NCBI RefSeq assembly: GCF_903642285.1
Contig: NZ_CAHJWJ010000001.1
Span: 62,001-126,000, forward strand
Length of the DNA stretch: 64,000 nucleotides
Source: Sphingomonas bacterium
GTDB lineage: Bacteria; Pseudomonadota; Alphaproteobacteria; Sphingomonadales; Sphingomonadaceae
Direction of reading: 5' to 3'
The notes under the pieces are model-generated. The model saw only the letters and a list, made by a program, of their open reading frames with translations. It ran no database searches and was not told the DNA's origin. Every line of letters starts with the position of its first letter. The stretch's first letter is position 1. Shown one piece after another: positions 1-64,000 of this stretch. The position numbers and the translations under genes were made by a program.

Positions 1-187
1 GCTTGTCAACGTGCGGACCGTCCGTGCCGCTCCATATTAGCGACTTCCGCCGATGGCGGTGATGCCGGATCATCGATCGATAATTCGTGAACGAAAATGC
101 ATTTTTCGACGATGGCAGGTGCGGCTCGCATTCATCGGCGGCGTCATGTAGGCACGGAGCGCGTTAGGGCGATCAGCGGGGGCGATC

Positions 188-340
188 ATGAAGCTTTTAT
201 ATGCGATGGCGGCATCGGCCACTTTCACGGTCTTCGCACTCAGCTCCGCGCATGCGGGCCATCATGGCGGTGGCGTGCGCGTGTCGCATCCGGGTCATCC
301 GATCGGATCGTGGAAGGGTAATCACAGCCACTTCCGTTGA
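188..340 (+). CDS. small secreted His-rich peptide
   Basis: Fifty-residue product. ATG at 188 follows a G-rich stretch (agcgggggc) that can serve as a ribosome binding site, and the gene ends in TGA at 338-340. Residues 2-20 (KLLYAMAASATFTVFALSS) form a typical Sec signal peptide with probable cleavage after AHA at residue 23. The mature tail of about 27 residues holds six histidines, including an HH-GGG run. No domain is recognised. It lies convergently beside a CzcCBA-type metal efflux operon, so a periplasmic metal-binding or buffering role is a reasonable inference, but nothing in the sequence proves it. Could also be an unrelated secreted peptide. Confidence 0.55.
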   Translation: MKLLYAMAASATFTVFALSSAHAGHHGGGVRVSHPGHPIGSWKGNHSHFR

Positions 341-365
341 TGGGACTCGCGGTCGATCGGGGGAT

Positions 366-1808
366 CTACCGCGCGCCCGAAGCGGCCGGCGTCGCATCGA
401 TGCCGCCGCCGACCGCCTGATACAGCGCGACCGTATCCGTCAGTCGCGCCGCTTGCGCCTGGATCAGGGCGGCGGTGGCCTGCGCGTCGGCCGCGCTGGC
501 GTTCAGCAGTGTCAGCGTCCCGATCCCGCCAAGCGCCAATTGCCGCCGACCATAGATAAGACTGAGATCCGCGGCCTTGCCGGCGCGCGTCGCGGCGTCG
601 AGCACGTCCGCATCGGTCCGCAACCCGGTCAGCGCATCCGACACGTCGGCGAACGCCTGAAGCACGGCGGACCGGTATTGCGCCTTCGCGCCGTCCAATG
701 CGGCAGCGGCGGCGCGCTGCTGATGACGTAGCGTCCCGCCATGGAAGATCGGCTGCGTGATCCCCCCGATCAGCGTCCAGAACGGATTGCCGCTGGCGAA
801 CATGTCGGCGAAGTTCGGCGACGCGCCGCCGGCCTGCCCGCTGAGCACGAGATTGGGCAGGCGCGCAGCGATCGCCGCGCCCAGGTCCGCCCCGGCCCCG
901 CGCATCTGCGCATCTGCGGCGCGGATATCGGGGCGGTTGGCGACAATCGCCGCGGGCAGCGCGACGGGCAGGGTCGCGGGAAGCGACAGTTCCGCGAAGG
1001 CGGGTAGCGGCGGCAGCGTGCTTCCCGGTGCGATCCCCAGCAATGCGGCGATGACGGTGCGCTGATGCTCGCCCTGGCGGACCAGCGGTGGCAGGCTGCT
1101 TTCCGCCGTCGCGAGCGCAGCCTGTTGTGCCGCTATGTCGGCATTACCGATATCGCCCAGCGCCTGCCGCTTCAACAGCATCGCCAGCAAATCCCGGTTG
1201 CTCGCGACGGCGGCGTTCGTCGCATCGATCTGGCCGCCGAGCGCGGCAAACTGGATGACCGCGGTGACGAGATTGGCGACGACGGTCTTTCGCGCGGCGC
1301 GTAGCCGCTCGCTGGCGACCTCCGCCTGTGCGCGTGCCGAGCGGCTCCGGTTGCGCTGCAGGCCGAACAGGTCGAGCGGATAGGTGACCGACAGCTGCGC
1401 GGTGTGCAGCGTGTAGAGCGTTTCGTTTGGGTCGACGAGCGGGGTGGCCAGCGCGTTCGATACGCGGGCATGTTCGACGTTATAATTGACATCGGCCTGC
1501 GGCAGAGCGGCCCCGGCGGTCGCGCCCGCCGTCTCGCGCGCCTGGCGTAGCGTCGTTTCGGCGAGCGCCAGATCCTCGTTCTTCGCAAGCGCCAGGTCCA
1601 CGAGCGCGTCGAGCTTGGCGCTGCCGAACGCGGTCCACCAGTCGGCCTTCGGCGACGCGCCCGCGACGATGTCCTGCGCGGGCCCCGAAATCGGCGCGAT
1701 CCGTTCGGATGCGGTGGCGGGGGCCAGCGACGGCGTCGTCGTCGGATGCTGCGGGCCGACCGCGCAGCCGGCGAGCGCCAGCGGTGCGAAGGCGATGAGC
1801 CGCTTCAT
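366..1808 (-). CDS. RND efflux outer membrane lipoprotein (CzcC/NodT family)
   Basis: 480-residue outer membrane channel subunit of a tripartite efflux pump. The N-terminus MKRLIAFAPLALAGC is a lipoprotein signal with lipobox LAGC, placing the acylated Cys at about residue 15. Two outer-membrane-efflux repeats follow, with the usual long Ala/Gln-rich helices. Start chosen at ATG 1808 because it gives a perfect lipoprotein signal and overlaps the stop of the upstream transporter gene by four bases (ATGA), which implies translational coupling. Forms an operon with the inner membrane permease and adaptor upstream (order adaptor, permease, channel). NodT-type channels serve both metal and drug pumps; metal is favoured here by the permease type. 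Confidence 0.88.
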   Translation of the reverse strand: MKRLIAFAPLALAGCAVGPQHPTTTPSLAPATASERIAPISGPAQDIVAGASPKADWWTAFGSAKLDALVDLALAKNEDLALAETTLRQARETAGATAGAALPQADVNYNVEHARVSNALATPLVDPNETLYTLHTAQLSVTYPLDLFGLQRNRSRSARAQAEVASERLRAARKTVVANLVTAVIQFAALGGQIDATNAAVASNRDLLAMLLKRQALGDIGNADIAAQQAALATAESSLPPLVRQGEHQRTVIAALLGIAPGSTLPPLPAFAELSLPATLPVALPAAIVANRPDIRAADAQMRGAGADLGAAIAARLPNLVLSGQAGGASPNFADMFASGNPFWTLIGGITQPIFHGGTLRHQQRAAAAALDGAKAQYRSAVLQAFADVSDALTGLRTDADVLDAATRAGKAADLSLIYGRRQLALGGIGTLTLLNASAADAQATAALIQAQAARLTDTVALYQAVGGGIDATPAASGAR

Positions 1809-4800
1809 TCCGCGGGGGCCGGATGCGCGTGCCCGACATCGCGCCCGTGCGCACCCCGATCGTGCACGCCCACATGCCGGGAGAAGCGGTCGATGAGGAC
1901 CGGCAGCACCAGCAGGATCAGCAGCGGAGCCAGCGTCATTCCGCCGACGACGACCAACGCGAGCGGTCGCTGGACCTGGCTGCCGATCCCGCTCGATACC
2001 GCGGCGGGCAGCAGCCCGATCGCGGCGGCGAGGCAGGTCATGACGACCGGGCGCAGGCTTGTCCGCACCATATGTGCGATCGCATCCTGCCGGTCGTGTC
2101 CCTCGTCGATCCGCTGGTTGAAGCTGGTCACCATCAGGATGCCGTCCATGACCGCGATCCCGAACAAGGCGACGAACCCGATCGCCGCCGAAATGCTGAA
2201 CGCCGTTCCGGTCAGCGCCAGCGCCAGCACGCCGCCGACGACCGCCATCGGGATGACGCTGAACGCCAGCAGCGTGTCCGTCATCGACGAGAAATTGGCG
2301 TAGAGCAGGATCACGATCAGCCCGAGGCTGATCGGCACGACGACCTCCAGCCGCGACACCGCACTGGTCAGGTTCGCGAGTTCCCCCGCCCATTCGAGGT
2401 GATAGCCCGGCGGCAGCACGACGTCATGCGCGATCCCGCCCTGTGCCTCCGCGATCGCCCCGCCCAGATCGCGATCGCGGACGCTGAACTTGATCGGGAC
2501 GTAGCGTTCCTGATGCTCGCGGTAGATGAACGACGCGCCGGTGGTCAGCTTGACCGTTGCGACTTCGGCAAGCGGTACCGGGATCGTACCGGTGCCGGTG
2601 GGCGAAGGGGCCCCGATCGAAATCCGCCGGATCGCCTCGAGGCTGTCGCGCTGCGTATTCTGCAGCCTTACGATGATCGGGAAATGTCGATCGGTCTTGC
2701 GTTCGTACAGATCGCCGCTGCTTTGTCCCCCGATCGCGGCGGCGACGGTGGTGTTGATGTCGTCGGGCGTCAGGCCGTAGCGCGCGGCGGCGGCGCGATC
2801 GATGTCGATCCGGACGGTCGGTTGGCCCAGCGAGTCGGATATACCGAGGTCAGCGATCCCGCGAACCTTGGCCATCCGGTCGCGGATCTTGGCGGCCAGC
2901 GTTTCCAGCGTGGCGAGATCGGGGCCGAACACCTTCACGGAATTCGCGCCCTTCACGCCCGACGACGCTTCCTCGACATTATCCTCGATATATTGCGAGA
3001 ATTCGAAATCGACGCCGGGATAACGGGCGTGCAGCCGGCCTTGTATCTCTGCCGTCAAACTGTCCTTGGTGACGCCCGCCGGCCACTGCGACGCGGGCTT
3101 CAGCGGCGAATAGAATTCGGCGTTGAAGAACCCGGTGGCGTCGGTGCCGTCGTCGGGGCGACCATGCGTCGAAATGACGCGTTCGAACTCCGGGTAGCTC
3201 TGGATGACGTTCCGAATGCCGTTGACCGTCGGCTGCCCCGCCTCGAGCGATATCGATCCCGGCAATGTCGCGCGGATATAGAGGTTGCCCTCCTCCAGAT
3301 GCGGCAGGAATTCGACGCCGAGCGAGCGCACCGCGACGAACGCGGTCAGAAGCAATATCGCGGTCAGGCCAAGGGTCAGCAACCGGTTGGCGAGCGCGAA
3401 AGCGGCGCCGGGTTCATAGGCGCGGCGCAGCTTGCGGACGATCCAGGTCTCCACCTCGTCGAGATCGTCGGGCAGCAGCATCGCCGACAGCACGGGGGAA
3501 ATCAGGAAGGTGGCGATCAGCCCGCCGCCGATCGCATAGGCATAGGTCTTCGCCATCGGGCCGAAGATGTGTCCCTCGACGCCGGTCAGCGTGAAGAGCG
3601 GCAGGAAGCTGGCGATGATGATCGCGGCGGCGAAGAAGATGCCGCGGCTGACATCGCTCGACGCGTGCAGGATCGCGGAGAAGCGGCTGGCATGGTTGGC
3701 ATGACCGTGTCCCGCCGCGATCCGCTGTCCGCGTTCGACCATATGGCGGAAGATCGCCTCCACCATGATGACGCTGGCGTCCACCACCAGCCCGAAATCC
3801 AGCGCGCCGACCGACAGCAGGTTCGCACTTTCGCCCTGGATCGTCAGGATCAGCACCGCGAAGGCGAGCGCGAACGGGATGGTCAGCGAAACGATGACCG
3901 CGCTGCGCAGATTGCCGAGGAATATCCACTGGAGGAGAAAGATGAGGCCGATGCCGACGACGAGGTTTTCCATGACGGTATGCGTCGTCAGGTCGATCAG
4001 GTTCGACCGGTCGTAGATCGGCGTCAGCTGCACCCCCGGGGGCAGGATGCCGGTCGTGTTGATCGTCTCGATCTCCGCCTTCACCGCCTCGATCGTCGGC
4101 ATCGACTTCGCACCGCGCTGCATCAGGACGATGCCCATCACGATGTCGTTGTCCTTGCCCTCGCCGGCGATGCCGAGCCGCGGCAGATTGCCGATGCCGA
4201 TCGTCGCGACGTCCTTGACGAGCACGGGGTTGCCGGCGTTCGTCGCGACCAGCACGTTCTGGATCGCATCGGCCGACTGGATCAGACCCACCCCTCGGAC
4301 GATCGCCGCCTGCGGCCCGAAATTGATGGTCTGCGCGCCGACATTGCCGTCGCCCTTGCCGATCGCGGACAGCACCTGGCCGACGGTGACGCCGTGCGCG
4401 AGCAGCCGGTCCTCGTCGATCACGACCGAATAGTCGCGCAGTTTCCCGCCCCAGCCGGTCACGTCGACGACGCCCGGGATCCGCTTGAACCGGCGTTGCA
4501 GGACCCAGTCCTGGATCGTCTTCAGGTCCATCACCGAATAGCCCGGCGGGGCGGTCATCCGGTACCGGAAGATCTCGCCGATCGGGCTGGTAGGGGAGAT
4601 CGTCGGCTGCGCCCCGCCGGGCAGATTGCCGAGCGTGCTCAACCGCCCGAGAACGCGCTGTTCCGCCTCGCGGAAACCGACATCGTAACTGAACTGGATC
4701 TTCACGTCGGACAGCCCGAACAGCGATATCGTGCGTACCGCGGTGATGTTCGGTACGCCGGCGATGGCGACCTCGATCGGGATGGTGACGCCCCGTTCCA

Positions 4801-4978
4801 TCTCCTCCGCGGAAATGCCGTTCGATTGGGTGATGACCTCGACCATCGGCGGGACCGGATCGGGATAGGCCTCGATATTCAGGATCGCGAAGGCAACGCC
4901 GCCGGCCAGCACCATGCCGACCAGCACGACCAGCATCAGCACCCGCTGGCGCAGCGCGAATTCGACGACCTTGTTCAT
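1805..4978 (-). CDS. heavy-metal efflux RND permease (CzcA/CusA family)
   Basis: 1057-residue inner membrane proton antiporter of the HME-RND type, typical in length for CzcA. It begins MNKVVEFALRQRVLMLVVLV, the first transmembrane helix of the family, and shows the two-fold RND repeat with large periplasmic loops. The intramembrane proton/cation motif near residue 400 reads DFGLVVDASVIMVEA: the Asp-Asp-Glu triad of divalent-cation pumps is kept, but the usual DGA and VEN are replaced by DAS and VEA. The gene starts 28 bases after the adaptor gene and overlaps the channel gene. Substrate is inferred to be a divalent metal such as Zn, Co, Cd or Ni; the altered motif makes this less certain. 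Confidence 0.9.
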   Translation of the reverse strand: MNKVVEFALRQRVLMLVVLVGMVLAGGVAFAILNIEAYPDPVPPMVEVITQSNGISAEEMERGVTIPIEVAIAGVPNITAVRTISLFGLSDVKIQFSYDVGFREAEQRVLGRLSTLGNLPGGAQPTISPTSPIGEIFRYRMTAPPGYSVMDLKTIQDWVLQRRFKRIPGVVDVTGWGGKLRDYSVVIDEDRLLAHGVTVGQVLSAIGKGDGNVGAQTINFGPQAAIVRGVGLIQSADAIQNVLVATNAGNPVLVKDVATIGIGNLPRLGIAGEGKDNDIVMGIVLMQRGAKSMPTIEAVKAEIETINTTGILPPGVQLTPIYDRSNLIDLTTHTVMENLVVGIGLIFLLQWIFLGNLRSAVIVSLTIPFALAFAVLILTIQGESANLLSVGALDFGLVVDASVIMVEAIFRHMVERGQRIAAGHGHANHASRFSAILHASSDVSRGIFFAAAIIIASFLPLFTLTGVEGHIFGPMAKTYAYAIGGGLIATFLISPVLSAMLLPDDLDEVETWIVRKLRRAYEPGAAFALANRLLTLGLTAILLLTAFVAVRSLGVEFLPHLEEGNLYIRATLPGSISLEAGQPTVNGIRNVIQSYPEFERVISTHGRPDDGTDATGFFNAEFYSPLKPASQWPAGVTKDSLTAEIQGRLHARYPGVDFEFSQYIEDNVEEASSGVKGANSVKVFGPDLATLETLAAKIRDRMAKVRGIADLGISDSLGQPTVRIDIDRAAAARYGLTPDDINTTVAAAIGGQSSGDLYERKTDRHFPIIVRLQNTQRDSLEAIRRISIGAPSPTGTGTIPVPLAEVATVKLTTGASFIYREHQERYVPIKFSVRDRDLGGAIAEAQGGIAHDVVLPPGYHLEWAGELANLTSAVSRLEVVVPISLGLIVILLYANFSSMTDTLLAFSVIPMAVVGGVLALALTGTAFSISAAIGFVALFGIAVMDGILMVTSFNQRIDEGHDRQDAIAHMVRTSLRPVVMTCLAAAIGLLPAAVSSGIGSQVQRPLALVVVGGMTLAPLLILLVLPVLIDRFSRHVGVHDRGAHGRDVGHAHPAPAE

Positions 4979-5006
4979 GCGCGCCGGCCCGGCGTTCCAG
5001 GACGGC

Positions 5007-6269
5007 TCACTGGCCCGCGCCCGCTTCGTTCACGAACAGCGCCCCGGCGGTCACGATCCGGTCGCCGCGCTTCAGTCCGCCGGCGATCACGGCCATGCCG
5101 TCGCTGTCGCCCGAGACGACGACGGTCCGGGCACGCAGCAGCCGATCCGGGCCGAGCACCCAGACCCGCGCGCTGTCGCCTTCGTGGATTACCGCCGCGG
5201 CGGGCACGAGGAGAGCCGCGCCGGGCCCGGCGCGTGCGATCTGGAAGCTCGCGAACATCTGCGGCTTCAGCGCCTCGCCAGGATTGACGACCGTCGCGCG
5301 CACCGGCAGCCGGTGGGTCGCCGGGTCGAGCGCGGCGGCGACATTGTCGACGACGGCATGGAATGTCCGTCCGGGATAGGCGGGCGTCGTCACCTCCACG
5401 GCATCGCCGACATGCACCGAAGCGGCGTCACCCTCGGGCAATTGCGCGATCAGCCAGACATGCCCGAAATCGGCGATCGTCATCACCGGCTTGTCGCCGC
5501 CGGCACCGACATATTGGCCGGGTGCGACACCGCGGCTCGCGACGACGCCGGCGACCGGCGATCGATAGGTCGTCTGCGTCGACGTACCGTTGCCGTCGCC
5601 GGCCGTCTGCAAACGGGCGACCTCGGCGGGGTCCTTGCCGAACAAGGCGAGCTTGTCGCGTGCCGCGGTCAGCGCGGCGTCGGCGCTGCGTAACGTGGCC
5701 CCGGCGGTCACCACGTCGCTTTGCGCCTGGCGATAATCCTTCAGCGCACCACCCGCGGTCTGGTAGATCGCCTGTTGCCGCGCGGCATTGTCGCTCGCGA
5801 TCTTGAGTTGTGCCGCAGCGGTGGCGCGGGCCGCCGCGGTCGAGGCCAGCGTACCCCGCGCCTCGACGAAATCCGGCGAGGCGATCTTCAGCAGGGGCTG
5901 GCCGCGTACGACATGCTGCCCCGCCTGTACGAACACCTCGGTGACCTGCCCCGAATACGGGAGCAGCACGGGCGTGCTGTGATCCTCGTCGACCGAGATC
6001 GTCCCGGTCGCATCGACATGGCTGTCCGCGACGCCGTTGCCGACGACGGCGATCTTCATCTGCGCCAGCTGCTCGGGCGTTGCCCGGAAGGTGCCGGCGG
6101 GAAGCGGCGGGGCCGGGGTGTCGACCGGTGTCGCGATCCGACGCCACACCATCGTCACCACGAAGACCGCAACGACGACCGCCGCGGCGATCAGCAACCA
6201 TCGTCCTTGCCCTGCGGTGCCGAGGCGACGCGCCGTCGGCAATGGCGGCTCATGATCGAAATCTATCAT
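5007..6269 (-). CDS. RND efflux periplasmic adaptor subunit (CzcB-like)
   Basis: Membrane fusion protein of about 420 residues linking permease and outer membrane channel. An N-terminal anchor helix (WLLIAAAVVVAVFVVTMVW) is followed by a barrel-sandwich half (PYSGQVTEVFVQAGQHVVRG), an Ala/Gln/Thr-rich coiled-coil hairpin, the second lipoyl half (SPVAGVVASRGVAPGQYV) and beta-barrel domains. ATG 6269 is preferred, with AAGG nine bases upstream; a TTG at 6278 would add three residues. First gene of the czc-like operon. It lacks the long His-rich N-terminal region some CzcB proteins carry. The divergent two-component regulator begins 108 bases away and probably controls this operon. Confidence 0.88.
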   Translation of the reverse strand: MIDFDHEPPLPTARRLGTAGQGRWLLIAAAVVVAVFVVTMVWRRIATPVDTPAPPLPAGTFRATPEQLAQMKIAVVGNGVADSHVDATGTISVDEDHSTPVLLPYSGQVTEVFVQAGQHVVRGQPLLKIASPDFVEARGTLASTAAARATAAAQLKIASDNAARQQAIYQTAGGALKDYRQAQSDVVTAGATLRSADAALTAARDKLALFGKDPAEVARLQTAGDGNGTSTQTTYRSPVAGVVASRGVAPGQYVGAGGDKPVMTIADFGHVWLIAQLPEGDAASVHVGDAVEVTTPAYPGRTFHAVVDNVAAALDPATHRLPVRATVVNPGEALKPQMFASFQIARAGPGAALLVPAAAVIHEGDSARVWVLGPDRLLRARTVVVSGDSDGMAVIAGGLKRGDRIVTAGALFVNEAGAGQ

Positions 6270-6339
6270 GGTGTCCAACCTTGCCTCGGTCCAGATGCGA
6301 CTTGCGAACGCCTATGGTGCAGCGCAATAGGACTGCGGG

Positions 6340-6355
6340 CTTACACCAGACTTAC
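6340..6355. promoter_or_regulatory. CTTAC-N6-CTTAC direct repeat, candidate response-regulator box
   Basis: Two CTTAC half-sites at 6340-6344 and 6351-6355, an 11-base period (about one helical turn), in the 108-base gap between the divergent efflux operon and the two-component genes. PmrA- and QseB-type OmpR-family regulators are known to bind tandem CTTAA-like half-sites with this type of spacing, and the adjacent regulator resembles that subfamily. Probable operator for autoregulation and efflux induction (inference). Confidence 0.5.
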
Positions 6356-6377
6356 GGGGGGAGGGCGCAAGGCAGAC

Positions 6378-7052
6378 ATGCGATTGCTGCTGGTCGAGGA
6401 CGACACCGCGCTCGCCGACGCGTTGCGCAATGCACTCGAACGCCGCGGGATCGCCAGCGACCATGCCGCGAACGCCAGCGACGCCGGTCAGATGCTGACC
6501 GTGGCGCGCTATGCTGCCGTCGTCCTCGATATCGGGCTGCCCGACCGAAGCGGGATCGAGGTCTTGCGTGCATTGCGCGGCCGCGACGATCCGATCCCCG
6601 TCGTCCTGCTGACCGCGCGCGGCGAGCTTGGCGACCGGATCGAGGGATTGAACGCCGGTGCCGACGATTATCTCGTCAAGCCGTTCGCCGTGGAGGAACT
6701 CGTCGCTCGGCTGAAAGCGGTGCGCCGGCGGCAGGGCGCGTTCCAGGGCAGCGTGCTTCGCTTCGCCAATGTCCGGTTCGATACGGACTCACGCGACGTA
6801 CTGGCCGACGATCGGCCGGTGGCGCTGTCCGCGCGCGAAATGGAACTGCTCGCGCTGCTGATGCGGCGTGGCGGGCAAGTCGTTGCGAAGCGACTGGTCG
6901 AGGATCAGCTCTACGGCCTGACCGGGAAACTCGGGTCGAACGCGGTCGAGGTCTACGTCCACCGCCTGCGCCGCAAGATCGAGGACGCGGGCGCGACGGT
7001 CAGGATCGAGACGATCCGGGGCGTCGGTTACATGCTGCGCGCTACGTCGTGA
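6378..7052 (+). CDS. OmpR-family response regulator (PmrA/QseB-like)
   Basis: 224 residues. The N-terminal receiver domain (MRLLLVEDD acidic pocket, phospho-acceptor Asp in VVLDIGLPD near residue 51, Lys in YLVKPF near 101) is joined to a C-terminal winged-helix DNA-binding domain ending VYVHRLRRKIED and IETIRGVGYML. It is transcribed divergently from the czc-like operon and overlaps its sensor kinase gene by four bases (GTGA), so the pair is one operon. Probably activates the adjacent efflux genes through the CTTAC repeat immediately upstream. Whether the signal is metal, antimicrobial or another compound cannot be read from the sequence. Confidence 0.9.
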   Translation: MRLLLVEDDTALADALRNALERRGIASDHAANASDAGQMLTVARYAAVVLDIGLPDRSGIEVLRALRGRDDPIPVVLLTARGELGDRIEGLNAGADDYLVKPFAVEELVARLKAVRRRQGAFQGSVLRFANVRFDTDSRDVLADDRPVALSAREMELLALLMRRGGQVVAKRLVEDQLYGLTGKLGSNAVEVYVHRLRRKIEDAGATVRIETIRGVGYMLRATS

Positions 7053-8419
7053 AGCCGGGCCTCATCAAACGGTATCTGCCGCGGTCGCTGATCCTGCGGA
7101 TCTTGCTGGTGGAATTCGTGGCGATCGCCGGGGTCGTGGTGATCGTCGCGGTGCTGCTCGTGTCGATACTCCATCAAACCACCGCGCTGTACCAGGATCG
7201 TGCATTGCTGGACCAGGCGCGGACGATCGCGCTTGGCCTGAGCGAAGGGCTTGCCGAACACCGGATCGAGGAGTCGAGCGCGATCCTGCCCGCCTATTCC
7301 AGCACCTATGACGGCCGCGCCTTCGTGGTCGTCGATGGTGCCGGACGGGCGGCGATCGCGAGCCGCTACGCCGAACGCGTGCCCTGGCGGCAGGCCCCGC
7401 GACGCCCGACCCCGCAGCCGTTCCGCGCTGGGACGTTCGTGGGTGTCAGCCTGCCGGTGTCGATCGGCGGAGAAGCCTTCTGGGTCGTGGTGTCCCAGGA
7501 CGAGGCACGGCCGGGCGCGATCCTCGACGATGTCGAACGCGCGCTCCTGCTCCGTTATGTCGCGCTGCTGGTACCGATCCTGTTGCTCCTGCCGCTCGTC
7601 AACAGCCTGTTGATCCGGCGACTGGTCGCGGCGGTCCGGACCGTATCCGCCCACGCGACGCAGATCGATGCGCGCACGCTCGACATCCGGCTGGACGACA
7701 CGGATCTGCCCGCCGAGGTGTTGCCGCTGGTCCAGGCCACCAACGCACTGATCGCGCGGCTGGAGGAAAGCTTTGCACAGCAATCGCAATTCATCGCCAA
7801 TGTCGTTCACGAACTCCGCACGCCGCTGGCGACCTTGCGCATCCGCCTCGACGGGGTGGGCGATGCCGATGTGCGGGAGGCAGCGGTGCGGCAGGTGGAT
7901 CGGCTGTCGCATGTCGTCGGCCAGCTGAGCGACCTCGCCGCACTGGAACGCGTGCCCGATGGTGCCGTCGAGCGCTTCGATCTCGCCCTGCTGGCGGTCG
8001 AGACGATCGCTGCCGTGGTCGAGCAGGAAATGGCGCGGGACCATGAGATCGGGCTGGATGCGCCCGACGAAGCGGTCTTCGTGACCGCGAACCGCGTGCT
8101 GATCGGGCTCGCGCTGTCGAATCTGGTCACCAACGCGTTTCGTCATACGCCGGCGGGAACGACGGTCGGCGTTTCGGTCGCGGTCGACGGCACCCTGACC
8201 GTCGTCGACGATGGTCCGGGGATAACCGCCAAAAGCCCCGACTTGCTCACGCGCCGTTTCTGGCGCGCCGATCACGGTCGATCGGACAGCGCGGGGCTGG
8301 GACTGGCGATCGTCGACCGTGTGGCGCGGGCGCACGGCGCGGCGTTATCGATCCGCAACCGGCCCGGGGGTGGGGCGGCGTTTTCGATCCTTCTGTCGGG
8401 TGCGGAACAGCGAGGCTGA
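7049..8419 (+). CDS. sensor histidine kinase (PmrB/QseC-like)
   Basis: 456 residues, GTG start overlapping the regulator stop. Layout: a transmembrane helix at about 15-40, a periplasmic sensor of about 120 residues, a second helix (RYVALLVPILLLLPLVNSLL), HAMP-like linker, dimerisation/phosphoacceptor domain with the H-box VVHELRTPL, and a HATPase domain with N-box LSNLVTNAFRHT, G1 DDGPGI and G2 AGLGLAIVDR. All catalytic boxes are intact. The periplasmic part has no obvious His-rich metal-binding motif. Partner of the preceding regulator; its stop abuts the stop of the next, convergent kinase gene with no spacer. Confidence 0.9.
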   Translation: MKPGLIKRYLPRSLILRILLVEFVAIAGVVVIVAVLLVSILHQTTALYQDRALLDQARTIALGLSEGLAEHRIEESSAILPAYSSTYDGRAFVVVDGAGRAAIASRYAERVPWRQAPRRPTPQPFRAGTFVGVSLPVSIGGEAFWVVVSQDEARPGAILDDVERALLLRYVALLVPILLLLPLVNSLLIRRLVAAVRTVSAHATQIDARTLDIRLDDTDLPAEVLPLVQATNALIARLEESFAQQSQFIANVVHELRTPLATLRIRLDGVGDADVREAAVRQVDRLSHVVGQLSDLAALERVPDGAVERFDLALLAVETIAAVVEQEMARDHEIGLDAPDEAVFVTANRVLIGLALSNLVTNAFRHTPAGTTVGVSVAVDGTLTVVDDGPGITAKSPDLLTRRFWRADHGRSDSAGLGLAIVDRVARAHGAALSIRNRPGGGAAFSILLSGAEQRG

Positions 8420-9754
8420 CTATCGCGGCAGGATGATCGTCGCGTCCAGTCCGCCACCCTCGCGGTTCGTCAGCACGATCCCGCCGCCGGCGTCCTGGAC
8501 GATGCTGCGCGCGAGGGCCAGGCCGAGCCCGATCCCGCCGGTCTCGCGGTTGCGCGATTGCTCCAGCCGGGTGAACGGATCGAAGACGTCCGCCAGTCGG
8601 TCGGGCGGAATGCCCGGCCCCTCGTCGGCAACGACGATCCGGATATCGGTCGACGAGGTTTCGATGCGGACATCCGCACGCTGCCCGTATTTGACGGCAT
8701 TCTCGATCAGGTTTCGCACCGCGCGCCGCATCAGCGACGGCCGCAACCGGGTGCGCAGCCGGTCGGTGTCGGCGAATTGCACGTCGCAGCCGAGATCGCG
8801 GAAGTCCTCGACCACCGCATCGACCAGCGCGGCGAGGTCGACCTCGGTCGGGGCCTCGCTCGGCCGACCGATCCGTGCGAGCGACAGGATATCGTCCAGC
8901 GTGCCGTTCATTTCCGCGATCGTCTCCGCCATGCGCGTCCGGTCGGTTTCGTCCTCGACCGATTCGATCCGCACGCGCAGTGCCGCCAACGGCGTCCGCA
9001 GGTCATGCCCGATCGCGCCGAGCATCCGGTTCTTTTCGTCGAGCATCGCGGTGACGCGCAACGTCAGTGCGTTGAACGCCGCGATCAGGTGCGCGATGTC
9101 GTGCGGGCCGCGCTGCGTCAGCAGCGGTCCCTCCTCGCCGGGCGCGAACCGATCGGCGGCCATCGTCAGGTCGCGTAGCGGACGCGAGATGCGGCGACCG
9201 ATCCAGATCACCGGCAGCAATACGATGACGTAGAGGATCAGCGTCTGCCCGATCAGCCGCCACAACAGGAACCAGTCGTTTCCCGGCCAAGGCACACGCT
9301 GGACCAGCCAGCCCATTCCCGGCTGCTCGACGGCGATGACGAGTTCGCTGCGGATGTGCGTGCGGCGTTCGATGCGCTGTTGCCACGGCGGCGCATCGCG
9401 GGGGTCGGCCGGGCGCACGGCCGACGCGATGACGCCCGGCCTGAACCCGCCTTCGATCAAGACGGCACGCAGACGTTCGTCGACATCGGCCTGCGATTTC
9501 TCCTGCGCCGTGACGGGGTTCGCGGGCAGGCGGCGGATTCGTCCACGATCGGCGACGGGGCCGCGGCCCTGCGTCGTACGTTCGACGGCGTCCAGCACAC
9601 GCGCGGCGACGGGGCCGGCGATCTGTTCGAGCCGTGCATGGCCGCGCTCGTGGAGCAGCATGGCGAAGTTGATCGCCTGCGCCACGAACAATGCGATGGC
9701 GATCAGCAGCACCATCTGCCCCGCCAGGCTTTGCGGCCAGAACCACCGCATCAT
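8420..9754 (-). CDS. sensor histidine kinase (EnvZ-like)
   Basis: 444 residues. N-terminal helix (MVLLIAIALFVAQAINFAML), periplasmic domain of about 130 residues, second helix (QTLILYVIVLLPVIWIG), HAMP, an EnvZ-type H-box GAIGHDLRTPLAALR, and an ATPase domain with NLIENAVKYG, DEGPGIP and GGIGLGLALAR. The start at ATG 9754 (or the adjacent ATG 9751) follows an AGGAG Shine-Dalgarno, eight bases after the stop of its response regulator gene. Operon: EF-hand protein, regulator, kinase. Stimulus unknown; the linked calcium-binding-type protein hints at divalent cation or envelope sensing (inference only). Confidence 0.9.
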   Translation of the reverse strand: MMRWFWPQSLAGQMVLLIAIALFVAQAINFAMLLHERGHARLEQIAGPVAARVLDAVERTTQGRGPVADRGRIRRLPANPVTAQEKSQADVDERLRAVLIEGGFRPGVIASAVRPADPRDAPPWQQRIERRTHIRSELVIAVEQPGMGWLVQRVPWPGNDWFLLWRLIGQTLILYVIVLLPVIWIGRRISRPLRDLTMAADRFAPGEEGPLLTQRGPHDIAHLIAAFNALTLRVTAMLDEKNRMLGAIGHDLRTPLAALRVRIESVEDETDRTRMAETIAEMNGTLDDILSLARIGRPSEAPTEVDLAALVDAVVEDFRDLGCDVQFADTDRLRTRLRPSLMRRAVRNLIENAVKYGQRADVRIETSSTDIRIVVADEGPGIPPDRLADVFDPFTRLEQSRNRETGGIGLGLALARSIVQDAGGGIVLTNREGGGLDATIILPR

Positions 9755-9762
9755 GCGGCTCC

Positions 9763-10482
9763 TCACAACCGCGTCACCTCGGCGGAAAGCGTGTAGCCGC
9801 CGCCCCAGACGGTCTTGATGATCTCGGGGGTTTTGGCATCCGCCTCGATCTTGCGGCGCAGGCGGCTGACCTGGTTGTCGATCGCGCGATCGAACGCCGC
9901 CGCCTCGCGTCCCTGCGTCAGGTCCAGCAGCTGGTCGCGCGTCAGGACTTGCCGCGGGCGGGTAACGAGCGCGAGCAGCAGGTTGTATTCGCCCGTCGAC
10001 AGCGGCAGCGACACGCCTTCGCGGTCGACCAGCGCGCGCTCGCCGGTCTTCAATACCCAGCCGGCAAAGGCGTAGGATCCGCTTTCGGGCGCGTGCTGAC
10101 GCGTGCCGCCCGCCGTCACGCGGCGCAGTACCACCTTTACCCGGGTCGCGAGTTCGCGCGGCGAGAAGGGTTTGACGACATAGTCGTCCGCGCCCATCTC
10201 GAGACCGACGATCCGGTCGGTCTCCTCGGTTCGCGCGGTCAGCAGGATGACGGGGATATCGCTCGTCGCCGCGATATGACGGCACAGGCTGAGCCCGTCC
10301 TCGCCCGGCATCATCACGTCGAGGATGACCAGATCGATCGCATAGGCCGCCAGCCGCATCCGCGCGCTTTCCGCATCGCCCGCCTGGGTCACGCGGAACC
10401 CCTGCTTGGTGAGATATTGCGCAAGCGGTTCGCGGATCGATCGCTCGTCGTCGACGAGCAGGAGGTGGGGACCGTCGGCCAT
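9763..10482 (-). CDS. OmpR-family response regulator
   Basis: About 239 residues from ATG 10482 (MADGPHLLLVDDERS); a TTG at 10500 would add six residues and is less likely. Receiver domain has the DD acidic pair, phospho-acceptor Asp in LVILDVMMPGEDG, and Lys in YVVKPFSPREL. The C-terminal winged helix ends NQVSRLRRKIEAD and IIKTVWGGGYTL. Cognate kinase follows after eight bases. More similar in style to OmpR/ChvI-type regulators than to the PmrA-like regulator at 6.4 kb, so the two neighbouring systems look like separate lineages rather than a recent duplication. Confidence 0.9.
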   Translation of the reverse strand: MADGPHLLLVDDERSIREPLAQYLTKQGFRVTQAGDAESARMRLAAYAIDLVILDVMMPGEDGLSLCRHIAATSDIPVILLTARTEETDRIVGLEMGADDYVVKPFSPRELATRVKVVLRRVTAGGTRQHAPESGSYAFAGWVLKTGERALVDREGVSLPLSTGEYNLLLALVTRPRQVLTRDQLLDLTQGREAAAFDRAIDNQVSRLRRKIEADAKTPEIIKTVWGGGYTLSAEVTRL

Positions 10483-10562
10483 CGGCAGGGCGTACACCAA
10501 GAACGGGGAACGGCAAGGACCGGCCGGGCGGGCAGGGGATGCGCGCCCGGCGTCGGCGACGC

Positions 10563-11081
10563 TTATTGCTGGCCGGAAGGCGGCGGCGGGGTCCCGCCGC
10601 TGTTCTGCTCGCGCCGATCGCCCTGCCGCATCTCGCGCATGTTCGCCATTTCGGTACGATCGATCTTGCCGTCGTGGTTCGTATCCATCCGGTCGAACCG
10701 TTCGATCTGACGCGCGCGATACTCGTCGCGAGTGACGGTCCGGCCGCCACCGCGGCGTGGCCCGCCTGGCGGGGGCGTCGCTCCGCCGCCGCGTCGTGCC
10801 ATCGCGGCGTCGCGGTACGCGGTCATCTCGTCGGGCGTGATCGTGCCGTCATGGTTCGCGTCCATCTCGTCGAAGCGGCGGTCCGCCGCCGCCAACGCCT
10901 CCTCACGCGTGACGATGCCGTCATGGTTGGCGTCCGCCGCCATCATACCGCCGCCCTGTCCGCCGCCGCGTTGAGGCGGGGGTGGCGGCATCTGACCGGA
11001 TGGCGGGGCATCGGACTGGCCGTAAGCCGCGCCGCCGATCGCGGTGCTGGCCAGGGCGATGGCGATGAGGACGTTGCGCAT
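10563..11081 (-). CDS. secreted EF-hand calcium-binding-type protein
   Basis: 172 residues with a signal peptide (MRNVLIAIALASTAIGGAAYG) and a Pro/Gly-rich mature chain holding three EF-hand loops: DANHDGIVTREE, DANHDGTITPDE and DTNHDGKIDRTE. Each keeps the Asp at positions 1, 3 or 5 and Glu at 12, so all should bind Ca2+. Low-complexity segments rich in Pro, Gly and Arg separate the hands. It precedes the response regulator and kinase genes by 80 bases on the same strand. A calcium-responsive periplasmic accessory of that system is possible; a general secreted EF-hand protein is the safer call. Confidence 0.85.
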   Translation of the reverse strand: MRNVLIAIALASTAIGGAAYGQSDAPPSGQMPPPPPQRGGGQGGGMMAADANHDGIVTREEALAAADRRFDEMDANHDGTITPDEMTAYRDAAMARRGGGATPPPGGPRRGGGRTVTRDEYRARQIERFDRMDTNHDGKIDRTEMANMREMRQGDRREQNSGGTPPPPSGQQ

Positions 11082-11188
11082 GAGCTTCTCCGATATTGGG
11101 GACGGGGGCTGATCGGTTGCTTATCGCCGGCCGCTGTCGCCCGAATATGCCGCGGCGCGCGGCGATTGTCGCAATATGTAGCGCCGCC

Positions 11189-11962
11189 CTATCCGAAGAT
11201 CGCGACGCTCTGCATCCCTTCCGCCAGCAATAGTCCATCCGCATTCCATACCCGCATCGTCTGGCTGGAACAGCCGTTGGCGGCATAGTCGGCGGTCGCG
11301 CCGAGCAGCCACCAGCCATCGGTCGTCGCTGGCCGTGGTTCGAGCATGTTGATCTGCCACGTCAGCGAACTGATCGGCACGAAGTCCTTGCCGAGCAGCT
11401 TGAACGCCGCGGGTGGCAACGCATCCGCCATCGTGATCAGTTCGACCAGCGGATCGAGCCCGGCGCGGTCGCGAAGCCGGCCCCAGCGCCGCCATTCCGC
11501 AGGCCCGGTGCCGTCCTTGATGTCGAGGAATTCGAAATTGCCGGTGAAGAAATCCGTGGGGCCGACATACAGCGTCGCGTCCGCGGCGGGCGGGGTGTGC
11601 CGTTCGGCCACGCGTCCATCATGCGCGATCCGCGAGACCTGGTCCGCCATGAAGACGAAGGTGGCGCGAAAGCCCAGCCCCTTGTCCGACACGATGTCGG
11701 CCTGCACGAACGCCGCGTTCCGCCCCCGCCGAAGCAGCGTCGCGGTAACCGCCACTCGCCCCGAAAGCGGGCCGACGAACGACACGATCGCCGATCGAAG
11801 CGGGGGCAAGTCGACATCCGAGCTTTGCGCTGCATGAAGCGCCAACGCGGACGACAGACCGCCATAGGCGGTACGCCCCTGCAACCAGTTTGCCGGGATG
11901 TCGACTGCGAACCCACCCTCGATCGGCTCGGCGACGGCCAGGATTTGGGGGAGTGACCTCAT
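11189..11962 (-). CDS. acyl-CoA thioesterase family protein (hotdog fold)
   Basis: 257 residues with TesB-like double-hotdog features: an early WLQGRTAYGGLSSALAL segment and a C-terminal repeat around PISSLTWQINMLEP. ATG 11962 overlaps the stop of the upstream CoA ligase gene by four bases, showing coupled translation. Likely hydrolyses an acyl-CoA produced or used by the neighbouring ligase and dehydrogenases; the substrate cannot be assigned. A C-terminal region ending in MQSVAIFG is typical of the family. Belongs to a compact acyl-CoA metabolism cluster with genes at 12-16.5 kb. Confidence 0.75.
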   Translation of the reverse strand: MRSLPQILAVAEPIEGGFAVDIPANWLQGRTAYGGLSSALALHAAQSSDVDLPPLRSAIVSFVGPLSGRVAVTATLLRRGRNAAFVQADIVSDKGLGFRATFVFMADQVSRIAHDGRVAERHTPPAADATLYVGPTDFFTGNFEFLDIKDGTGPAEWRRWGRLRDRAGLDPLVELITMADALPPAAFKLLGKDFVPISSLTWQINMLEPRPATTDGWWLLGATADYAANGCSSQTMRVWNADGLLLAEGMQSVAIFG

Positions 11963-13494
11963 GCGACCGTTCCCAGCAACCAGTCGCGCAAATCGCGTTT
12001 CAGTACCTTGCCGATCGCACTGCGCGGCAGTTCGTCGATCGCGTGGAGTTCCGCGATCCGCTGCGTCTTGCCCAATTGCGCGTTGACCCAAGCACGGATC
12101 GCCTCGGGGTCGTCGGTCATGCCGGGCTCGGGCACGTAGAAGCCCACCGGCGTCTCGCCCCAGGCCTGGCTCGGCATGCCGACGACGGTGCAGTCCGCGA
12201 CCGCGGGGTGGCGCGCCAGCACCGCCTCGAGATCGACCGGATAGATATTGAAGCCGCCCGAAATGATGAGGTCCTTCTTCCGGTCCATCAGCGTCAGGAA
12301 CCCGTCCGCGTCGAACCGCCCGATATCGCCGTGGCGGATGAAGCGGTTGCCGTCGGCGTCACGCCATTCCGCTTCGCGCGTCGCGCCGTCGCGGCCGAAA
12401 TAGCCCGTCATCATTGCCGGCGATCTGCCGACGACTTCACCCGTCTGCCCGTGCGCCACCTCGCGGCCCTCGTCGTCGATCAGGCGGATGTCATGGCCCG
12501 GCATCGGTTGGCCGACGGTGTGAAGCTTGTCGGGATGGGCGGAGCAGTTCAGCGCGCACGAGCCGCCGCCCTCGGTCATGCCGTAATATTCGACGAGAAT
12601 GCCGGGCCAACGCGCCAGGACATCGGCTTTCAGCGCGGCGGCGAACGGCGCGCTGGTCGATGTCTTGAAGCGGAATGCGGACAGATCGAACGCCCCGAAA
12701 TCGGGGAGCGCCATGATCCGCTGATACTGCACCGGTACCAGCATGGTGTGAGTCGCGCGGTGTTCGACGGCGAGTTCCAGGTAACGGCGCGCATCGAACT
12801 TCGCCATCAGTACCGCAGTGCCCCCCCAACCAAGGGTCGGCAGGAAACAAACCAGTGTCGTATTCGAATAGAGCGGCGTTGCGACGATGGTCACTGCGCA
12901 GTCGAACCCGGCGGCCGCGTTGCGCGATAGATGCTGCCATCGCATCGCATGACTTTGGACGATCCCTTTCGGCTTGCCGGTGGTGCCGGAAGAATAGATG
13001 ATGTTGAAGCCGTCCGATGGCGCGATCGCGACCGGCATCGGTACCGCCCCTGCCGGAAGCAGCCACCCCTCGAATGCCGCGGGCTCAAGCGCTACCCGGG
13101 TCGCGGCGATGCCCGCATCGGTCAGCACGGCCGCATTGACGGTATCGAGGAACGCGATCGGTGCTCCGCAATCCGCGATCATGCCAGCGATCGCATCGGG
13201 CGTGGCCGACGGCGCGATCGGCGCGGCGAGTGCGCCGATACGAAGCGCCGCCATGAACACCGCGGCATAATCGACCGACGCGGCGGCGACGATCGCAACC
13301 GCCTGGCCCGGACGGACGCCGTGATGCTGGAGCGTCGCGGCGATCCGGTCGATCCGCGCGTCGAACGGACCATAGGCTATCGATTCGGCATCATCCGCCA
13401 CCGCGGTCTTGTCGGGCTGCCTTGCGGCATGTGCTCGGACAAGATCGGGCAACGTCGCGAAATCGCCGGCGAGCAAGTCGGATGCAGTCTGCAT
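11959..13494 (-). CDS. class I adenylate-forming acyl-CoA ligase
   Basis: 511 residues. Carries the AMP-binding motif YSSGTTGKPKG, the adenine-site YYGMTEGG, the hinge region HGDIGRFDADGF with DRKKDLIISGGFNIYP, and the catalytic C-terminal lysine in PRSAIGKVLKRDL, so the enzyme should be active. It activates a carboxylic acid through acyl-AMP to its CoA thioester. The overlapped thioesterase and the divergent acyl-CoA dehydrogenases suggest catabolism of a fatty, aromatic or steroid side-chain acid; the exact acid is not readable. It is divergent from the SDR remnant at 13.6 kb. Confidence 0.85.
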   Translation of the reverse strand: MQTASDLLAGDFATLPDLVRAHAARQPDKTAVADDAESIAYGPFDARIDRIAATLQHHGVRPGQAVAIVAAASVDYAAVFMAALRIGALAAPIAPSATPDAIAGMIADCGAPIAFLDTVNAAVLTDAGIAATRVALEPAAFEGWLLPAGAVPMPVAIAPSDGFNIIYSSGTTGKPKGIVQSHAMRWQHLSRNAAAGFDCAVTIVATPLYSNTTLVCFLPTLGWGGTAVLMAKFDARRYLELAVEHRATHTMLVPVQYQRIMALPDFGAFDLSAFRFKTSTSAPFAAALKADVLARWPGILVEYYGMTEGGGSCALNCSAHPDKLHTVGQPMPGHDIRLIDDEGREVAHGQTGEVVGRSPAMMTGYFGRDGATREAEWRDADGNRFIRHGDIGRFDADGFLTLMDRKKDLIISGGFNIYPVDLEAVLARHPAVADCTVVGMPSQAWGETPVGFYVPEPGMTDDPEAIRAWVNAQLGKTQRIAELHAIDELPRSAIGKVLKRDLRDWLLGTVA

Positions 13495-13577
13495 ATCGTG
13501 CCAAGCGCTAGGCGAAGCCGCCCGCCAATGCCATACGCGTTGTTCGAAAAAGGACGATTGATAGGGCGGATCGAGAC

Positions 13578-13915
13578 TTGACGGGGCGCGTGGCGATCAT
13601 GACGGGCGGGGGCACGGGGATCGGTGCCGCGGCGGTTCGCCGGCTGGCCGCGCGCGGCGTAGCGTGCGTCATCAACTATGCCAACAGCCGGAACGAGGCG
13701 GAAGCGCTGGCGATCGAGGTCGGGGAGGGGGCATCGCGGTCCAGGCGGATGTCTCCGACGATGCAGGCTGCCGCATACTGGCGAAGGCGGCGGCCGATGC
13801 GTTCGGGCGGATCGATTTTCTGGTCAACAATGCGGGCACCGGGGAGACGCTGCTGGTGGACGCGGGCGCGCACCTGGATGTCGGTCTGTCGCGACTGCCC
13901 GGGCGGGAGGGGTAA
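13578..13915 (+). pseudogene. broken short-chain dehydrogenase/reductase gene
   Basis: Reading from TTG 13578 gives a clear SDR N-terminus: GRVAIMTGGGTGIGAAAVRR (Rossmann TGxxxGIG) followed by VACVINYANSRNEAEALA. Near the G-run at 13731-13738 the homology jumps to another frame, which continues GIAVQADVSDDAG and FGRIDFLVNNAGTG (the NNAG motif), then stops at about 13915. The catalytic Ser, Tyr and Lys region is absent: about 110 of some 250 codons remain. A frameshift plus 3' truncation, ending directly at a REP-like element. The frameshift alone could be a sequencing error in the homopolymer; the truncation could not. Confidence 0.8.
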
Positions 13916-13917
13916 TT

Positions 13918-14015
13918 TCGTCATGCCGGGCTCGTCCCGGCATCCAGGGCGTCGAGCGACCATCGACGATGTATGCCGCTACCCTGGATCCCGGCACGAG
14001 GCCGGGATGATGAAG
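13918..14015. repeat. REP-like palindromic element, copy A
   Basis: Two perfect hairpins facing each other: ATGCCGGG-CTCGT-CCCGGCAT (13923-13943) and ATCCCGGC-ACGAG-GCCGGGAT (13988-14008), joined by a 44-base spacer. The loops CTCGT and ACGAG are complementary, so the whole unit is itself palindromic. Closely matches copy B at 61181-61269. It sits exactly at the truncated end of the SDR remnant. The remaining bases to the next start at 14112 show nothing further. Confidence 0.85.
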
Positions 14016-14111
14016 GTTGTTCGCAGGCCAACCCGCCTTTGCATCCTGCCGCAGAACATGCGATTGCAAACCCATACCCGATCTTCAGATATCCCACCCG
14101 GAGAGACCGAT

Positions 14112-15332
14112 ATGGCGACTGCCGCCGAAATCGAAGCACCTGCAGGCTCGCTCGACTCGTTCCGCGCCGAAGCACGCGATTGGCTGGCGGCAAACTTTCC
14201 GCCGTCGCTTGCCAACCAGGCGATGACCCTCTCGTCGCTGGAGGCACCCGGCGACGCCTCCGCTGACGAAGCGGCGTGGACGAAGGCGATGGGCGACAAG
14301 GGCTGGGGCGTGCCGACCTGGCCCGCGCAATATGGCGGCGGCGGACTCAGCCGGACCCAGACGCGCGTCCTGCAGGAGGAAATGCAGAAGATCGGCGCCT
14401 GGAATCCGATCGGCGGCATGGGTGTGATGATGTTCGGGCCGACGCTGCTGGAATATGGCACCGAAGCGCAGAAGCACGAGCATATCCCGAACATCGCCAA
14501 GGGCTTGGTGCGCTGGTGCCAGGGCTATTCCGAGCCGGGCGCCGGTTCCGATCTCGCGAGCCTGCAGATGGCCGCGGAGGACAAGGGGGATCACTATCTC
14601 GTCAACGGGCAGAAGACCTGGACCTCGGGCGGCCAATGGGCCGACAAATGTTTTGCCCTGGTCCGCACCGACCGGACGAAGAAGCACGAGGGCATCAGCT
14701 TCCTGTTGATCGACATGGACGCGCCGGGCGTCGAGGTGAAGCCGATCCGCATGATCTCGGGCGCATCGCCGTTCTGCGAGACGTTCTTCACCAACGTGAA
14801 GGTGCCAAAGGAGAACCTCGTCGGCGTCGAGGGGCAGGGGTGGACGATCGGCAAGCGGTTGCTCCAGCACGAACGCTCCAGCCTGTCGGGTGGCGGCGGC
14901 AGCGCGGGGCGGATGATGGCGGGCAAGACCGTCAGCGCGCTCGCCAGGGACTATCGCGGCACCGACGACCAGGGCCGGATCGCCGATGCCGATCTGCGGA
15001 TGCGGATCGTCCGCCACGAAATGGACAGTCGGGCCTTCATGCTGACGCTCCGCCGGGCCGCGCTTGAGTCGAAATCGAACCAGGGGCCATCCGCGGCCAG
15101 TTCGATCATGAAGAACGTCGGCGCCCGGGTAACGCAGGATCGCGCCGAGCTCGGTATCGAGATCATGGGGATGAACGGTCTTGGCTGGGAAGGCGAAGGC
15201 TTTACCGAGGACGAGACCGCGCAGACCCGCACGTGGCTGTGGGGCAAGGCGGTGTCGATCTATGGCGGGTCGAGCGAGATCCAGAACAACGTCATCGCCA
15301 AACAGATCCTGGGCATGCTGGACCACCAGTAA
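14112..15332 (+). CDS. acyl-CoA dehydrogenase (larger subunit type)
   Basis: 406 residues of the FAD-dependent acyl-CoA dehydrogenase fold: an N-terminal helical domain, the middle beta domain with QGYSEPGAGSDLASL and NGQKTWTSGGQWAD, and a C-terminal helical domain ending in KAVSIYGGSSEIQNNVIAKQ, which binds FAD. ATG 14112 is used because it gives the usual N-terminus (FRAEARDWLAANFP). A second, shorter dehydrogenase lies 60 bases downstream. Paired genes of this size encode alpha2-beta2 dehydrogenases in steroid degradation; that arrangement is possible here. Substrate unknown. Confidence 0.88.
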   Translation: MATAAEIEAPAGSLDSFRAEARDWLAANFPPSLANQAMTLSSLEAPGDASADEAAWTKAMGDKGWGVPTWPAQYGGGGLSRTQTRVLQEEMQKIGAWNPIGGMGVMMFGPTLLEYGTEAQKHEHIPNIAKGLVRWCQGYSEPGAGSDLASLQMAAEDKGDHYLVNGQKTWTSGGQWADKCFALVRTDRTKKHEGISFLLIDMDAPGVEVKPIRMISGASPFCETFFTNVKVPKENLVGVEGQGWTIGKRLLQHERSSLSGGGGSAGRMMAGKTVSALARDYRGTDDQGRIADADLRMRIVRHEMDSRAFMLTLRRAALESKSNQGPSAASSIMKNVGARVTQDRAELGIEIMGMNGLGWEGEGFTEDETAQTRTWLWGKAVSIYGGSSEIQNNVIAKQILGMLDHQ

Positions 15333-15392
15333 CGATCCAATCCGCTACCCCGGCCCGGGCCGGGCGACGTATCTCTACCGAGGACCCGACCG

Positions 15393-16454
15393 ATGGCCGT
15401 GCTGAACGACGAACAGACGATGCTGCGCGACATGGCGCGCGAATGGGCAGATAACGAATCGCCGGTGACCGCATTTCGCCGACTGCGCGATTCCGGGGAC
15501 GCGCTCGACGACGCAGCGTGGCAGGAAATGGGCCAGATGGGGTGGGCCGGTATCGTCGTGCCCGAGGCGCATGGCGGATCGGCGTTCGGCTACCTTTCGC
15601 TTGGCCTCGTGATCGAGCAGATGGGACGCAATCTGGCCGCTTCGCCGTTGGCGTCGACCGGTCCGGCGGCGACCGCGATCGACATGGGGTCCGACGACGC
15701 GGCGAAGCGCGAATGGCTGCCTAGGATCGCGACCGGCGAAGCGATCGTGACGCTCGCGATCGACGAGGGTCCGGTGCATGATCCGGCGACGTCGGCGACC
15801 ATGGTCGAGGACGGCATGCTGACCGGCACCAAGCTCTTCGTTGCCGAAGGCGATGTCGCCGTCGCTTTCGTGGTTTCGGCGGTCGACGGTCTGTATCTTG
15901 TGGCCGCCGGCGAAGGCGTGACGGTCGCCGCGCGTCATATGGCGGACGGACGCAGCCATGCGCAGGTTACCTTCGCGCGCGCTCCGGCGATCCGTCTTGG
16001 TGGCCCGGACCTGACCATAGCGATCGTCGACCGCGCGACCGCGCTCGTCGCCGCCGAGATGCTCGGCCTTGCCGAACAGGCGTTCGCGACGACCAACGAT
16101 TATCTGAAGACGCGCGTTCAGTTCGGGCAGCCGCTGTCGACCTTCCAGGCGCTGCAGCACCGGATGGCGAAGATGTTCACCGAACTGGAGCTGATGCGCT
16201 CCGTCGTCGAGGCGGCGCTGGAGGCGATCGACGCGCGGCGCTCCGACATCGACCAGGCCGTGAGCCTGGCCAAGGCGGTCGGCAGCGAGACGTCGAAGCT
16301 GGTTAGCCGCGAGATGGTGCAGCTGCACGGCGGCATCGGCATGACCGACGAACATGACGCGGGGCTGTACCTGAAACGCGCCGCGACGTTGGAGACGATG
16401 TGGGGGAACGCCGCGTATCATCGCGAGCGGTTCGCGCGGTTGAACGGGTATTGA
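15393..16454 (+). CDS. acyl-CoA dehydrogenase (shorter partner)
   Basis: 353 residues, shorter than most acyl-CoA dehydrogenases (about 380-400). It shows MGWAGIVVPEAHGGSAFGYL, a divergent middle domain without the usual FAD-contacting YxxTEPxxGSD motif (the segment reads VTLAIDEGPVHDP), and a C-terminal helical domain with RVQFGQPLSTFQALQHRMAK and MVQLHGGIGMTDEHD. The poor middle domain suggests it works together with the dehydrogenase encoded just upstream, as in alpha2-beta2 enzymes. Same operon; ATG start at 15393. Confidence 0.85.
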   Translation: MAVLNDEQTMLRDMAREWADNESPVTAFRRLRDSGDALDDAAWQEMGQMGWAGIVVPEAHGGSAFGYLSLGLVIEQMGRNLAASPLASTGPAATAIDMGSDDAAKREWLPRIATGEAIVTLAIDEGPVHDPATSATMVEDGMLTGTKLFVAEGDVAVAFVVSAVDGLYLVAAGEGVTVAARHMADGRSHAQVTFARAPAIRLGGPDLTIAIVDRATALVAAEMLGLAEQAFATTNDYLKTRVQFGQPLSTFQALQHRMAKMFTELELMRSVVEAALEAIDARRSDIDQAVSLAKAVGSETSKLVSREMVQLHGGIGMTDEHDAGLYLKRAATLETMWGNAAYHRERFARLNGY

Positions 16455-16550
16455 CTGCTCTGTCCCCTCGGCGGGGGGGGGGCGATTAGAGGCGTTGGTG
16501 GTGCCGTCGTAACAGGCGATCCCGATGATGGAGCCACGCGTCGCGCAAAC

Positions 16551-18722
<2,172 letters not shown>

Positions 18723-18779
18723 CCGGATCCTTCCCATGCTGGCGTCCGTTCGTGCGGGCCGCCTTTGATGGGCAAGGTA

Positions 18780-19709
18780 TCAGCGTCGCGGCGGAGCGCA
18801 ACCCGGCGTGACGGCGGCATGTTCGAAGCCGAGCGGGTCGGGCAGGGGTACCGGTTCCCCCGCCGCCTCGATCGATAGCCCGGCACCTGCCGCGAAAGTA
18901 CCGATGCGGACGGCGGCCAGTGGCGGCACGGTGCCGGGGGCGGCCGCGAACAGCAGCGCATAATCGTCGCCGGCAGTCGCCGCGGCCAGCTTGGCGGCGC
19001 GGTCTTCGCCGACGAAACGGCGGTAATCCGGCGACAATGGCACTGCGGCGAGATCGACCGTCACCGCCATCCCGCTGGCCGCCGCCATCCGCCCCGCATC
19101 GATCAGCAGCCCGTCGGAGACGTCCATCATCGCATGGACGATCGGGGCCAGCGTGCGGCCTTCCGCCAATAGCGGCTGCGGCCGGCGATAGGCGGCGAGC
19201 AGCAAGCGGGGACCCGGTTCGCCGCGCGCGATCCGCAATCCCGCGCCGGCATCGCCGATCGGGCCGACGACCCAAAGCGAATCGCCGGTCTGCGCGCCGC
19301 TACGGGGTGGGGCTGGCGAATCCTCGCCGATCGCGGTTAGGGTCAGGAACCGCGGCGCGCCAGCGGGTAGCGAGACGGTATCGCCGCCGATCAGCGGACA
19401 GGCGAAAGCCGCGATCGCGGCGGCAAGCCCGGCCAGGAACGCGCGGTCCCAAACATCGTCGGACAGGGGGTAGTTGAGCAGTATCCCCGTCGGTCGCGCG
19501 CCCTTGGCAGCCAGATCGGACAAGTTGGTCGCGACCAGCTTCCACGCGACATCGCCGGGGGGATCGCCGGGCAGGAAATGCACGCCCTCGACGATCGTAT
19601 CGGTCGTCAGGACATGGTCGCCGAGCAAGGCGGTGTCGTCGAGCAGCCCGCGCGCCGCCGCATGAAGCGGCAGCGCGCGCAGCGACTCGAGGAACTCACG
19701 CTCGGTCAC
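18780..19709 (-). CDS. thiL: thiamine-monophosphate kinase
   Basis: 309 residues, GTG start. Phosphorylates thiamine monophosphate to thiamine pyrophosphate, the last step of cofactor synthesis. Seen: an early DDTALL metal-binding segment, TTDTIVEGVHF, KLVATNLSDLAAKGARP, the IGGDTV motif, and MMDVSDGLLIDAGRMA, all in family order. The peroxiredoxin gene ends ten bases upstream on the same strand, so the two are co-transcribed. No TPP riboswitch is visible upstream. Confidence 0.93.
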   Translation of the reverse strand: MTEREFLESLRALPLHAAARGLLDDTALLGDHVLTTDTIVEGVHFLPGDPPGDVAWKLVATNLSDLAAKGARPTGILLNYPLSDDVWDRAFLAGLAAAIAAFACPLIGGDTVSLPAGAPRFLTLTAIGEDSPAPPRSGAQTGDSLWVVGPIGDAGAGLRIARGEPGPRLLLAAYRRPQPLLAEGRTLAPIVHAMMDVSDGLLIDAGRMAAASGMAVTVDLAAVPLSPDYRRFVGEDRAAKLAAATAGDDYALLFAAAPGTVPPLAAVRIGTFAAGAGLSIEAAGEPVPLPDPLGFEHAAVTPGCAPPRR

Positions 19710-19719
19710 CGTTCGCGGA

Positions 19720-20199
19720 TCACAATTCGCCGAGCAGATGCTCCGCGGAACTCACCTCGAACGCGCCGGGGGCCTCGACATTGAGTTCCTTGACCACGCC
19801 GTCCTCGACCAGCATCGAATACCGCTGACTGCGCGTGCCCAAGCCGAATTTCGAGCCGTCCATGGTCAGCCCCAGCGCCTCCGCGAAGCCGCCATTGCCG
19901 TCGGCCAGCATCGTGATGCCGTCCGCATCGTTCGCCTTGCTCCACGCGCCCATCACGAAGGCGTCGTTGACCGAAGTGCAGGCGATTTCATCGACGCCCT
20001 TCGCCTTCAAGGCGTCGGCGTTATTGATATAGCCCGGCAGGTGCTTCGCCGAGCAGGTCGGCGTGAACGCCCCCGGCACCGCGAAGAGTGCGACCGTACG
20101 GCCAGCGAAATAGTCCGCGGAGTCGACCGCATCGGGACCCTCGGAGGTCACCTTGAGCAGGGTTGCGGAGGGCAGGCGATCGCCTACGCTGATGGTCAT
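19720..20199 (-). CDS. peroxiredoxin (Prx5-type, 1-Cys)
   Basis: 159 residues from ATG 20199, preceded by a strong GAGGAG at seven bases. Redoxin/Prx5 family: the peroxidatic Cys49 lies in PGAFTPTCSAKHLPGY and a second Cys74 in DEIACTSVND; no C-terminal resolving Cys is present, so recycling probably uses an external thiol such as glutathione or glutaredoxin. Reduces hydrogen and organic peroxides in the cytoplasm. Co-directional with thiL (ten-base gap). The 160 bases upstream, before the end of rfbA, hold a candidate terminator for that gene. Confidence 0.92.
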   Translation of the reverse strand: MTISVGDRLPSATLLKVTSEGPDAVDSADYFAGRTVALFAVPGAFTPTCSAKHLPGYINNADALKAKGVDEIACTSVNDAFVMGAWSKANDADGITMLADGNGGFAEALGLTMDGSKFGLGTRSQRYSMLVEDGVVKELNVEAPGAFEVSSAEHLLGEL

Positions 20200-20275
20200 T
20201 GGAAAGCTCCTCGGGTTCGGATGGCAACGCTTCGCCCATTCCGGCAATGCCGGGCGATTGGCAAGGGCAACGATC

Positions 20276-20314
20276 TATCGAAAACAAGACGTGCGGCGGT
20301 GCGCCGCCGTCGTC
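20276..20314 (-). terminator. candidate rho-independent terminator downstream of rfbA
   Basis: On the minus strand a GC-rich stem (GACGGCGGCG-CACC-GCCGC with one bulge, then CGTC) is followed by TTGTTTTCG. It lies about 45 bases after the rfbA stop and before the peroxiredoxin gene. The T-tract is interrupted, so strength is uncertain. Confidence 0.5.
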
Positions 20315-20359
20315 ATATCGGCCGGGACGGGCAAAACGGATGATCGACCCGGAAGCGCC

Positions 20360-21226
20360 TCAGTTCTCGATGGCGGATAATATCGCGCGGCCATACGCTG
20401 TCTTGGCGAACAACCTTCCCCGCACCGCCGCCTGTTCGCGTGTTATGAAACCCTGGAGATACGCGATCTCTTCCAGGCATGCGATCTGGATACCCTGGCG
20501 ATGCTGGATCGTGCGGACGAACTCCGAGGCTTCCAACAGCGAGTCATGCGTACCCGTATCGAGCCAGGCATAGCCGCGACCCATTTGCTCGACATGGAGT
20601 TCGCCGAGGTCGAGATAGCGGCGCGCCAGATCGACGATTTCCGTCTCTCCGCGCGACGACGGCGTAAGAGCGGCCGCGAAATCGCACACGCGGTGGTCGA
20701 AAACGTAAAACCCGGTCACAGCATAATTCGAGGGTGCCACGACGGGCTTTTCGACGATATCGATGACGCGACGTCGATCACCAAACGCGATGACCCCGTA
20801 GCGTTCCGGATCCTCCACCCGGTACGCGAAGACGGTCGCGCCGTAGGGCCGCATGACGGCGCGCCGCAACAGGTCGACCAGGCCGTTGCCGAAGAAGATG
20901 TTGTCGCCCAGCACCATGGCGACTTTGCCGCCAGCGATGAAATCGCGTCCAATCGTGAATGCCTGCGGTAATCCTTCGGGACGCGCCTGCTCCGCATATT
21001 CGATCGAAAGGCCCAGCGTCGATCCATCGCCGAATAGCGCGCGATACTGCGGCAGGAATTCGGGGGTGGAAATGATCAGGACCTCCCGAATCCCCGCCAG
21101 CATGAGCGTGGACAGCGGATAATAGACCATCGGCTTGTCGTAGACCGGCAGCAATTGCTTGTTCACGACGAGCGTCGCGGGGTGCAGCCTCGTGCCACTG
21201 CCCCCCGCCAGAATGATCCCCTTCAT
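20360..21226 (-). CDS. rfbA: glucose-1-phosphate thymidylyltransferase
   Basis: 288 residues. Makes dTDP-glucose from glucose-1-phosphate and dTTP, the first step toward dTDP-deoxysugars for surface polysaccharide. Starts MKGIILAGGSGTRLHPAT with the GGxGTRL nucleotide-binding loop, then KQLLPVYDKPMVYYPLSTLM and LGDNIFFGNGL; the catalytic EKP is in DIVEKPVVAP. ATG 21226 overlaps the rfbB stop by four bases (translational coupling). The expected partners rfbC and rfbD are not in this window. Base composition is somewhat less GC-rich than its neighbours. Confidence 0.95.
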   Translation of the reverse strand: MKGIILAGGSGTRLHPATLVVNKQLLPVYDKPMVYYPLSTLMLAGIREVLIISTPEFLPQYRALFGDGSTLGLSIEYAEQARPEGLPQAFTIGRDFIAGGKVAMVLGDNIFFGNGLVDLLRRAVMRPYGATVFAYRVEDPERYGVIAFGDRRRVIDIVEKPVVAPSNYAVTGFYVFDHRVCDFAAALTPSSRGETEIVDLARRYLDLGELHVEQMGRGYAWLDTGTHDSLLEASEFVRTIQHRQGIQIACLEEIAYLQGFITREQAAVRGRLFAKTAYGRAILSAIEN

Positions 21227-22281
21227 GTGGCGCTTCCCAGACCAAGCCGACGTGTCGCGTTTGCACCAACCAACGGCCGCCACCAGCGCTCGTTTTCCAG
21301 ATACCAGCGGACCGTTCTTTCGATCCCGGTTTCGAAAGTCTCGTGCGGATGCCAACCGAGTTCGGTGTAGATCCGGTTCGGATCAATCGCGTAGCGCAGG
21401 TCGTGGCCGGGTCGGTCCTCGACGAAGCCGATCGCACCGGCATGAGGGCCACGATCTTCGCGCGGCCGTTCGCGGTCGAGAACGGCGCAAAGCGTCCGAA
21501 CGACGTCGATATTGCGGCGCTCTGCCTCGCCCCCGATATTATATCGCCGTCCCGGCTCGCCGCGTTCGAACACGCAACGAAGCGCTCGAACATGGTCGTG
21601 GACATGTAACCAGTCGCGAATATTCTCGCCGCGCCCGTACACGGGAAGCGACTCGCCATTCAGCGCCCGTGCGATCGTCAGCGGAATCAGTTTTTCGGGA
21701 AATTGATGGGGGCCGTAATTGTTCGAGCAGTTGGTGAGAAGGATGGGTAGCGCGTAGGTATGCCCCCATGCGCTCACGAGGTGATCCGAACCGGCCTTGG
21801 ACGCCGAATAAGGCGAGCGCGGATCATAAGGCGTCGCTTCGGTAAAGCGACCTGATGCTCCAAGCGAGCCATAGACCTCGTCGGTCGAGATATGGTGAAA
21901 GCGGAACGCATCGCGCCGCGTGCCCGGCAACGCGCGCCAATAGGCCAGCGTCTCGGCCAGCATCGTGTACGTCCCGACGAGATTGGTGCGAATGAAATCG
22001 CCCGGTTCGTCGATCGACCGATCGACGTGACTTTCCGCTGCAAGGTGCGTGACGATGTCGGGTCGGAACGCCGTCAGCGCGTCGCGTACCGCTGTCGCGT
22101 CGGCGATATCGCCCCGGACAAACCTGTATCGCGGATTGTCCGACACGGTCGCAAGCGTCGAGAGGCTGCCCGCATAGGTCAGCGAGTCGAAGACCAATAT
22201 CTCGTAATCGCTCTCCGCGATGAGATACCGCACGAGAGCCGAGCCGATGAAGCCCGCACCGCCGGTGACGAATATACGCAT
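21223..22281 (-). CDS. rfbB: dTDP-glucose 4,6-dehydratase
   Basis: 352 residues. Converts dTDP-glucose to dTDP-4-keto-6-deoxyglucose. An extended SDR enzyme: MRIFVTGGAGFIGSALVRYL NAD-binding loop, HLAAESHVDRSID, the dehydratase-specific STDEVYG segment with Thr-Asp-Glu, catalytic YSASKAGSDHL, and NNYGPHQFPEKLIPL. First gene of the rfbBA unit. A promoter-like TTGGCT-N16-TACTAT precedes it by about 35 bases. Divergent from the PDZ/M48 peptidase gene. Confidence 0.95.
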   Translation of the reverse strand: MRIFVTGGAGFIGSALVRYLIAESDYEILVFDSLTYAGSLSTLATVSDNPRYRFVRGDIADATAVRDALTAFRPDIVTHLAAESHVDRSIDEPGDFIRTNLVGTYTMLAETLAYWRALPGTRRDAFRFHHISTDEVYGSLGASGRFTEATPYDPRSPYSASKAGSDHLVSAWGHTYALPILLTNCSNNYGPHQFPEKLIPLTIARALNGESLPVYGRGENIRDWLHVHDHVRALRCVFERGEPGRRYNIGGEAERRNIDVVRTLCAVLDRERPREDRGPHAGAIGFVEDRPGHDLRYAIDPNRIYTELGWHPHETFETGIERTVRWYLENERWWRPLVGANATRRLGLGSAT

Positions 22282-22315
22282 GGGAAGCCTTTTGCGGGAC
22301 GGTCCGTAGGCAGCG

Positions 22316-22343
22316 ATAGTATCAATTGGTTAAAATCAGCCAA
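22316..22343 (-). promoter_or_regulatory. candidate sigma-70-type promoter of rfbBA
   Basis: On the minus strand TTGGCT (22338-22343), a 16-base spacer, and TACTAT (22316-22321), each four of six consensus bases. The spacer and -35 lie in an ATTGG-N10-CCAAT inverted repeat (22325-22344) that could be an operator. Located 34 bases upstream of the rfbB start. Confidence 0.4.
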
Positions 22344-22420
22344 TCCATGGACGCTTGCGTGCTTTGCGAGCGGCGGTAGGACGGCGGTGCTGGGTCGGCG
22401 ACCCGTTGAGAGGCTTGTCG

Positions 22421-23431
22421 ATGCCGCCGTTGCTGCAAATACCGTGGTTGGCCGCCGTTGCGGCGTTCGTTGTGACGGTAGCTCAGGGAGCGGAGCCGGT
22501 CTCCCCCAGTCAAATTACCCAGTTTGAATCGCTACGCGCCGTCGACCTGCGGCTGGCGACGATCGCCTATCGCCTGACCACCGCCAACGCTGCGCTATGC
22601 CGGGATTTGTCGCCGACACCTGGATGGGCAATCCAGTCTCTCGGCCAATATGCACCGGCATCGCGCGCGGCGGCCAGACAGGTGTTCGGCTTCGAGCGGC
22701 CCATCGCGGTCGAGGCGGTGGTGTCCGGGGGCCCGGCGGAAAAGGCCGGGATCAGGTCGAACGACTCGCTGGTGTCGGTCGACGGAGCCGCGTTGCCAAG
22801 CGGCGATCCGGTGGCGGGACCGGCCAACAGCATCACTCGCGATGTCGCGCTCGCATTGATCGCGGGGAAGCCCATAGATCGGCCGTTGGCGGTGGAACTG
22901 GTGCGTGGCGGGACCGCCCGCAAGGTCGCGATCGACGCGCCGGCCGGGTGCCGAAGCAATTTCGAAATCCTCCTGACCCCCGGCATGGACGCGTCGTCGG
23001 ATGGTGTCGTCGTACAGATCGGCGTTCGTTTCTTCGAACGCTATGGGGATGAGGCCGTCGCCGCCATCGTCGCGCATGAATTGTCGCATACGATACTCCG
23101 GCACCGCCAGCGGCTCGACGCGGCGAAGGTCGATCGTGGGTTGTTCGCGGAACTGGGCCGCAACGGGCGCCTGTTCCGGGCAACCGAGGGGGCGGCCGAT
23201 CAGTTGTCGGTCTCGCTCTTGTACAACGCAGGTTATGACCCGCTGAACGCCGTGCGTTTCTGGCGCGAGCATGGCGGCGATGTCGATGGCGGGCTGTTCC
23301 GTAGCCGGACCCATCCATCCGCGAATGCGCGGGCAGCGGCGATCGCGGACGAGGTCGCGCGGATCCCGGCGGGGGCACCGCGGCCTTATGTGCCGGCGGT
23401 GCTTGCCACGCGAGACCAGCCGCTCAACTGA
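22421..23431 (+). CDS. exported PDZ-domain M48-type zinc metallopeptidase
   Basis: 336 residues from ATG 22421. Signal peptide about 1-24 (IPWLAAVAAFVVTVAQGAEP). A PDZ domain lies at about 85-180 (AVVSGGPAEKAGIRSNDSLV). The catalytic region near residue 225 has the zinc motif AHELSHTILRH, with the third ligand probably in ATEGAADQLSV. The arrangement resembles periplasmic M48 proteases, with PDZ in front of the catalytic site and no transmembrane bundle. Its last eight bases overlap the convergent cysS gene. Likely an envelope quality-control protease; substrate unknown. Confidence 0.85.
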   Translation: MPPLLQIPWLAAVAAFVVTVAQGAEPVSPSQITQFESLRAVDLRLATIAYRLTTANAALCRDLSPTPGWAIQSLGQYAPASRAAARQVFGFERPIAVEAVVSGGPAEKAGIRSNDSLVSVDGAALPSGDPVAGPANSITRDVALALIAGKPIDRPLAVELVRGGTARKVAIDAPAGCRSNFEILLTPGMDASSDGVVVQIGVRFFERYGDEAVAAIVAHELSHTILRHRQRLDAAKVDRGLFAELGRNGRLFRATEGAADQLSVSLLYNAGYDPLNAVRFWREHGGDVDGGLFRSRTHPSANARAAAIADEVARIPAGAPRPYVPAVLATRDQPLN

Positions 23432-24851
23432 TCCGCCAGTCCCAGCCGAGCGGATCGCCGTCCATCACCTCCACGCCCACGCCGGCGAGATCGTCGCGGA
23501 TCGCGTCCGACCGGGGGAAATCCCTTGCCGCGCGCGCTTCGCGGCGTTCGGCCAGACGGGCAGCGACCATCGCCTCGTCGATCGTCGCCGTCGCCGGGCG
23601 AACGCGCAGGTCCTCGCGGTGAAGGGTCGTCAGGTCGAGGCCGAGCACCGCGTCGAAATCGACGAGGGCGGCAATGCGATCGGCTGGCGCGATCCGCTTG
23701 TCGGCCAGCATCGCATCAAGCACGGGGAGTGACCGCGATGTGTTCAAATCATCCGACATCGCCGCGTCCAGCTGCTCGCGGTAGGACGAGGCGTCGGCGG
23801 CCGGTGGGGCAGGGGGGCGATCGCGCAGTGCCGTCACCGTCTGTACCAGACGCTTGAGCCGCGTCGTCGCCGCCGCCAGCCCGTCCCAGCTGAACTCCAT
23901 CTCCGACCGATAATGTGCCTGAAGGCACATCAGCCGATACGCCAGCGGATGAAAGCCGCGATCCGTCAGGGTTTGCAGGATAATGGAACCGCCACCGGAT
24001 TTCGACATCTTTCCCGTACGTTCGACGAGGAAGTTGTTGTGCATCCAGAAGGTCGCACCGGTATCGCCGCAGCCGCAATGGGCCTGGTTCTGAGCGATCT
24101 CGTTCGGGTGGTGGATCTCGCGGTGATCGATCCCGCCGGTATGAATATCGAACCGCGGCCCTAGATATTTCGCGCTCATGACCGAGCATTCGAGATGCCA
24201 TCCCGGCGCGCCGCGACCCCATGGCGAGTCCCACTCCATCTGCCGATGCTCGTCCGGACCACTGTTGCGCCAGATCGCGAAATCCGCCGGATTGCGCTTG
24301 CCCGCGACCGGATCGATCCGGCTTTCGCCGTCGTCGGCGACCTGCCTGGCGAGCGATCCGTAGTTCGGGACGGTCGTCGTATCGAAATACAGGCCGTCGG
24401 GCAGGCGGTAGCAATGCTCGACCTCGATCGCTTTTCCCCAGGCGATCATCTCCGCGATGTGATCGGTCGCGAGGGGGAAGAGACTGGGGGGATGGATGTT
24501 GAGGTCGGTCAGATTTTGTTTGAAGGCTTTGGTATAGTATCGCGAGATATCCCAGATATCGCGCCCCGTCGCCTTGGCAGCCGCTTCCATCTTGTCGTCG
24601 CCGGCATCGGCGTCGGAGGTCAGGTGGCCGACGTCGGTGATGTTGACGATGTGCGTGACCGGCCACCCCTTCCATGTTAGCGTACGGGAAAGCGTATCGG
24701 TGAAAACATAGGCGCGCAGGTTGCCGATATGCGCATAGTTGTAGACCGTAGGACCGCACGAATAGACGCGGACGTCGGTGGGATCGATCGGCGCGAAGGT
24801 TTCCGGCGTCCGGGTCAGGCTGTTGTATAGAATGAGCGGTGCCGTGGTCAT
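23424..24851 (-). CDS. cysS: cysteine--tRNA ligase
   Basis: 475 residues. Class I synthetase: an N-terminal [15 protein letters not shown] (first zinc Cys and HIGH-type motif, here HIGN), [10 protein letters not shown] (second zinc Cys), then [16 protein letters not shown] and KMSKSGGG. The usual HHENE zinc segment reads HHPNE, and the ITD loop is extended to [19 protein letters not shown], so this is a divergent type of the enzyme. Activity seems intact because all motif positions are occupied. ATG at 24851. Monocistronic; converges on the peptidase gene with an eight-base overlap. Confidence 0.93.
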
Positions 24852-25067
24852 GGCTTGCCTTTAGCCGGGTGGCCGGTTTCTCGCAAAGAGCGCAAATCGC
24901 AGGCGGAGGGCGTCGTGCCTGCGACGCGCGCCGACGATCGGCGGGGGGCCTTCGTTCCAATGGAGCCACGGTCCTTGAAATCTCCGTCGCAGGCTGATAG
25001 GCCGCCGGAATACCGTCGCGAAGCGCTTCGCGGCGCCATAGCTATTACGCCGGAGTTTTACGGGTTT

Positions 25068-25274
25068 ATGCAAATCATCGTCCGCGACAACAATGTCGAC
25101 CAGGCCCTGCGCGCGCTGAAGAAGAAACTGCAGCGCGAGGGTGTGTATCGCGAGATGAAGCTGCGCCGCCATTATGAAAAGCCCAGCGAAAAGCGTGCGC
25201 GCGAACGGGCGGCGGCAGTCCGCCGCGCGCGCAAGATGGATCGCAAGCGCGCCGAGCGCGATGGTGCGCGGTAA
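25068..25274 (+). CDS. rpsU: 30S ribosomal protein S21
   Basis: 68 residues: [20 protein letters not shown] followed by a very basic tail ([20 protein letters not shown]), the standard bS21 form of alphaproteobacteria. ATG 25068 is used; longer upstream in-frame codons would add an unrelated N-terminus. GGAG lies about 12 bases upstream. Small-subunit protein needed for initiation. Followed after 101 bases by an FKBP gene on the same strand. Confidence 0.95.
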
Positions 25275-25375
25275 GACCATGATGTCCGGCTCGGCTCGAC
25301 CGAGCGCGTTGCCGTAAATATCGTCGAACACGAAGCGGGGGCGGTGTTGGCTGCCACGCAGCGAGGCTACCGATC

Positions 25376-25966
25376 ATGTCGACCGTCACCGCCGTTCCGC
25401 TTCGTGCGACCAAGCGGAGTTACCTGATCTATTTGTGGGCCGGCGTGGTTTTGGCCTGCCTCGCTGCGTTCGCGCTGGCGCGGCAGGGCGACGACTTTCT
25501 TATGCGCAATTCACGTGCGAGCGGTATCGTGACGACTGCGACGGGGTTGGAATACAAGATCGTTACGCCCGGTCAGCCCGGCGCCCCTCGCCCGACCGAT
25601 ACCGATGTCGCACTCGTGAACTATGAAGGCAAGTTGCTCGACGGCAAGACCTTCGACAAGTCGCAGCAGCCGACGCCGATGCCTGTCGGCAGCGTCGTTC
25701 CAGGCTTTTCCGAAGCGCTGAAATTGATGCAGAAGGGCGCGAAATATCGCGTCTGGATCCCGTCCAAGCTGGGATACGGCGCAGCGGGTGCCGGGCCGAT
25801 CCCGGCGAATGCGACTTTGATGTTCGACATCGAGCTAGTCGATTTCCTCCCGGCGAGCGTCGTCCAGCAGATGCAGGCGCGCGCCGCAATGGCTCGGGGC
25901 AATGGTCTCGGCGCTTCGGGACCGGGGATGCAAATGCCGCCGGGCGCGGGCTCTCCGCCGCAGTGA
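25376..25966 (+). CDS. membrane-anchored FKBP-type peptidyl-prolyl isomerase
   Basis: 196 residues. A transmembrane anchor near 15-37 (SYLIYLWAGVVLACLAAFAL) is followed by one FKBP domain at about 55-160 with VALVNYEGKLLDGKTFDKS, PGFSEALKLMQKGAKYRVWI and LGYGAAGAGPIPANATLMFD, then a Gly/Met/Pro-rich tail. Catalyses proline cis-trans isomerisation of exported proteins; the orientation of basic residues suggests the domain is periplasmic. Same strand as rpsU. Confidence 0.92.
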   Translation: MSTVTAVPLRATKRSYLIYLWAGVVLACLAAFALARQGDDFLMRNSRASGIVTTATGLEYKIVTPGQPGAPRPTDTDVALVNYEGKLLDGKTFDKSQQPTPMPVGSVVPGFSEALKLMQKGAKYRVWIPSKLGYGAAGAGPIPANATLMFDIELVDFLPASVVQQMQARAAMARGNGLGASGPGMQMPPGAGSPPQ

Positions 25967-26137
25967 TTTGCCGTTGGCTTGGCCTCCTCGCGCCAAGCTT
26001 TCGCCGAGATTTTACGTCAGCAGACTGTCTATGCCAGCAGATCGTCTGTGTTCGGCGCGTTAGTCGGTGTAGCACATTCGCGATGCGCTTCACGAAGGCG
26101 TCCTAGTCCTGGTTCACGCGATCCGCCGAGCTATGAA

Positions 26138-26168
26138 CAAAAAAATAGCGGCCCGAAGACCGCTATTT
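26138..26168 (-). terminator. rho-independent terminator of the small membrane protein gene
   Basis: Perfect nine-base stem AAATAGCGG (26143-26151) / CCGCTATTT (26160-26168) with an eight-base loop. On the minus strand it is followed by a run of seven T (complement of 26139-26145). It begins 20 bases after the stop of the gene at 26188. The rest of the 221-base gap from 25967 shows nothing else. Confidence 0.85.
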
Positions 26169-26187
26169 CTCTAACGATATCATCAGC

Positions 26188-26433
26188 TCAGTTGCTGGAC
26201 GACTTATCGTTGTTCGTCGCGACAACCACGACACCGGCGATAACGCCTGCCGCCGCGATCAAAGCGATAATCAAGCCGGTACCAGCAAGCTTGTTCTTGT
26301 GCGACACCGACGTGCCGGCACGAGCCGGTGCCGAGATCGAGAGGCTAGCCGCCGGGTTTGCCGGAGCGGCCATTGCCGGAGCAACCGCCATCGTAGCGAC
26401 TGCAGCAGCCATGAAATAGTTTCCGAGACGCAT
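26188..26433 (-). CDS. small exported membrane protein of unknown function
   Basis: 81 residues from ATG 26433, with GAGGGAG seven bases upstream. A signal peptide (MRLGNYFMAAAVATMAVAPA, cut near AMA) is followed by a short SISAPARAG segment, a basic patch SHKNKLAG and a C-terminal transmembrane helix (TGLIIALIAAAGVIAGVVVV) ending NNDKSSSN. The gene has its own strong terminator and a lower-GC upstream region. No family is recognised. It lies among polysaccharide genes, but involvement in that pathway is a guess from context. Confidence 0.7.
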   Translation of the reverse strand: MRLGNYFMAAAVATMAVAPAMAAPANPAASLSISAPARAGTSVSHKNKLAGTGLIIALIAAAGVIAGVVVVATNNDKSSSN

Positions 26434-26634
26434 ATCGAACTCCCTCTTCGTTCGTCGATGAATGCCCTGGCATCGAATACGGACCAAAGCAATCATCAAA
26501 CGGACCCAGCGTAAAAGCGTTTCACGCTGTTGCGGCGCTGCAACATTTAGCCACCACGATCGTCCTTTATCATTCAGAAAATTGAGCGATAGTTTATAAT
26601 TAGCCGACCAAGGAGATTTTCGGCGACGCAGCGG

Positions 26635-27396
26635 TCAGCCGGTCTGCAGACGCCATGAATCGTTCCCCTGGAGACCGACGGCGCTCAGCCGCCCGGTCGC
26701 ATAGGCCCCGGTATCGACGCCGATGCGGCGCGCGCTTATCTCGATATCGTCTGCGATGGTATGACCGTGGACAATGATCTTCTCGAGCGAGTGGGGATGA
26801 TCCAGAAAGACATCGCGGATCCACCGGAGGTCGGCCTTTCGCTGGTCGGCCAACGGACGATCAGGACGGACGCCGGCATGAACAAAGGCGTAATCGCCAA
26901 TTTCGATCAGGTCTTCGAAACCTGCGAGGAATGACCGATGATCGGCGGGGACAACCGATCGCAACGTGGCACATAGCTCGTCGTGATCGGACCGCTCATA
27001 CGCCTCAGGCGTGACGCCATAGCTAAGCACGGTCTCGCGACCGCCGATCCGGCAGAACAAACGCACAGCCTTTTCGTCCCCGTCGATCGATCCCAGAAAA
27101 ATTTCCTCATGATTACCCAAAATAAAGCGGGTGGTCGGCCGATCCGCCTTGAGGGCGATCAATCGGTCGATCACCGCCGCCGATTCGGGACCGCGGTCGA
27201 TCACATCGCCAAGGAAGATAAGGGTGGTTCGCGCCGGGCCGCGCGCATGGTCATCGATGTCGATCTTGCCGAGCAATTGATCGAGAAGGTCGAGGCAACC
27301 GTGAATATCGCCGATCGCGTAAACCCGCTCGCCCGCTGGAATCGACCCAGGTGCCTTCGACGGTTTAACCCGCGTTTTGAACATTTTGCGAAGCAT
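26635..27396 (-). CDS. PPP-family metallophosphatase (serine/threonine phosphatase-like)
   Basis: 253 residues. Shows the di-metal phosphoesterase motifs in order: YAIGDIHGCLDLLDQLL, FLGDVIDRGPES, RFILGNHEE and the late VHGHTIADD, with FVHAGVRPD between. Domain order and spacing match bacterial PPP phosphatases such as PrpA, and related diadenosine tetraphosphatases. ATG 27396; a second ATG four codons in is possible. Lies 71 bases downstream of wecC on the same strand. Substrate may be phosphoproteins or nucleotides; not decidable from sequence. The 201 bases downstream are AT-richer and hold the 5' region of the small membrane protein gene. Confidence 0.88.
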   Translation of the reverse strand: MLRKMFKTRVKPSKAPGSIPAGERVYAIGDIHGCLDLLDQLLGKIDIDDHARGPARTTLIFLGDVIDRGPESAAVIDRLIALKADRPTTRFILGNHEEIFLGSIDGDEKAVRLFCRIGGRETVLSYGVTPEAYERSDHDELCATLRSVVPADHRSFLAGFEDLIEIGDYAFVHAGVRPDRPLADQRKADLRWIRDVFLDHPHSLEKIIVHGHTIADDIEISARRIGVDTGAYATGRLSAVGLQGNDSWRLQTG

Positions 27397-27467
27397 GATT
27401 GGTGCGGTTCCGGAAGGGCCGCGAATATAGGCACGCGCCGCGCGGTCGGCAACGGCAGATGCAACGG

Positions 27468-28784
27468 TCAGCTGGCGAGCCGAAGCGACTGCGGGGCAAT
27501 GCTACGTGTCGGTTGATCGGGCCAGATGCCGCGCGTGTCCAACACCGCCTTGTCGACCCGCTCCGCCAGAGGAACCGATCGGAAGAGATCGTGATCGACC
27601 AGCACGACCATTCCGGCACAGGTTTCGATCGCTTCATCGATGTCGATCAGCGTCGCGTCGCGGGCGACGAGCGCGGGGGGCAGCGTGTCCGCATAAGGTT
27701 CGACGATTCGAACCCGCCGACCGAATCGGGCGGCAAGTGCAGTCGCGACCTTCAGTGCAGGGCTTTCACGGAAATCGTCGATGTTCGCCTTGAACGCCAG
27801 GCCGAGGCACGCGACCGGCGCGCCGTTCGGCAACAAGTCGATCATCGCTGCGGCCTGGGCGATCACATGATCGGTCTTGCCGTCGTTCACTTCGCGGGCG
27901 GTGCGGATCAACGGGGTGTTCGCCGGGTCGGCATGAACCAGAAACCATGGATCGACCGCGATGCAATGCCCGCCGACGCCGGGGCCGGGCGACAGGATGT
28001 TAACGCGCGGATGCCGATTGGCGAGGCGTATCACTTCCCAGACATCGACGCCCATCGTGTCCGCGACCAGGCTGAGCTCGTTCGCGAAGGCGATGTTGAC
28101 GTCCCGGAACGCGTTCTCGGTCAGCTTCGTCATCTCGGCGGCGCGCGCAGTCGTCGTGACGCACGCGCCGCGAACGAAACGGCGATAGAAAGTGAGCGCC
28201 TTGCGCGCGCATCGTGGCGTGATTCCACCGATGACGCGATCGTTGTCGATCAACTCGACGAGGATCCGGCCGGGCAGGACGCGTTCGGGGCAATAGGCGA
28301 TGGCGATATCCGCCTGCTCGCCCGCCCCCGGTGCTCTCAGGTGGCCGGGAACGCGCAGATCGGGCCGAAGTTTGGCGATCAGATCGCGAACCTGTTCGGT
28401 CGTACCGACGGGCGAGGTCGACTCGAGGATGATGGTGTCGCCGGCCTTCAATACGGTCGCGATCGTCGTCGCGGCCTTCAGGACATAGCCGATATTGGGC
28501 GCGTGATCGTCCGCGAACGGGGTCGGTACCGCGATGACGAAGACATCGGCCAGCGCGATCTGCATCGACGCACGCAGCGAACCGCGCGCGACGACGCCGG
28601 ACACGAGTCCGTCGAGATCGACTTCCTCGATATGCACCTTGCCCGAGTTGATCGTGTCGACGACGCTTTGCGTCACATCCACGCCGAGCACGCTGGCCCC
28701 CGTCCGCGCGATCACTGCCGCCGTTGGCAGGCCGATATAGCCAAGGCCCAGAACGACGACTTTCAGTTCCGAGTCCGATATCAT
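27468..28784 (-). CDS. wecC: UDP-N-acetyl-D-mannosamine dehydrogenase
   Basis: 438 residues. NAD-dependent four-electron oxidation of UDP-ManNAc to UDP-ManNAcA. N-terminal Rossmann VVVLGLGYIGLPTAAVIAR, LIxAVPTPF-type segment IAVPTPFADDHAPN, STSPVGTTEQV, the central AYCPERVLPG, catalytic Cys in PGPGVGGHCIAVDPWFLV, and a C-terminal second nucleotide domain with GLAFKANIDDFRESPALKV. Sequence order follows E. coli WecC closely. It overlaps wecB by four bases, so both steps from UDP-GlcNAc to UDP-ManNAcA are coupled. Confidence 0.93.
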   Translation of the reverse strand: MISDSELKVVVLGLGYIGLPTAAVIARTGASVLGVDVTQSVVDTINSGKVHIEEVDLDGLVSGVVARGSLRASMQIALADVFVIAVPTPFADDHAPNIGYVLKAATTIATVLKAGDTIILESTSPVGTTEQVRDLIAKLRPDLRVPGHLRAPGAGEQADIAIAYCPERVLPGRILVELIDNDRVIGGITPRCARKALTFYRRFVRGACVTTTARAAEMTKLTENAFRDVNIAFANELSLVADTMGVDVWEVIRLANRHPRVNILSPGPGVGGHCIAVDPWFLVHADPANTPLIRTAREVNDGKTDHVIAQAAAMIDLLPNGAPVACLGLAFKANIDDFRESPALKVATALAARFGRRVRIVEPYADTLPPALVARDATLIDIDEAIETCAGMVVLVDHDLFRSVPLAERVDKAVLDTRGIWPDQPTRSIAPQSLRLAS

Positions 28785-29926
28785 CGCGCCATCCTGTCAT
28801 TTATGATGCGGGCGATTCGTGCGCTCGCCCGGCCGTCGCCGAACGGGTTGTGCGCACGCGCCATCCGCGCATGAGCGGCATTGTCGTCGAGAAGCGTAAA
28901 GACTTCCGAAACGATGCGATCCGGGTCGGTGCCGACGAGACGTGCGGTGCCCGCTGCGATCCCTTCGGGCCGCTCGGTCGTTTCGCGCATCACCAACACG
29001 GGCTTGCCGAGCGACGGTGCCTCTTCCTGCACGCCCCCCGAATCCGTGAGCGCAAGGTCACACATGCCCAGCGCGCGGATGAAATGCGGATAATCGAGCG
29101 GTGCGATCCGCGCGACATTGGCGCGTTCGCCTAGTATCGCGTCCATGACCGCGCCGACATTGGGGTTGGGATGCATTGGAAATATCACCGCGACATCGTC
29201 CCGGTCCGCGATCCGCCCGATCGCGCGCGCGATGCCTGCCATGCCGTCGCCGAAATTCTCGCGGCGGTGCGTCGTGACCAGGACTATGCGCTTGTCCGCG
29301 AACCGTTTGGCGACCGGGTCCAGTTCCGCGGCGAGCGCGGGCACTGCCGCGATTCGTTCGCGAGTCCAGAGCAGCGCGTCGATGACCGTATTGCCCGTGA
29401 CATGGACGCCTGCGGTCACGTTCTCACGCGCCAGCGCGGTCGCGGCGGTATCGGTCGGCGCGAAGTGCAGGTCGGCGATCGGCGCGACGATCCGCCGGTT
29501 CACCTCCTCGGGCCAGGGGTGGTAGATATCGCCGGAGCGCAGCCCCGCCTCGACATGAGCAACAGGGATCTTGCGGTAATAGGCGGCGAGAGCACCCGTC
29601 ATTGCGGTCGCCGTGTCGCCTTGCACGATCACCCGGTCGGGCCTGTGCGCGTCCATAACCTCGCCTAGCCCGGTCAGCAGCCGCGCGGTCAGCCGGTCGA
29701 GCGTCTGCCCCGGTTCCATCAGGTCGAGGTCGACGTCCGGTACGATCCCCGCGATCGCGAGCACTTGATCGAGCAGCCCGCGGTGCTGCGCGGTCACGCA
29801 CGTTACGACCTGCATTCCGCCCGCGGCCTGTAGCGCGCGGACGACCGGGAACAGCTTGATCGCTTCGGGCCGCGTGCCGAATATGAGCAGGACCTTGGGC
29901 GGCGACGGGGGGGCGTGGTCGGTCAT
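28781..29926 (-). CDS. wecB: UDP-N-acetylglucosamine 2-epimerase (non-hydrolysing)
   Basis: 381 residues. Interconverts UDP-GlcNAc and UDP-ManNAc. Motifs: LLIFGTRPEAIKLFPVVRAL, VTAQHRGLLDQVL, HVEAGLRSGDIYHPWPEE, TTHRRENFG, and DSGGVQEEAPSLGKPVLVMR with ETTERPEG, which form the nucleotide-binding clefts. First gene of the wecBC pair. Divergent from galU across 117 bases. Indicates that ManNAcA is a component of the cell's polysaccharide or surface glycan. Confidence 0.94.
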   Translation of the reverse strand: MTDHAPPSPPKVLLIFGTRPEAIKLFPVVRALQAAGGMQVVTCVTAQHRGLLDQVLAIAGIVPDVDLDLMEPGQTLDRLTARLLTGLGEVMDAHRPDRVIVQGDTATAMTGALAAYYRKIPVAHVEAGLRSGDIYHPWPEEVNRRIVAPIADLHFAPTDTAATALARENVTAGVHVTGNTVIDALLWTRERIAAVPALAAELDPVAKRFADKRIVLVTTHRRENFGDGMAGIARAIGRIADRDDVAVIFPMHPNPNVGAVMDAILGERANVARIAPLDYPHFIRALGMCDLALTDSGGVQEEAPSLGKPVLVMRETTERPEGIAAGTARLVGTDPDRIVSEVFTLLDDNAAHARMARAHNPFGDGRASARIARIINDRMAR

Positions 29927-30043
29927 CGCGCGAATACTAGCCGCGGCGACGTTAAACTCACGCTAACCCGCCTGGATGCAACCCGATTGCCGGGTCGTCC
30001 GGCGGCGGTTAGGACTTCGTGTTGAACGGGAGCAGGGTGTCGA

Positions 30044-30910
30044 ATGGTGAAGCGGGTGCGCAAGGCGGTGTTTCCGGTGGCGGGGCTTGGAACGCGGTTC
30101 CTGCCCGCGACCAAGGCGATGCCCAAGGAAATGCTGACCGTGGTCGACAAGCCTTTGATCCAATATGCGGTCGAGGAGGCGATAGAGGCGGGGATCGAGC
30201 AGATCATCTTCGTCACCGGCCGCGGCAAGTCCGCGATCGAGGACCATTTCGACATATCCTATGAACTGGAAGCCACGATGAAGGCGCGCGGCAAGTCGCT
30301 CGACCTCATCGCCGGCATTCGCCAGCGTCCGGGTTCGCCCGTTTATATTCGCCAGCAAGAGCCGCTCGGGCTCGGCCACGCGGTCTGGTGCGCGAGAGAC
30401 GTCGTCGGCGACGAACCGTTCGCGGTGTTGCTTCCCGACGAGCTGATGGTCGGCGAACCCGGTTTCCTGTCGCAGATGATCGAGGCATATGGCCGCGTCG
30501 GCGGCAACGTCATCGGCGCGCTTGAGGTTTCGGAAACCGAGACCGATAAATACGGCATCATCGCACCCGGCAAACGCGACGGCCGTTTGACGGAAGTCGT
30601 CGCTTTGGTGGAAAAGCCTTCAAGGGGTTCGGCCCCGTCGAACCTGATGATCCCCGGCCGCTACATCCTGCAGCCCGAGGTCATGCGGATACTCGAGCGT
30701 GGCGACGCCGGCGCGGGCGGCGAAATCCAGCTGACGGATGCGATGGCAAAGCTGATCGGTACGCAGCCCTTCCACGGGTTCACCTTCAACGGCCAACGCT
30801 ATGATTGCGGCGACAAGGCGGGGTATATCCAGGCAAATCTGGCGCTGGCGCTGGCACGTGAAGATATCGGTGGCGCGGTACGGAAGTTTGCCCGGAATCT
30901 GCTTGATTGA
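30044..30910 (+). CDS. galU: UTP--glucose-1-phosphate uridylyltransferase
   Basis: 288 residues. Makes UDP-glucose from UTP and glucose-1-phosphate, the donor for exopolysaccharide and the glucose lipid carrier step. N-terminal RKAVFPVAGLGTRFLPATKA nucleotide loop, KEMLTVVDKPLIQYAVEEA, LPDELMVGEPGF, and a C-terminal GEIQLTDAMAKL. ATG 30044 with GGGAGCAGGG upstream. Ends nine bases before the convergent glycosylphosphotransferase gene. Confidence 0.95.
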   Translation: MVKRVRKAVFPVAGLGTRFLPATKAMPKEMLTVVDKPLIQYAVEEAIEAGIEQIIFVTGRGKSAIEDHFDISYELEATMKARGKSLDLIAGIRQRPGSPVYIRQQEPLGLGHAVWCARDVVGDEPFAVLLPDELMVGEPGFLSQMIEAYGRVGGNVIGALEVSETETDKYGIIAPGKRDGRLTEVVALVEKPSRGSAPSNLMIPGRYILQPEVMRILERGDAGAGGEIQLTDAMAKLIGTQPFHGFTFNGQRYDCGDKAGYIQANLALALAREDIGGAVRKFARNLLD

Positions 30911-30919
30911 GGCGACGGC

Positions 30920-32371
30920 TCAGAAGGCGTTCCGGTGCAGCAGCACCCGCGCGGTCAGGAAGATGATCTTCATATCCCGCCAGATCGACCATTTTTCAAG
31001 ATATTCCAGGTCCGCCTGAAGCCGATTGCGCAAATCGTCCTCCAGGACCGTGGCACCGCGAAACCCGCGGATCTGCGCAAGACCCGTCAGACCGGGCTTG
31101 GTTGCGTGGCGGTCCCAGTAACGGTGGTCGACTTCCCAGAACAGCTTGTCCGCGGCACGCGATCCGAGCGCATGCGGGCGGGGGCCGACGATGCTCATCT
31201 CGCCGCGAAGTACGTTGAGAAGCTGAGGCAACTCGTCGATGCTCGTGCGGCGAATGAATGCACCGCAGCGGGTGATCCGGTCGTCATCGCGCGCGGTCGA
31301 TCGGCCTCCATGGTGATCGCCGCTCTTGTCGCGCATGCTACGGAATTTCAGCATCTGGAACATCTGGTTTCCGCGGCCGATCCGGACCTGCCGGAAAAAT
31401 ACCGGGCCGGCGCTGTCGAGCTTCACCCATAAAGCGGTACCTATGAGGATCGGCGACGTGAGCAGAAGACCGATCAGCGCTACGACGACGTCGAACAGGC
31501 GCTTGACGCTCCTGTCGAAGAGGTTGAGCGGACCGGTGGCGACGATTACCGAGGGATTGGCGCGATCCGGACCGAGCCCGAGCGGATTGAGCGTCGCCAG
31601 TTCGGGAATCGCAATCTCGCCCTGGATATTGGCACCGCGCAACAGCCGTGCCCACGCCTCCCGCCGGTCGGCGGGGCAGCATACCACGACACGGTCTGCT
31701 GGTGCGAGCGCGGTGGCGAGCCGATCGTACATGACCGGATCATGATGGTCCGGATCGAGATCGGCTCCCGCGGTCATCACCAGCGAATAGCGACCCGGCG
31801 GTACGGGCTGATCGCGATCGTTTATCAGGACGACGCTGAATGGATTGCCGCCGATGATCGCAACCATGTGTCGCGCGAACGAATACCGTGCGACGGCGAT
31901 CAGCAGGAGCGCGAAGACCGAACCGACCGCGATCGTCAGCCGCTGGAACGTGTCGCTGCTCCTGGAATAGAAGGCGATAAGGATCAGAAATGCAACGGAA
32001 GAAAGGAACGCTTGCGCGCCGCGCCGAACCGACCGGAACGGATCCTGCATTTCGCCGGACGCATAGGCGCGAAAGTTGAGCGCTACGACGATATATATCG
32101 GCAGCAGCACCAGCGCGAAGATCAGCCAGTTCGTGTCGACGAGGAACGAGCGACGAAAGCTGGCGGCCGCAGCGAAGCCGGCGAGGATCGCGGCGACATC
32201 GAATATCAACTGGTAAGTGTAGGCCCTGATCCGCAGCGTCGAGCTACTCGGCCGCCAAACCGTTCGCCGGTTCCGCCGTGACCGTACCGTCGCCGGCTGA
32301 TGGACGACCGGCGCGTCGCGATCGGAAGCAATGGGATCGTCGCCCTGAAGCCCGTCGGCCATGTCAATCAT
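30920..32371 (-). CDS. polyprenyl glycosylphosphotransferase initiating exopolysaccharide synthesis
   Basis: 483 residues. The N-terminal half has four to five transmembrane helices and a nucleotide-binding-like soluble part; the C-terminal catalytic domain has KRLFDVVVALIGLLLTSPIL, FFRQVRIGRGNQMFQMLKF, RTSIDELPQLLNVLRGEMSI, VGPRPHA and KPGLTGLAQIRGF. Transfers a sugar-1-phosphate, usually glucose, from a UDP-sugar to undecaprenyl phosphate, the first step of repeat-unit assembly; sphingan-producing relatives use such an enzyme. A promoter-like sequence lies just upstream. Sugar specificity cannot be told from the motifs alone. Confidence 0.9.
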   Translation of the reverse strand: MIDMADGLQGDDPIASDRDAPVVHQPATVRSRRNRRTVWRPSSSTLRIRAYTYQLIFDVAAILAGFAAAASFRRSFLVDTNWLIFALVLLPIYIVVALNFRAYASGEMQDPFRSVRRGAQAFLSSVAFLILIAFYSRSSDTFQRLTIAVGSVFALLLIAVARYSFARHMVAIIGGNPFSVVLINDRDQPVPPGRYSLVMTAGADLDPDHHDPVMYDRLATALAPADRVVVCCPADRREAWARLLRGANIQGEIAIPELATLNPLGLGPDRANPSVIVATGPLNLFDRSVKRLFDVVVALIGLLLTSPILIGTALWVKLDSAGPVFFRQVRIGRGNQMFQMLKFRSMRDKSGDHHGGRSTARDDDRITRCGAFIRRTSIDELPQLLNVLRGEMSIVGPRPHALGSRAADKLFWEVDHRYWDRHATKPGLTGLAQIRGFRGATVLEDDLRNRLQADLEYLEKWSIWRDMKIIFLTARVLLHRNAF

Positions 32372-32414
32372 ACTCGCATGGCGTCGTTCGCCGGTTTCGG
32401 ATCGTGGCGGCCAT

Positions 32415-32444
32415 ATTATAATCTCGTGACGGTATAATTTTCAA
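32415..32444 (-). promoter_or_regulatory. sigma-70-type promoter upstream of the glycosylphosphotransferase gene
   Basis: On the minus strand TTGAAA (32439-32444), an 18-base spacer and a perfect TATAAT (32415-32420), 43 bases before the ATG at 32371, in an AT-rich 81-base gap after the ThiF/MoeB gene. One of the closest matches to the consensus in the window. Confidence 0.55.
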
Positions 32445-32452
32445 ATCCGCGC

Positions 32453-33223
32453 TCAATGCTCGCGGCAAGAACGGCACCCCGGGTCTTTCGGCAAGCGAAT
32501 TGTTCGGAAACGCAGAGACAGCAGGTCGGTCAGAAAAAGCTTGCCCGCCGGATCGGTGCCGAAAGGGTAGACCGCGCGTAGCACTTCCAGCGCGGCCAGG
32601 CCGCCGATGACGCCGCTGACGGGACCGAGGATGCCATCCTCGGCGCAGCTCGTCTCCGCCGCATCGGGGGCGTCGCCGACGAAGCAGCGATAGCAGGGCA
32701 AATTCGGTTCCCAGCCGCGATAGACGCCCAATTGCCCCTCGAACTGCCCGACCGCGGCGGAGATCAGCGGGATGCGCGCGACGAGGGCGGCATCGGCCAC
32801 CGCGAAGCGAGTCGCGAAATTGTCGCAGCCATCGAGAACGACATCCGCACCCGCGATCATCGCGGCGGCGTTGGCGCGATCGATACGCACCGATCGTGCT
32901 TCCACGACCACATGCGGGTTCAGTCGGTGCGCCGCTTCCGCGGCGGCATCCACCTTCGAACGGCCGGTGTCGTCGCTCGTGAAGATCGTCTGCCGCTGGA
33001 GGTTGGACGGTTCGACCCGATCGTCGTCGATCAGGATCAAACGGCCGATCCCGGCAGCAGCGAGATACTGGATCGCAGGCGATCCGATCCCGCCTGCGCC
33101 GACGATTACGACCGTCGCGGACTTGAACCGCGCCTGGCCCGCGCCGCCGACTTCTTTCAGAACGATGTGGCGGGCGTAGCGTTCGAGTTCGGCGTCCGCC
33201 AGCGCGATCGGAGCGGCAGTCAC
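32453..33223 (-). CDS. HesA/MoeB/ThiF-family adenylyltransferase
   Basis: 256 residues, GTG 33223 overlapping the previous stop (GTGA). E1-like enzyme that adenylates the C-terminus of a ubiquitin-like sulfur carrier (ThiS or MoaD). Motifs: RYARHIVLKEVGGAGQ, the ATP loop VVIVGAGGIGSPAIQYLA, DDDRVEPSNLQRQ, DGCDNFATRF, and two zinc CxxC pairs (CYRC and CRSC). No rhodanese domain is attached. Last gene of a seven-gene run from ubiE. No carrier gene is nearby, so thiamine versus molybdopterin use is open. Confidence 0.88.
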   Translation of the reverse strand: MTAAPIALADAELERYARHIVLKEVGGAGQARFKSATVVIVGAGGIGSPAIQYLAAAGIGRLILIDDDRVEPSNLQRQTIFTSDDTGRSKVDAAAEAAHRLNPHVVVEARSVRIDRANAAAMIAGADVVLDGCDNFATRFAVADAALVARIPLISAAVGQFEGQLGVYRGWEPNLPCYRCFVGDAPDAAETSCAEDGILGPVSGVIGGLAALEVLRAVYPFGTDPAGKLFLTDLLSLRFRTIRLPKDPGCRSCREH

Positions 33224-33627
33224 GGGTCCCAAGCGAAGATCAGTCGCGTCCTGTACCAGCGATCGCCGACGCTGGCCGGCAGATCGACATTGTCGCGCGC
33301 GCCACTGAAGACGAGACCGGCAGCATATTGTTCGACGGTCGGGCAATGGATCGCGCGGGGGACGACACGGCGTATCGCGCCGTCCGCGCTCGCCAGCACC
33401 GCGATATCGACCGGCAGCGTCCAGCCCGCCGGGGTGCGCGTTGCCGAAGCGCACCGACCCCGCAACACCTCCTGGTGCACATAGGCGGACATCGCCGCCG
33501 TCGGATCCGCCGGTCGGCGCAAGGCCAGCTGGGGAAGCGCGGACCAGTCCTGCGGCGGCAGCGCCTCCTGGGGCGCACGTTCGGGCATTGCGACGGCGAG
33601 CGTGAACGGCAGGAGAAACGTCATCAT
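33220..33627 (-). CDS. secreted hypothetical protein
   Basis: 135 residues with a short hydrophobic N-terminus ([16 protein letters not shown]) that could be a signal peptide. No family is recognised. One conserved-looking pair of Cys (GRCASATR and AIHCPTVEQ) may form a disulfide, and the chain ends [12 protein letters not shown]. Start overlaps the dut stop and the end overlaps the ThiF/MoeB start by four bases, so translation is coupled both ways. Probably a periplasmic protein carried in a housekeeping operon. Confidence 0.6.
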
Positions 33628-34067
33628 CGTCCGGTCGATCCGAAGCCGTCGGCACCGCGTTCCGTATCGTCCAACATTGCGACCGCGTCGAGCGTCGCGC
33701 GCTGGACGGAGGCTGGGACGAGTTGGGCAATGCGGTCGCCGCGCGCGATCACGAAGGGTTCGCTACCCAGATTGGCCAGAATAACCTTTATCTCGCCGCG
33801 ATAGTCGCTGTCGATCGTGCCTGGGGTATTGAGACAGGTGATGCCGTGCTTCAGCGCCAGCCCGGACCGGGGGCGGACTTGCACCTCATATCCTTCCGGA
33901 ATCGCGATCGCGAAACCGCTCGCGACGGCAGCGCGTGCGCCGGGTGCGAGCGTCAGCGTTTCGGCAGCCACGATGTCCATGCCGGCGGCCCCGGCGGTTG
34001 CATAGGCGGGGAGGGGCAAGCCGGCACCATGCGGCAGGCGGCGAAGCGCGATCCGGATCGGGGTCAT
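33624..34067 (-). CDS. dut: dUTP diphosphatase
   Basis: 147 residues, trimeric all-beta dUTPase. Hydrolyses dUTP to dUMP, limiting uracil in DNA. Motifs in order: [12 protein letters not shown] (motif 1), [12 protein letters not shown] (motif 2), [20 protein letters not shown] (motif 3), [14 protein letters not shown] (motif 4) and the C-terminal [11 protein letters not shown] arm (motif 5). ATG 34067 overlaps the coaBC stop by four bases. Confidence 0.95.
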
Positions 34068-35257
34068 GACGGCTCCAGCGCGGCTGCGATTCGATCGGCG
34101 AGCAGGACCGCGATGTCCGACTTGGCCGCGGCCGGCCATTCCTCGACGCCGTTCGCGGTCACCAGGCGGACGTGGTTTGCATCCGCGCCGAAGACGCCCG
34201 CGGAAACGTCGTTGGCGACGATCCAGTCGGCATCCTTGCGCGTCCGTTTCGCGACGGCATTCGCGACGACATTCTCGGTCTCGGCCGCGAAGCCGACGAG
34301 GAGGGCCGGGCGCTGCGGACTTTTTGCGACGATCGCGAGGATGTCAGGGTTCTCGATAAGCGTCAGTGCGGGCGGTGCGCCGACCTTCTTCACTTTCTGC
34401 GTCACCGCCTCGACTCGCCAGTCGGCGACGGCGGCGACCATGACCGCGATGTGGGCGGGTAGCGCGGCGGTGACCGCCGCCGCCATCTCGCACGCGCTTT
34501 CGACGTCGATCCGGTCGACGCCCGCGGGAGTGGGCAGATCGACCGGCCCCGCCACGAGCGTCACGCGGGTGCCCAGCGCGGCGAGCGCGGCTGCGACGGC
34601 AAAACCCTGACGGCCCGAGGAGCGATTGGCGATGTACCGGACCGGGTCGATCGGTTCGTGCGTCGGGCCGGCGGTGACGATCGCATGACGGCCGGCGAGC
34701 TTTCCGATCGTTTCGAGCGAAGCGCGGGAGAGGGCCGAGTCGATCGCTTCAACGATCACCGCGGGTTCCGGCAGCCGCCCGGGCCCGTATTCGCCGCACG
34801 CCATCGCGCCCTCGTCGGGTTCAAGCACGGTGATCCCATCGGCTCGCAGCCGCGCGACGTTGCGCTTCGTCGCGGCGTGTCGCCACATCCGTACGTTCAT
34901 CGCAGGTGCCGCGAGGACGGGCTTGTCGGTCGCCAGCAGCACAGTCGTCGCCAGATCATTCGCCTGGCCGCCCGCCATACGTGCCAGCAAATCCGCGGTC
35001 GCCGGAACGACGACGACGAGATCGGCTTCGCGGCTCAGTTGGATGTGTCCCATCTCGGCCTCATCCTTCAGGTCCCACAGGCTGGTATGGACGTGCTCCT
35101 CGCTCAGCGCGGCGAGTGTCATCGGCGTGATGAAATGGCTGCCCCCCTCGGTCAGTACGCACCGTACCGCGTGGCCGCGCTTCTTCAGCAGGCGGATCAC
35201 CTCGCACGCCTTGTACGCCGCAATGCCGCCGCCGACGATGAGAAGGATGCGCTTCAC
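34064..35257 (-). CDS. coaBC: bifunctional phosphopantothenoylcysteine decarboxylase / phosphopantothenate--cysteine ligase
   Basis: 397 residues, GTG start. Two steps of coenzyme A synthesis. The N-terminal flavoprotein CoaC domain begins [20 protein letters not shown] with catalytic His in [12 protein letters not shown], the substrate-binding APAMNVRMW and the active Cys in [16 protein letters not shown]. The C-terminal CoaB domain starts at about 185 with [20 protein letters not shown] and has [10 protein letters not shown]. Overlaps the membrane protein gene upstream (GTGA) and dut downstream. Confidence 0.95.
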
Positions 35258-36381
35258 CGAACGATCCTCTTCACCGTGACCCGCCTCTTGTCGAGCGCGG
35301 CGGTGAACAGGTCGCGCAAACCGTCCGGCGCGAATGCCAGGCCGACGAGGATCGTCGGCGCGGCGATCAGCCCCCAATAGAATGTGTCCGTACGTCCGAA
35401 AATGCCGAGGATGGCTGCATACGCCGCAAACAGTGCGAGCGCGCGAAGCGCCAGCGCTTCGTTCCAGGCGCTCCAGCCGAACAGCGCGAGGCCGACCAGC
35501 GGCGCGGCCAGCCATATCGGCGCGATGCCGAGTACGGTCAGGATCGACATGGTGCGCACGAAATGGCCGAACCCCAAAAGTCCCAGCCAGCCGGGCGAAC
35601 TCGGGTCGAGTGGTCGGACGACGCGCGCGACAGCGTCCGCATGCAGTGTCAGCGCAATCGCGAGGATTGCCATCGTCACGAACCAAAGCAACGCCTCACG
35701 CCGCTGCCCCTCCAGCAGGGCCAGACCGGCCATGATCGCCAGATATGGCGCGGCGGTCTCGCGGATCAGGACCGCGACCAGGCCGAGCGACACCGATTCG
35801 ACCCAGCGTCCGCGCTGCCGCATCGCGAGGCTGAGCGCGACGAACAATCCTGCCCAGATTTCATGGAAATAGGAAAGATCCGCTTGCGCGTACACAACCA
35901 GTCCGCCCGCGAGCAGCGCCATCGCGATGATTAGCGGCGGTCCACGTGCGAAGGCCGGCTTCAGCCTCTGCCACCACGCGATCGCCACCAGCGCGACCAG
36001 AAGATATAGTAGCAGCGGCATCGCCCATGGCGGCAGGATCGCCAACGCCATCGCCAGCGTCGGCAGGCGGAACGTGACGAAAGGTTTCAGGGGATAGTCG
36101 CCGTGGCGAAGCGCCTCTGCGGCGACGGTGTAGTAGTTGCCGCCGTGGCGGACGCCATCGACGATCGTTTCGTACAGTATCACATCCGCTTGATCCTGCG
36201 CGCGTTTGGCGGGGTCGTGGCTGGCGGGCGGCGGGCCCGGGGTCCCGAGGGCCAGGAAGCAGGCGAGGATGAGGGCGGTCAGAAGGACGAGAGCGAGACG
36301 GGCGGCGCGAGTCGGCAGCTCGGCGTAGCGCGAGGGTCGGGACAGCCAAAGGGGGGCTAGGGGGCGGCGGATCATCGTCAT
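35254..36381 (-). CDS. multi-pass membrane protein of unknown function
   Basis: 375 residues with about eight to nine hydrophobic segments, for example AARLALVLLTALILACFLAL near the N-terminus and AMPLLLYLLVALVAIAWW. A large first loop (residues 50-110) contains NYYTVAAEALRHGDYPLKP. The layout resembles GT-C-fold or DUF2029-type mannosyltransferases, but no motif confirms this. ATG 36381 lies five bases after the ubiB stop; the gene overlaps coaBC by four bases. Function unassigned. Confidence 0.7.
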   Translation of the reverse strand: MTMIRRPLAPLWLSRPSRYAELPTRAARLALVLLTALILACFLALGTPGPPPASHDPAKRAQDQADVILYETIVDGVRHGGNYYTVAAEALRHGDYPLKPFVTFRLPTLAMALAILPPWAMPLLLYLLVALVAIAWWQRLKPAFARGPPLIIAMALLAGGLVVYAQADLSYFHEIWAGLFVALSLAMRQRGRWVESVSLGLVAVLIRETAAPYLAIMAGLALLEGQRREALLWFVTMAILAIALTLHADAVARVVRPLDPSSPGWLGLLGFGHFVRTMSILTVLGIAPIWLAAPLVGLALFGWSAWNEALALRALALFAAYAAILGIFGRTDTFYWGLIAAPTILVGLAFAPDGLRDLFTAALDKRRVTVKRIVR

Positions 36382-36386
36382 GCCCC

Positions 36387-37922
36387 TCACCGCACCGCGA
36401 GCCAGACCATGAGCGCGCCCATAGCCGCCGCAAGCACCGCGACCGCTGCATAGCGCCAGCCACCGCCAAGCCGAACGATCTGCACTTCGCGCAGCGGCGG
36501 GCTGGGCGGTGCGCCCTCGGGTGCGGGAAATTGCGCCTCGATCCGGCGGACCAGATCGGGCAGCCGCGACAGCGTGCGGAAATCGTTGATGAGCCGATCC
36601 GCCAGCGCCGCCTCCGGCCCGAGTTCGTCGCGCAGCCAGCCGCGAACGAACGGTGCCGCGGTGTCCCACATATTGATATCGGGATCGAGCGCGGTCGCGA
36701 CCCCCTCCACCATCACCATCGTCTTCTGCAGCAGCAGCAGATGCGGCTGTGTCGCCATGTCGAAATCGCGCGTGATCGAGAACAGCCCCTCCAGCATCAT
36801 GCCGATCGACATGTCCTTGACCGGCAGCCCGCGCATCGGTTCGCCGACCGCGCGGAGCGCGGTCGCGAACTCGGCCACATTATGGTGCGCCGGGACATAG
36901 CCCGCCTCGAAATGGATCTCCGCGACCCGTTTGTAGTTGCCGGTGATGAGCCCGTAGAGGATTTCCGCCAGCCACACCCGCGCGCGCCGGTCGATCCGAC
37001 CCATGATTCCGAAATCGATCGCCGCAATGCGGTTGCCGGGCAGGGCGAACAGATTGCCCTGATGCATGTCGGCGTGGAAGAAGCCTTCCGCGATCGCCTG
37101 GCGCAAAAACGCGCCGACCAACGTATCCGCCAGCTTGCGCGTATCGTATCCCGCTGCGATCAGCGCGTCGCGGTTCGACAGCTTGATGCCGTCGATCCAC
37201 TCCAGCGTCATGACCTTCGTCGCGGATCGTTGCCAATCGATAGCCGGAACGACGTAATCCGGTTCGGCGGTCATCGCCTCGGCGAGTTCGGATGCGGACG
37301 CCGCCTCGCGCCGCAGGTTCAGTTCGCGCAGCGTCCAGCGTTTGAACGTCTCGATCACCAGCCGCGGACGAAGCCGCATCGCCTCGCCGCCCATTCCTTC
37401 GATCTGCGCCGCGGCCCATTCATAAGTCGCGATCGCGCGGACGAAATCGTCCTCGACACCGGGGCGAAGCACTTTCACCGCGACCTGGCGGCCGTCGGTG
37501 GTGATCGCGCGGTGGACTTGCGCGATCGATGCTGCACCCACGGGGATTTGATCGAACCGGGTGAAGAATTTGGCGATCGGAGCACCGAGCCCGGCCTCGA
37601 CCGCAGCCTCGATCGCGGCGAACGGCACGGGGGGCAGCGCATCCTGCAACCGCATCAGGTCGTGCGCCGCCTGTTCGCCGACGAGATCGGGGCGAGTCGC
37701 CAATGTCTGGCCGAGCTTGATCGCGGCTGGGCCGATCGCTTGGAACGCATCGGCGTAGCGCGGCACTTTTGGCACCCGCGCGCCGGTCCGCGCGATCCGT
37801 GCGATCCGTCGCACGGCGGTCGGCGTGTTCGGATCACGCTCGATCCCCGTCAGCGCGCCGTGCCGCGCGAGGATGCGGCCCCATTTCAGGAGCCGCCAGA
37901 GGTGGGTGGCGGAGGTGGTCAT
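36387..37922 (-). CDS. ubiB: ubiquinone biosynthesis protein UbiB (atypical kinase family)
   Basis: 511 residues. ABC1/ADCK-type atypical kinase required for ubiquinone synthesis, probably to mobilise lipid precursors. The family KxGQ motif is present (AAIKLGQTLATRPDLVG), as are the Ala-rich loop GAASIAQVHRA, VKVLRPGVE, FHADMHQGNLF and AIDFGIMGRI. A C-terminal hydrophobic tail (RYAAVAVLAAAMGALMVWLA) anchors it to the membrane. ATG 37922, 19 bases after ubiE. Confidence 0.93.
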   Translation of the reverse strand: MTTSATHLWRLLKWGRILARHGALTGIERDPNTPTAVRRIARIARTGARVPKVPRYADAFQAIGPAAIKLGQTLATRPDLVGEQAAHDLMRLQDALPPVPFAAIEAAVEAGLGAPIAKFFTRFDQIPVGAASIAQVHRAITTDGRQVAVKVLRPGVEDDFVRAIATYEWAAAQIEGMGGEAMRLRPRLVIETFKRWTLRELNLRREAASASELAEAMTAEPDYVVPAIDWQRSATKVMTLEWIDGIKLSNRDALIAAGYDTRKLADTLVGAFLRQAIAEGFFHADMHQGNLFALPGNRIAAIDFGIMGRIDRRARVWLAEILYGLITGNYKRVAEIHFEAGYVPAHHNVAEFATALRAVGEPMRGLPVKDMSIGMMLEGLFSITRDFDMATQPHLLLLQKTMVMVEGVATALDPDINMWDTAAPFVRGWLRDELGPEAALADRLINDFRTLSRLPDLVRRIEAQFPAPEGAPPSPPLREVQIVRLGGGWRYAAVAVLAAAMGALMVWLAVR

Positions 37923-37941
37923 CCCGCCGCGGACCCCCGCA

Positions 37942-38673
37942 TCAAATCTTCCAGCCGCTGTGGATCGCCACCAGCCCGCCAAGCATCGGCTCGACGTTCG
38001 TCCGTACGAACCCCGCCTCGCCGATCATCGCGCGGAAGGTCGGCATATCGGGGAAGCGCCGGATCGACTCGATCAAATAGCGATAGCTATCCGCATCCTG
38101 CGCGAGCAGTTGGCCAAGCTTCGGGACGAGGCGGTGCGAATAGGCATCGTAGATGTCCCTGAACCCCGGCCACAACGTCGTCGAAAATTCGAGGCAGAAG
38201 AACCGCCCGCCCCGGCGCAGCACGCGGTGCGCCTCGCCCAGGGCGGCAGGGATGTCGGTCACGTTCCGGATGCCGAACGCGATCGTATACGCATCGAAGA
38301 ACTTGTCCGGGAACGTCAGCGTTTCCGCATTGGCTTCCGACCAGACGAGCCCGTCGATGCCGCGCTTCTGCGCACGCTCCATCCCGACTTCCAGCATCGC
38401 GGGATTGATGTCCGCCACCGTCACCGCGGCGCCGGATCTCGCCAAACGGAACGCGATATCGCCGGTGCCGCCCGCCATATCGAGGACCTGCTCACCGGCG
38501 CGCGGAGCCACCCGGCGGACGAAGCGATCCTTCCATAGTCGATGCATACCGCCCGACATCGCATCGTTCATCAAATCATAGCTGCCCGCCACGCTGGTGA
38601 AGACGCCGCCCACGCGTGCGGTCTTGTCGGTGGCGGGGATGTCTTCGTAACCGAAGGAGACGGTATCGTTCAT
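37942..38673 (-). CDS. ubiE: ubiquinone/menaquinone C-methyltransferase
   Basis: 243 residues. SAM-dependent C-methylation of the quinone ring. Motifs: FTSVAGSYDLMNDAMSGGMH, VLDMAGGTGDIAFRLA (SAM loop), YTIAFGIRNVTDIPAAL and LVAIHSGWKI at the C-terminus. First gene of the ubiE-ubiB-coaBC-dut operon, divergent from mutM with 59 bases between. Confidence 0.95.
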   Translation of the reverse strand: MNDTVSFGYEDIPATDKTARVGGVFTSVAGSYDLMNDAMSGGMHRLWKDRFVRRVAPRAGEQVLDMAGGTGDIAFRLARSGAAVTVADINPAMLEVGMERAQKRGIDGLVWSEANAETLTFPDKFFDAYTIAFGIRNVTDIPAALGEAHRVLRRGGRFFCLEFSTTLWPGFRDIYDAYSHRLVPKLGQLLAQDADSYRYLIESIRRFPDMPTFRAMIGEAGFVRTNVEPMLGGLVAIHSGWKI

Positions 38674-38732
38674 ACCCCGCGCTCTAGCCGCGGCTTGTGG
38701 CGCGGGCAAACGCAACCTAGCTGGCGGGGAGG

Positions 38733-39548
38733 ATGCCCGAACTCCCCGAAGTGGAAACCACCGTTCGCGGGCTGGCACCCGTACTCGAGGGCCAGTGCCT
38801 GACGCGCGTAGAACCGCGACGAGCGGACCTGCGAAAGGCGATTCCCGTCGATCTGCGACAGCGGCTGACGGGTGCGGTCGTGACCCGGCTTCATCGGCGC
38901 GCGAAATACGGCCTCGTCGATACCGATCGCGGCGATACGATGGTCTTCCATCTTGGCATGTCGGGGCGTTGGCGGGTCGATCCGAGCGAGATACTGACGC
39001 ACGATCATTTGCTGCTGGAGACGGCCGCGCGCCGAACGCTGGCACTGAACGATCCGCGGCGGTTCGGTTTTCTCGATTTGTGGAAGACCGAGTCGATCGA
39101 TGCCTATCCCCCCTTCGTCGCGATGGGCCCCGAGCCGCTGGGGCCGGCCTTAACCGCGGACTATCTGGCGGTGGCGGTCGCGGGTCGTGCCGCACCGATC
39201 AAGGCGATGCTGCTCGACCAGCGAATCGTCGCTGGCCTTGGCAATATCTATGTCTGCGAAGCGCTGAACCTCGCCAGGATCGCGCCGAATCGGGCGGCCG
39301 GTCGGATCGCGTTGTATCGGCTGGAAAACCTCGTCGAGGCGATCCGTGCGGTGCTGGTCGCTGCCATCGCCGCCGGCGGCTCGACGTTACGAGACTATGC
39401 GCGACCTGATGGCGAGCTAGGCTATTTTTCCAAGCAGTGGCGGGTCTATGGTCGCGAGGGGGAAGCATGCAATTGCGGCGCGATCGTCCGCCGCCGGGCC
39501 GAGCATGGCCGATCCACCTTCTGGTGCCCGCGGTGCCAGCGCGATTGA
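38733..39548 (+). CDS. mutM: formamidopyrimidine-DNA glycosylase
   Basis: 271 residues. Base excision of 8-oxoguanine and ring-opened purines with lyase activity. Catalytic MPELPEVETTVRGL (Pro2, Glu3), RRAKYGLVDT with the beta-elimination Lys, HLGMSGRW, GLGNIYVCEAL, and a C-terminal zinc finger (EACNCGAIVRRR... FWCPRCQ) whose first Cys pair is spaced Cys-x-Cys rather than Cys-x2-Cys. Adjacent to rpsT and dnaA as in other alphaproteobacteria. Confidence 0.95.
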   Translation: MPELPEVETTVRGLAPVLEGQCLTRVEPRRADLRKAIPVDLRQRLTGAVVTRLHRRAKYGLVDTDRGDTMVFHLGMSGRWRVDPSEILTHDHLLLETAARRTLALNDPRRFGFLDLWKTESIDAYPPFVAMGPEPLGPALTADYLAVAVAGRAAPIKAMLLDQRIVAGLGNIYVCEALNLARIAPNRAAGRIALYRLENLVEAIRAVLVAAIAAGGSTLRDYARPDGELGYFSKQWRVYGREGEACNCGAIVRRRAEHGRSTFWCPRCQRD

Positions 39549-39642
39549 CGATTCGCTCTATGCGCAGTAGTGACCGCCGCTTCGCGGGCGTAGGACTATT
39601 CCGACGCCCCTTTTTATCGACCCGAGATTCCAAGAGGACTTC

Positions 39643-39906
39643 ATGGCGAACACGCCGCAGGCGAAAAAGCGTATCCGTCGCAACGAGCGTCGCGCGGAAG
39701 TGAACGGCAATCGCGTTGGCCGCATCCGGACCTTCGTGAAGCGTGTGGAAGCCGCGCTCGCGTCGGGTGACAAGGCGGCCGCGACCACCGCATTGGCGGC
39801 GGTGCAGCCCGAGTTGCAGCGCGGCGTGTCCAAGGGCGTACTCCACAAGAACACCGCGAGCCGAAAGTTCGCGCGCCTGACGAAGGCGCTGACCGGGCTC
39901 GCCTGA
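39643..39906 (+). CDS. rpsT: 30S ribosomal protein S20
   Basis: 87 residues: [20 protein letters not shown], then long basic helices and [18 protein letters not shown]. Binds 16S rRNA. ATG 39643 lies 94 bases after mutM; AAGAGGAC just upstream is a good ribosome binding site. A terminator follows at 39933. Confidence 0.96.
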
Positions 39907-39932
39907 GCCGCGGCCCTTCACCGGTTTAAAAA

Positions 39933-39966
39933 CGCCCGTCGGGACCATCGTCTCGGCGGGCTTTTT
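39933..39966 (+). terminator. rho-independent terminator of rpsT
   Basis: GCCCGTCGGGA / TCTCGGCGGGC stem with wobble pairs and a CCATCG loop, followed by TTTTT at 39962-39966, 26 bases after the rpsT stop. Confidence 0.75.
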
Positions 39967-40029
39967 GCTGTCGAAATGGGTCGAGAATGTTCCACGGGTA
40001 CCGCGCTGCGGCAACTGGCTTGATTGCGC

Positions 40030-40178
40030 GATTCGCGTGTCATCGGGGGCGAGGAAGACGTGAAAAACGCCTGCGAACAGTGATTTATGAGATAATCGAC
40101 GGGAATGCGCGGCTGGTGGCGAGTCAATCGGAATATTTCGGATTTGTGACTTGCTCGACTCGCCCGCTGGTCCATAAC
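40030..40178 (+). promoter_or_regulatory. dnaA upstream region: three GANTC sites and a candidate promoter
   Basis: The 319-base gap between rpsT and dnaA holds GATTC (40030-40034), GAGTC (40121-40125) and GACTC (40157-40161), the recognition sequence of the cell-cycle methylase CcrM. A weak promoter, TTGCTC (40151-40156), 16 bases, CATAAC (40173-40178), has the last GANTC directly after its -35. In Caulobacter, GANTC methylation in the dnaA promoter controls transcription. No canonical TTATCCACA DnaA box is seen. Beyond these and the rpsT terminator the gap shows nothing. Confidence 0.45.
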
Positions 40179-40225
40179 CGAGGCTCTGACGGAGCGACGC
40201 GTTCGCTGCCTCACGAAGCATTTGA

Positions 40226-41713
40226 ATGACGAAGGTCGGACGTTCCGGCCTGGGGAAAGCCGTGTCATTGGTATCGGACGGGCCGGCGGATCGACCGCGC
40301 GGCCCGAGCGAAGAGGTGTGCGTGGTCGGTTTGCAGGGTTTTGGGACGACAATGGGCGAGGCCGAACGGGCCTGGGCACGCGTGCGTCAGAACCTGCGCG
40401 AGTCGGCAGGCGCGCGATTGTTCGACCAATGGCTGAAGCCAATCACGCTGGTGGCGCATGACGACCCCGATACGGTCCGGCTCGCGCTGCCGTCCGCGTT
40501 TGTCACCAACTGGGTGCGAAGCCATTACGCCGACCGGCTGACGCTGGAATTCAAGGCGCTCATGCCGCGCGTTCGCAGCGTGTCGATCGAGACGCGCGCG
40601 GCGGGCGACGCACCGGTCACGATTGCCGCGCCAGTCGCCGATCCCTCCCCTGCAACGGTCGCGGACGCACCGCGCGCGACGGCGGCGGAGCGGCCGTCGC
40701 TCGATCCGCGCTTCACGTTCGACCGGTTCGTGGTCGATTCGTCGAACATGGTGGCGTTCAACGCGGCGCGGGCGCTGGCCGAACCCGGCGCGCCGCGGTT
40801 CAGTCCGTTGTTCCTCCATGCCGGCACGGGGCAGGGCAAGACGCACCTGATGCACGCGATCGGCCATGCCTATCTGGCACGGCACCCGCAGGCGCACGTC
40901 ATCTGCATGTCCGCCGAGCGCTTCATGTACGACTTCGTCCAGGCGATGCGCGCGCGCGATACCTTCGCGTTCAAGCAAAGGTTGCGCGGGGCGGACCTGT
41001 TGCTGATCGACGACCTGCAATTCATCGCCGGCAAGGATTCCACACAGGAGGAATTCTTCCACACGATCAACGAGGTCATGGGCGCGAACAAGCGGCTGGT
41101 GATCTCCGCCGATCGCTGTCCGCAGGCGCTGGACGGGGTGGAAGCGCGGATCGTCGGGCGGATGGCCGCCGGGCTGGTCGCGGACATCAAGGCCCCCGCG
41201 CTGCCGCTGCGCCGCGCGATCCTCGACCGCAAGCTGATAGACGTGCCGGGCGCGCGGGTACCCCCCGATGTGCTCGACCTGCTCGCGCACCGGATCCATG
41301 CCAATATCCGCGAGCTGGAAGGCGCGCTGAACCGCGTCATCGCCTATGCGCAGCTGACGGGTCAGGCGATCGACATGGATTTCGCGGTCGCGACGCTGGG
41401 CGATGTGCTGCGCGGTGCCCAGCGTCGGGTGACGATCGACGAGATCCAGAAGCTGGTGTCGCAGCATTTCGAACTGAAGCCGCTCGACCTGGTGTCCGCC
41501 CGCCGCGCGCGCGCGGTGGCCCGGCCGCGGCAGATCGCGATGTATCTGGCGAAACGCCTGACGACGCGGTCGCTGCCCGAGATCGGACGCAAATTCGGGG
41601 GGCGGGATCATTCGACCGTGATCCACGCGGTCAAGCGGATCGAGGAATTGCGCGATACGGACCGGGATGTGGACGATGCGGTTCGGGTGTTGATGCGGGA
41701 ACTGGAAGGGTAG
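40226..41713 (+). CDS. dnaA: chromosomal replication initiator protein DnaA
   Basis: Up to 495 residues. Domain I starts at about residue 43 (MGEAERAWARVRQNLRES), domain III has Walker A HAGTGQGKTHLMHAIGHA, Walker B LLLIDDLQF and sensor motifs, and domain IV carries the DnaA-box helix-turn-helix GRDHSTVIHAVKRI. The first 42 residues are Gly/Arg-rich and unlike family members. GTG 40322 (residue 33), with AAGAGG five bases before it, or ATG 40352 may be the real start; ATG 40226 is the longest choice. Convergent with trpS. Confidence 0.95.
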   Translation: MTKVGRSGLGKAVSLVSDGPADRPRGPSEEVCVVGLQGFGTTMGEAERAWARVRQNLRESAGARLFDQWLKPITLVAHDDPDTVRLALPSAFVTNWVRSHYADRLTLEFKALMPRVRSVSIETRAAGDAPVTIAAPVADPSPATVADAPRATAAERPSLDPRFTFDRFVVDSSNMVAFNAARALAEPGAPRFSPLFLHAGTGQGKTHLMHAIGHAYLARHPQAHVICMSAERFMYDFVQAMRARDTFAFKQRLRGADLLLIDDLQFIAGKDSTQEEFFHTINEVMGANKRLVISADRCPQALDGVEARIVGRMAAGLVADIKAPALPLRRAILDRKLIDVPGARVPPDVLDLLAHRIHANIRELEGALNRVIAYAQLTGQAIDMDFAVATLGDVLRGAQRRVTIDEIQKLVSQHFELKPLDLVSARRARAVARPRQIAMYLAKRLTTRSLPEIGRKFGGRDHSTVIHAVKRIEELRDTDRDVDDAVRVLMRELEG

Positions 41714-41740
41714 GGTTCCTTAGGACCCACCATCAATCTT

Positions 41741-41769
41741 GCCCTCCGCGGCCTTAGCCGGGGAGGGGC
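41741..41769. terminator. hairpin between convergent dnaA and trpS
   Basis: CCCTCC-G-CGGC stem pairs with GCCG-G-GGAGGG around a short CTTA loop, in the 63-base space between the two stops. There is no T-run on either side, so it may be a bidirectional hairpin that relies on other factors. Confidence 0.35.
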
Positions 41770-41776
41770 TCAAGGC

Positions 41777-42796
41777 TCAGACCTGCAACCCCACCGCAGC
41801 CTGTGCCGCGCGCAACGTCGGCCCGCTCAGCGCCCGCGCCTTCGCGGCACCGTCCTCCAGCGCCTGCGACACCGCGCCACGGTCGGCGAGCAACGCGGTC
41901 ATCCGGTCGCGGATCGGAGACAATGTCGCGACCGCGAGATCGGCAAGCGCCGGCTTGAACGCGCCGAACCCCTTGCCCGCGAACTCGCCCAGCACCGCGT
42001 CCACGCTGGTGTCCGCCAGCGCCGCATAGATCGTCGCCAGGTTGCGCGCCTCCGCTCGCCCCTCCAGACCGTCGGCCGTCTCCGGCAGCGGTTCCGGGTC
42101 GGTCTTCGCCTTGCGCAATTTCTGCGCGATCAGGTCGTCGTCATCGATCAGATTGATCCGCGACGCGTCGGACGGATCGCTCTTCGACATCTTCGCCGCA
42201 CCGTCGCGCAGGCTCATGATCCGGGGCGCAGCCTTGCTGACCAGCGGTTCGGGCAGCGTGAACAGATCGACCGCGAAATCGGTATTGAACTTCGTCGCGA
42301 TGTCGCGTGCGAGTTCCAGATGCTGTTTCTGATCGTCACCGACGGGGACATGCGTCGCCTGATAAGCAAGCATGTCCGCGGCCTGCAAGACCGGATAGGC
42401 AAACAGCCCGACGCTCGCGCCCTCGCGGTTCTTGCCGGCCTTGTCCTTCCACTGCGTCATCCGGTTCAGCCAGCCGATCCGCGCGGTGCCGTTCAATATC
42501 CATGCGAGTTCGCTATGCGCCGGCACGCGCGCCTGATTGAACAGGATCGACCGCGCCGGGTCGATTCCGCAGGCGAGCAATGTCGCCGCCATCTCGATCG
42601 TGTTCGCCGCCAGTTCGCCGGCGACGACCGGCTGCGTCAGCGCGTGGAGATCGGCGAGGAAGAACAGGCATTGATCGCCGGCAGCCATCGAATCCTGCAA
42701 CGCCACCCACTGCCGTATCGCTCCCAGATAATTGCCGAGATGCAGATTGCCCGTCGGCTGGATGCCCGAGACGACGCGCTTGTTGGGGGAGGTCAT
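41777..42796 (-). CDS. trpS: tryptophan--tRNA ligase
   Basis: 339 residues. Class I synthetase: VVSGIQPTGNLHLGNYLGAI (HIGH-type LHLGN), QAADMLAYQATHVPVGDDQ for ATP/Trp binding, and KMSKSDPSDASR. Charges tRNA-Trp. ATG 42796 overlaps the murJ stop by four bases; last gene of secB-murJ-trpS. Confidence 0.95.
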   Translation of the reverse strand: MTSPNKRVVSGIQPTGNLHLGNYLGAIRQWVALQDSMAAGDQCLFFLADLHALTQPVVAGELAANTIEMAATLLACGIDPARSILFNQARVPAHSELAWILNGTARIGWLNRMTQWKDKAGKNREGASVGLFAYPVLQAADMLAYQATHVPVGDDQKQHLELARDIATKFNTDFAVDLFTLPEPLVSKAAPRIMSLRDGAAKMSKSDPSDASRINLIDDDDLIAQKLRKAKTDPEPLPETADGLEGRAEARNLATIYAALADTSVDAVLGEFAGKGFGAFKPALADLAVATLSPIRDRMTALLADRGAVSQALEDGAAKARALSGPTLRAAQAAVGLQV

Positions 42797-44382
42797 GCGG
42801 TTTGCGCCCTGCGTTGGAGGATGGCCCTGACATCGGCGACACCGAAGGCGCCGGTGACGAAACAGGCGAGCGCATAGACCGCCGCACCGCTGCCGACGAG
42901 AACGACCAGCGCCGACCCGCGCCTGACGAGCGAGCGGGTGAGATAGGGATCGACCCACGGCGTCACGACGACCAGCGCCGCGCCCATCACCAGCGCCGCC
43001 ACCGCCAGCCGCGGCGCGCGCCGGCGCAATTGGTCGTCGACCGCGAAATGCCCGCGCTGGCGTAGCGTCCGGTACAGCATCGCGACGTTGACCGTGGAGG
43101 CGATCGCGGTCGCGAGCGGTGGTCCGACATGGCCATAGCCGAAATGGCCGAGGGTGGGGATCAGGATGAGATTGCCGATCAGGTTCACCCCCACCGAATA
43201 TACCGCCAGCCGCAGCGGCGTCCTGGTATCGGCACGGGCGTAGAAGCCGGGGGTGAGGACCTTCACCAGCACATAGGAGGGCAGCCCGATCGAAAACGCG
43301 CTGAGCGCCCAGGCGCAGGCGACGCTGTCCGCGGCGCTGAACGCCCCGTGCTGAAACAGCCCGCGCACGATCGGTTCGCTGGCGAAGATGAAGGCGGCGG
43401 TGGCCGGCAGGGTCAGAAACAGCGCGAGTTCCATGCCGCGATTCTGCAACTTCATCGCTTCTGCGTCCTTGCCCGAACTTAGCAGGCGGGAGACGACGGG
43501 GAGCAGCACGGTTCCGAGACCGATCCCGATCATCCCGAGCGGTAATTGGTTCAGCCGATCGGCATAATAGATGAACGAGATCGACCCGGCGGACAGGAGG
43601 TAGCCAGCGAGCGCGGTCGAAATGGCGAGATTGATCTGTGCCGCCCCCGCGCCGGCCGCGGCGGGAACGATGAGCTTCATCAGTCGGCGCACATCGTCGT
43701 CCATCCGTGGCCGGCGCAGCTTCAGGCTCGCGCCCGACCGGTGGCAGGCGAACATCAGCCAGCCGAGCTGCAACACCCCGCCGACCGTCACCGAAATCGC
43801 CTGCGCACGCGCGGTCTGGTAGGCGTCGTGGCCGTGGAAGAACCACAAGGCGGCGATCATCGCGATGTTGAGCAGTACGGGCGCGGCGGCGTTGACCCAG
43901 AACTTCTGCAGCGAATTCAGAATACCGCCGAGCAGCGATGCCAGCGAGATCAGCATCAAATAGGGGATGGTGAAGCGCGACAACGTGACCGCGAAGGCGA
44001 ACTGCGCCGGCGTCGGGTGCTGACGGTGGAATCCGCCCGACAACCCCCAGGTCAACGGCCATGCCGCCACGATCATCGCGATCGTCAAGACCAGCAGCAC
44101 CGGGAACAGCACCGCGAGCGTCCGCCCGGCGAAATCCAGCCCGGCGTCAAGATCGTCGTCCGGCCCGACCTTGCGGTTGAACATCGGAATGAACGCCGCC
44201 GAAAACGCACCTTCCGCGAATAGCGCGCGAAACATGTTGGGCAGGCGGAATGCGACGAAGAACGCGTCCGACGCGAAACCCGCCCCGACATAGGTCGCCT
44301 GCAAGGTATCGCGGACGAGCGCGAGTATCCGGCTGACGAGCGTCAGCCCGCCGACCGATCCAAGCGCCTTGGCGAGGTTCAT
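42793..44382 (-). CDS. murJ: lipid II flippase MurJ
   Basis: 529 residues, MOP-family transporter with about 14 transmembrane helices. N-terminus LAKALGSVGGLTLVSRILAL followed by RDTLQATYVGAG and RLPNMFRALFAEGAFSAAFI, the MurJ signature. Moves lipid II across the inner membrane for peptidoglycan synthesis. ATG 44382, 22 bases after secB. Overlaps trpS. Confidence 0.94.
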   Translation of the reverse strand: MNLAKALGSVGGLTLVSRILALVRDTLQATYVGAGFASDAFFVAFRLPNMFRALFAEGAFSAAFIPMFNRKVGPDDDLDAGLDFAGRTLAVLFPVLLVLTIAMIVAAWPLTWGLSGGFHRQHPTPAQFAFAVTLSRFTIPYLMLISLASLLGGILNSLQKFWVNAAAPVLLNIAMIAALWFFHGHDAYQTARAQAISVTVGGVLQLGWLMFACHRSGASLKLRRPRMDDDVRRLMKLIVPAAAGAGAAQINLAISTALAGYLLSAGSISFIYYADRLNQLPLGMIGIGLGTVLLPVVSRLLSSGKDAEAMKLQNRGMELALFLTLPATAAFIFASEPIVRGLFQHGAFSAADSVACAWALSAFSIGLPSYVLVKVLTPGFYARADTRTPLRLAVYSVGVNLIGNLILIPTLGHFGYGHVGPPLATAIASTVNVAMLYRTLRQRGHFAVDDQLRRRAPRLAVAALVMGAALVVVTPWVDPYLTRSLVRRGSALVVLVGSGAAVYALACFVTGAFGVADVRAILQRRAQTA

Positions 44383-44404
44383 GCCCGCCCCCCTGGTCGG
44401 CCGA

Positions 44405-44908
44405 TCAGGCGTGGCCGACGTCTCCCACGTTCGCCTGCGTGCCCGCCTCGGTCTGCTGCAGGTAAAGCTGCCCGAAATCGATCGGCTCGAGCAGCAGCGG
44501 CGGGAAGCCGCCGTCGCGCACGCAATCCGCGAGCACCCGCCGGGCGAACGGGAACAGCAGCCGCGGTGCCTCGCCCAGCAGGAACGGCTGTACGTGCTCG
44601 GCGGGGATATTGCGCAGGCCGAACAGCCCGGCATAGGACAGGTCGACGATGAACGCGGTCGTCCCCTCGCTTTCCGCGCGCACCTCGATCTTCAGCACGA
44701 CCTCATGGACTTCCTCGCCGACCTGCGCGGCGGCGATGTTGAACTGGACGTCGATCCCGGGCGCGGTCTCCTTCTGGTAGATCGCGGGAGCGTTCGGGTT
44801 CTCGAACGACAGGTCTTTCACATATTGCGAGATGAGGCCGGCGGCCGGCGTCGTGTCCTCGCCGTTCGCGACCGGCTGGTTCATGTCGCCGCTGATCTGG
44901 TCGGCCAT
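44405..44908 (-). CDS. secB: protein-export chaperone SecB
   Basis: 167 residues. Holds preproteins unfolded and passes them to SecA. Typical segments: QYVKDLSFENPNAPAIY, FNIAAAQVGEEVHEVVLKIE, YAGLFGLRNIPAEHVQPFLL, and APRLLFPFARRVLADCVRDG. The C-terminus lacks a zinc-binding-like tail, as is normal for SecB. First gene of its operon; divergent from the Tim44-like gene. Confidence 0.95.
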   Translation of the reverse strand: MADQISGDMNQPVANGEDTTPAAGLISQYVKDLSFENPNAPAIYQKETAPGIDVQFNIAAAQVGEEVHEVVLKIEVRAESEGTTAFIVDLSYAGLFGLRNIPAEHVQPFLLGEAPRLLFPFARRVLADCVRDGGFPPLLLEPIDFGQLYLQQTEAGTQANVGDVGHA

Positions 44909-45071
44909 ATCGGAGGGTCCTTCGTATCAATGGTGGGGGGCCGCGACGCGCCGAGCGGCGGCTGGTCCGGATGATCGTCGCGCCTAGCAGCGGGTTCGGT
45001 GCGTTTCAACGGTTTCACGGGTTTGAAACATGACGGTTTTGGCCTATGTTACGACGAAGATCGGAGGCACG

Positions 45072-45716
45072 GTGTTTTTTCTAGTCCTTCTTGCGATGGT
45101 TGCGGGGTTCCTCGGGCTTCGCCTGTACGGCGTGCTCGGCAAACGGACCGGGCACGAGCAGCCTTTGCCGCGCACCGCGGAAGAGCGCCCGGCACCGATA
45201 TCGGTGCCGCGCACGGTCGATGCGATCCCCGAGGTGCGGGAGCCTGCGAACCGAAACATCGATCCGCGTGCGGAGGCCGGTCTGCGCCAGATCGTGGCGG
45301 GCGAGGCGGGATTCGATGTCCCACGTTTCCTGGAAGGTGCGCAGGCTGCGTACCGGATGACGCTCGAGGCGTTCTGGAAGGGCGACGAATCGGCGCTTTC
45401 CGATCTCGCGGTGCCCGACGTCGCGCAGGCGTTCATCGACGCGATCGCGGCGCGTACGACTGCGGGTCATGTCCTCGACAACCGGCTGGTGCGGATCGAG
45501 AAGGCGATGATCGTCGACGCATCGCTGTCGGGACGCGAGGCGCGGATTACGATGCGGTTCGATGCCGACATCGCCGCGGTGACTCGCGACGCGGAGGGCG
45601 TGATGGTCGCCGGATCGATGACCGACGCGGTCGAGACGCACGACGTCTGGACGTTTGCACGGACGTTGAAGAGCAGCGACCCGAACTGGAAACTTGCCGA
45701 CACCGACGAAGCCTGA
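45072..45716 (+). CDS. Tim44/TimA-like membrane-anchored protein
   Basis: 214 residues from GTG 45072, which follows GGAGG by four bases; an ATG at 45030 would add 14 residues without a ribosome binding site. An N-terminal transmembrane helix (VFFLVLLAMVAGFLGLRLY) and a linker (VLGKRTGHEQPLP) are followed by a Tim44-like domain: RFLEGAQAAYRMTLEAFWKG, LSDLAVPDVAQAFIDAI, and FDADIAAVTRDAEG. Alphaproteobacterial relatives of the mitochondrial Tim44 are linked to envelope biogenesis. Divergent from secB; MltA follows. Confidence 0.85.
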   Translation: MFFLVLLAMVAGFLGLRLYGVLGKRTGHEQPLPRTAEERPAPISVPRTVDAIPEVREPANRNIDPRAEAGLRQIVAGEAGFDVPRFLEGAQAAYRMTLEAFWKGDESALSDLAVPDVAQAFIDAIAARTTAGHVLDNRLVRIEKAMIVDASLSGREARITMRFDADIAAVTRDAEGVMVAGSMTDAVETHDVWTFARTLKSSDPNWKLADTDEA

Positions 45717-45768
45717 CGCGGTGGCGGGGCGTGTTGTCGAGGCTGCTCTATTAGATAGCCATGCTGTT

Positions 45769-45845
45769 CTCCTGCGAAAGTGGGAGCCCAGGGTTATGCC
45801 GGACATCGCATGCGGCTCCTGGACCCCCGCGTTCGCGGGGGAACG
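45769..45845. repeat. REP-like element, copy C (within the mltA reading frame)
   Basis: Contains a perfect hairpin CCCCCGCG-TT-CGCGGGGG (45824-45841) and an imperfect CTCC/GGAG arm at 45774-45786 facing it, the two-hairpin plan of the other copies. The region is open in the mltA frame, where it reads SWTPAFAGERQ, the kind of peptide produced when this class of repeat is translated. Confidence 0.75.
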
Positions 45846-47157
45846 ACAGAAGAAGCATTGGAGAACCGCCCTCGCCCTCGCCGGCGGGCTGATGCTCGCC
45901 GCCTGTGGCGGTCGCATCGTGCCCCCCGATGACGCCGCGCGCGCGCCGGTACGAAGCAACCCGGCCTATCCGTCGCAGCCTACCCGCCCGCCGCGGATCG
46001 GCTCGATCGTTCCCGCCACCCCGATCCAGGCCACCCCGGCCGCCCCGATCATCGGCGCGACCACCGCCGCGACGATCGGCCTCGTCGCCGGGCCGCCGAT
46101 CGACACGCTACCGATCGACGAGCGGCAGGCGGAACAGGCGGTCGCCGCCTTTGCGCGCTCCTGTCCGGGACTGATGCGCCGTACCGATACCTCCGGCCTG
46201 ACGATCGGCACCGACTGGCAAGGCGCGTGCGCAGCGGCCGCGTCGGTACCGCCCGGCGGCGCGACGACGTTCCTGCAGCGCTGGTTCGAGGCGGATCAGG
46301 TCGGCGACGGCCGCGCGTTCGCGACCGGATATTACATCCCCGAAATAGCGGCGTCGCGCGACCGTCGGTCGGGGTACGATACACCGATCTATGGCCGGCC
46401 CGACGATCTGGTCGATGTCGATCTCGGCCAATTCGCCGTCGATCTCAAGGGTCGCAAGATCCGCGGGCGGGTCGATCGGACGAATTTTGTTCCCTATTAC
46501 GATCGCACGCAGATCGTCGGCGGCGCGATCGACACGCGCGCGCCCGTCCTTGCCTGGGCCGCCGACCCGGTGGAATTCTTCTTCCTGCAGATACAGGGGT
46601 CGGGCGTCCTCCGGCTGACCGACGGGTCGGAGATGCGGATCGGCTACACCACGCAGAACGGCCGCGATTACACCGGCATCGGTGCGTTGATGAAGGCGCG
46701 GGGACTGCTCGTTCCTGGTCAGACATCGATGCAGGGGATCGTCGCGTATCTCCATTCGCACCCCGCCGAGGCGGTCGGGTTGATGAACGAGAACAGGAGC
46801 TTCGTGTTCTTCCGCGTGCTCGACGGCGATCCGCCGGGCGCGCTCGGCTATCCGGTGATCGGCGGCGTCAGTGCGGCGGTCGATGCGAAGTTCGTACCGC
46901 TCGGCGCGCCGATCTTCCTGTCGGGCGACCGCGCGGACGCGACTCGCCTGTGGATCGCGCAGGACACCGGCGGTGCGATCAAGGGCGCGAACCGGATCGA
47001 CACCTTCTGGGGATCGGGCGCGGAAGCGGGAGGGATCGCAGGCGGCATGGCGGCGCGCGGTACCGCATTCGTCTTGCTGCCGATCGGGACACTGGCGCGG
47101 ATCGGCGGGAGCCGCGCGAATGGGGGCAATAATGCCGGGACCTACCCTCGACGCTGA
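45796..47157 (+). CDS. mltA: membrane-bound lytic murein transglycosylase A
   Basis: 453 residues from ATG 45796. Cleaves glycan strands of peptidoglycan to anhydro-muropeptides. A lipoprotein signal lies after a basic RQKKHWR (LALAGGLMLAAC), then a Pro/Ala-rich linker, MltA domain (FFLQIQGSGVLRLTDG, TGIGALMKARGLLVPG, MNENRSFVFFR), and the 3D domain WIAQDTGGAIKGANRID with FWGSGAEAGG. The N-terminal 23 residues, including the likely start, come from the REP-like element; an ATG at 45694 is an alternative and would still read through it. Overlaps the Smr gene by 26 bases. Confidence 0.92.
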   Translation: MPDIACGSWTPAFAGERQKKHWRTALALAGGLMLAACGGRIVPPDDAARAPVRSNPAYPSQPTRPPRIGSIVPATPIQATPAAPIIGATTAATIGLVAGPPIDTLPIDERQAEQAVAAFARSCPGLMRRTDTSGLTIGTDWQGACAAAASVPPGGATTFLQRWFEADQVGDGRAFATGYYIPEIAASRDRRSGYDTPIYGRPDDLVDVDLGQFAVDLKGRKIRGRVDRTNFVPYYDRTQIVGGAIDTRAPVLAWAADPVEFFFLQIQGSGVLRLTDGSEMRIGYTTQNGRDYTGIGALMKARGLLVPGQTSMQGIVAYLHSHPAEAVGLMNENRSFVFFRVLDGDPPGALGYPVIGGVSAAVDAKFVPLGAPIFLSGDRADATRLWIAQDTGGAIKGANRIDTFWGSGAEAGGIAGGMAARGTAFVLLPIGTLARIGGSRANGGNNAGTYPRR

Positions 47158-47668
47158 CTATGCGCAGCTATGGGCACGCGTAATGGCGACGGTCCGGCCG
47201 CTCCACGCGGTCGCGGCGGTCGCGGCGAGGCCCATGCCGACCGTCGTCACCGTCACCGCTCTCGCCAAGCCGCGCCCCGCAACCCCGCCGAACATCGTCC
47301 CCGCGCCTAAACGGGTAGCGCCGGGCATCACGCTGGACGGCGGCTGGGACCGGCGGATCGCGAAGGGCGGCGTCGCACCCGACGTTTCGATCGACCTGCA
47401 CGGGCATACGCTCGCCTCGGCACACGCACTGCTCGATACCGGGCTCGACCGCGCGATTCGCCGCGGTGATCGCGTCGTGCTGCTGGTGACGGGCAAACCG
47501 CCGCGCCCCGAAAGCGAGCGTCCGCACGCGCGCGGCGCGATCAGGGCAAGCGTCGCGGACTGGCTGGCGTCGTCGCGCCATGCCGGGGCGATCGCGGCGG
47601 TCCGCGGCGCGCATCCGCGACATGGCGGGGCCGGCGCGCTCTACATCATCCTGCGACGCGCGCGATGA
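47132..47668 (+). CDS. Smr-domain protein
   Basis: 178 residues from ATG 47132 (ATG 47120 is also possible). The C-terminal Smr domain shows SIDLHGHTLASAHALLD, VVLLVTGKPPRPE and AAVRGAHPRHGGAGALYIIL, a fold associated with endonuclease or RNA-binding activity. The N-terminal half is Pro/Val-rich and without motif. Starts inside the mltA 3' end, so it is probably co-transcribed with it. Its last 23 bases overlap the convergent dapE gene. Confidence 0.85.
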   Translation: MPGPTLDADYAQLWARVMATVRPLHAVAAVAARPMPTVVTVTALAKPRPATPPNIVPAPKRVAPGITLDGGWDRRIAKGGVAPDVSIDLHGHTLASAHALLDTGLDRAIRRGDRVVLLVTGKPPRPESERPHARGAIRASVADWLASSRHAGAIAAVRGAHPRHGGAGALYIILRRAR

Positions 47669-48767
47669 TGTCCGCATAGATATCGGTCAGCGTCAGCAGG
47701 TCGGCGACCGCGACCGCCTCGTCCGCCTTGTGCATCGTCGCGTTGACGAGGCCGAATTCGACCGTCGGGCAGAGTTTCGACAGGAAACGAGCGTCCGACG
47801 TGCCGCCGGTGGTCGACAATTCGGGCTCGACCCCCGTCCGCGCGCGGATCGCAGCGGCGACGAGCGAGGAGAAATCCCCCGGCGGCGTCAGGAACGCCTC
47901 GCCCGACACGCGTCCGACGACCTTCGCGCCGGGCGCATGCCGCGCGGCGATCACGGCAATCCGCGCCACCAGCGCATCGCCCGATTGGTCGTCGTTGAAC
48001 CGGATCGACAGCCTCGCCGATGCCCGCGCCGGGATGACGTTGGTCGCGCCGCCCGTGACGGACAGATCGGTGATCTCGATATTCGACGGCTGGAACCAGG
48101 CATTGCCCGTGTCCAGCGCCAGCGCGTCGATCTCGGCCAGCATCGCGACCAGCTTCGGTGCCGGATTGTCGGCAAGGTGCGGGTAGGCGACATGGCCTTC
48201 GCGTCCCGACACTTCGATCCAGATATTGACCGACCCGCGCCGCCCGATCTTGATCATGTCGCCGAGCCGGTGCGCAGAGGTCGGTTCGCCGACGAGGCAT
48301 AGATCGGGCGCGATCCCGCGTTCGGCCATGCGATCGATTATGGCCCGCGTTCCGTAGGTTGCCGGACCTTCCTCGTCCCCGGTGATCAGCAGCGACAGCG
48401 CGCCGCGACTGTGCCCCGCCGCCGCGACGAAAGCCGCGACCGCGCCTTTCATGTCCACCGCGCCGCGTCCGTAGAGCAGCCCGCCACGTATATCAGCCGA
48501 CCATGGCGAATCGCTCCAGCCCTCGCCCGCGGGCACGACATCGACATGCCCCGCAAAGGCCAGATGCCGTCCCTCACCGCCGCGCGTCGCCAGCAGATTC
48601 TCGACCGGCCCATCGGGTGTCTCGCCGATCACGAACCGGTCGACCGTGAACCCGCTACCGGTCAGTGCCGTCTCCAGCACGTCGAACACGGCTCCGCGCG
48701 CGGGCGTGACGCTTTCCGCGCGGATCAGCGCCTGCGCCAGCGCCACGGGGTCGACGTCGCGCGTCAC
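47646..48767 (-). CDS. dapE: succinyl-diaminopimelate desuccinylase
   Basis: 373 residues, GTG start directly after the GST stop. M20-family zinc hydrolase making L,L-diaminopimelate for lysine and peptidoglycan. Metal and catalytic motifs: FAGHVDVVPAG, GRGAVDMKGAVAAFV, ITGDEEGPA, CLVGEPTSA, and a C-terminal GLVNATMHKADEAV with the last His ligand. Substrate loop AHRLGDMIKIGRRGSVN is DapE-like. Confidence 0.94.
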   Translation of the reverse strand: MTRDVDPVALAQALIRAESVTPARGAVFDVLETALTGSGFTVDRFVIGETPDGPVENLLATRGGEGRHLAFAGHVDVVPAGEGWSDSPWSADIRGGLLYGRGAVDMKGAVAAFVAAAGHSRGALSLLITGDEEGPATYGTRAIIDRMAERGIAPDLCLVGEPTSAHRLGDMIKIGRRGSVNIWIEVSGREGHVAYPHLADNPAPKLVAMLAEIDALALDTGNAWFQPSNIEITDLSVTGGATNVIPARASARLSIRFNDDQSGDALVARIAVIAARHAPGAKVVGRVSGEAFLTPPGDFSSLVAAAIRARTGVEPELSTTGGTSDARFLSKLCPTVEFGLVNATMHKADEAVAVADLLTLTDIYADIIARVAG

Positions 48768-49433
48768 CTATCGCGCGACCGGTTGCTCATATTGCTCGAT
48801 CACCCATTCTTCTTCCTGCGCGCCCGCGATCCAGTCCTGCATGAAGGGGTGGCTCAACACCGCGTCCATATAGGGTGCCGCGAAGCGCGCGATCGGCAAT
48901 TGATAGGTAACGAAGCGGGTGACCACCGGCGCGAACATGATGTCCGCCGCGCCGAAATCACCGAACAGGAAATGCCCCGCGCCGCCAAACCGCGCGCGCG
49001 CCTGCGCCCATAATTCCATGATCCGCAGCAGTTCGCCGCGGACGTCCTCGTCGGGCGCGACCGCCGGGAATATTTGGCGCACGTTCATGCTGTGCTTGCG
49101 GCGGAGCGCCGCGAAGCTGGAATGCATCTCCGCCGCCATCGATCGCGCCATCGCGCGCGCGGCATCGTCCTCGGGCCAGAATGTCGCGCGACCGACCTTG
49201 TCGGCAAGATAATCGACGATCGCCAGGCTGTCCCATACGACCACGTCGCCGTCCCACAGGATCGGCACCTTGCCCGAAGACGGCGCGAACTCGTCGCCCG
49301 CGCGCCGCTTTTCCCAGTCGGCGTCGTACATCGGCACGACCACCTCCTCGAACGGCAGTCCAGACTGCTTGCACGCGAGCCAGCCGCGCAGCGACCAGGA
49401 GGAATAGGCCTTGTTGCCGATGATGAGTTTCAT
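48768..49433 (-). CDS. glutathione S-transferase family protein
   Basis: 221 residues. Thioredoxin-like N-terminal domain (MKLIIGNKAYSSWSLRGWLA; Ser in SSW is the likely GSH-activating residue), FAPSSGKVPILWDGDVVVWD with the cis-Pro, then an all-helical domain with MHSSFAALRRKHSMN. Substrate unknown. ATG 49433. dapE follows with no gap. Confidence 0.9.
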   Translation of the reverse strand: MKLIIGNKAYSSWSLRGWLACKQSGLPFEEVVVPMYDADWEKRRAGDEFAPSSGKVPILWDGDVVVWDSLAIVDYLADKVGRATFWPEDDAARAMARSMAAEMHSSFAALRRKHSMNVRQIFPAVAPDEDVRGELLRIMELWAQARARFGGAGHFLFGDFGAADIMFAPVVTRFVTYQLPIARFAAPYMDAVLSHPFMQDWIAGAQEEEWVIEQYEQPVAR

Positions 49434-49487
49434 GAGGTCGTGCGTAGCGGGCTGAACTAGGGGCCGCAACGCCTCCCCTGCAGCGGG

Positions 49488-49673
49488 CTATCGCAGCTTC
49501 GCGATGTTCAGCCCGTCTTCCTTCGCACGGTCCTTCGTCGACTCCTCGCTGCGTTTCAGCGCCTTCGCGATCGCCTTCAGTGCCATGCCTTTCCTAGCAA
49601 ACTGGTGCAGCTTCTGGATCTCGTCCGTCGTCCAGGGTTGCCGGTGGCGCTCGAATACCTCGCCCTTCGCCAT
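49488..49673 (-). CDS. small helix-turn-helix-like protein
   Basis: 61 residues: MAKGEVFERHRQPWTTDEIQ, then HQFARKGMALKAIAKALKRS and a basic end. The WTTDE start and the ALKAIAKALKRS helix resemble Myb/SANT or GcrA-like DNA-binding modules. ATG 49673 shares its A with the stop of the MAPEG gene (TGATG), giving tight coupling. A DNA-binding role is an inference from composition. Confidence 0.6.
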   Translation of the reverse strand: MAKGEVFERHRQPWTTDEIQKLHQFARKGMALKAIAKALKRSEESTKDRAKEDGLNIAKLR

Positions 49674-50113
49674 CAGAACACCATCAGTGCGGCATGGAAG
49701 GTCAGCACCACCAGCGCCGCGCTGGACGCGATGAACAGGACGAAGCGCCATAGTACGCGGTTGATCGTCGCCTGAACGATGCTGTGAGCGATCCGCAGGC
49801 CGACATAGATCCAGGCGACTCCGGCGTTGATCCCGCTCCCCCAACCGCCGATCGCGAGCACCAGCGCGACGGCGTAGAACAGCGTCGGCTGCTCCATCAG
49901 ATGATTGTAATTATGCGCCTTCCACTGCGCCGTCGCGGGCAGGCTCCGATCGGCGTCGCTCGCCTTGCTGCCGACCAGCGTGGCGAGATCGGCACCTGCC
50001 CGGCGCATTGCGGGCAAGCGGGTCGCAAGCATCCAAGCGAGCATGACGAGCGTCCAGGCGATCAGGACGATAACGGGTTTCGGGATGTCGGCATGCGCGA
50101 CGGCGGGGATCAT
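49673..50113 (-). CDS. MAPEG-family membrane protein
   Basis: 146 residues with four hydrophobic helices, starting with PKPVIVLIAWTLVMLAWMLA. MAPEG hallmarks are the HNYNHLMEQPTLFYAVALVL motif and a late GLRIAHSIVQATIN. Such proteins act on glutathione or lipid substrates; activity here is unknown. Overlaps the upstream secreted-protein gene by four bases. Confidence 0.88.
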   Translation of the reverse strand: MIPAVAHADIPKPVIVLIAWTLVMLAWMLATRLPAMRRAGADLATLVGSKASDADRSLPATAQWKAHNYNHLMEQPTLFYAVALVLAIGGWGSGINAGVAWIYVGLRIAHSIVQATINRVLWRFVLFIASSAALVVLTFHAALMVF

Positions 50114-50673
50114 TGACTGGTCCTGATCTGATGGACGAAGCGCATGTTCACGCGCGTCGAGCCCGCGGCGCGCTTGGCCGGATCGGTAATATGCTGGTCG
50201 AACACGAACAGCGATTCCTCGCCGCCGCCGGGCAGGTCGCGTCGCTCGCCGATGGCATGCACGTGGATCTCGCCGCGGTCGGCGTCATAGGGATTGATCG
50301 CGGTGAAATCGGAGTGCGCCTTCTCGAAAGGGTCGGCCACCGCGTGGTAAGCGGACAGGTCGGCAAACCCGGCCACCATGAACCGCCGGACCGAACAGGC
50401 ATGGAAAGGCGGCAGTTCGAGGAACACCAGCATCTCTTCGTCGCCGTCCTTGACGCTCCAGCCCCGGCCCGGATCGTCGACGAGCGTTACCTTTACTTGC
50501 GCTGGGGTCAGCGGCGTCGCGCCGCGCGCGGCCATCGCCTTGTCGACCGCCGCGTCGATCGGGAAGGCCTGCAGGCAGACCTCGTCGTAGAGCGCGACCA
50601 TGCGCTGTTCGACGGGGTCGGGGGCAGGGGCCATTTGCGCGGCCAGCAACGCGGCGAACGTCAGCATCGGCAT
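50110..50673 (-). CDS. secreted hypothetical protein
   Basis: 187 residues with an N-terminal signal-like segment (MPMLTFAALLAAQMAPA). Two Cys (DEVCLQAFP and FHACSVRRF) could pair. No family is recognised with confidence. Long range of polar beta-rich sequence: VDDPGRGWSVKDGDEEMLVF and ESLFVFDQHITDPAKR. First of the group with MAPEG (ATGA overlap) and the small HTH-like gene. Confidence 0.6.
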   Translation of the reverse strand: MPMLTFAALLAAQMAPAPDPVEQRMVALYDEVCLQAFPIDAAVDKAMAARGATPLTPAQVKVTLVDDPGRGWSVKDGDEEMLVFLELPPFHACSVRRFMVAGFADLSAYHAVADPFEKAHSDFTAINPYDADRGEIHVHAIGERRDLPGGGEESLFVFDQHITDPAKRAAGSTRVNMRFVHQIRTSQ

Positions 50674-50745
50674 GTCGTCATCCTCCCCATCACGGGCAGA
50701 ACATGCGCGACGGGAGGCAACGCGTCCAGCGCCTCCCGCATTCGG

Positions 50746-51795
50746 TCAGTCGAACATCTTGCCCCAGGCGCGCTTGGCGCGGTCCTTCCAGTGGCCGCGG
50801 TGATAGGCGTCGCTCGCCAGCAGCGGCATCACCGATCCGGCCTCGGCGAACACCATCTGCTCGATACCGGTGTTGACCTTGCCCCAGCTTGCCGCCTCCT
50901 GCAGCGTCGAGGACGAGCAGGCGCCGTCGCGGACGTCGGCGACGGTGATCTGCACCGCATATTTGTGCACCTGCACATCGTCGTGACCAAGGATTTCCGC
51001 GCAGACGACGGTGTCCTGGATGAAGTTCTTCGGCACGCCGCCGCCGATCATCAGCAGGCCGGTCGTGCCCGCCTTGATCTTGATGTCGGTCAGTTCGCGG
51101 AAATCGGCGATCGCGTCGAGGACCATATAGGGCTTGCCCTCTTTCGCGCGGTCGACCTGGTGCTTTACCAGCCCGAACCCTGCCGACGAATCGACGAACG
51201 CCGGGCAGAAGATCGGCACGTCGTGCTCATACGCCAGCTTGACGAGGCTGTTGTCCTTCTTGCCGTGCTCGACCAGATATCTGCCCATCTCGCGAATGAA
51301 GGCACGGCTCGAATAGGGCTTTGGTTCGAGGGAATTGGCGATCTCGTAGATCGTGTGGTCGCAGTCCTGCAACTGCTCCTCGTCGATATAGGTGTCGTAG
51401 ATGCGGTCTATGAGCAGCGAGCGCAGCGTGTCGTCGTCGGGCACTTCGAGCGCCTGATAATGTTTGTGGCCGAGCCCTTCGAAGAAATCCATGTCGACGA
51501 TCGATGCGCCCGTGGCGACGATGCCGTCGACCATGTTGTTGCGCAGCAGCTCGGCATACAGGTCCATGCATCCGCCCGCGGACGTGCTGCCCGCGATGAC
51601 CAGGAAGATCGTGCAATCGGGATCCGCCAGCATCTGGTTGTAGATCGCGGTCGCGCGGCCGAGGTCGCGGCTGGTGAACGACATCTTCTTCATGGCGTCC
51701 ACGATCGGCCGCGCATCGAAGCTGGTGATATCGATATGCTCGACCGTGGTGGAGAGTAATTCCGCCTTGCGGTTGGAGAGGGTCGTGTCGGTCAT
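50746..51795 (-). CDS. deoxyhypusine-synthase-like polyamine enzyme
   Basis: 349 residues of the DHS fold: an NAD site around LVIAGSTSAGGCMDLYAELL, EGKPYMVLDAIADFRELTD, and the active-site Lys306 in EAASWGKVNTG, equivalent to the human catalytic lysine. Bacteria lack the eIF5A hypusine target; bacterial homologues instead transfer an aminobutyl group to make homospermidine-like polyamines. Lies downstream of a type III ornithine decarboxylase, which would supply putrescine. A REP-like element separates the two genes. Confidence 0.8.
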   Translation of the reverse strand: MTDTTLSNRKAELLSTTVEHIDITSFDARPIVDAMKKMSFTSRDLGRATAIYNQMLADPDCTIFLVIAGSTSAGGCMDLYAELLRNNMVDGIVATGASIVDMDFFEGLGHKHYQALEVPDDDTLRSLLIDRIYDTYIDEEQLQDCDHTIYEIANSLEPKPYSSRAFIREMGRYLVEHGKKDNSLVKLAYEHDVPIFCPAFVDSSAGFGLVKHQVDRAKEGKPYMVLDAIADFRELTDIKIKAGTTGLLMIGGGVPKNFIQDTVVCAEILGHDDVQVHKYAVQITVADVRDGACSSSTLQEAASWGKVNTGIEQMVFAEAGSVMPLLASDAYHRGHWKDRAKRAWGKMFD

Positions 51796-51807
51796 GTCTA
51801 ACTCCTA

Positions 51808-51897
51808 AAGCGCAGCCGTTCCCCGGCGAACGCCGGGGTCCAGGGTCGCAAGCGATGCGCTGCGTGGCTCTTGGTTCCGGCTTTCGTCGGAACACGG
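51808..51897. repeat. REP-like element, copy D
   Basis: Hairpins CCCCGGCG-AA-CGCCGGGG (51821-51838) and GTTCCGGC-TTT-CGTCGGAAC (51874-51893, one mismatch), with a 35-base spacer. Fills most of the gap between the decarboxylase and the DHS-like gene. Confidence 0.75.
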
Positions 51898-51918
51898 GTT
51901 ATGAATTGCGCGCGTCTA

Positions 51919-53139
51919 TTACAGCGTGACGACGTTCGTCGCGACTTCCCGGAAGACATCGCCGTACAACGACACCATCGGCTCGTCTGCGACCACGACG
52001 GTCTCGTCGCAGCCGAAGCCGTTGAATGCGGTACGCATCGCCGTGCCGTACGCGCCGAGCATGCCGATCTCGATATAGTCGCCCGCCTGAACGTCCGCGG
52101 GTAGCAGGAACGGTCCCGCCATATGGTCCATATCGTCGCATGTCGGGCCGTAGAAGCTGAACGCCATGTCGCGTGCCCGGCTGTCGGGTTCGCGCATCAG
52201 TTCGACGGGAAAGCGCCAGCCGAGATGCGCCGCGTCGAACAATGCGCCGTACGCGCCGTCGTTGATGTACAGCTCCGCCCCGCGGCGACGCTCCACGCGC
52301 ACCACGATCGAGCTGTATTCCGCGCACAGCGCCCGGCCCGGCTCGCACCACAGTTCGGACGAATAGCTGACGGGCAGCGATTCGAACGCGCGGTGGATCG
52401 CGTCGAAATAGCGCTCCAGCGGCGGCGGCTCCATGCCGGGATAGCTCGACGGGAAGCCGCCGCCGACATCGATCACGTCGACCATGACCGCCGCCTCGAC
52501 GATCGCCGCACGGACCCGCTCCAGCGCGCCGGTATAGGCCTCGGGCGTCATCGCCTGCGATCCGACATGGAAGCAGATGCCGAGCGCATCCGCCGCCTGC
52601 CGGGCCGCGAAGAGCAATGCCTTGGTCTCGCCCGGAGCCGCACCGAATTTCGAGGCGAGGCTGAGCTTGGAATGTTCGGACGACACGCGCAGGCGCACGC
52701 ACAATGTCAGGTCGGTCGCTTCGCCGGTCGCGCGGACGATCTTCTTCAGCTCTTCCATGCTGTCGAGACTGAACGTGCGCACGCCGTGCGTGAAATACGC
52801 CTCGGCGATCGCTTCCTCGGCCTTGACCGGGTGCATGAAGCAGAGCGTAGCCTCGGGCAGCGTGCGCGCGACGAGCCGCACCTCGGCGATCGAGGCGACG
52901 TCGTAATGCGTGATGCCGCTGTCCCACAGGATCCGCAGCAGGTCCGGCGAGGGATTCGCCTTCACCGCATACATCGACCGGCCCGGGAACTTCTCCGCGA
53001 AGAACCGGGCGGCCCTGGCGGCCGCATGCGGACGAACCAGCGTCACCGGATTGACCGGACGCTGCCGAGCGATATCGAAACCCGTGAAGGCGTTCGAAGG
53101 GGTGCTTGCTAACCCCAGCGCGCGATGATGGTTGTGCAA
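51919..53139 (-). CDS. type III PLP-dependent ornithine/lysine decarboxylase
   Basis: 406 residues from TTG 53139 (HNHHRALGLAS), with GGAGG nine bases upstream; a GTG at 53181 would add 14 residues. Alanine-racemase-fold decarboxylase: PLP-Lys in SMYAVKANPSPDLLRIL, VKAEEAIAEAYFTHG, HVGSQAMTPEAY, DVGGGFPSSYPGM, EPGRALCAEYSS, and the catalytic-Cys region FYGPTCDDMDHM. Produces putrescine (or cadaverine) for polyamine synthesis with the DHS-like enzyme downstream. Confidence 0.92.
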   Translation of the reverse strand: MHNHHRALGLASTPSNAFTGFDIARQRPVNPVTLVRPHAAARAARFFAEKFPGRSMYAVKANPSPDLLRILWDSGITHYDVASIAEVRLVARTLPEATLCFMHPVKAEEAIAEAYFTHGVRTFSLDSMEELKKIVRATGEATDLTLCVRLRVSSEHSKLSLASKFGAAPGETKALLFAARQAADALGICFHVGSQAMTPEAYTGALERVRAAIVEAAVMVDVIDVGGGFPSSYPGMEPPPLERYFDAIHRAFESLPVSYSSELWCEPGRALCAEYSSIVVRVERRRGAELYINDGAYGALFDAAHLGWRFPVELMREPDSRARDMAFSFYGPTCDDMDHMAGPFLLPADVQAGDYIEIGMLGAYGTAMRTAFNGFGCDETVVVADEPMVSLYGDVFREVATNVVTL

Positions 53140-53276
53140 TTCAAGGGACCTCCAATGTCCGTAGACAAGTTCACGAAACACTGCCTTGCGGTTGGAAGTC
53201 CCATGGGGCAGCGAGGGTGTGATTTAGGGTCGCATGCCCCCCCTGTAAAGTGATTGATTGCGCAAGGAGACGGGAT
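53140..53276 (-). promoter_or_regulatory. leader of the type III decarboxylase gene, candidate speF-type RNA
   Basis: 137-base region upstream of the decarboxylase, bounded by the divergent dehydratase gene. It ends in a strong GGAGG. A frame continuous with the decarboxylase reads FRELVYGHWRSLE just before the TTG. Alphaproteobacterial decarboxylases of this kind are known to be preceded by the conserved speF RNA motif; a structural match is not demonstrated here. A GATTGATTGCGC and a CATGC-rich stretch are also seen. Confidence 0.35.
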
Positions 53277-54239
53277 GTGACGATTTTGCGACAACCGACG
53301 CGCGCCGGGGTGCGCGACGCCGCCGCCAAAGTGGCTGCGATCCTGCCGCCGACGCCGGTTTTCGTGCACGACTTCAAGGGGATACCGGTCGCGTTCAAGG
53401 CCGAATCGCTGCAACCGATCGGAGCGTTCAAGATCAGGGGCGCATGGCACCGGTTGACCGCGCTGGACGCCGCGGCACAAGCGCGAGGCGTGGTCGCGTT
53501 TTCATCGGGCAATCATGCGCAAGGCGTGGCGTGGGCGGCGAAACGGCTTGGGATCGCGGCGACGATCGTGATGCCGACCGACGCGCCGAAGGCGAAGCGC
53601 GACGCGACGCTGGCGCTGGGCGCGGAGGTGGTCGATTACGACCGCGCGACGCAGAGCCGCGAGGCGATCGCCGGACAGTTGGCGGAGGCACGCGGGGCGA
53701 CGCTGGTGCCGAGCTTCGACGATGCCTGGGTGATCGAGGGGCAGGGGACCGTCGGGATCGAGGCGGCGGCGCAGATGCCGGCGCTGGGGCTGGGGACGCC
53801 GCTGCGAGTCGTGGTGCCGTGCGGCGGCGGCGGGCTGGCGGCGGGGATCGCGCTCGCGGTGCCGGATGCGCAGATGTTCGTCGTGGAGCCGGAGGGGTGG
53901 GACGACATGCGGCGTTCTCTGGAGGCGTCGTGGATCGAACCCGTCGGCCCCAACCCGCCGCCGACCGCCTGCGATTCGCTCCAGACGACCCGGGTGTCGC
54001 AGCTGACCTTCGACGTGCTGTCGCGGCGGGATGCGCGCGGCGTCGCGGTCAGCGAGGCGGAGACCGCGGCGGCGCAGCGCTGGGCTGCGACGCATCTGCG
54101 GCTGGTGGTCGAGCCGGGCGGCGCGGTCGGTCTGGCGGCACTGCTGGCGGGGAAGGTCGTGGTCGAGGCGGGGACTTTGGTGGTGCTGTCGGGGGGGAAT
54201 GTAGATTTGGCGGGCTATGCGCGGGCGATGGCAGGCTGA
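53277..54239 (+). CDS. threonine/serine dehydratase-like PLP enzyme
   Basis: 320 residues from GTG 53277, which has AAGGAG eight bases upstream. Fold type II PLP enzyme: Lys in SLQPIGAFKIRGAWHR, SSGNHAQGVAWAAKRLG, PCGGGGLAAGIALAV (PLP phosphate loop), and EPGGAVGLAALLAGK. Deaminates threonine or serine to the 2-keto acid; no regulatory ACT domain. Divergent from the polyamine decarboxylase. Confidence 0.88.
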   Translation: MTILRQPTRAGVRDAAAKVAAILPPTPVFVHDFKGIPVAFKAESLQPIGAFKIRGAWHRLTALDAAAQARGVVAFSSGNHAQGVAWAAKRLGIAATIVMPTDAPKAKRDATLALGAEVVDYDRATQSREAIAGQLAEARGATLVPSFDDAWVIEGQGTVGIEAAAQMPALGLGTPLRVVVPCGGGGLAAGIALAVPDAQMFVVEPEGWDDMRRSLEASWIEPVGPNPPPTACDSLQTTRVSQLTFDVLSRRDARGVAVSEAETAAAQRWAATHLRLVVEPGGAVGLAALLAGKVVVEAGTLVVLSGGNVDLAGYARAMAG

Positions 54240-54251
54240 CCTCCTCTTTTT

Positions 54252-54322
54252 CCACCCCCGCGAAGGCCGGGGCCTAGTTGCGAGCGGCCCGGTGCTGGGC
54301 CCCCGCCTTCGCGGGGGTGGAG
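54252..54322. repeat. REP-like element, copy E
   Basis: A perfect CCCCCGC-CTTC-GCGGGGG hairpin (54300-54317) faces an imperfect CCCCG/CGGGG arm at 54256-54272. Lies between the dehydratase stop and a small membrane protein gene, ending nine bases before its ATG. Confidence 0.7.
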
Positions 54323-54330
54323 CAGGGAGT

Positions 54331-54513
54331 ATGAACCGCGCGCTGGCTTCCATCGCCGCCGCTGCCCCAGCCATCGCGATACTCGGCGTGTTCGCCTGCC
54401 TGATCGGCGGCGGCGCGATGGTCGCGCGGCCGCAGGGGGATACGAAAAAGTGCGTGCTGCTGCTGGTGATGGCGGTGGTATTGCTGGGCAATGTGGTGAT
54501 TTGGATAGCCTAG
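54331..54513 (+). CDS. small two-helix membrane protein
   Basis: 60 residues: MNRALASIAAAAPAIAILGV, a continuing hydrophobic FACLIGGGAM, a short polar ARPQGDTKK loop, then VLLLVMAVVLLGNVVIWI. Two predicted transmembrane helices and nothing else. ATG 54331 follows GGAGCAGGGAGT, partly supplied by REP copy E. The next gene starts one base after its stop. Function unknown. Confidence 0.6.
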   Translation: MNRALASIAAAAPAIAILGVFACLIGGGAMVARPQGDTKKCVLLLVMAVVLLGNVVIWIA

Positions 54514-54514
54514 G

Positions 54515-55036
54515 ATGTCGACTTTGAACGGGTCAGGCGTTGAGATTTGTCCGGACTGCGGGGTGGCGCTGCCGTTTTGTGATGGCTCGCCCCATCCCTA
54601 CTTGGGCGCGTCCGCATCGTGCTGGGCCTTGTATGGCCATGTGCTGGCGCGCGAGTACCAGCAGGCGGCGTTGATGACGATTCATCGGCTGACGGTCGAT
54701 GCATATGCCGCTCAGCATCCGGGTAAACCCGAGCGACGGTCCATTCAGTCGGTGTGGGTTCACCTTGCAGGGTTGTACCTCGTCGTGGACCGAAGCTTGG
54801 CACCCGAATTTGCACGGCGAGTGATCGGCGCGCTGGCGACACAGTCTGAACAATTGACATGGTTAACGCCGCCGGCGCAATTAGGTGCGATTACGGTCGC
54901 TCATGTCGCTGCTGCCGAGCAGCCCGCAGATCACATTAACATCGTGCAGAATTGGGCTGGAAGCGTCTGGGCAGCATGGAAGATCCATCATCCGGCGATC
55001 ATTACACTTGTCGATCGTATGGTCAGGCACCTCTAG
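54515..55036 (+). CDS. DUF5946-like protein with an N-terminal zinc-ribbon-like CxxC
   Basis: 173 residues. ICPDCGVALPFCDGSPHPYL and GASASCWALYGHVLAREYQQ match my memory of the DUF5946 family, with Cys residues that could bind a metal. Later segments include VDAYAAQHPGKPERRSIQSV. Base composition is clearly less GC-rich than neighbours, with unusual codons such as TTA, AGG-poor use and AT-rich third positions, suggesting transfer. Function unknown. Confidence 0.7.
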   Translation: MSTLNGSGVEICPDCGVALPFCDGSPHPYLGASASCWALYGHVLAREYQQAALMTIHRLTVDAYAAQHPGKPERRSIQSVWVHLAGLYLVVDRSLAPEFARRVIGALATQSEQLTWLTPPAQLGAITVAHVAAAEQPADHINIVQNWAGSVWAAWKIHHPAIITLVDRMVRHL

Positions 55037-55056
55037 GCGGAGCAAATATCGGAACC

Positions 55057-55080
55057 CGCCGCGGCGAAGCCGCGTCGTCG
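55057..55080. repeat. 24-base palindromic repeat, identical inverted copy near dnaX
   Basis: CGCCGCGGCGAAGCCGCGTC followed by GTCG. The same 24 bases occur in reverse complement at 59014-59037. Core CGCGGC-GAA-GCCGCG is a perfect hairpin. The 120-base gap here also holds an AACTCACC/GGTGAGTT dyad spanning the hydrolase stop. Confidence 0.7.
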
Positions 55081-55156
55081 GTCGGCGCGTGCGCGCCGCT
55101 GACCGGGCCCGGCGCCGAGACGCGGATTAGCTGCCAATCCGCTGCGCCCGCCCAAC

Positions 55157-55813
55157 TCACCTGATCGGTGAGTTAGGATCGAGCCGCATGTCGAGGTATT
55201 TATCGACCGACCCCATCAACTGCGGCATCTCGTGTTCGAAGAAATGGTTCGCCTTCGGGATCGTGTCGTGGTGGATCGTGATGTGCCGCTGGGTGCGGAG
55301 CTTGTCGACCAGCTTCTGAGTCGCCGCCGGGGTCACGACCTCGTCGTGCTCGCCCTGGATGATGATCCCGCTCGACGGGCACGGCGCGAGGAAGGTGAAG
55401 TCGAACATGTTGGCGGGCGGCGCGATCGAGATGAAGCCGCGCACTTCGGGGCGCCGCATCAGCAACTGCATCCCGATCCACGCGCCGAAGCCGAAGCCGG
55501 CGACCCAGGTCGTCGACGCCTCGGGGTGGAAGCTCTGCACCCAGTCGAGCGCGGACGCCGCGTCGGATAGTTCGCCGATGCCGTTGTCGAACACGCCCTG
55601 GCTCTTGCCGACCCCGCGGAAATTGAAGCGCAATGTCGCGAAGCCGCGGCGCTGGAACGTCTTGTAGAGTTCCTGCACGATCCTGTTGTTCATCGTGCCG
55701 CCCGAAGAGGGATGCGGATGCAGGATCATCGCCACGGGTGCGCGGGGGCGCGGCGCAGGGGCGAAACGGCCTTCGAGACGGCCTTCGGGGCCGGGAAAGA
55801 TGACTTCGGGCAT
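55157..55813 (-). CDS. alpha/beta-hydrolase fold protein lacking the nucleophile serine
   Basis: 218 residues. Family signs: VAMILHPHPSSGGTMNNRIV (oxyanion region), RGFATLRFNFRGVGKSQGVF, an acid in IIIQGEHDEVVTPAA and a His in PKANHFFEHEM. The nucleophile elbow, normally G-x-S-x-G, reads AGFGFGAWIGMQLL: the Ser codon is GGC (Gly). The enzyme may be inactive as a hydrolase or use another residue. ATG 55813, on the strand opposite the desulfurase genes that follow. Confidence 0.75.
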   Translation of the reverse strand: MPEVIFPGPEGRLEGRFAPAPRPRAPVAMILHPHPSSGGTMNNRIVQELYKTFQRRGFATLRFNFRGVGKSQGVFDNGIGELSDAASALDWVQSFHPEASTTWVAGFGFGAWIGMQLLMRRPEVRGFISIAPPANMFDFTFLAPCPSSGIIIQGEHDEVVTPAATQKLVDKLRTQRHITIHHDTIPKANHFFEHEMPQLMGSVDKYLDMRLDPNSPIR

Positions 55814-55912
55814 GGAGAACCTTAAACGAGCGGGCTTGGACGAAATGGGGCGGGGGCTGAACCCGACGCGGTTGCGCGCTATATAGGCAAGGCCCGCCCG
55901 ATTGGAACATTT

Positions 55913-57031
55913 TTGACCCCGCGCATCTACCTCGACCACGCCGCGACCACGCCGATGCGGCCCGAGGCGATCGTCGCGGTCGCCGAAGGAATGGCGCGCT
56001 GGGCCAATCCCTCCTCGCCGCATGGCGAGGGCCGCGCCGCGCGGCGCGCGCTGGAGGATGCGCGCGCGCGGATCGCGGCGGCGCTGGGCTGGGACGGCGA
56101 GGTGATCCTCACGAGCGGGGCGAGCGAGGCGATCCGGCTGGCGATTCGTGGCCGTGCGGGCGCGTATGTCGCAGCGACCGAGCATGACGCGGTCTTGCGG
56201 GCGGCGGTGCGGCCGACGATGCTGGCGGTCGATGCGCGGGGGCGCGTAATTTTCCCCCCGTTCGTTCCGCTCGAAACGAACGGACTATGGGCGGTTCAGA
56301 CGGCCAACAGCGAGACGGGAGTCGTCCAGTCCGCCGACGCGGTTGCGAGGGCTATCCGCGCCGCGAACGGCCGATGGATCGCCGACGCATCGCAGACCGC
56401 GGGCAAGCTGCCCTTGCCCGATGCCGACATGATCGTGGTGTCCGCGCACAAGCTGGGCGGCCCGATCGGCATCGGCGCGTTGCTGGTGCGCGATCTTGCG
56501 CTGTTGACGCCGACCGGCGGGCAGGAGCGCGGCTATCGCGACGGGACGGAGAACCTGCCCGGCGCGCTGGGCTTCGCCGCCGCGCTTGAGGCACCGCGCG
56601 ACTGGTTCGACGCCATGACGCCGCTCCGGGCGCGGCTCGATGCGGCGATCGTGGATGCCGGCGGCGAGATCATCGGTTTTCCTGCGAACGCGCGAACCCG
56701 GGATCACGAGCGGTACGCCCGGGACCCTGAGCCCCCGCGTCCGCAGGAGCACGGGCATATCCCGACGATCGCGTCCTACCGCATGCCCGGCGTCTCCGCG
56801 GGCGCGCAACTGATCCGTTTCGACATGGCGGGCTTCGCGGTATCGGCGGGGAGCGCGTGTTCCTCGGGCAGCATGAAGCCGAGCCATGTCCTGGCCGCGA
56901 TGGGTATCTCACCCGGTGAGGCAGCAGAAGTGATCCGCGTCAGCTTCGGCTGGCCCACGACCGCGGACGAGGTCGATGCCTTCGCATTGCTGTGGTGCCG
57001 GACCGCTGATGCCGCGCGCGTCGCGGCATGA
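55913..57031 (+). CDS. cysteine desulfurase family protein, first of a tandem pair
   Basis: 372 residues from TTG 55913 (MTPRIYLDHAATTPMRP). Fold type I PLP enzyme: ATEHDAVLRAAV with the PLP His, SAHKLGGPIGIGALL with the Schiff-base Lys, GGQERGYRDGTENLPGALGF, and the catalytic Cys in SAGSACSSGSMKPSHVLAAM. All key residues present. An insertion of about 25 residues (RTRDHERYARDPEPPRPQEH) lies before the Cys loop. Overlaps the next desulfurase gene by four bases. Confidence 0.88.
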   Translation: MTPRIYLDHAATTPMRPEAIVAVAEGMARWANPSSPHGEGRAARRALEDARARIAAALGWDGEVILTSGASEAIRLAIRGRAGAYVAATEHDAVLRAAVRPTMLAVDARGRVIFPPFVPLETNGLWAVQTANSETGVVQSADAVARAIRAANGRWIADASQTAGKLPLPDADMIVVSAHKLGGPIGIGALLVRDLALLTPTGGQERGYRDGTENLPGALGFAAALEAPRDWFDAMTPLRARLDAAIVDAGGEIIGFPANARTRDHERYARDPEPPRPQEHGHIPTIASYRMPGVSAGAQLIRFDMAGFAVSAGSACSSGSMKPSHVLAAMGISPGEAAEVIRVSFGWPTTADEVDAFALLWCRTADAARVAA

Positions 57032-58119
57032 CCTATCTGGACTATCAGGCGACGACGCCGCTCGCGCCCGAAGCGCTGGAGGCGATGTTGCCCTGGCTTC
57101 GCGACGGCCATGCGAACCCGCATTCCGCGCACCGCGAGGGGCGGCGGGCGCGTGCGGCGGTGGAAGTGACGCGCGCGCGGGTCGCGGCGCTGCTGCCGCA
57201 TGGCGGCCAGACCGCGTTCACCAGCGGCGCGACCGAGGCGCTGAACTGGGCGATCAAGGGCACGACCGGCCCGATCGTCACGATCGCGACCGAACATGCC
57301 GCGGTCCTCGATACCGTCGCCGCCGAGGCGGCGCGGGGGCGGCCGGTCACCGTGCTGCCGGTCGGCGCGGACGGGCTGGTCGATCCGGAGGCCGCGCGCA
57401 CCGCGATCGTGCCGGGTACCGGGCTGGTCGCGGCGATGCTGGTCAACAACGAGATCGGGGTCGTCCAACCCATCGCCGCGCTGGCGGACCTGGCGCATGC
57501 GGCCGGCGCGTCGATGCTGTGCGATGCGGTGCAGGGCTATGGCCGGATGCCCGTTCCCGAAGGCTGCGACCTGGTCGCGATCTCGGCGCACAAGGTCTAT
57601 GGGCCGAAGGGCATCGGCGCGCTGTGGGTCCGCGACGGCGTCGCGCTTGCACCATTGATGCACGGCGGCGGGCAGGAGGCACCGGGGCGATCGGGGACGC
57701 TGTCGCCCGCCCTGTGCGCCGGCTTCGGCGTCGCGGCGGCGCTGATGCGCGACCGGCGATCGGCTGACATGTCTGCGGTCGACCGGATGTGGCGGGCCGC
57801 GCTCGACCGGCTCGGGCCGATCTGGAAGGTCAACGGATCGATCGCGGCGCGCTATCACGGCAACCTCAACGTCCGCCGCGACGGGCTCGACGTGAACCGG
57901 CTGATGTCGCAATGCCGCGACATCGCCTTTTCCGCGGGTTCGGCCTGTGCGAGCGGATCGGGCCGGTCGAGCCACGTCCTTCGCGCGATCGGATTGACGG
58001 AGGCGGCGGTGCGGACCTCGGTTCGGATCGGCTTCGGGCGCTATACGACCGAGGCGGAACTGATCGCCGCGATCGATACCATCGTCGCGGCGGCAGATGC
58101 GCAACGGAACGGGATATGA
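57028..58119 (+). CDS. cysteine desulfurase, second of a tandem pair
   Basis: 363 residues. MTYLDYQATTPLAPEALEAM start; PLP His in IATEHAAVLDTV, Lys in ISAHKVYGPKGIGALWV, GGGQEAPGRSGTLSPALCAG, and catalytic Cys in FSAGSACASGSGRSSHVLRA. Mobilises sulfur from cysteine for Fe-S or other cofactors. Only moderately similar to the preceding copy. Coupled by ATGA overlaps to that gene and to the ferredoxin that follows. Confidence 0.9.
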   Translation: MTYLDYQATTPLAPEALEAMLPWLRDGHANPHSAHREGRRARAAVEVTRARVAALLPHGGQTAFTSGATEALNWAIKGTTGPIVTIATEHAAVLDTVAAEAARGRPVTVLPVGADGLVDPEAARTAIVPGTGLVAAMLVNNEIGVVQPIAALADLAHAAGASMLCDAVQGYGRMPVPEGCDLVAISAHKVYGPKGIGALWVRDGVALAPLMHGGGQEAPGRSGTLSPALCAGFGVAAALMRDRRSADMSAVDRMWRAALDRLGPIWKVNGSIAARYHGNLNVRRDGLDVNRLMSQCRDIAFSAGSACASGSGRSSHVLRAIGLTEAAVRTSVRIGFGRYTTEAELIAAIDTIVAAADAQRNGI

Positions 58120-58424
58120 GGATCGTCTTCACCGGGCACGACGGATCGATCGGGGAGGCGGAGGGTCGGCCCGGCCAGCGATTGCTCGACGTGGCGCAGG
58201 CGGCCGGCCAGCCGCTGGAAGGCACCTGCGACGGCGATATGGCCTGTGCGACCTGTCACGTGATCGTCGATCCCGCGGATTTCGCGCGACTTCCGGCGGC
58301 GAGTGCGGACGAGGAGGATATGCTCGACCTCGCCCCGGGTGCGACGCGGACCAGCCGGCTCGCGTGTCAGATCCGGCTCGAACCGGCGCTCGACGGGTTG
58401 CGCGTCCGCATTCCGTCCGGCTGA
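58116..58424 (+). CDS. [2Fe-2S] ferredoxin, adrenodoxin type
   Basis: 102 residues. Four cluster ligands Cys38, Cys44, Cys47 and Cys84 in the spacing C-x5-C-x2-C ... C. EGTCDGDMACATCHVIVDP and SRLACQIRLEP are the defining segments. Small electron carrier; shares an overlapping start with the desulfurase, so a joint role in Fe-S assembly is likely. Confidence 0.93.
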   Translation: MRIVFTGHDGSIGEAEGRPGQRLLDVAQAAGQPLEGTCDGDMACATCHVIVDPADFARLPAASADEEDMLDLAPGATRTSRLACQIRLEPALDGLRVRIPSG

Positions 58425-58531
58425 CGAAGCGAGGCTGTCGGTTCGACAACGGCGCATTCAGGCGACGGCCATTGGGACAGGATCATTGTCATGTCCATGC
58501 CCGGTTCCCCGGGCGACGAAGAGGAGCATGT

Positions 58532-58771
58532 ATGAAGATGATCGCATTGCTTGGCGCAGCGGCGCTGGCCATCGGCGGGATCGCGGCGACCCCCGCCGCG
58601 GCAAAGGAGTATCACGGCGATCGCGGCCACCATGGTTATCACGATCGCGGGTATCGCGGCCATATCGGCTATCGCCATCGTGGATATTGGGGTGGCTATC
58701 GCGGCCGGTGGCACGGCTATCATCATCGCCGTGTCGTCTGCAATCGGTTCGGTCGCTGCCACCGTATCTGA
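58532..58771 (+). CDS. small secreted His/Gly/Tyr/Arg-rich protein
   Basis: 79 residues from ATG 58532, with GAGGAG six bases upstream. Signal peptide MKMIALLGAAALAIGGIAAT to about AAA at 28, then a repetitive mature chain built from YHGDRGHHGYHDRG and YRGHIGYRHRGYWGGYR units with two Cys near the end (VVCNRFGRCHRI). No family name can be given. Composition suggests metal binding or surface location; it recalls the smaller His-rich peptide at 188-340 in general character only. Confidence 0.65.
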   Translation: MKMIALLGAAALAIGGIAATPAAAKEYHGDRGHHGYHDRGYRGHIGYRHRGYWGGYRGRWHGYHHRRVVCNRFGRCHRI

Positions 58772-58837
58772 CGCCCGTCGATACCCGTGACCGGCTGCCC
58801 CGCCGGCACCGCCGTCCGCACCGGCGGGTGACGCGGC

Positions 58838-58866
58838 TTGACCCGCCCCGCGCGTCTGCTCATAGG
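58838..58866 (+). promoter_or_regulatory. promoter of the SRP RNA gene
   Basis: TTGACC (58838-58843), 17-base spacer, CATAGG (58861-58866). Predicted transcription start about seven bases on, at 58873, coincides with the base of the RNA's closing stem. Confidence 0.6.
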
Positions 58867-58872
58867 GCGCGC

Positions 58873-58960
58873 GGGAGTCGGGCGGGCGTGGTCGTCGCCA
58901 ACTCGGTCAGGTCCGGAAGGAAGCAGCCGCAACGATTCCGCCACGGGTCGTCCGGCTCCC
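58873..58960 (+). ncRNA. ffs: bacterial signal recognition particle RNA (4.5S, small type)
   Basis: Contains the invariant SRP domain IV core GGTCAGGTCCGGAAGGAAGC followed by AGCC (58905-58928). Arms GGGAGTCGGGCG (58873-58884) and the 3' GTCGTCCGGCTCCC (58947-58960) pair to close a single hairpin of about 88 bases, as expected for the short bacterial form. Binds Ffh for co-translational membrane targeting. Next to dnaX, as in many bacteria. Confidence 0.92.
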
Positions 58961-58965
58961 ACCGC

Positions 58966-59040
58966 GAGGCTTTGCGAAGCAAAGGCGAGCGCGGCCGACG
59001 GGCAAAGCCCGTTCGACGACGCGGCTTCGCCGCGGCGCGC
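58966..59040. repeat. cluster of three short palindromes downstream of ffs
   Basis: Successive hairpins: GCTTTGC-GAA-GCAAAG (about 58970-58985), ACGGGC-AAA-GCCCGT (58998-59012) and CGCGGC-TTC-GCCGCG (59020-59034, part of the 24-base repeat shared with 55057-55080). Could terminate ffs or form a mobile palindromic element. The remaining bases to dnaX at 59220 are pyrimidine-rich on this strand with no gene seen. Confidence 0.5.
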
Positions 59041-59219
59041 CTCGACCGACCCCCCAAACCCCCTGTCCTACACATCAGCGATAGCCCATCTTCGCCAGAT
59101 GCACCCCGCTCGCACCCCAACCGGACCCTCTTCGCTTTCCGCCCCGAACCCCCTATCTGAAGCGATGATGGCACGCCTCCACTTCCTCCACTTCCACGCT
59201 TGCAGAAGCGCGAATCGCG

Positions 59220-60854
59220 GTGGCTGACGGCCTCGATCTCGGCGAACCGTCCCAACCCGCTGCGAAAGCCGGCGCGTACCGTGTCCTCGCGCGCAAATAC
59301 CGGCCGCAGACATTTTCCGAACTCATCGGGCAGGACGCGATGGTGCAGACGCTCGGCAATGCGATCAAGCGCGATCGGCTCGCGCATGCGTTCCTGATGA
59401 CCGGGGTGCGCGGGGTGGGCAAGACGAGCACCGCGCGGCTGATCGCGAAGGCGCTGAACTGCATCGGCGCGGACGGGCAGGGCGGCCCGACGATCGACCC
59501 GTGCGGCACCTGCGAACCCTGCCGCGCGATCGCGGAGGGGCGGCATATCGACGTGATCGAGATGGACGCCGCCAGCCATACCGGCGTCGACGACGTCCGC
59601 GAGATCATCGATGCGTCGCGCTACGCAGCGGTCAGCGCGCGATTCAAGATCTATATCGTGGACGAGGTCCATATGCTGTCGAAGAACGCGTTCAACGCGC
59701 TTCTGAAGACGCTGGAGGAACCGCCGCCGCACGTGAAGTTCCTGTTCGCCACGACCGAGGTGAACAAGGTGCCCGTGACGGTCCTGTCGCGCTGCCAGCG
59801 GTTCGACCTGCGGCGCATCCCCGCGGAGACGCTCGCCGAGCATTTCGCGATGGTGGCGGAACAGGAGGGCGTGACCGCCGATCCCGAAGCGCTGATGCTG
59901 ATCGCGCGCGCCGCGGAAGGGTCTGCGCGCGACGGACTGTCGATCCTCGACCAGGCGATCGCGCATGCCGGGATCGAGGGCGGCAGGGTAAGCGCCGACG
60001 CGGTGCGACAGATGCTCGGCCTGTCCGATCGCGGCGCGGTGCGCGATCTGCTCGGCCATGTGCTGGCCGGCGACGGCGTGGGGTCGCTCACGGCGCTCAG
60101 GCGGCAATATGATTACGGCGTCGATCCGCTGTCGGTGTTCCAGTCGCTGATGGAGACGGTGCACGGCATCACGCTTGCCAAGCTCGGCACCGCGGCGGAC
60201 GCCGCGCAAGCGGAGGAGGAACGTGCTGCGCTGGGCGAATGGGCGGGGTCGCTGTCCTATCCCGTGCTGCACCGGCTGTGGCAGCTGTTCCTGAAAGGGC
60301 ATGACGAGATTGCGCGGGCCGCGCTGCCGATCGAGGCGGCGGAGATGGCGCTGCTCCGCGCGATCCATGCGTCCACCTTGCCCGACCCGGGCGAACTGGT
60401 GCGGGCGATCGCGAACGGTACCCCGCCGGTGGCTGTTCCCCCGGCACCGATCGCGCCCGTGCCGGTCGCGGCTCCGGCGTCGCGCTTGCCCGAGACGTTC
60501 GATGCGCTGGTGCAGCGGCTGGACGCGGCCGGATCGCTCGCGCTGGCCGCGCGGTTGCACAATGGCGCGCGCGTCGTGCGTTACGCGCCGCCCGAGATCG
60601 TCTTCAGCGGCAGCCGGCCGATGGCGACCGACACGCTCGCCGATCTGACGGCGGCGTTGAAGGGGCTCACCGGTACGCCGTGGAAGATCACCTTCGACGA
60701 CGTGCCCGGCGCGCCGACGCTGAAGGAGCGACAGGAGACATCGGCCGAGGCCGAACGTATCGCCGCCTGGGACTCCCCGATCGTCCGCGCCGCGCGCGAT
60801 GCCTTCCCCGATGCCGTGCTCGAGGCATGGCCGACCAAGAGGACCAACGCATGA
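59220..60854 (+). CDS. dnaX: DNA polymerase III subunit gamma/tau
   Basis: 544 residues, GTG start. Clamp-loader ATPase: RVLARKYRPQTFSELIGQD, Walker A GVRGVGKTSTARL, zinc-module Cys in CIGADGQGGPTIDPCGTCEPC-type spacing, Walker B VDEVHMLSKNAFNALL, and SRC motif LSRCQRFDL. A shorter C-terminal tau-like region follows a Pro/Ala linker near 400. Overlaps ybaB by four bases. Confidence 0.95.
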   Translation: MADGLDLGEPSQPAAKAGAYRVLARKYRPQTFSELIGQDAMVQTLGNAIKRDRLAHAFLMTGVRGVGKTSTARLIAKALNCIGADGQGGPTIDPCGTCEPCRAIAEGRHIDVIEMDAASHTGVDDVREIIDASRYAAVSARFKIYIVDEVHMLSKNAFNALLKTLEEPPPHVKFLFATTEVNKVPVTVLSRCQRFDLRRIPAETLAEHFAMVAEQEGVTADPEALMLIARAAEGSARDGLSILDQAIAHAGIEGGRVSADAVRQMLGLSDRGAVRDLLGHVLAGDGVGSLTALRRQYDYGVDPLSVFQSLMETVHGITLAKLGTAADAAQAEEERAALGEWAGSLSYPVLHRLWQLFLKGHDEIARAALPIEAAEMALLRAIHASTLPDPGELVRAIANGTPPVAVPPAPIAPVPVAAPASRLPETFDALVQRLDAAGSLALAARLHNGARVVRYAPPEIVFSGSRPMATDTLADLTAALKGLTGTPWKITFDDVPGAPTLKERQETSAEAERIAAWDSPIVRAARDAFPDAVLEAWPTKRTNA

Positions 60855-61174
60855 ACAATCTCGACGACATCATGGCCATGGCGCAGAACGTCCAGGCCGA
60901 ACTGGAAAAGGCGCAGGCCGGGCTCGACACCGTGGAGGTCGAGGGTGCGTCCGGCGGCGGTCTGGTGAAGGTCCGCGCCTCTGCCAAGGGGCGGATCATC
61001 GGCCTGTCGATCGACGATTCGCTGGTGGTGCCGGCGGAGAAGCAGATGCTCGAGGATCTGGTAGTCGCCGCGTTCAACGATGCACGGGCGCGGGCGGATG
61101 CGGCGTCTTCGGCGGCGATGGCGAAGATGACGAGCGGTATTCCGCTGCCGCCGGGGTTCAAGCTGCCGTTTTGA
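60851..61174 (+). CDS. YbaB/EbfC nucleoid-associated protein
   Basis: 107 residues: MNNLDDIMAMAQNVQAELEK, VEGASGGGLVKVRASAKGRI and GIPLPPGFKLPF. Dimeric DNA-binding protein. Follows dnaX as usual, but recR, which often comes next, is not found here; a REP-like element and convergent tyrS come instead. Confidence 0.94.
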   Translation: MNNLDDIMAMAQNVQAELEKAQAGLDTVEVEGASGGGLVKVRASAKGRIIGLSIDDSLVVPAEKQMLEDLVVAAFNDARARADAASSAAMAKMTSGIPLPPGFKLPF

Positions 61175-61180
61175 AATCCT

Positions 61181-61269
61181 TCGTCATCCCGGGCTTGTCC
61201 CGGGATCCAGGGGTGCGGGGGGATGATGCTCTTGGCTCTGGATGCCGGGACGAGCCCGGCATGACGAAG
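61181..61269. repeat. REP-like palindromic element, copy B
   Basis: Hairpins ATCCCGGG-CTTGT-CCCGGGAT (61186-61206) and ATGCCGGG-ACGAG-CCCGGCAT (61242-61262) with a 35-base spacer. Near-identical in both arms to copy A at 13918-14015. Lies between the convergent ybaB and tyrS genes, where it could act as a bidirectional terminator. Confidence 0.85.
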
Positions 61270-61271
61270 CT

Positions 61272-62489
61272 CTACTCCCCCACCGCCGTGCCGTGCAGCT
61301 TCTTCCCGAAACTGATCTTGTCGCCTGCGACCACAACCGCATCGACCCCGCCGACCCTCTCATCATTGACCCGGACCGCGCCCTCTTCGATCTTCCGCTT
61401 CGCTTCCTTGTTCGACGAAGCGAAGCCGATCGCGGTCAGCGCCGCAACGATGCTCAGCCCTTCGACCGGCACCACGACGGTCGGCAAGCTATCCCCCGAT
61501 GTGCCCTCTTCGAACGTCCGCCGCGCGGTCTCCGCCGCCGCCTCGGCCGCCGCCCGGCCGCGGCACATCGCGGTGGCTTCGTTCGCCAGTACGATCTTGG
61601 CGGCGTTGATCTCCGCTCCCGACAGCGCCTCCAGCCCGGCGATCTCGTCGAGCGGCAGGTCGGTGAACAGCCGCAGGAACCGGCCGACGTCGCGGTCGTC
61701 GGTGTTGCGCCAGAATTGCCAATAGTCGAAATGCGGCAGCTGATCCTCGTGCAGCCACACCGCACCCGCCATCGTCTTGCCCATCTTGCCGCCGTCCGCG
61801 GTCGTGATGAGCGGGGTGGTGACGCCGAACACCTCGGTCCCGTCCATCCGCCGCGCGAGTTCGATGCCGTTCACGATATTGCCCCATTGGTCGCTGCCGC
61901 CCATCTGGAGGCGACACCCGGCACGCCGCGACAGTTCCAAAAAATCGTAAGCCTGGAGGATCATGTAGTTGAATTCGAGGAAGCTGAGCGACTGCTCGCG
62001 GTCGAGCCTCAGCTTGACCGAATCGAAGCTCAGCATCCGGTTGACGCTGAAATGCTGCCCGACCTCGCGCAGGAACGGGATATATTCCAACGCGTCGAGC
62101 CACTGCGCATTGTCGAGCATCACCGCATCGGTCGGCCCGTCGCCGAAGGTCAGGAACCGTTCGAAGATGCGGCGGATCGAGGCGATGTTGGTCGCGATGG
62201 TGTCGTCGCTCGACAGCTTGCGTGCCTCGTCCTTGAAGCTGGGGTCGCCGATCTTGCCGGTCCCGCCGCCCATCAGGACGATAGGCTTGTGCCCCGCCTG
62301 CTGCAGTCGACGCAGCAGCATGATCTGAACGAGGCTGCCGACATGCAGCGACGGTGCGGTTGGGTCGAAGCCGATATAGCCGGGGACGATCTGCTTCGCC
62401 GCGAGCGTATCGAGCGCGGCCGCATCGGTCATCTGGTGGATATAGCCGCGTGTCGACAATGTGGTCAGCAGGAGGGACTGGTGGGTCAT
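61272..62489 (-). CDS. tyrS: tyrosine--tRNA ligase
   Basis: 405 residues. Class I synthetase: [20 protein letters not shown] (HIGH-type HVGS), [16 protein letters not shown], and [12 protein letters not shown] in place of KMSKS, a form common in alphaproteobacteria. C-terminal S4 RNA-binding domain begins near 340 ([15 protein letters not shown]... [19 protein letters not shown]). ATG 62489. Confidence 0.95.
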
Positions 62490-62554
62490 GCGCGCGCGGT
62501 TAGCACCGACGCCTATCGTTCGTCACCCCGAACCGGCGAAGGGCTGGTCCATCG

Positions 62555-63703
62555 TTAGGTTTGCGGCAATTGTCCCAACGGGTCCACCGGTGTCCGTCCT
62601 TTGCGCAGTTCGAAATGCGCCTCGGGCCGGTCCGCGAAGCCGGTATCGCCCGACAGTGCGATCGTCTGCCCACGCTTCACGCTCTGACCGCGCTGGACGA
62701 GCAGCTTCGAAGCGTGCCCGTAGACGCTGGTCCAGCCATCGCCGTGCTTGACGATGACCAGGCCGCCCAAGGCCGCGATGCCGTCGCCGACATAGGCGAC
62801 GACGCCGTCTGCCGTCGCCCGGACCGGGGTCGCCACGGGCACCGCGATCTCGATGCCGTCGTTGCGCTCGCCACTGGCTCCGGGGCCGAAGCGCTTCACG
62901 ACGTGTCCGTCGACCGGCCACAGGAACCCGCCGGTCAGCCGCGCTGGCGCGACCACCGCGGCGGTGGGGGGCAGGACGCGCGTCGCGGTCGGCGCGGGGC
63001 GAACGGGGGTCTCGTTCCGCGCGAGCGCCGGTTCGCCGCCGGTCAGGATGTCGTCGATGTCGAGCCTGAAGGCGGACGCACGTTCGGCCCGGGTGGGGGC
63101 CGGTTGGCCCGGCGCGGTGCCGGGGATCAGCACACGCTGTCCGACGCGCAACGTATAGGGGTCCTGCAGATCGTTCGCGGCGACGATCCGCGACCATTCG
63201 ACGGCATAGGCGCGCGCGATCGCGATGCCGGTCTGGCCGGGGCGGACGAGGTGATAGCGTCCGGCGGGTATCTTCAGCCGCTGTCCGACATGGACCGGAT
63301 AGGGCGGTTCGATCGCGTTCGCGCGCGCGATCGCGTCCACCCCGGCACCGGTCCGGTCGGCGATCCGGCCGATCGTGTCGCCCGGCTGCACCGTGTAGCT
63401 GGCCTGCGCGACCATCGCCGCGTCGGCGGCGACCGGTCGCGCTTCCCATGCGGGGCGGGCGGCGGGCAGCGTGCTCACGCCCTGCGCGTCGGGGCGGTCG
63501 GCGGCGGCGTTCCGGTCCTCGTCGTCACGCGGCCGATCGCGCTGGTCGTCCGGTGGGGGCGCATGGCGATAGCGGGGGGTGGCGGTCGACCGGGCGTCGG
63601 GTGCCGGCCGGCTCCGGTAGGGCGGATCGGCGCGGGGGATGCAACCGGCAACCGTGATGCCCGTGGCCAATATCGCCATCGCATCGCGCCATGGTCCACG
63701 CAT
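62555..63703 (-). CDS. NlpD-like lipoprotein with LysM repeats and M23 peptidase domain
   Basis: 382 residues. Lipoprotein signal ILATGITVAGC, a disordered Arg/Pro/Asp-rich region to about 100, two LysM modules (SYTVQPGDTIGRIADRTGAG and YHLVRPGQTGIAIARAYAVE), and a C-terminal M23 domain. The M23 zinc motifs are degenerate: GERNDGIEIAV replaces the HxxxD ligands, while the late YGHASKLLV and ARxH-type AHFELRKG remain. NlpD proteins activate amidases rather than cleave themselves. Downstream of surE, as in E. coli but without pcm between. Confidence 0.9.
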   Translation of the reverse strand: MRGPWRDAMAILATGITVAGCIPRADPPYRSRPAPDARSTATPRYRHAPPPDDQRDRPRDDEDRNAAADRPDAQGVSTLPAARPAWEARPVAADAAMVAQASYTVQPGDTIGRIADRTGAGVDAIARANAIEPPYPVHVGQRLKIPAGRYHLVRPGQTGIAIARAYAVEWSRIVAANDLQDPYTLRVGQRVLIPGTAPGQPAPTRAERASAFRLDIDDILTGGEPALARNETPVRPAPTATRVLPPTAAVVAPARLTGGFLWPVDGHVVKRFGPGASGERNDGIEIAVPVATPVRATADGVVAYVGDGIAALGGLVIVKHGDGWTSVYGHASKLLVQRGQSVKRGQTIALSGDTGFADRPEAHFELRKGRTPVDPLGQLPQT

Positions 63704-63714
63704 CCTCGTCGTTC

Positions 63715-64000
63715 CTATCCGTATGCTTGCGCGAGCATAGCGAGCGAACCGCGGTGCGTCAGGTCGAGATGCAGCGGCGTGACCGCGATGTGATCCGCCG
63801 CGACCGCCTGCAGGTCGGTCGCCACGCCCGCCTCGATCGATTCGCGACGCATCGCCAGCCAGTAATAATCGAATCCGCGCGGGTCGGTGCGGTGATCCAT
63901 CCGGACCTGGCCATGATCGCGGTGCCCCTGCGCGACGACGCGGATGCCCTTGACCGCATCCGGCGCGGTCACCGGGAAGTTGACGTTGACCAGCGTGCGC
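63715..64000 (-). CDS. surE: 5'-nucleotidase SurE, C-terminal part (cut by window end)
   Basis: About 94 C-terminal codons are inside the window. The visible part starts RTLVNVNFPVTAPDAVKGIR, containing the SurE NVNFP motif, and continues RMDHRTDPRGFDYYWLAM and ADHIAVTPLHLDLTHRGSLA. Dephosphorylates nucleoside monophosphates under stress conditions. The N-terminal DDG metal site lies outside the window. Gene order surE then nlpD-like is conserved. Confidence 0.88.
   Translation of the reverse strand, partial: RTLVNVNFPVTAPDAVKGIRVVAQGHRDHGQVRMDHRTDPRGFDYYWLAMRRESIEAGVATDLQAVAADHIAVTPLHLDLTHRGSLAMLAQAYG

Follow-up and report, generated by a model that had tools for sequence, protein, structure and literature searches.

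An odc1-type leader RNA precedes a probable arginine decarboxylase and a deoxyhypusine synthase homologue in Sphingomonas

In the window, the whole 64-kb stretch of Sphingomonas DNA analysed here, we found a leader RNA element followed on the minus strand by a decarboxylase gene, a gene for a deoxyhypusine synthase (DHS) homologue and two further genes (Table 1). A sequence-only reading of this DNA had described a DHS-like protein with a catalytic Lys306 encoded behind an alanine-racemase-fold decarboxylase, and both assignments were borne out by the profile matches, the catalytic lysine lying in an SWGK motif. A 123-nt spacer separates the two genes. The open frame of the decarboxylase extends upstream to a GTG at 53181, and we took the TTG at 53139-53137 as its start because a GGAGG lies 9 nt before it; this strong GGAGG, which the earlier reading had also noted, is at 53153-53149.

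Table 1 Features of the decarboxylase-DHS locus (positions in the window)
Feature	Position	Strand	Description or basis
Putative promoter, TTTACA (53249-53244), 17 nt, TAAATC (53226-53221)	53221-53249	minus	Predicted from sequence
odc1-type leader RNA element	53135-53218	minus	Covariance model 89.6 bits; 105/106 family loci; features of the odc1 text
Pseudoknot arms, GCTGCC (53212-53207) and GGCAG (53185-53181)	53181-53212	minus	Both-side changes at 3/6 helix pairs, 75 sequences
Helix P1, GGGACTTCC (53202-53194) with GGAGGTCCC (53153-53145), containing the Shine-Dalgarno	53145-53202	minus	Minimum free energy fold, pairing
uORF of 11 codons, TTG start, LNCTTIIARWG then TAG	53109-53144	minus	Out of frame, overlaps main start
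Fold-type III PLP (alanine-racemase-fold) decarboxylase	51919-53139	minus	406 aa, TTG start 53139-53137; PF02784/PF00278
DHS homologue, SpeY/CdmS-like	50746-51795	minus	349 aa; PF01916 292 bits; Lys306
NMCC_0638-type (lipo)protein, possible operon member	50110-50673	minus	28.9 bits vs cut-off 28
MAPEG protein (pfam01124), fourth gene	49673-50113	minus	Profile match

In its anatomy the leader agrees with odc1, a motif described in 2021, also named uORF-25-1 and represented in the reporter assay by Sphingomonas echinoides (PMC8632094). The odc1 section of that paper describes a ribosome site within P1, a pseudoknot, two UUG starts with 2 nt between them, an 11-residue upstream open reading frame (uORF), and decarboxylase and pfam01124 genes downstream, with the ligand not identified. 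Likewise, in the window the right arm of an extended P1 contains the ribosome site and a pseudoknot links the 5′ end to a loop (GCTGCC/GGCAGC); there are two UUG starts with the same separation (5 nt apart, start to start), a uORF of 11 codons, and decarboxylase and pfam01124 genes downstream, the latter being the fourth gene here and of a type that the discoverers place among the first three downstream genes (PMC8632094). This comparison covers the text description of the motif; among the families of Rfam 15, none matched the element. The published account differs in the target gene, which its discoverers annotate as an ornithine decarboxylase (PMC8632094), whereas the evidence below favours arginine.

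P1 is part of the minimum free energy fold (z -2.45), and 98.4% of its cells are paired across 54 rows. Relatives share a conserved upstream block, GCTGCC-CCATGGGACTTCC-(A)nCCGCAA-GGCAGC, followed by an optional hairpin and GGAGGTCCC-TTG-AN-TTG. A TTTACA-N16-18-TA box precedes 51 of the 100 elements that could be placed; a scan for strict consensus promoters found none. Judging from the putative TTTACA-N17-TAAATC box, which ends shortly before it, the transcribed leader probably measures about 75 nt and not the 137 bases proposed earlier.

The conservation of the leader is far beyond chance. A covariance model (R1) built from 54 leaders, with the window as one of the training rows, gives this locus 89.6 bits (E 4.6e-20). 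In the Sphingomonadaceae, 105 of 106 decarboxylase loci carry the element upstream (30/30 and 75/76); some of these loci served in training, and the L232-L307 set shares part of its genomes with the training rows. Genomes G002, G007, G008, G023, G032, G040, G052, G060, G064, G068, G074, G096 and G115 were left out of the decarboxylase-locus set, whereas G041 was added to it. Among titled records, all of the best 80 of 571 relatives have the element at this locus, one being cut at its 5′ end, and it precedes this decarboxylase in two genomes of the family that resemble Zymomonas in size and GC content (L300 and L306; 2.1 Mb, 47% GC). None of 60 decarboxylase loci from other alphaproteobacteria carries it at E ≤ 0.01, the one further match being at chance level (E 0.64). 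The core helices vary too little among the 54 near relatives, where no covariation was found in them. In 75 more distant matches, aligned to the model's own P1, four pairs have changed on both sides, three of them in the pseudoknot, and 0 of 500 shuffles reach four; since sliding the partners by two columns also gave four such pairs, the better separation comes from the paired cells (98.2% against 39-63% when slid) and the covariation score (0.106 against at most 0.052).

The two overlapping starts are likewise constant. Both are TTG in 104 of 106 genomes (ATG/ATG and GTG/TTG in the others), and a uORF length of 11 codons is equally common (104 of 106), the two exceptions having 9 and 22. The uORF peptide has ARWG-type endings in the window and near relatives but ends differently in many of the 106 genomes, and the N-terminus of the enzyme varies alongside it. 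The stop codon of the uORF spans codons 10-11 of the decarboxylase. Of the 106 genomes, 101 have an NTA codon at position 10, a form that makes up 2.7% of the Leu/Val codons elsewhere in the gene; at every other codon from 2 to 13 NTA occurs in 0 of 106, and at codons 14-26 in 0-2 of 106, except for codon 20 with 12. A stop after uORF codon 11 was observed 104 times, against a mean of 7.1 and a maximum of 14 in 200 synonymous resamplings, in a count over 106 genomes that ignores kinship and therefore holds fewer independent events than its number. Selection seems to keep the position of this stop and not the peptide before it. The odc1 section reports that most peptide positions are highly conserved (PMC8632094), whereas across the 106 genomes the second half diverges and the stop stays; relative to that section, the NTA bias at codon 10 and the constancy of 11 codons despite peptide divergence are new. 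In the E. coli reporter both starts are used, the uORF start being about 3-fold stronger in both media, and initiation at the main start is lost when conserved bases are changed, whereas two of three such changes have little effect on the uORF start; the reporter section shows no ligand effect (PMC8632094). A different, in-frame uORF, FRELVYGHWRSLE, had been proposed in the sequence-only reading. This stretch is open and in frame, but it is leader RNA: depending on the relative, this conserved stretch of DNA falls in any of the three frames, so it is the RNA and not a protein that is conserved, and FRELVYGHWRSLE was rejected as a conserved peptide.

The decarboxylase itself probably acts on arginine and not on ornithine, because it groups with what appear to be Pelagibacter-like enzymes and because agmatine deiminase is near-universal in a family without the SpeA marker. 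The deiminase (PF04371) occurs in 116 of 119 Sphingomonadaceae genomes, and the canonical SpeA marker PF17810 exceeds its cut-off in 0 of 119. In the window's own genome, the deiminase gene, whose product scores below the NCBI curated cut-off (228 vs 382), is followed after 363 nt by the gene for N-carbamoylputrescine amidase (427.6 bits, cut-off 410). An AAT-fold decarboxylase passes its cut-off in 2 of 119 genomes, one of them the window's own, where it could be another source of agmatine; the SpeD family is found in 7 of 119, and a ureohydrolase over the cut-off in 33 of 119, with no PF00491 match in the own genome. Deiminase without SpeA is not peculiar to the Sphingomonadaceae because, in a sample of 250 alphaproteobacterial genomes, the 8 with SpeA over the cut-off and the 74 with deiminase never overlap. 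These 74 fall on both sides of the decarboxylase tree, and genome-wide deiminase was rejected as a class discriminator.

The tree, rooted at its midpoint, has 75 rows, 15 from sphingomonads and 60 from the 250-genome class sample; L048, which has an internal stop, was left out of the alignment. A clade of 35 rows (SH-aLRT 98) unites every sphingomonad row (15) and every DHS-linked row (11) with 9 others. Among its members are L106 and L109, from 1.2-Mb genomes of 30% GC, with enzymes of 394 aa and loci that combine decarboxylase, DHS and ureohydrolase genes. We take these two to be Pelagibacter-like, and the link of the clade to Pelagibacter-type enzymes depends on this. If so, the clade is shared with the enzymes of Pelagibacter (394 aa) and Fonsibacter (396 aa), which were active on arginine and inactive on ornithine and lysine (PMC9992855). 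The SpeY clusters of these bacteria similarly join a decarboxylase and a DHS homologue with arginase/agmatinase, or with deiminase and amidase (PMC9992855). Unlike the locus in the window, those of L106, L109 and L112 have no odc1 leader. The 11 DHS-linked loci include a ureohydrolase in 8 and deiminase with amidase in 2, and one ends at a contig edge. Seven of the eight ureohydrolases were scanned and six pass the NCBI agmatinase cut-off; that of L106, begun at an internal ATG, reaches 165.6 against 174.3. A ureohydrolase also occurs at 6 of 40 loci outside the clade (four scanned, all best matched by agmatinase models, three over a cut-off). The presence of a ureohydrolase or deiminase is therefore no proof of substrate, as both occur with decarboxylases outside the clade. 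The LFDA specificity-helix motif was weakened as a marker of arginine decarboxylases, since enzymes of the LSDA/LADA type outside the clade also lie near agmatinase-like genes.

Downstream of the decarboxylase, the family is divided. Of 119 genomes, 54 have the DHS homologue, 61 are of CASDH type (strong PF16653), 0 have both and 4 have neither (Fisher p 1.4e-29, kinship ignored); three DHS-positive genomes with weak PF16653 matches (67-70 bits, against at least 140 in the 61) were not counted as CASDH. The CASDH hit is at most 10 kb from the decarboxylase in 48 of the 61 genomes and elsewhere in 4, the decarboxylase being unplaced in 9. In one CASDH-type genome, two genes are best matched by the carboxynorspermidine synthase and decarboxylase models, at scores below the NCBI cut-offs (434 vs 800 and 377 vs 409), and because both fall short, we assign the CASDH-type genes to spermidine only presumptively. 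The two states require five changes on the decarboxylase tree, two of them forced by well-supported branches, and the genus of the window itself contains both (G000 and G091). Of the loci from titled records (best 80 of 571 relatives), 70 are of DHS type and 9 of CASDH type, and one ends too early. The odc1 leader is present at loci of both types, so its ligand should be made or used by both.

We consider it reasonably probable that the locus is an arginine-to-homospermidine operon under translational control, of which the substrates, product, ligand and direction of switching are what we infer. The decarboxylase would convert arginine to agmatine, two enzymes with genes at another place in the genome, agmatine deiminase and N-carbamoylputrescine amidase, would remove the guanidine group, and the DHS homologue would form homospermidine by joining two four-carbon amines via a lysine-imine; these last two steps could take place in either order. 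The odc1 leader would hide the ribosome site in helix P1 with the help of the pseudoknot. Once it opens, ribosomes would have two UUG starts to choose from, 5 nt from each other, one leading to the enzyme and the other into a dead-end frame of 11 codons. The earlier suggestion of a polyamine pair of the homospermidine type, controlled through the RNA and a uORF, is supported in this general form. The cited literature holds no assay of this decarboxylase or DHS homologue from any sphingomonad.

The more specific suggestion of control of the speF kind failed. speF RNA also precedes a COG0019 decarboxylase (PMC1273637), a downstream gene of the same kind, but it is described as longer and differently structured, and its model RF00518 gave no match at E ≤ 10 over 551 nt, at the gathering threshold over the 64-kb window, or at E ≤ 5 in 8 relatives scanned, which makes a speF-type leader hardly credible here. 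It also gave no match at the gathering threshold in 55 of the 60 class loci (L119, L120, L137, L138 and L139 were left out), and speF therefore cannot be used among these loci as a marker of true ornithine decarboxylases. Such an enzyme would make putrescine, from which the DHS homologue would form homospermidine, and odc1 would then sense ornithine or putrescine. This is how the discoverers of odc1 annotate the gene (PMC8632094); in addition, the best solved relatives are lysine/ornithine decarboxylases, orthologues also adjoin CASDH/CASDC-type genes, whose pathway starts from putrescine, and the own genome has no ureohydrolase. We nevertheless regard an ornithine route as unlikely, given the near-universal agmatine deiminase without SpeA, the clade shared with presumably Pelagibacter-like enzymes, and the negative correlation of the Zymomonas mobilis decarboxylase with arginine (PMC8594446). 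That decarboxylase dropped 64-fold when Z. mobilis was moved to nitrogen-fixing conditions (PMC8594446).

It is also possible, though doubtful, that the DHS homologue acts on agmatine in the manner of the Thermus caldomycin synthase CdmS, which would be compatible with the arginine-to-homospermidine reading except for the order of steps. The protein passes NF002699, a model named after an agmatine-coupling product, with 559.8 bits (cut-off 500), its gene adjoins that of the decarboxylase, and six of the seven named active-site residues of CdmS (PMC10981699) agree by number offset, without alignment: S70, E139, D146, F207, E300 and K306 here for S67, E136, D143, F204, E293 and K299. By the same offset, however, C293 stands at the place of CdmS L286, and the ureohydrolase used in Thermus (PMC10981699) is absent from the own genome and from 34 of the 54 DHS genomes. 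The deiminase, moreover, is equally common in CASDH-type (60/61) and DHS (53/54) genomes, which fits a plain supply of putrescine. That the homologue modifies a protein, as true deoxyhypusine synthases do, is very improbable. It shares their fold and catalytic lysine, but it remains far below the curated cut-offs of the deoxyhypusine synthase models (273.7 vs 434, 212.8 vs 364 and 201.2 vs 304), and both its operon with a decarboxylase and its exclusion with the CASDH-type gene point to the synthesis of a small molecule.

As a hypothesis, the arginine-to-homospermidine route is not new, because it was proposed for Z. mobilis in 2021, also as a hypothesis only, with ZMO1020-ZMO1019 and ZMO1369/ZMO1370 (PMC8594446). 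The gene set and the proposal are the same as here; the leader is not discussed in the corresponding part of that paper. In the open-licence literature, we found nothing on deoxyhypusine synthase together with homospermidine and Sphingomonas, and the term 'odc1 motif' led, among the matches listed, to the original paper only. Judged by title and the start of the abstract, none of the open-licence papers on caldomycin or on arginine decarboxylase and agmatine deiminase, among the matches listed, links odc1 to arginine decarboxylase. Neither the leader nor the kind of operon is therefore new, and to what is known we add evidence that probably identifies an arginine decarboxylase and signs that the uORF stop is kept rather than the peptide. 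The target enzyme of odc1 may have been misidentified, and hence also its trigger.

Taking these results together, we tentatively propose, at somewhat less than even confidence, that odc1 is a start-site selector guarding the entry of arginine into polyamines. Its target would be an arginine decarboxylase, so that the ligand to expect would be arginine, agmatine or a polyamine shared by the two triamine types, and not ornithine. The rare codon would be retained because it releases ribosomes that start 5 nt early once they have read 11 codons, irrespective of the peptide. Below this switch would lie an exchangeable triamine module, either DHS for homospermidine or CASDH/CASDC for spermidine. 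If the gene makes agmatine from arginine, ligand trials confined to the ornithine pathway would miss the trigger, and arginine, agmatine and homospermidine would be the first candidates. The conserved uORF stop offers a further handle, as a change of one codon would separate a 'peptide' from a 'position' model of its function.

Finally, the mutual exclusion of DHS and CASDH would give a gene-level account of the division into homospermidine and spermidine sphingomonads, a trait used in classification. The title of a 2017 paper couples spermidine as the major polyamine with an emended description of Sphingomonas yantingensis, an emendation that presumably concerns polyamines, and the locus of this species (L216) is of CASDH type. 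Further CASDH-type species are S. cavernae and S. baiyangensis. In Z. mobilis, which has a DHS homologue, homospermidine is reported as the major polyamine (PMC8594446).

At the place where other odc1 elements have CCAWGGG, the leader elements of five family loci (L255, L265, L272, L289 and L299) either contain additional sequence or have diverged in their 5′ half; these are structural variants of the motif. Within the window, a GC-rich, REP-like palindromic repeat occurs as CTGGACCCCGGCGTTCGCCGGGG and a copy differing by two mismatches. One of the copies sits within the decarboxylase-DHS spacer and could there influence how far transcription reads through the operon or how the mRNA decays.

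Elsewhere in the same genome, an AAT-fold decarboxylase gene adjoins one whose product, a membrane protein, resembles an amino-acid permease. Decarboxylases of this fold (PF01276) exceeded the cut-off in only 2 of the 119 family genomes. The agmatine deiminase of this genome scored below the NCBI equivalog cut-off, its partner amidase above it, and the deiminase might prefer another guanidino substrate.

In locus L096, a tmRNA lies directly downstream of a decarboxylase gene belonging to the clade that holds all sphingomonad and all DHS-linked sequences of the 75-row tree.

Coordinates of the additional features
Feature	Location	Strand	Basis or remark
Agmatine deiminase, own genome	L087:4333-5370		divergent
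AAT-fold Orn/Lys/Arg decarboxylase	G000:C6:18830-19732 (L150)		PF01276, 165.6 bits
GC-rich palindromic repeat	window 51821-51843; 45819-45841	-; +	REP-like
Bacterial small signal recognition particle RNA	window 58871-58965	+	RF00169, 58 bits
Alphaproteobacterial (permuted) tmRNA	L096:6174-6526
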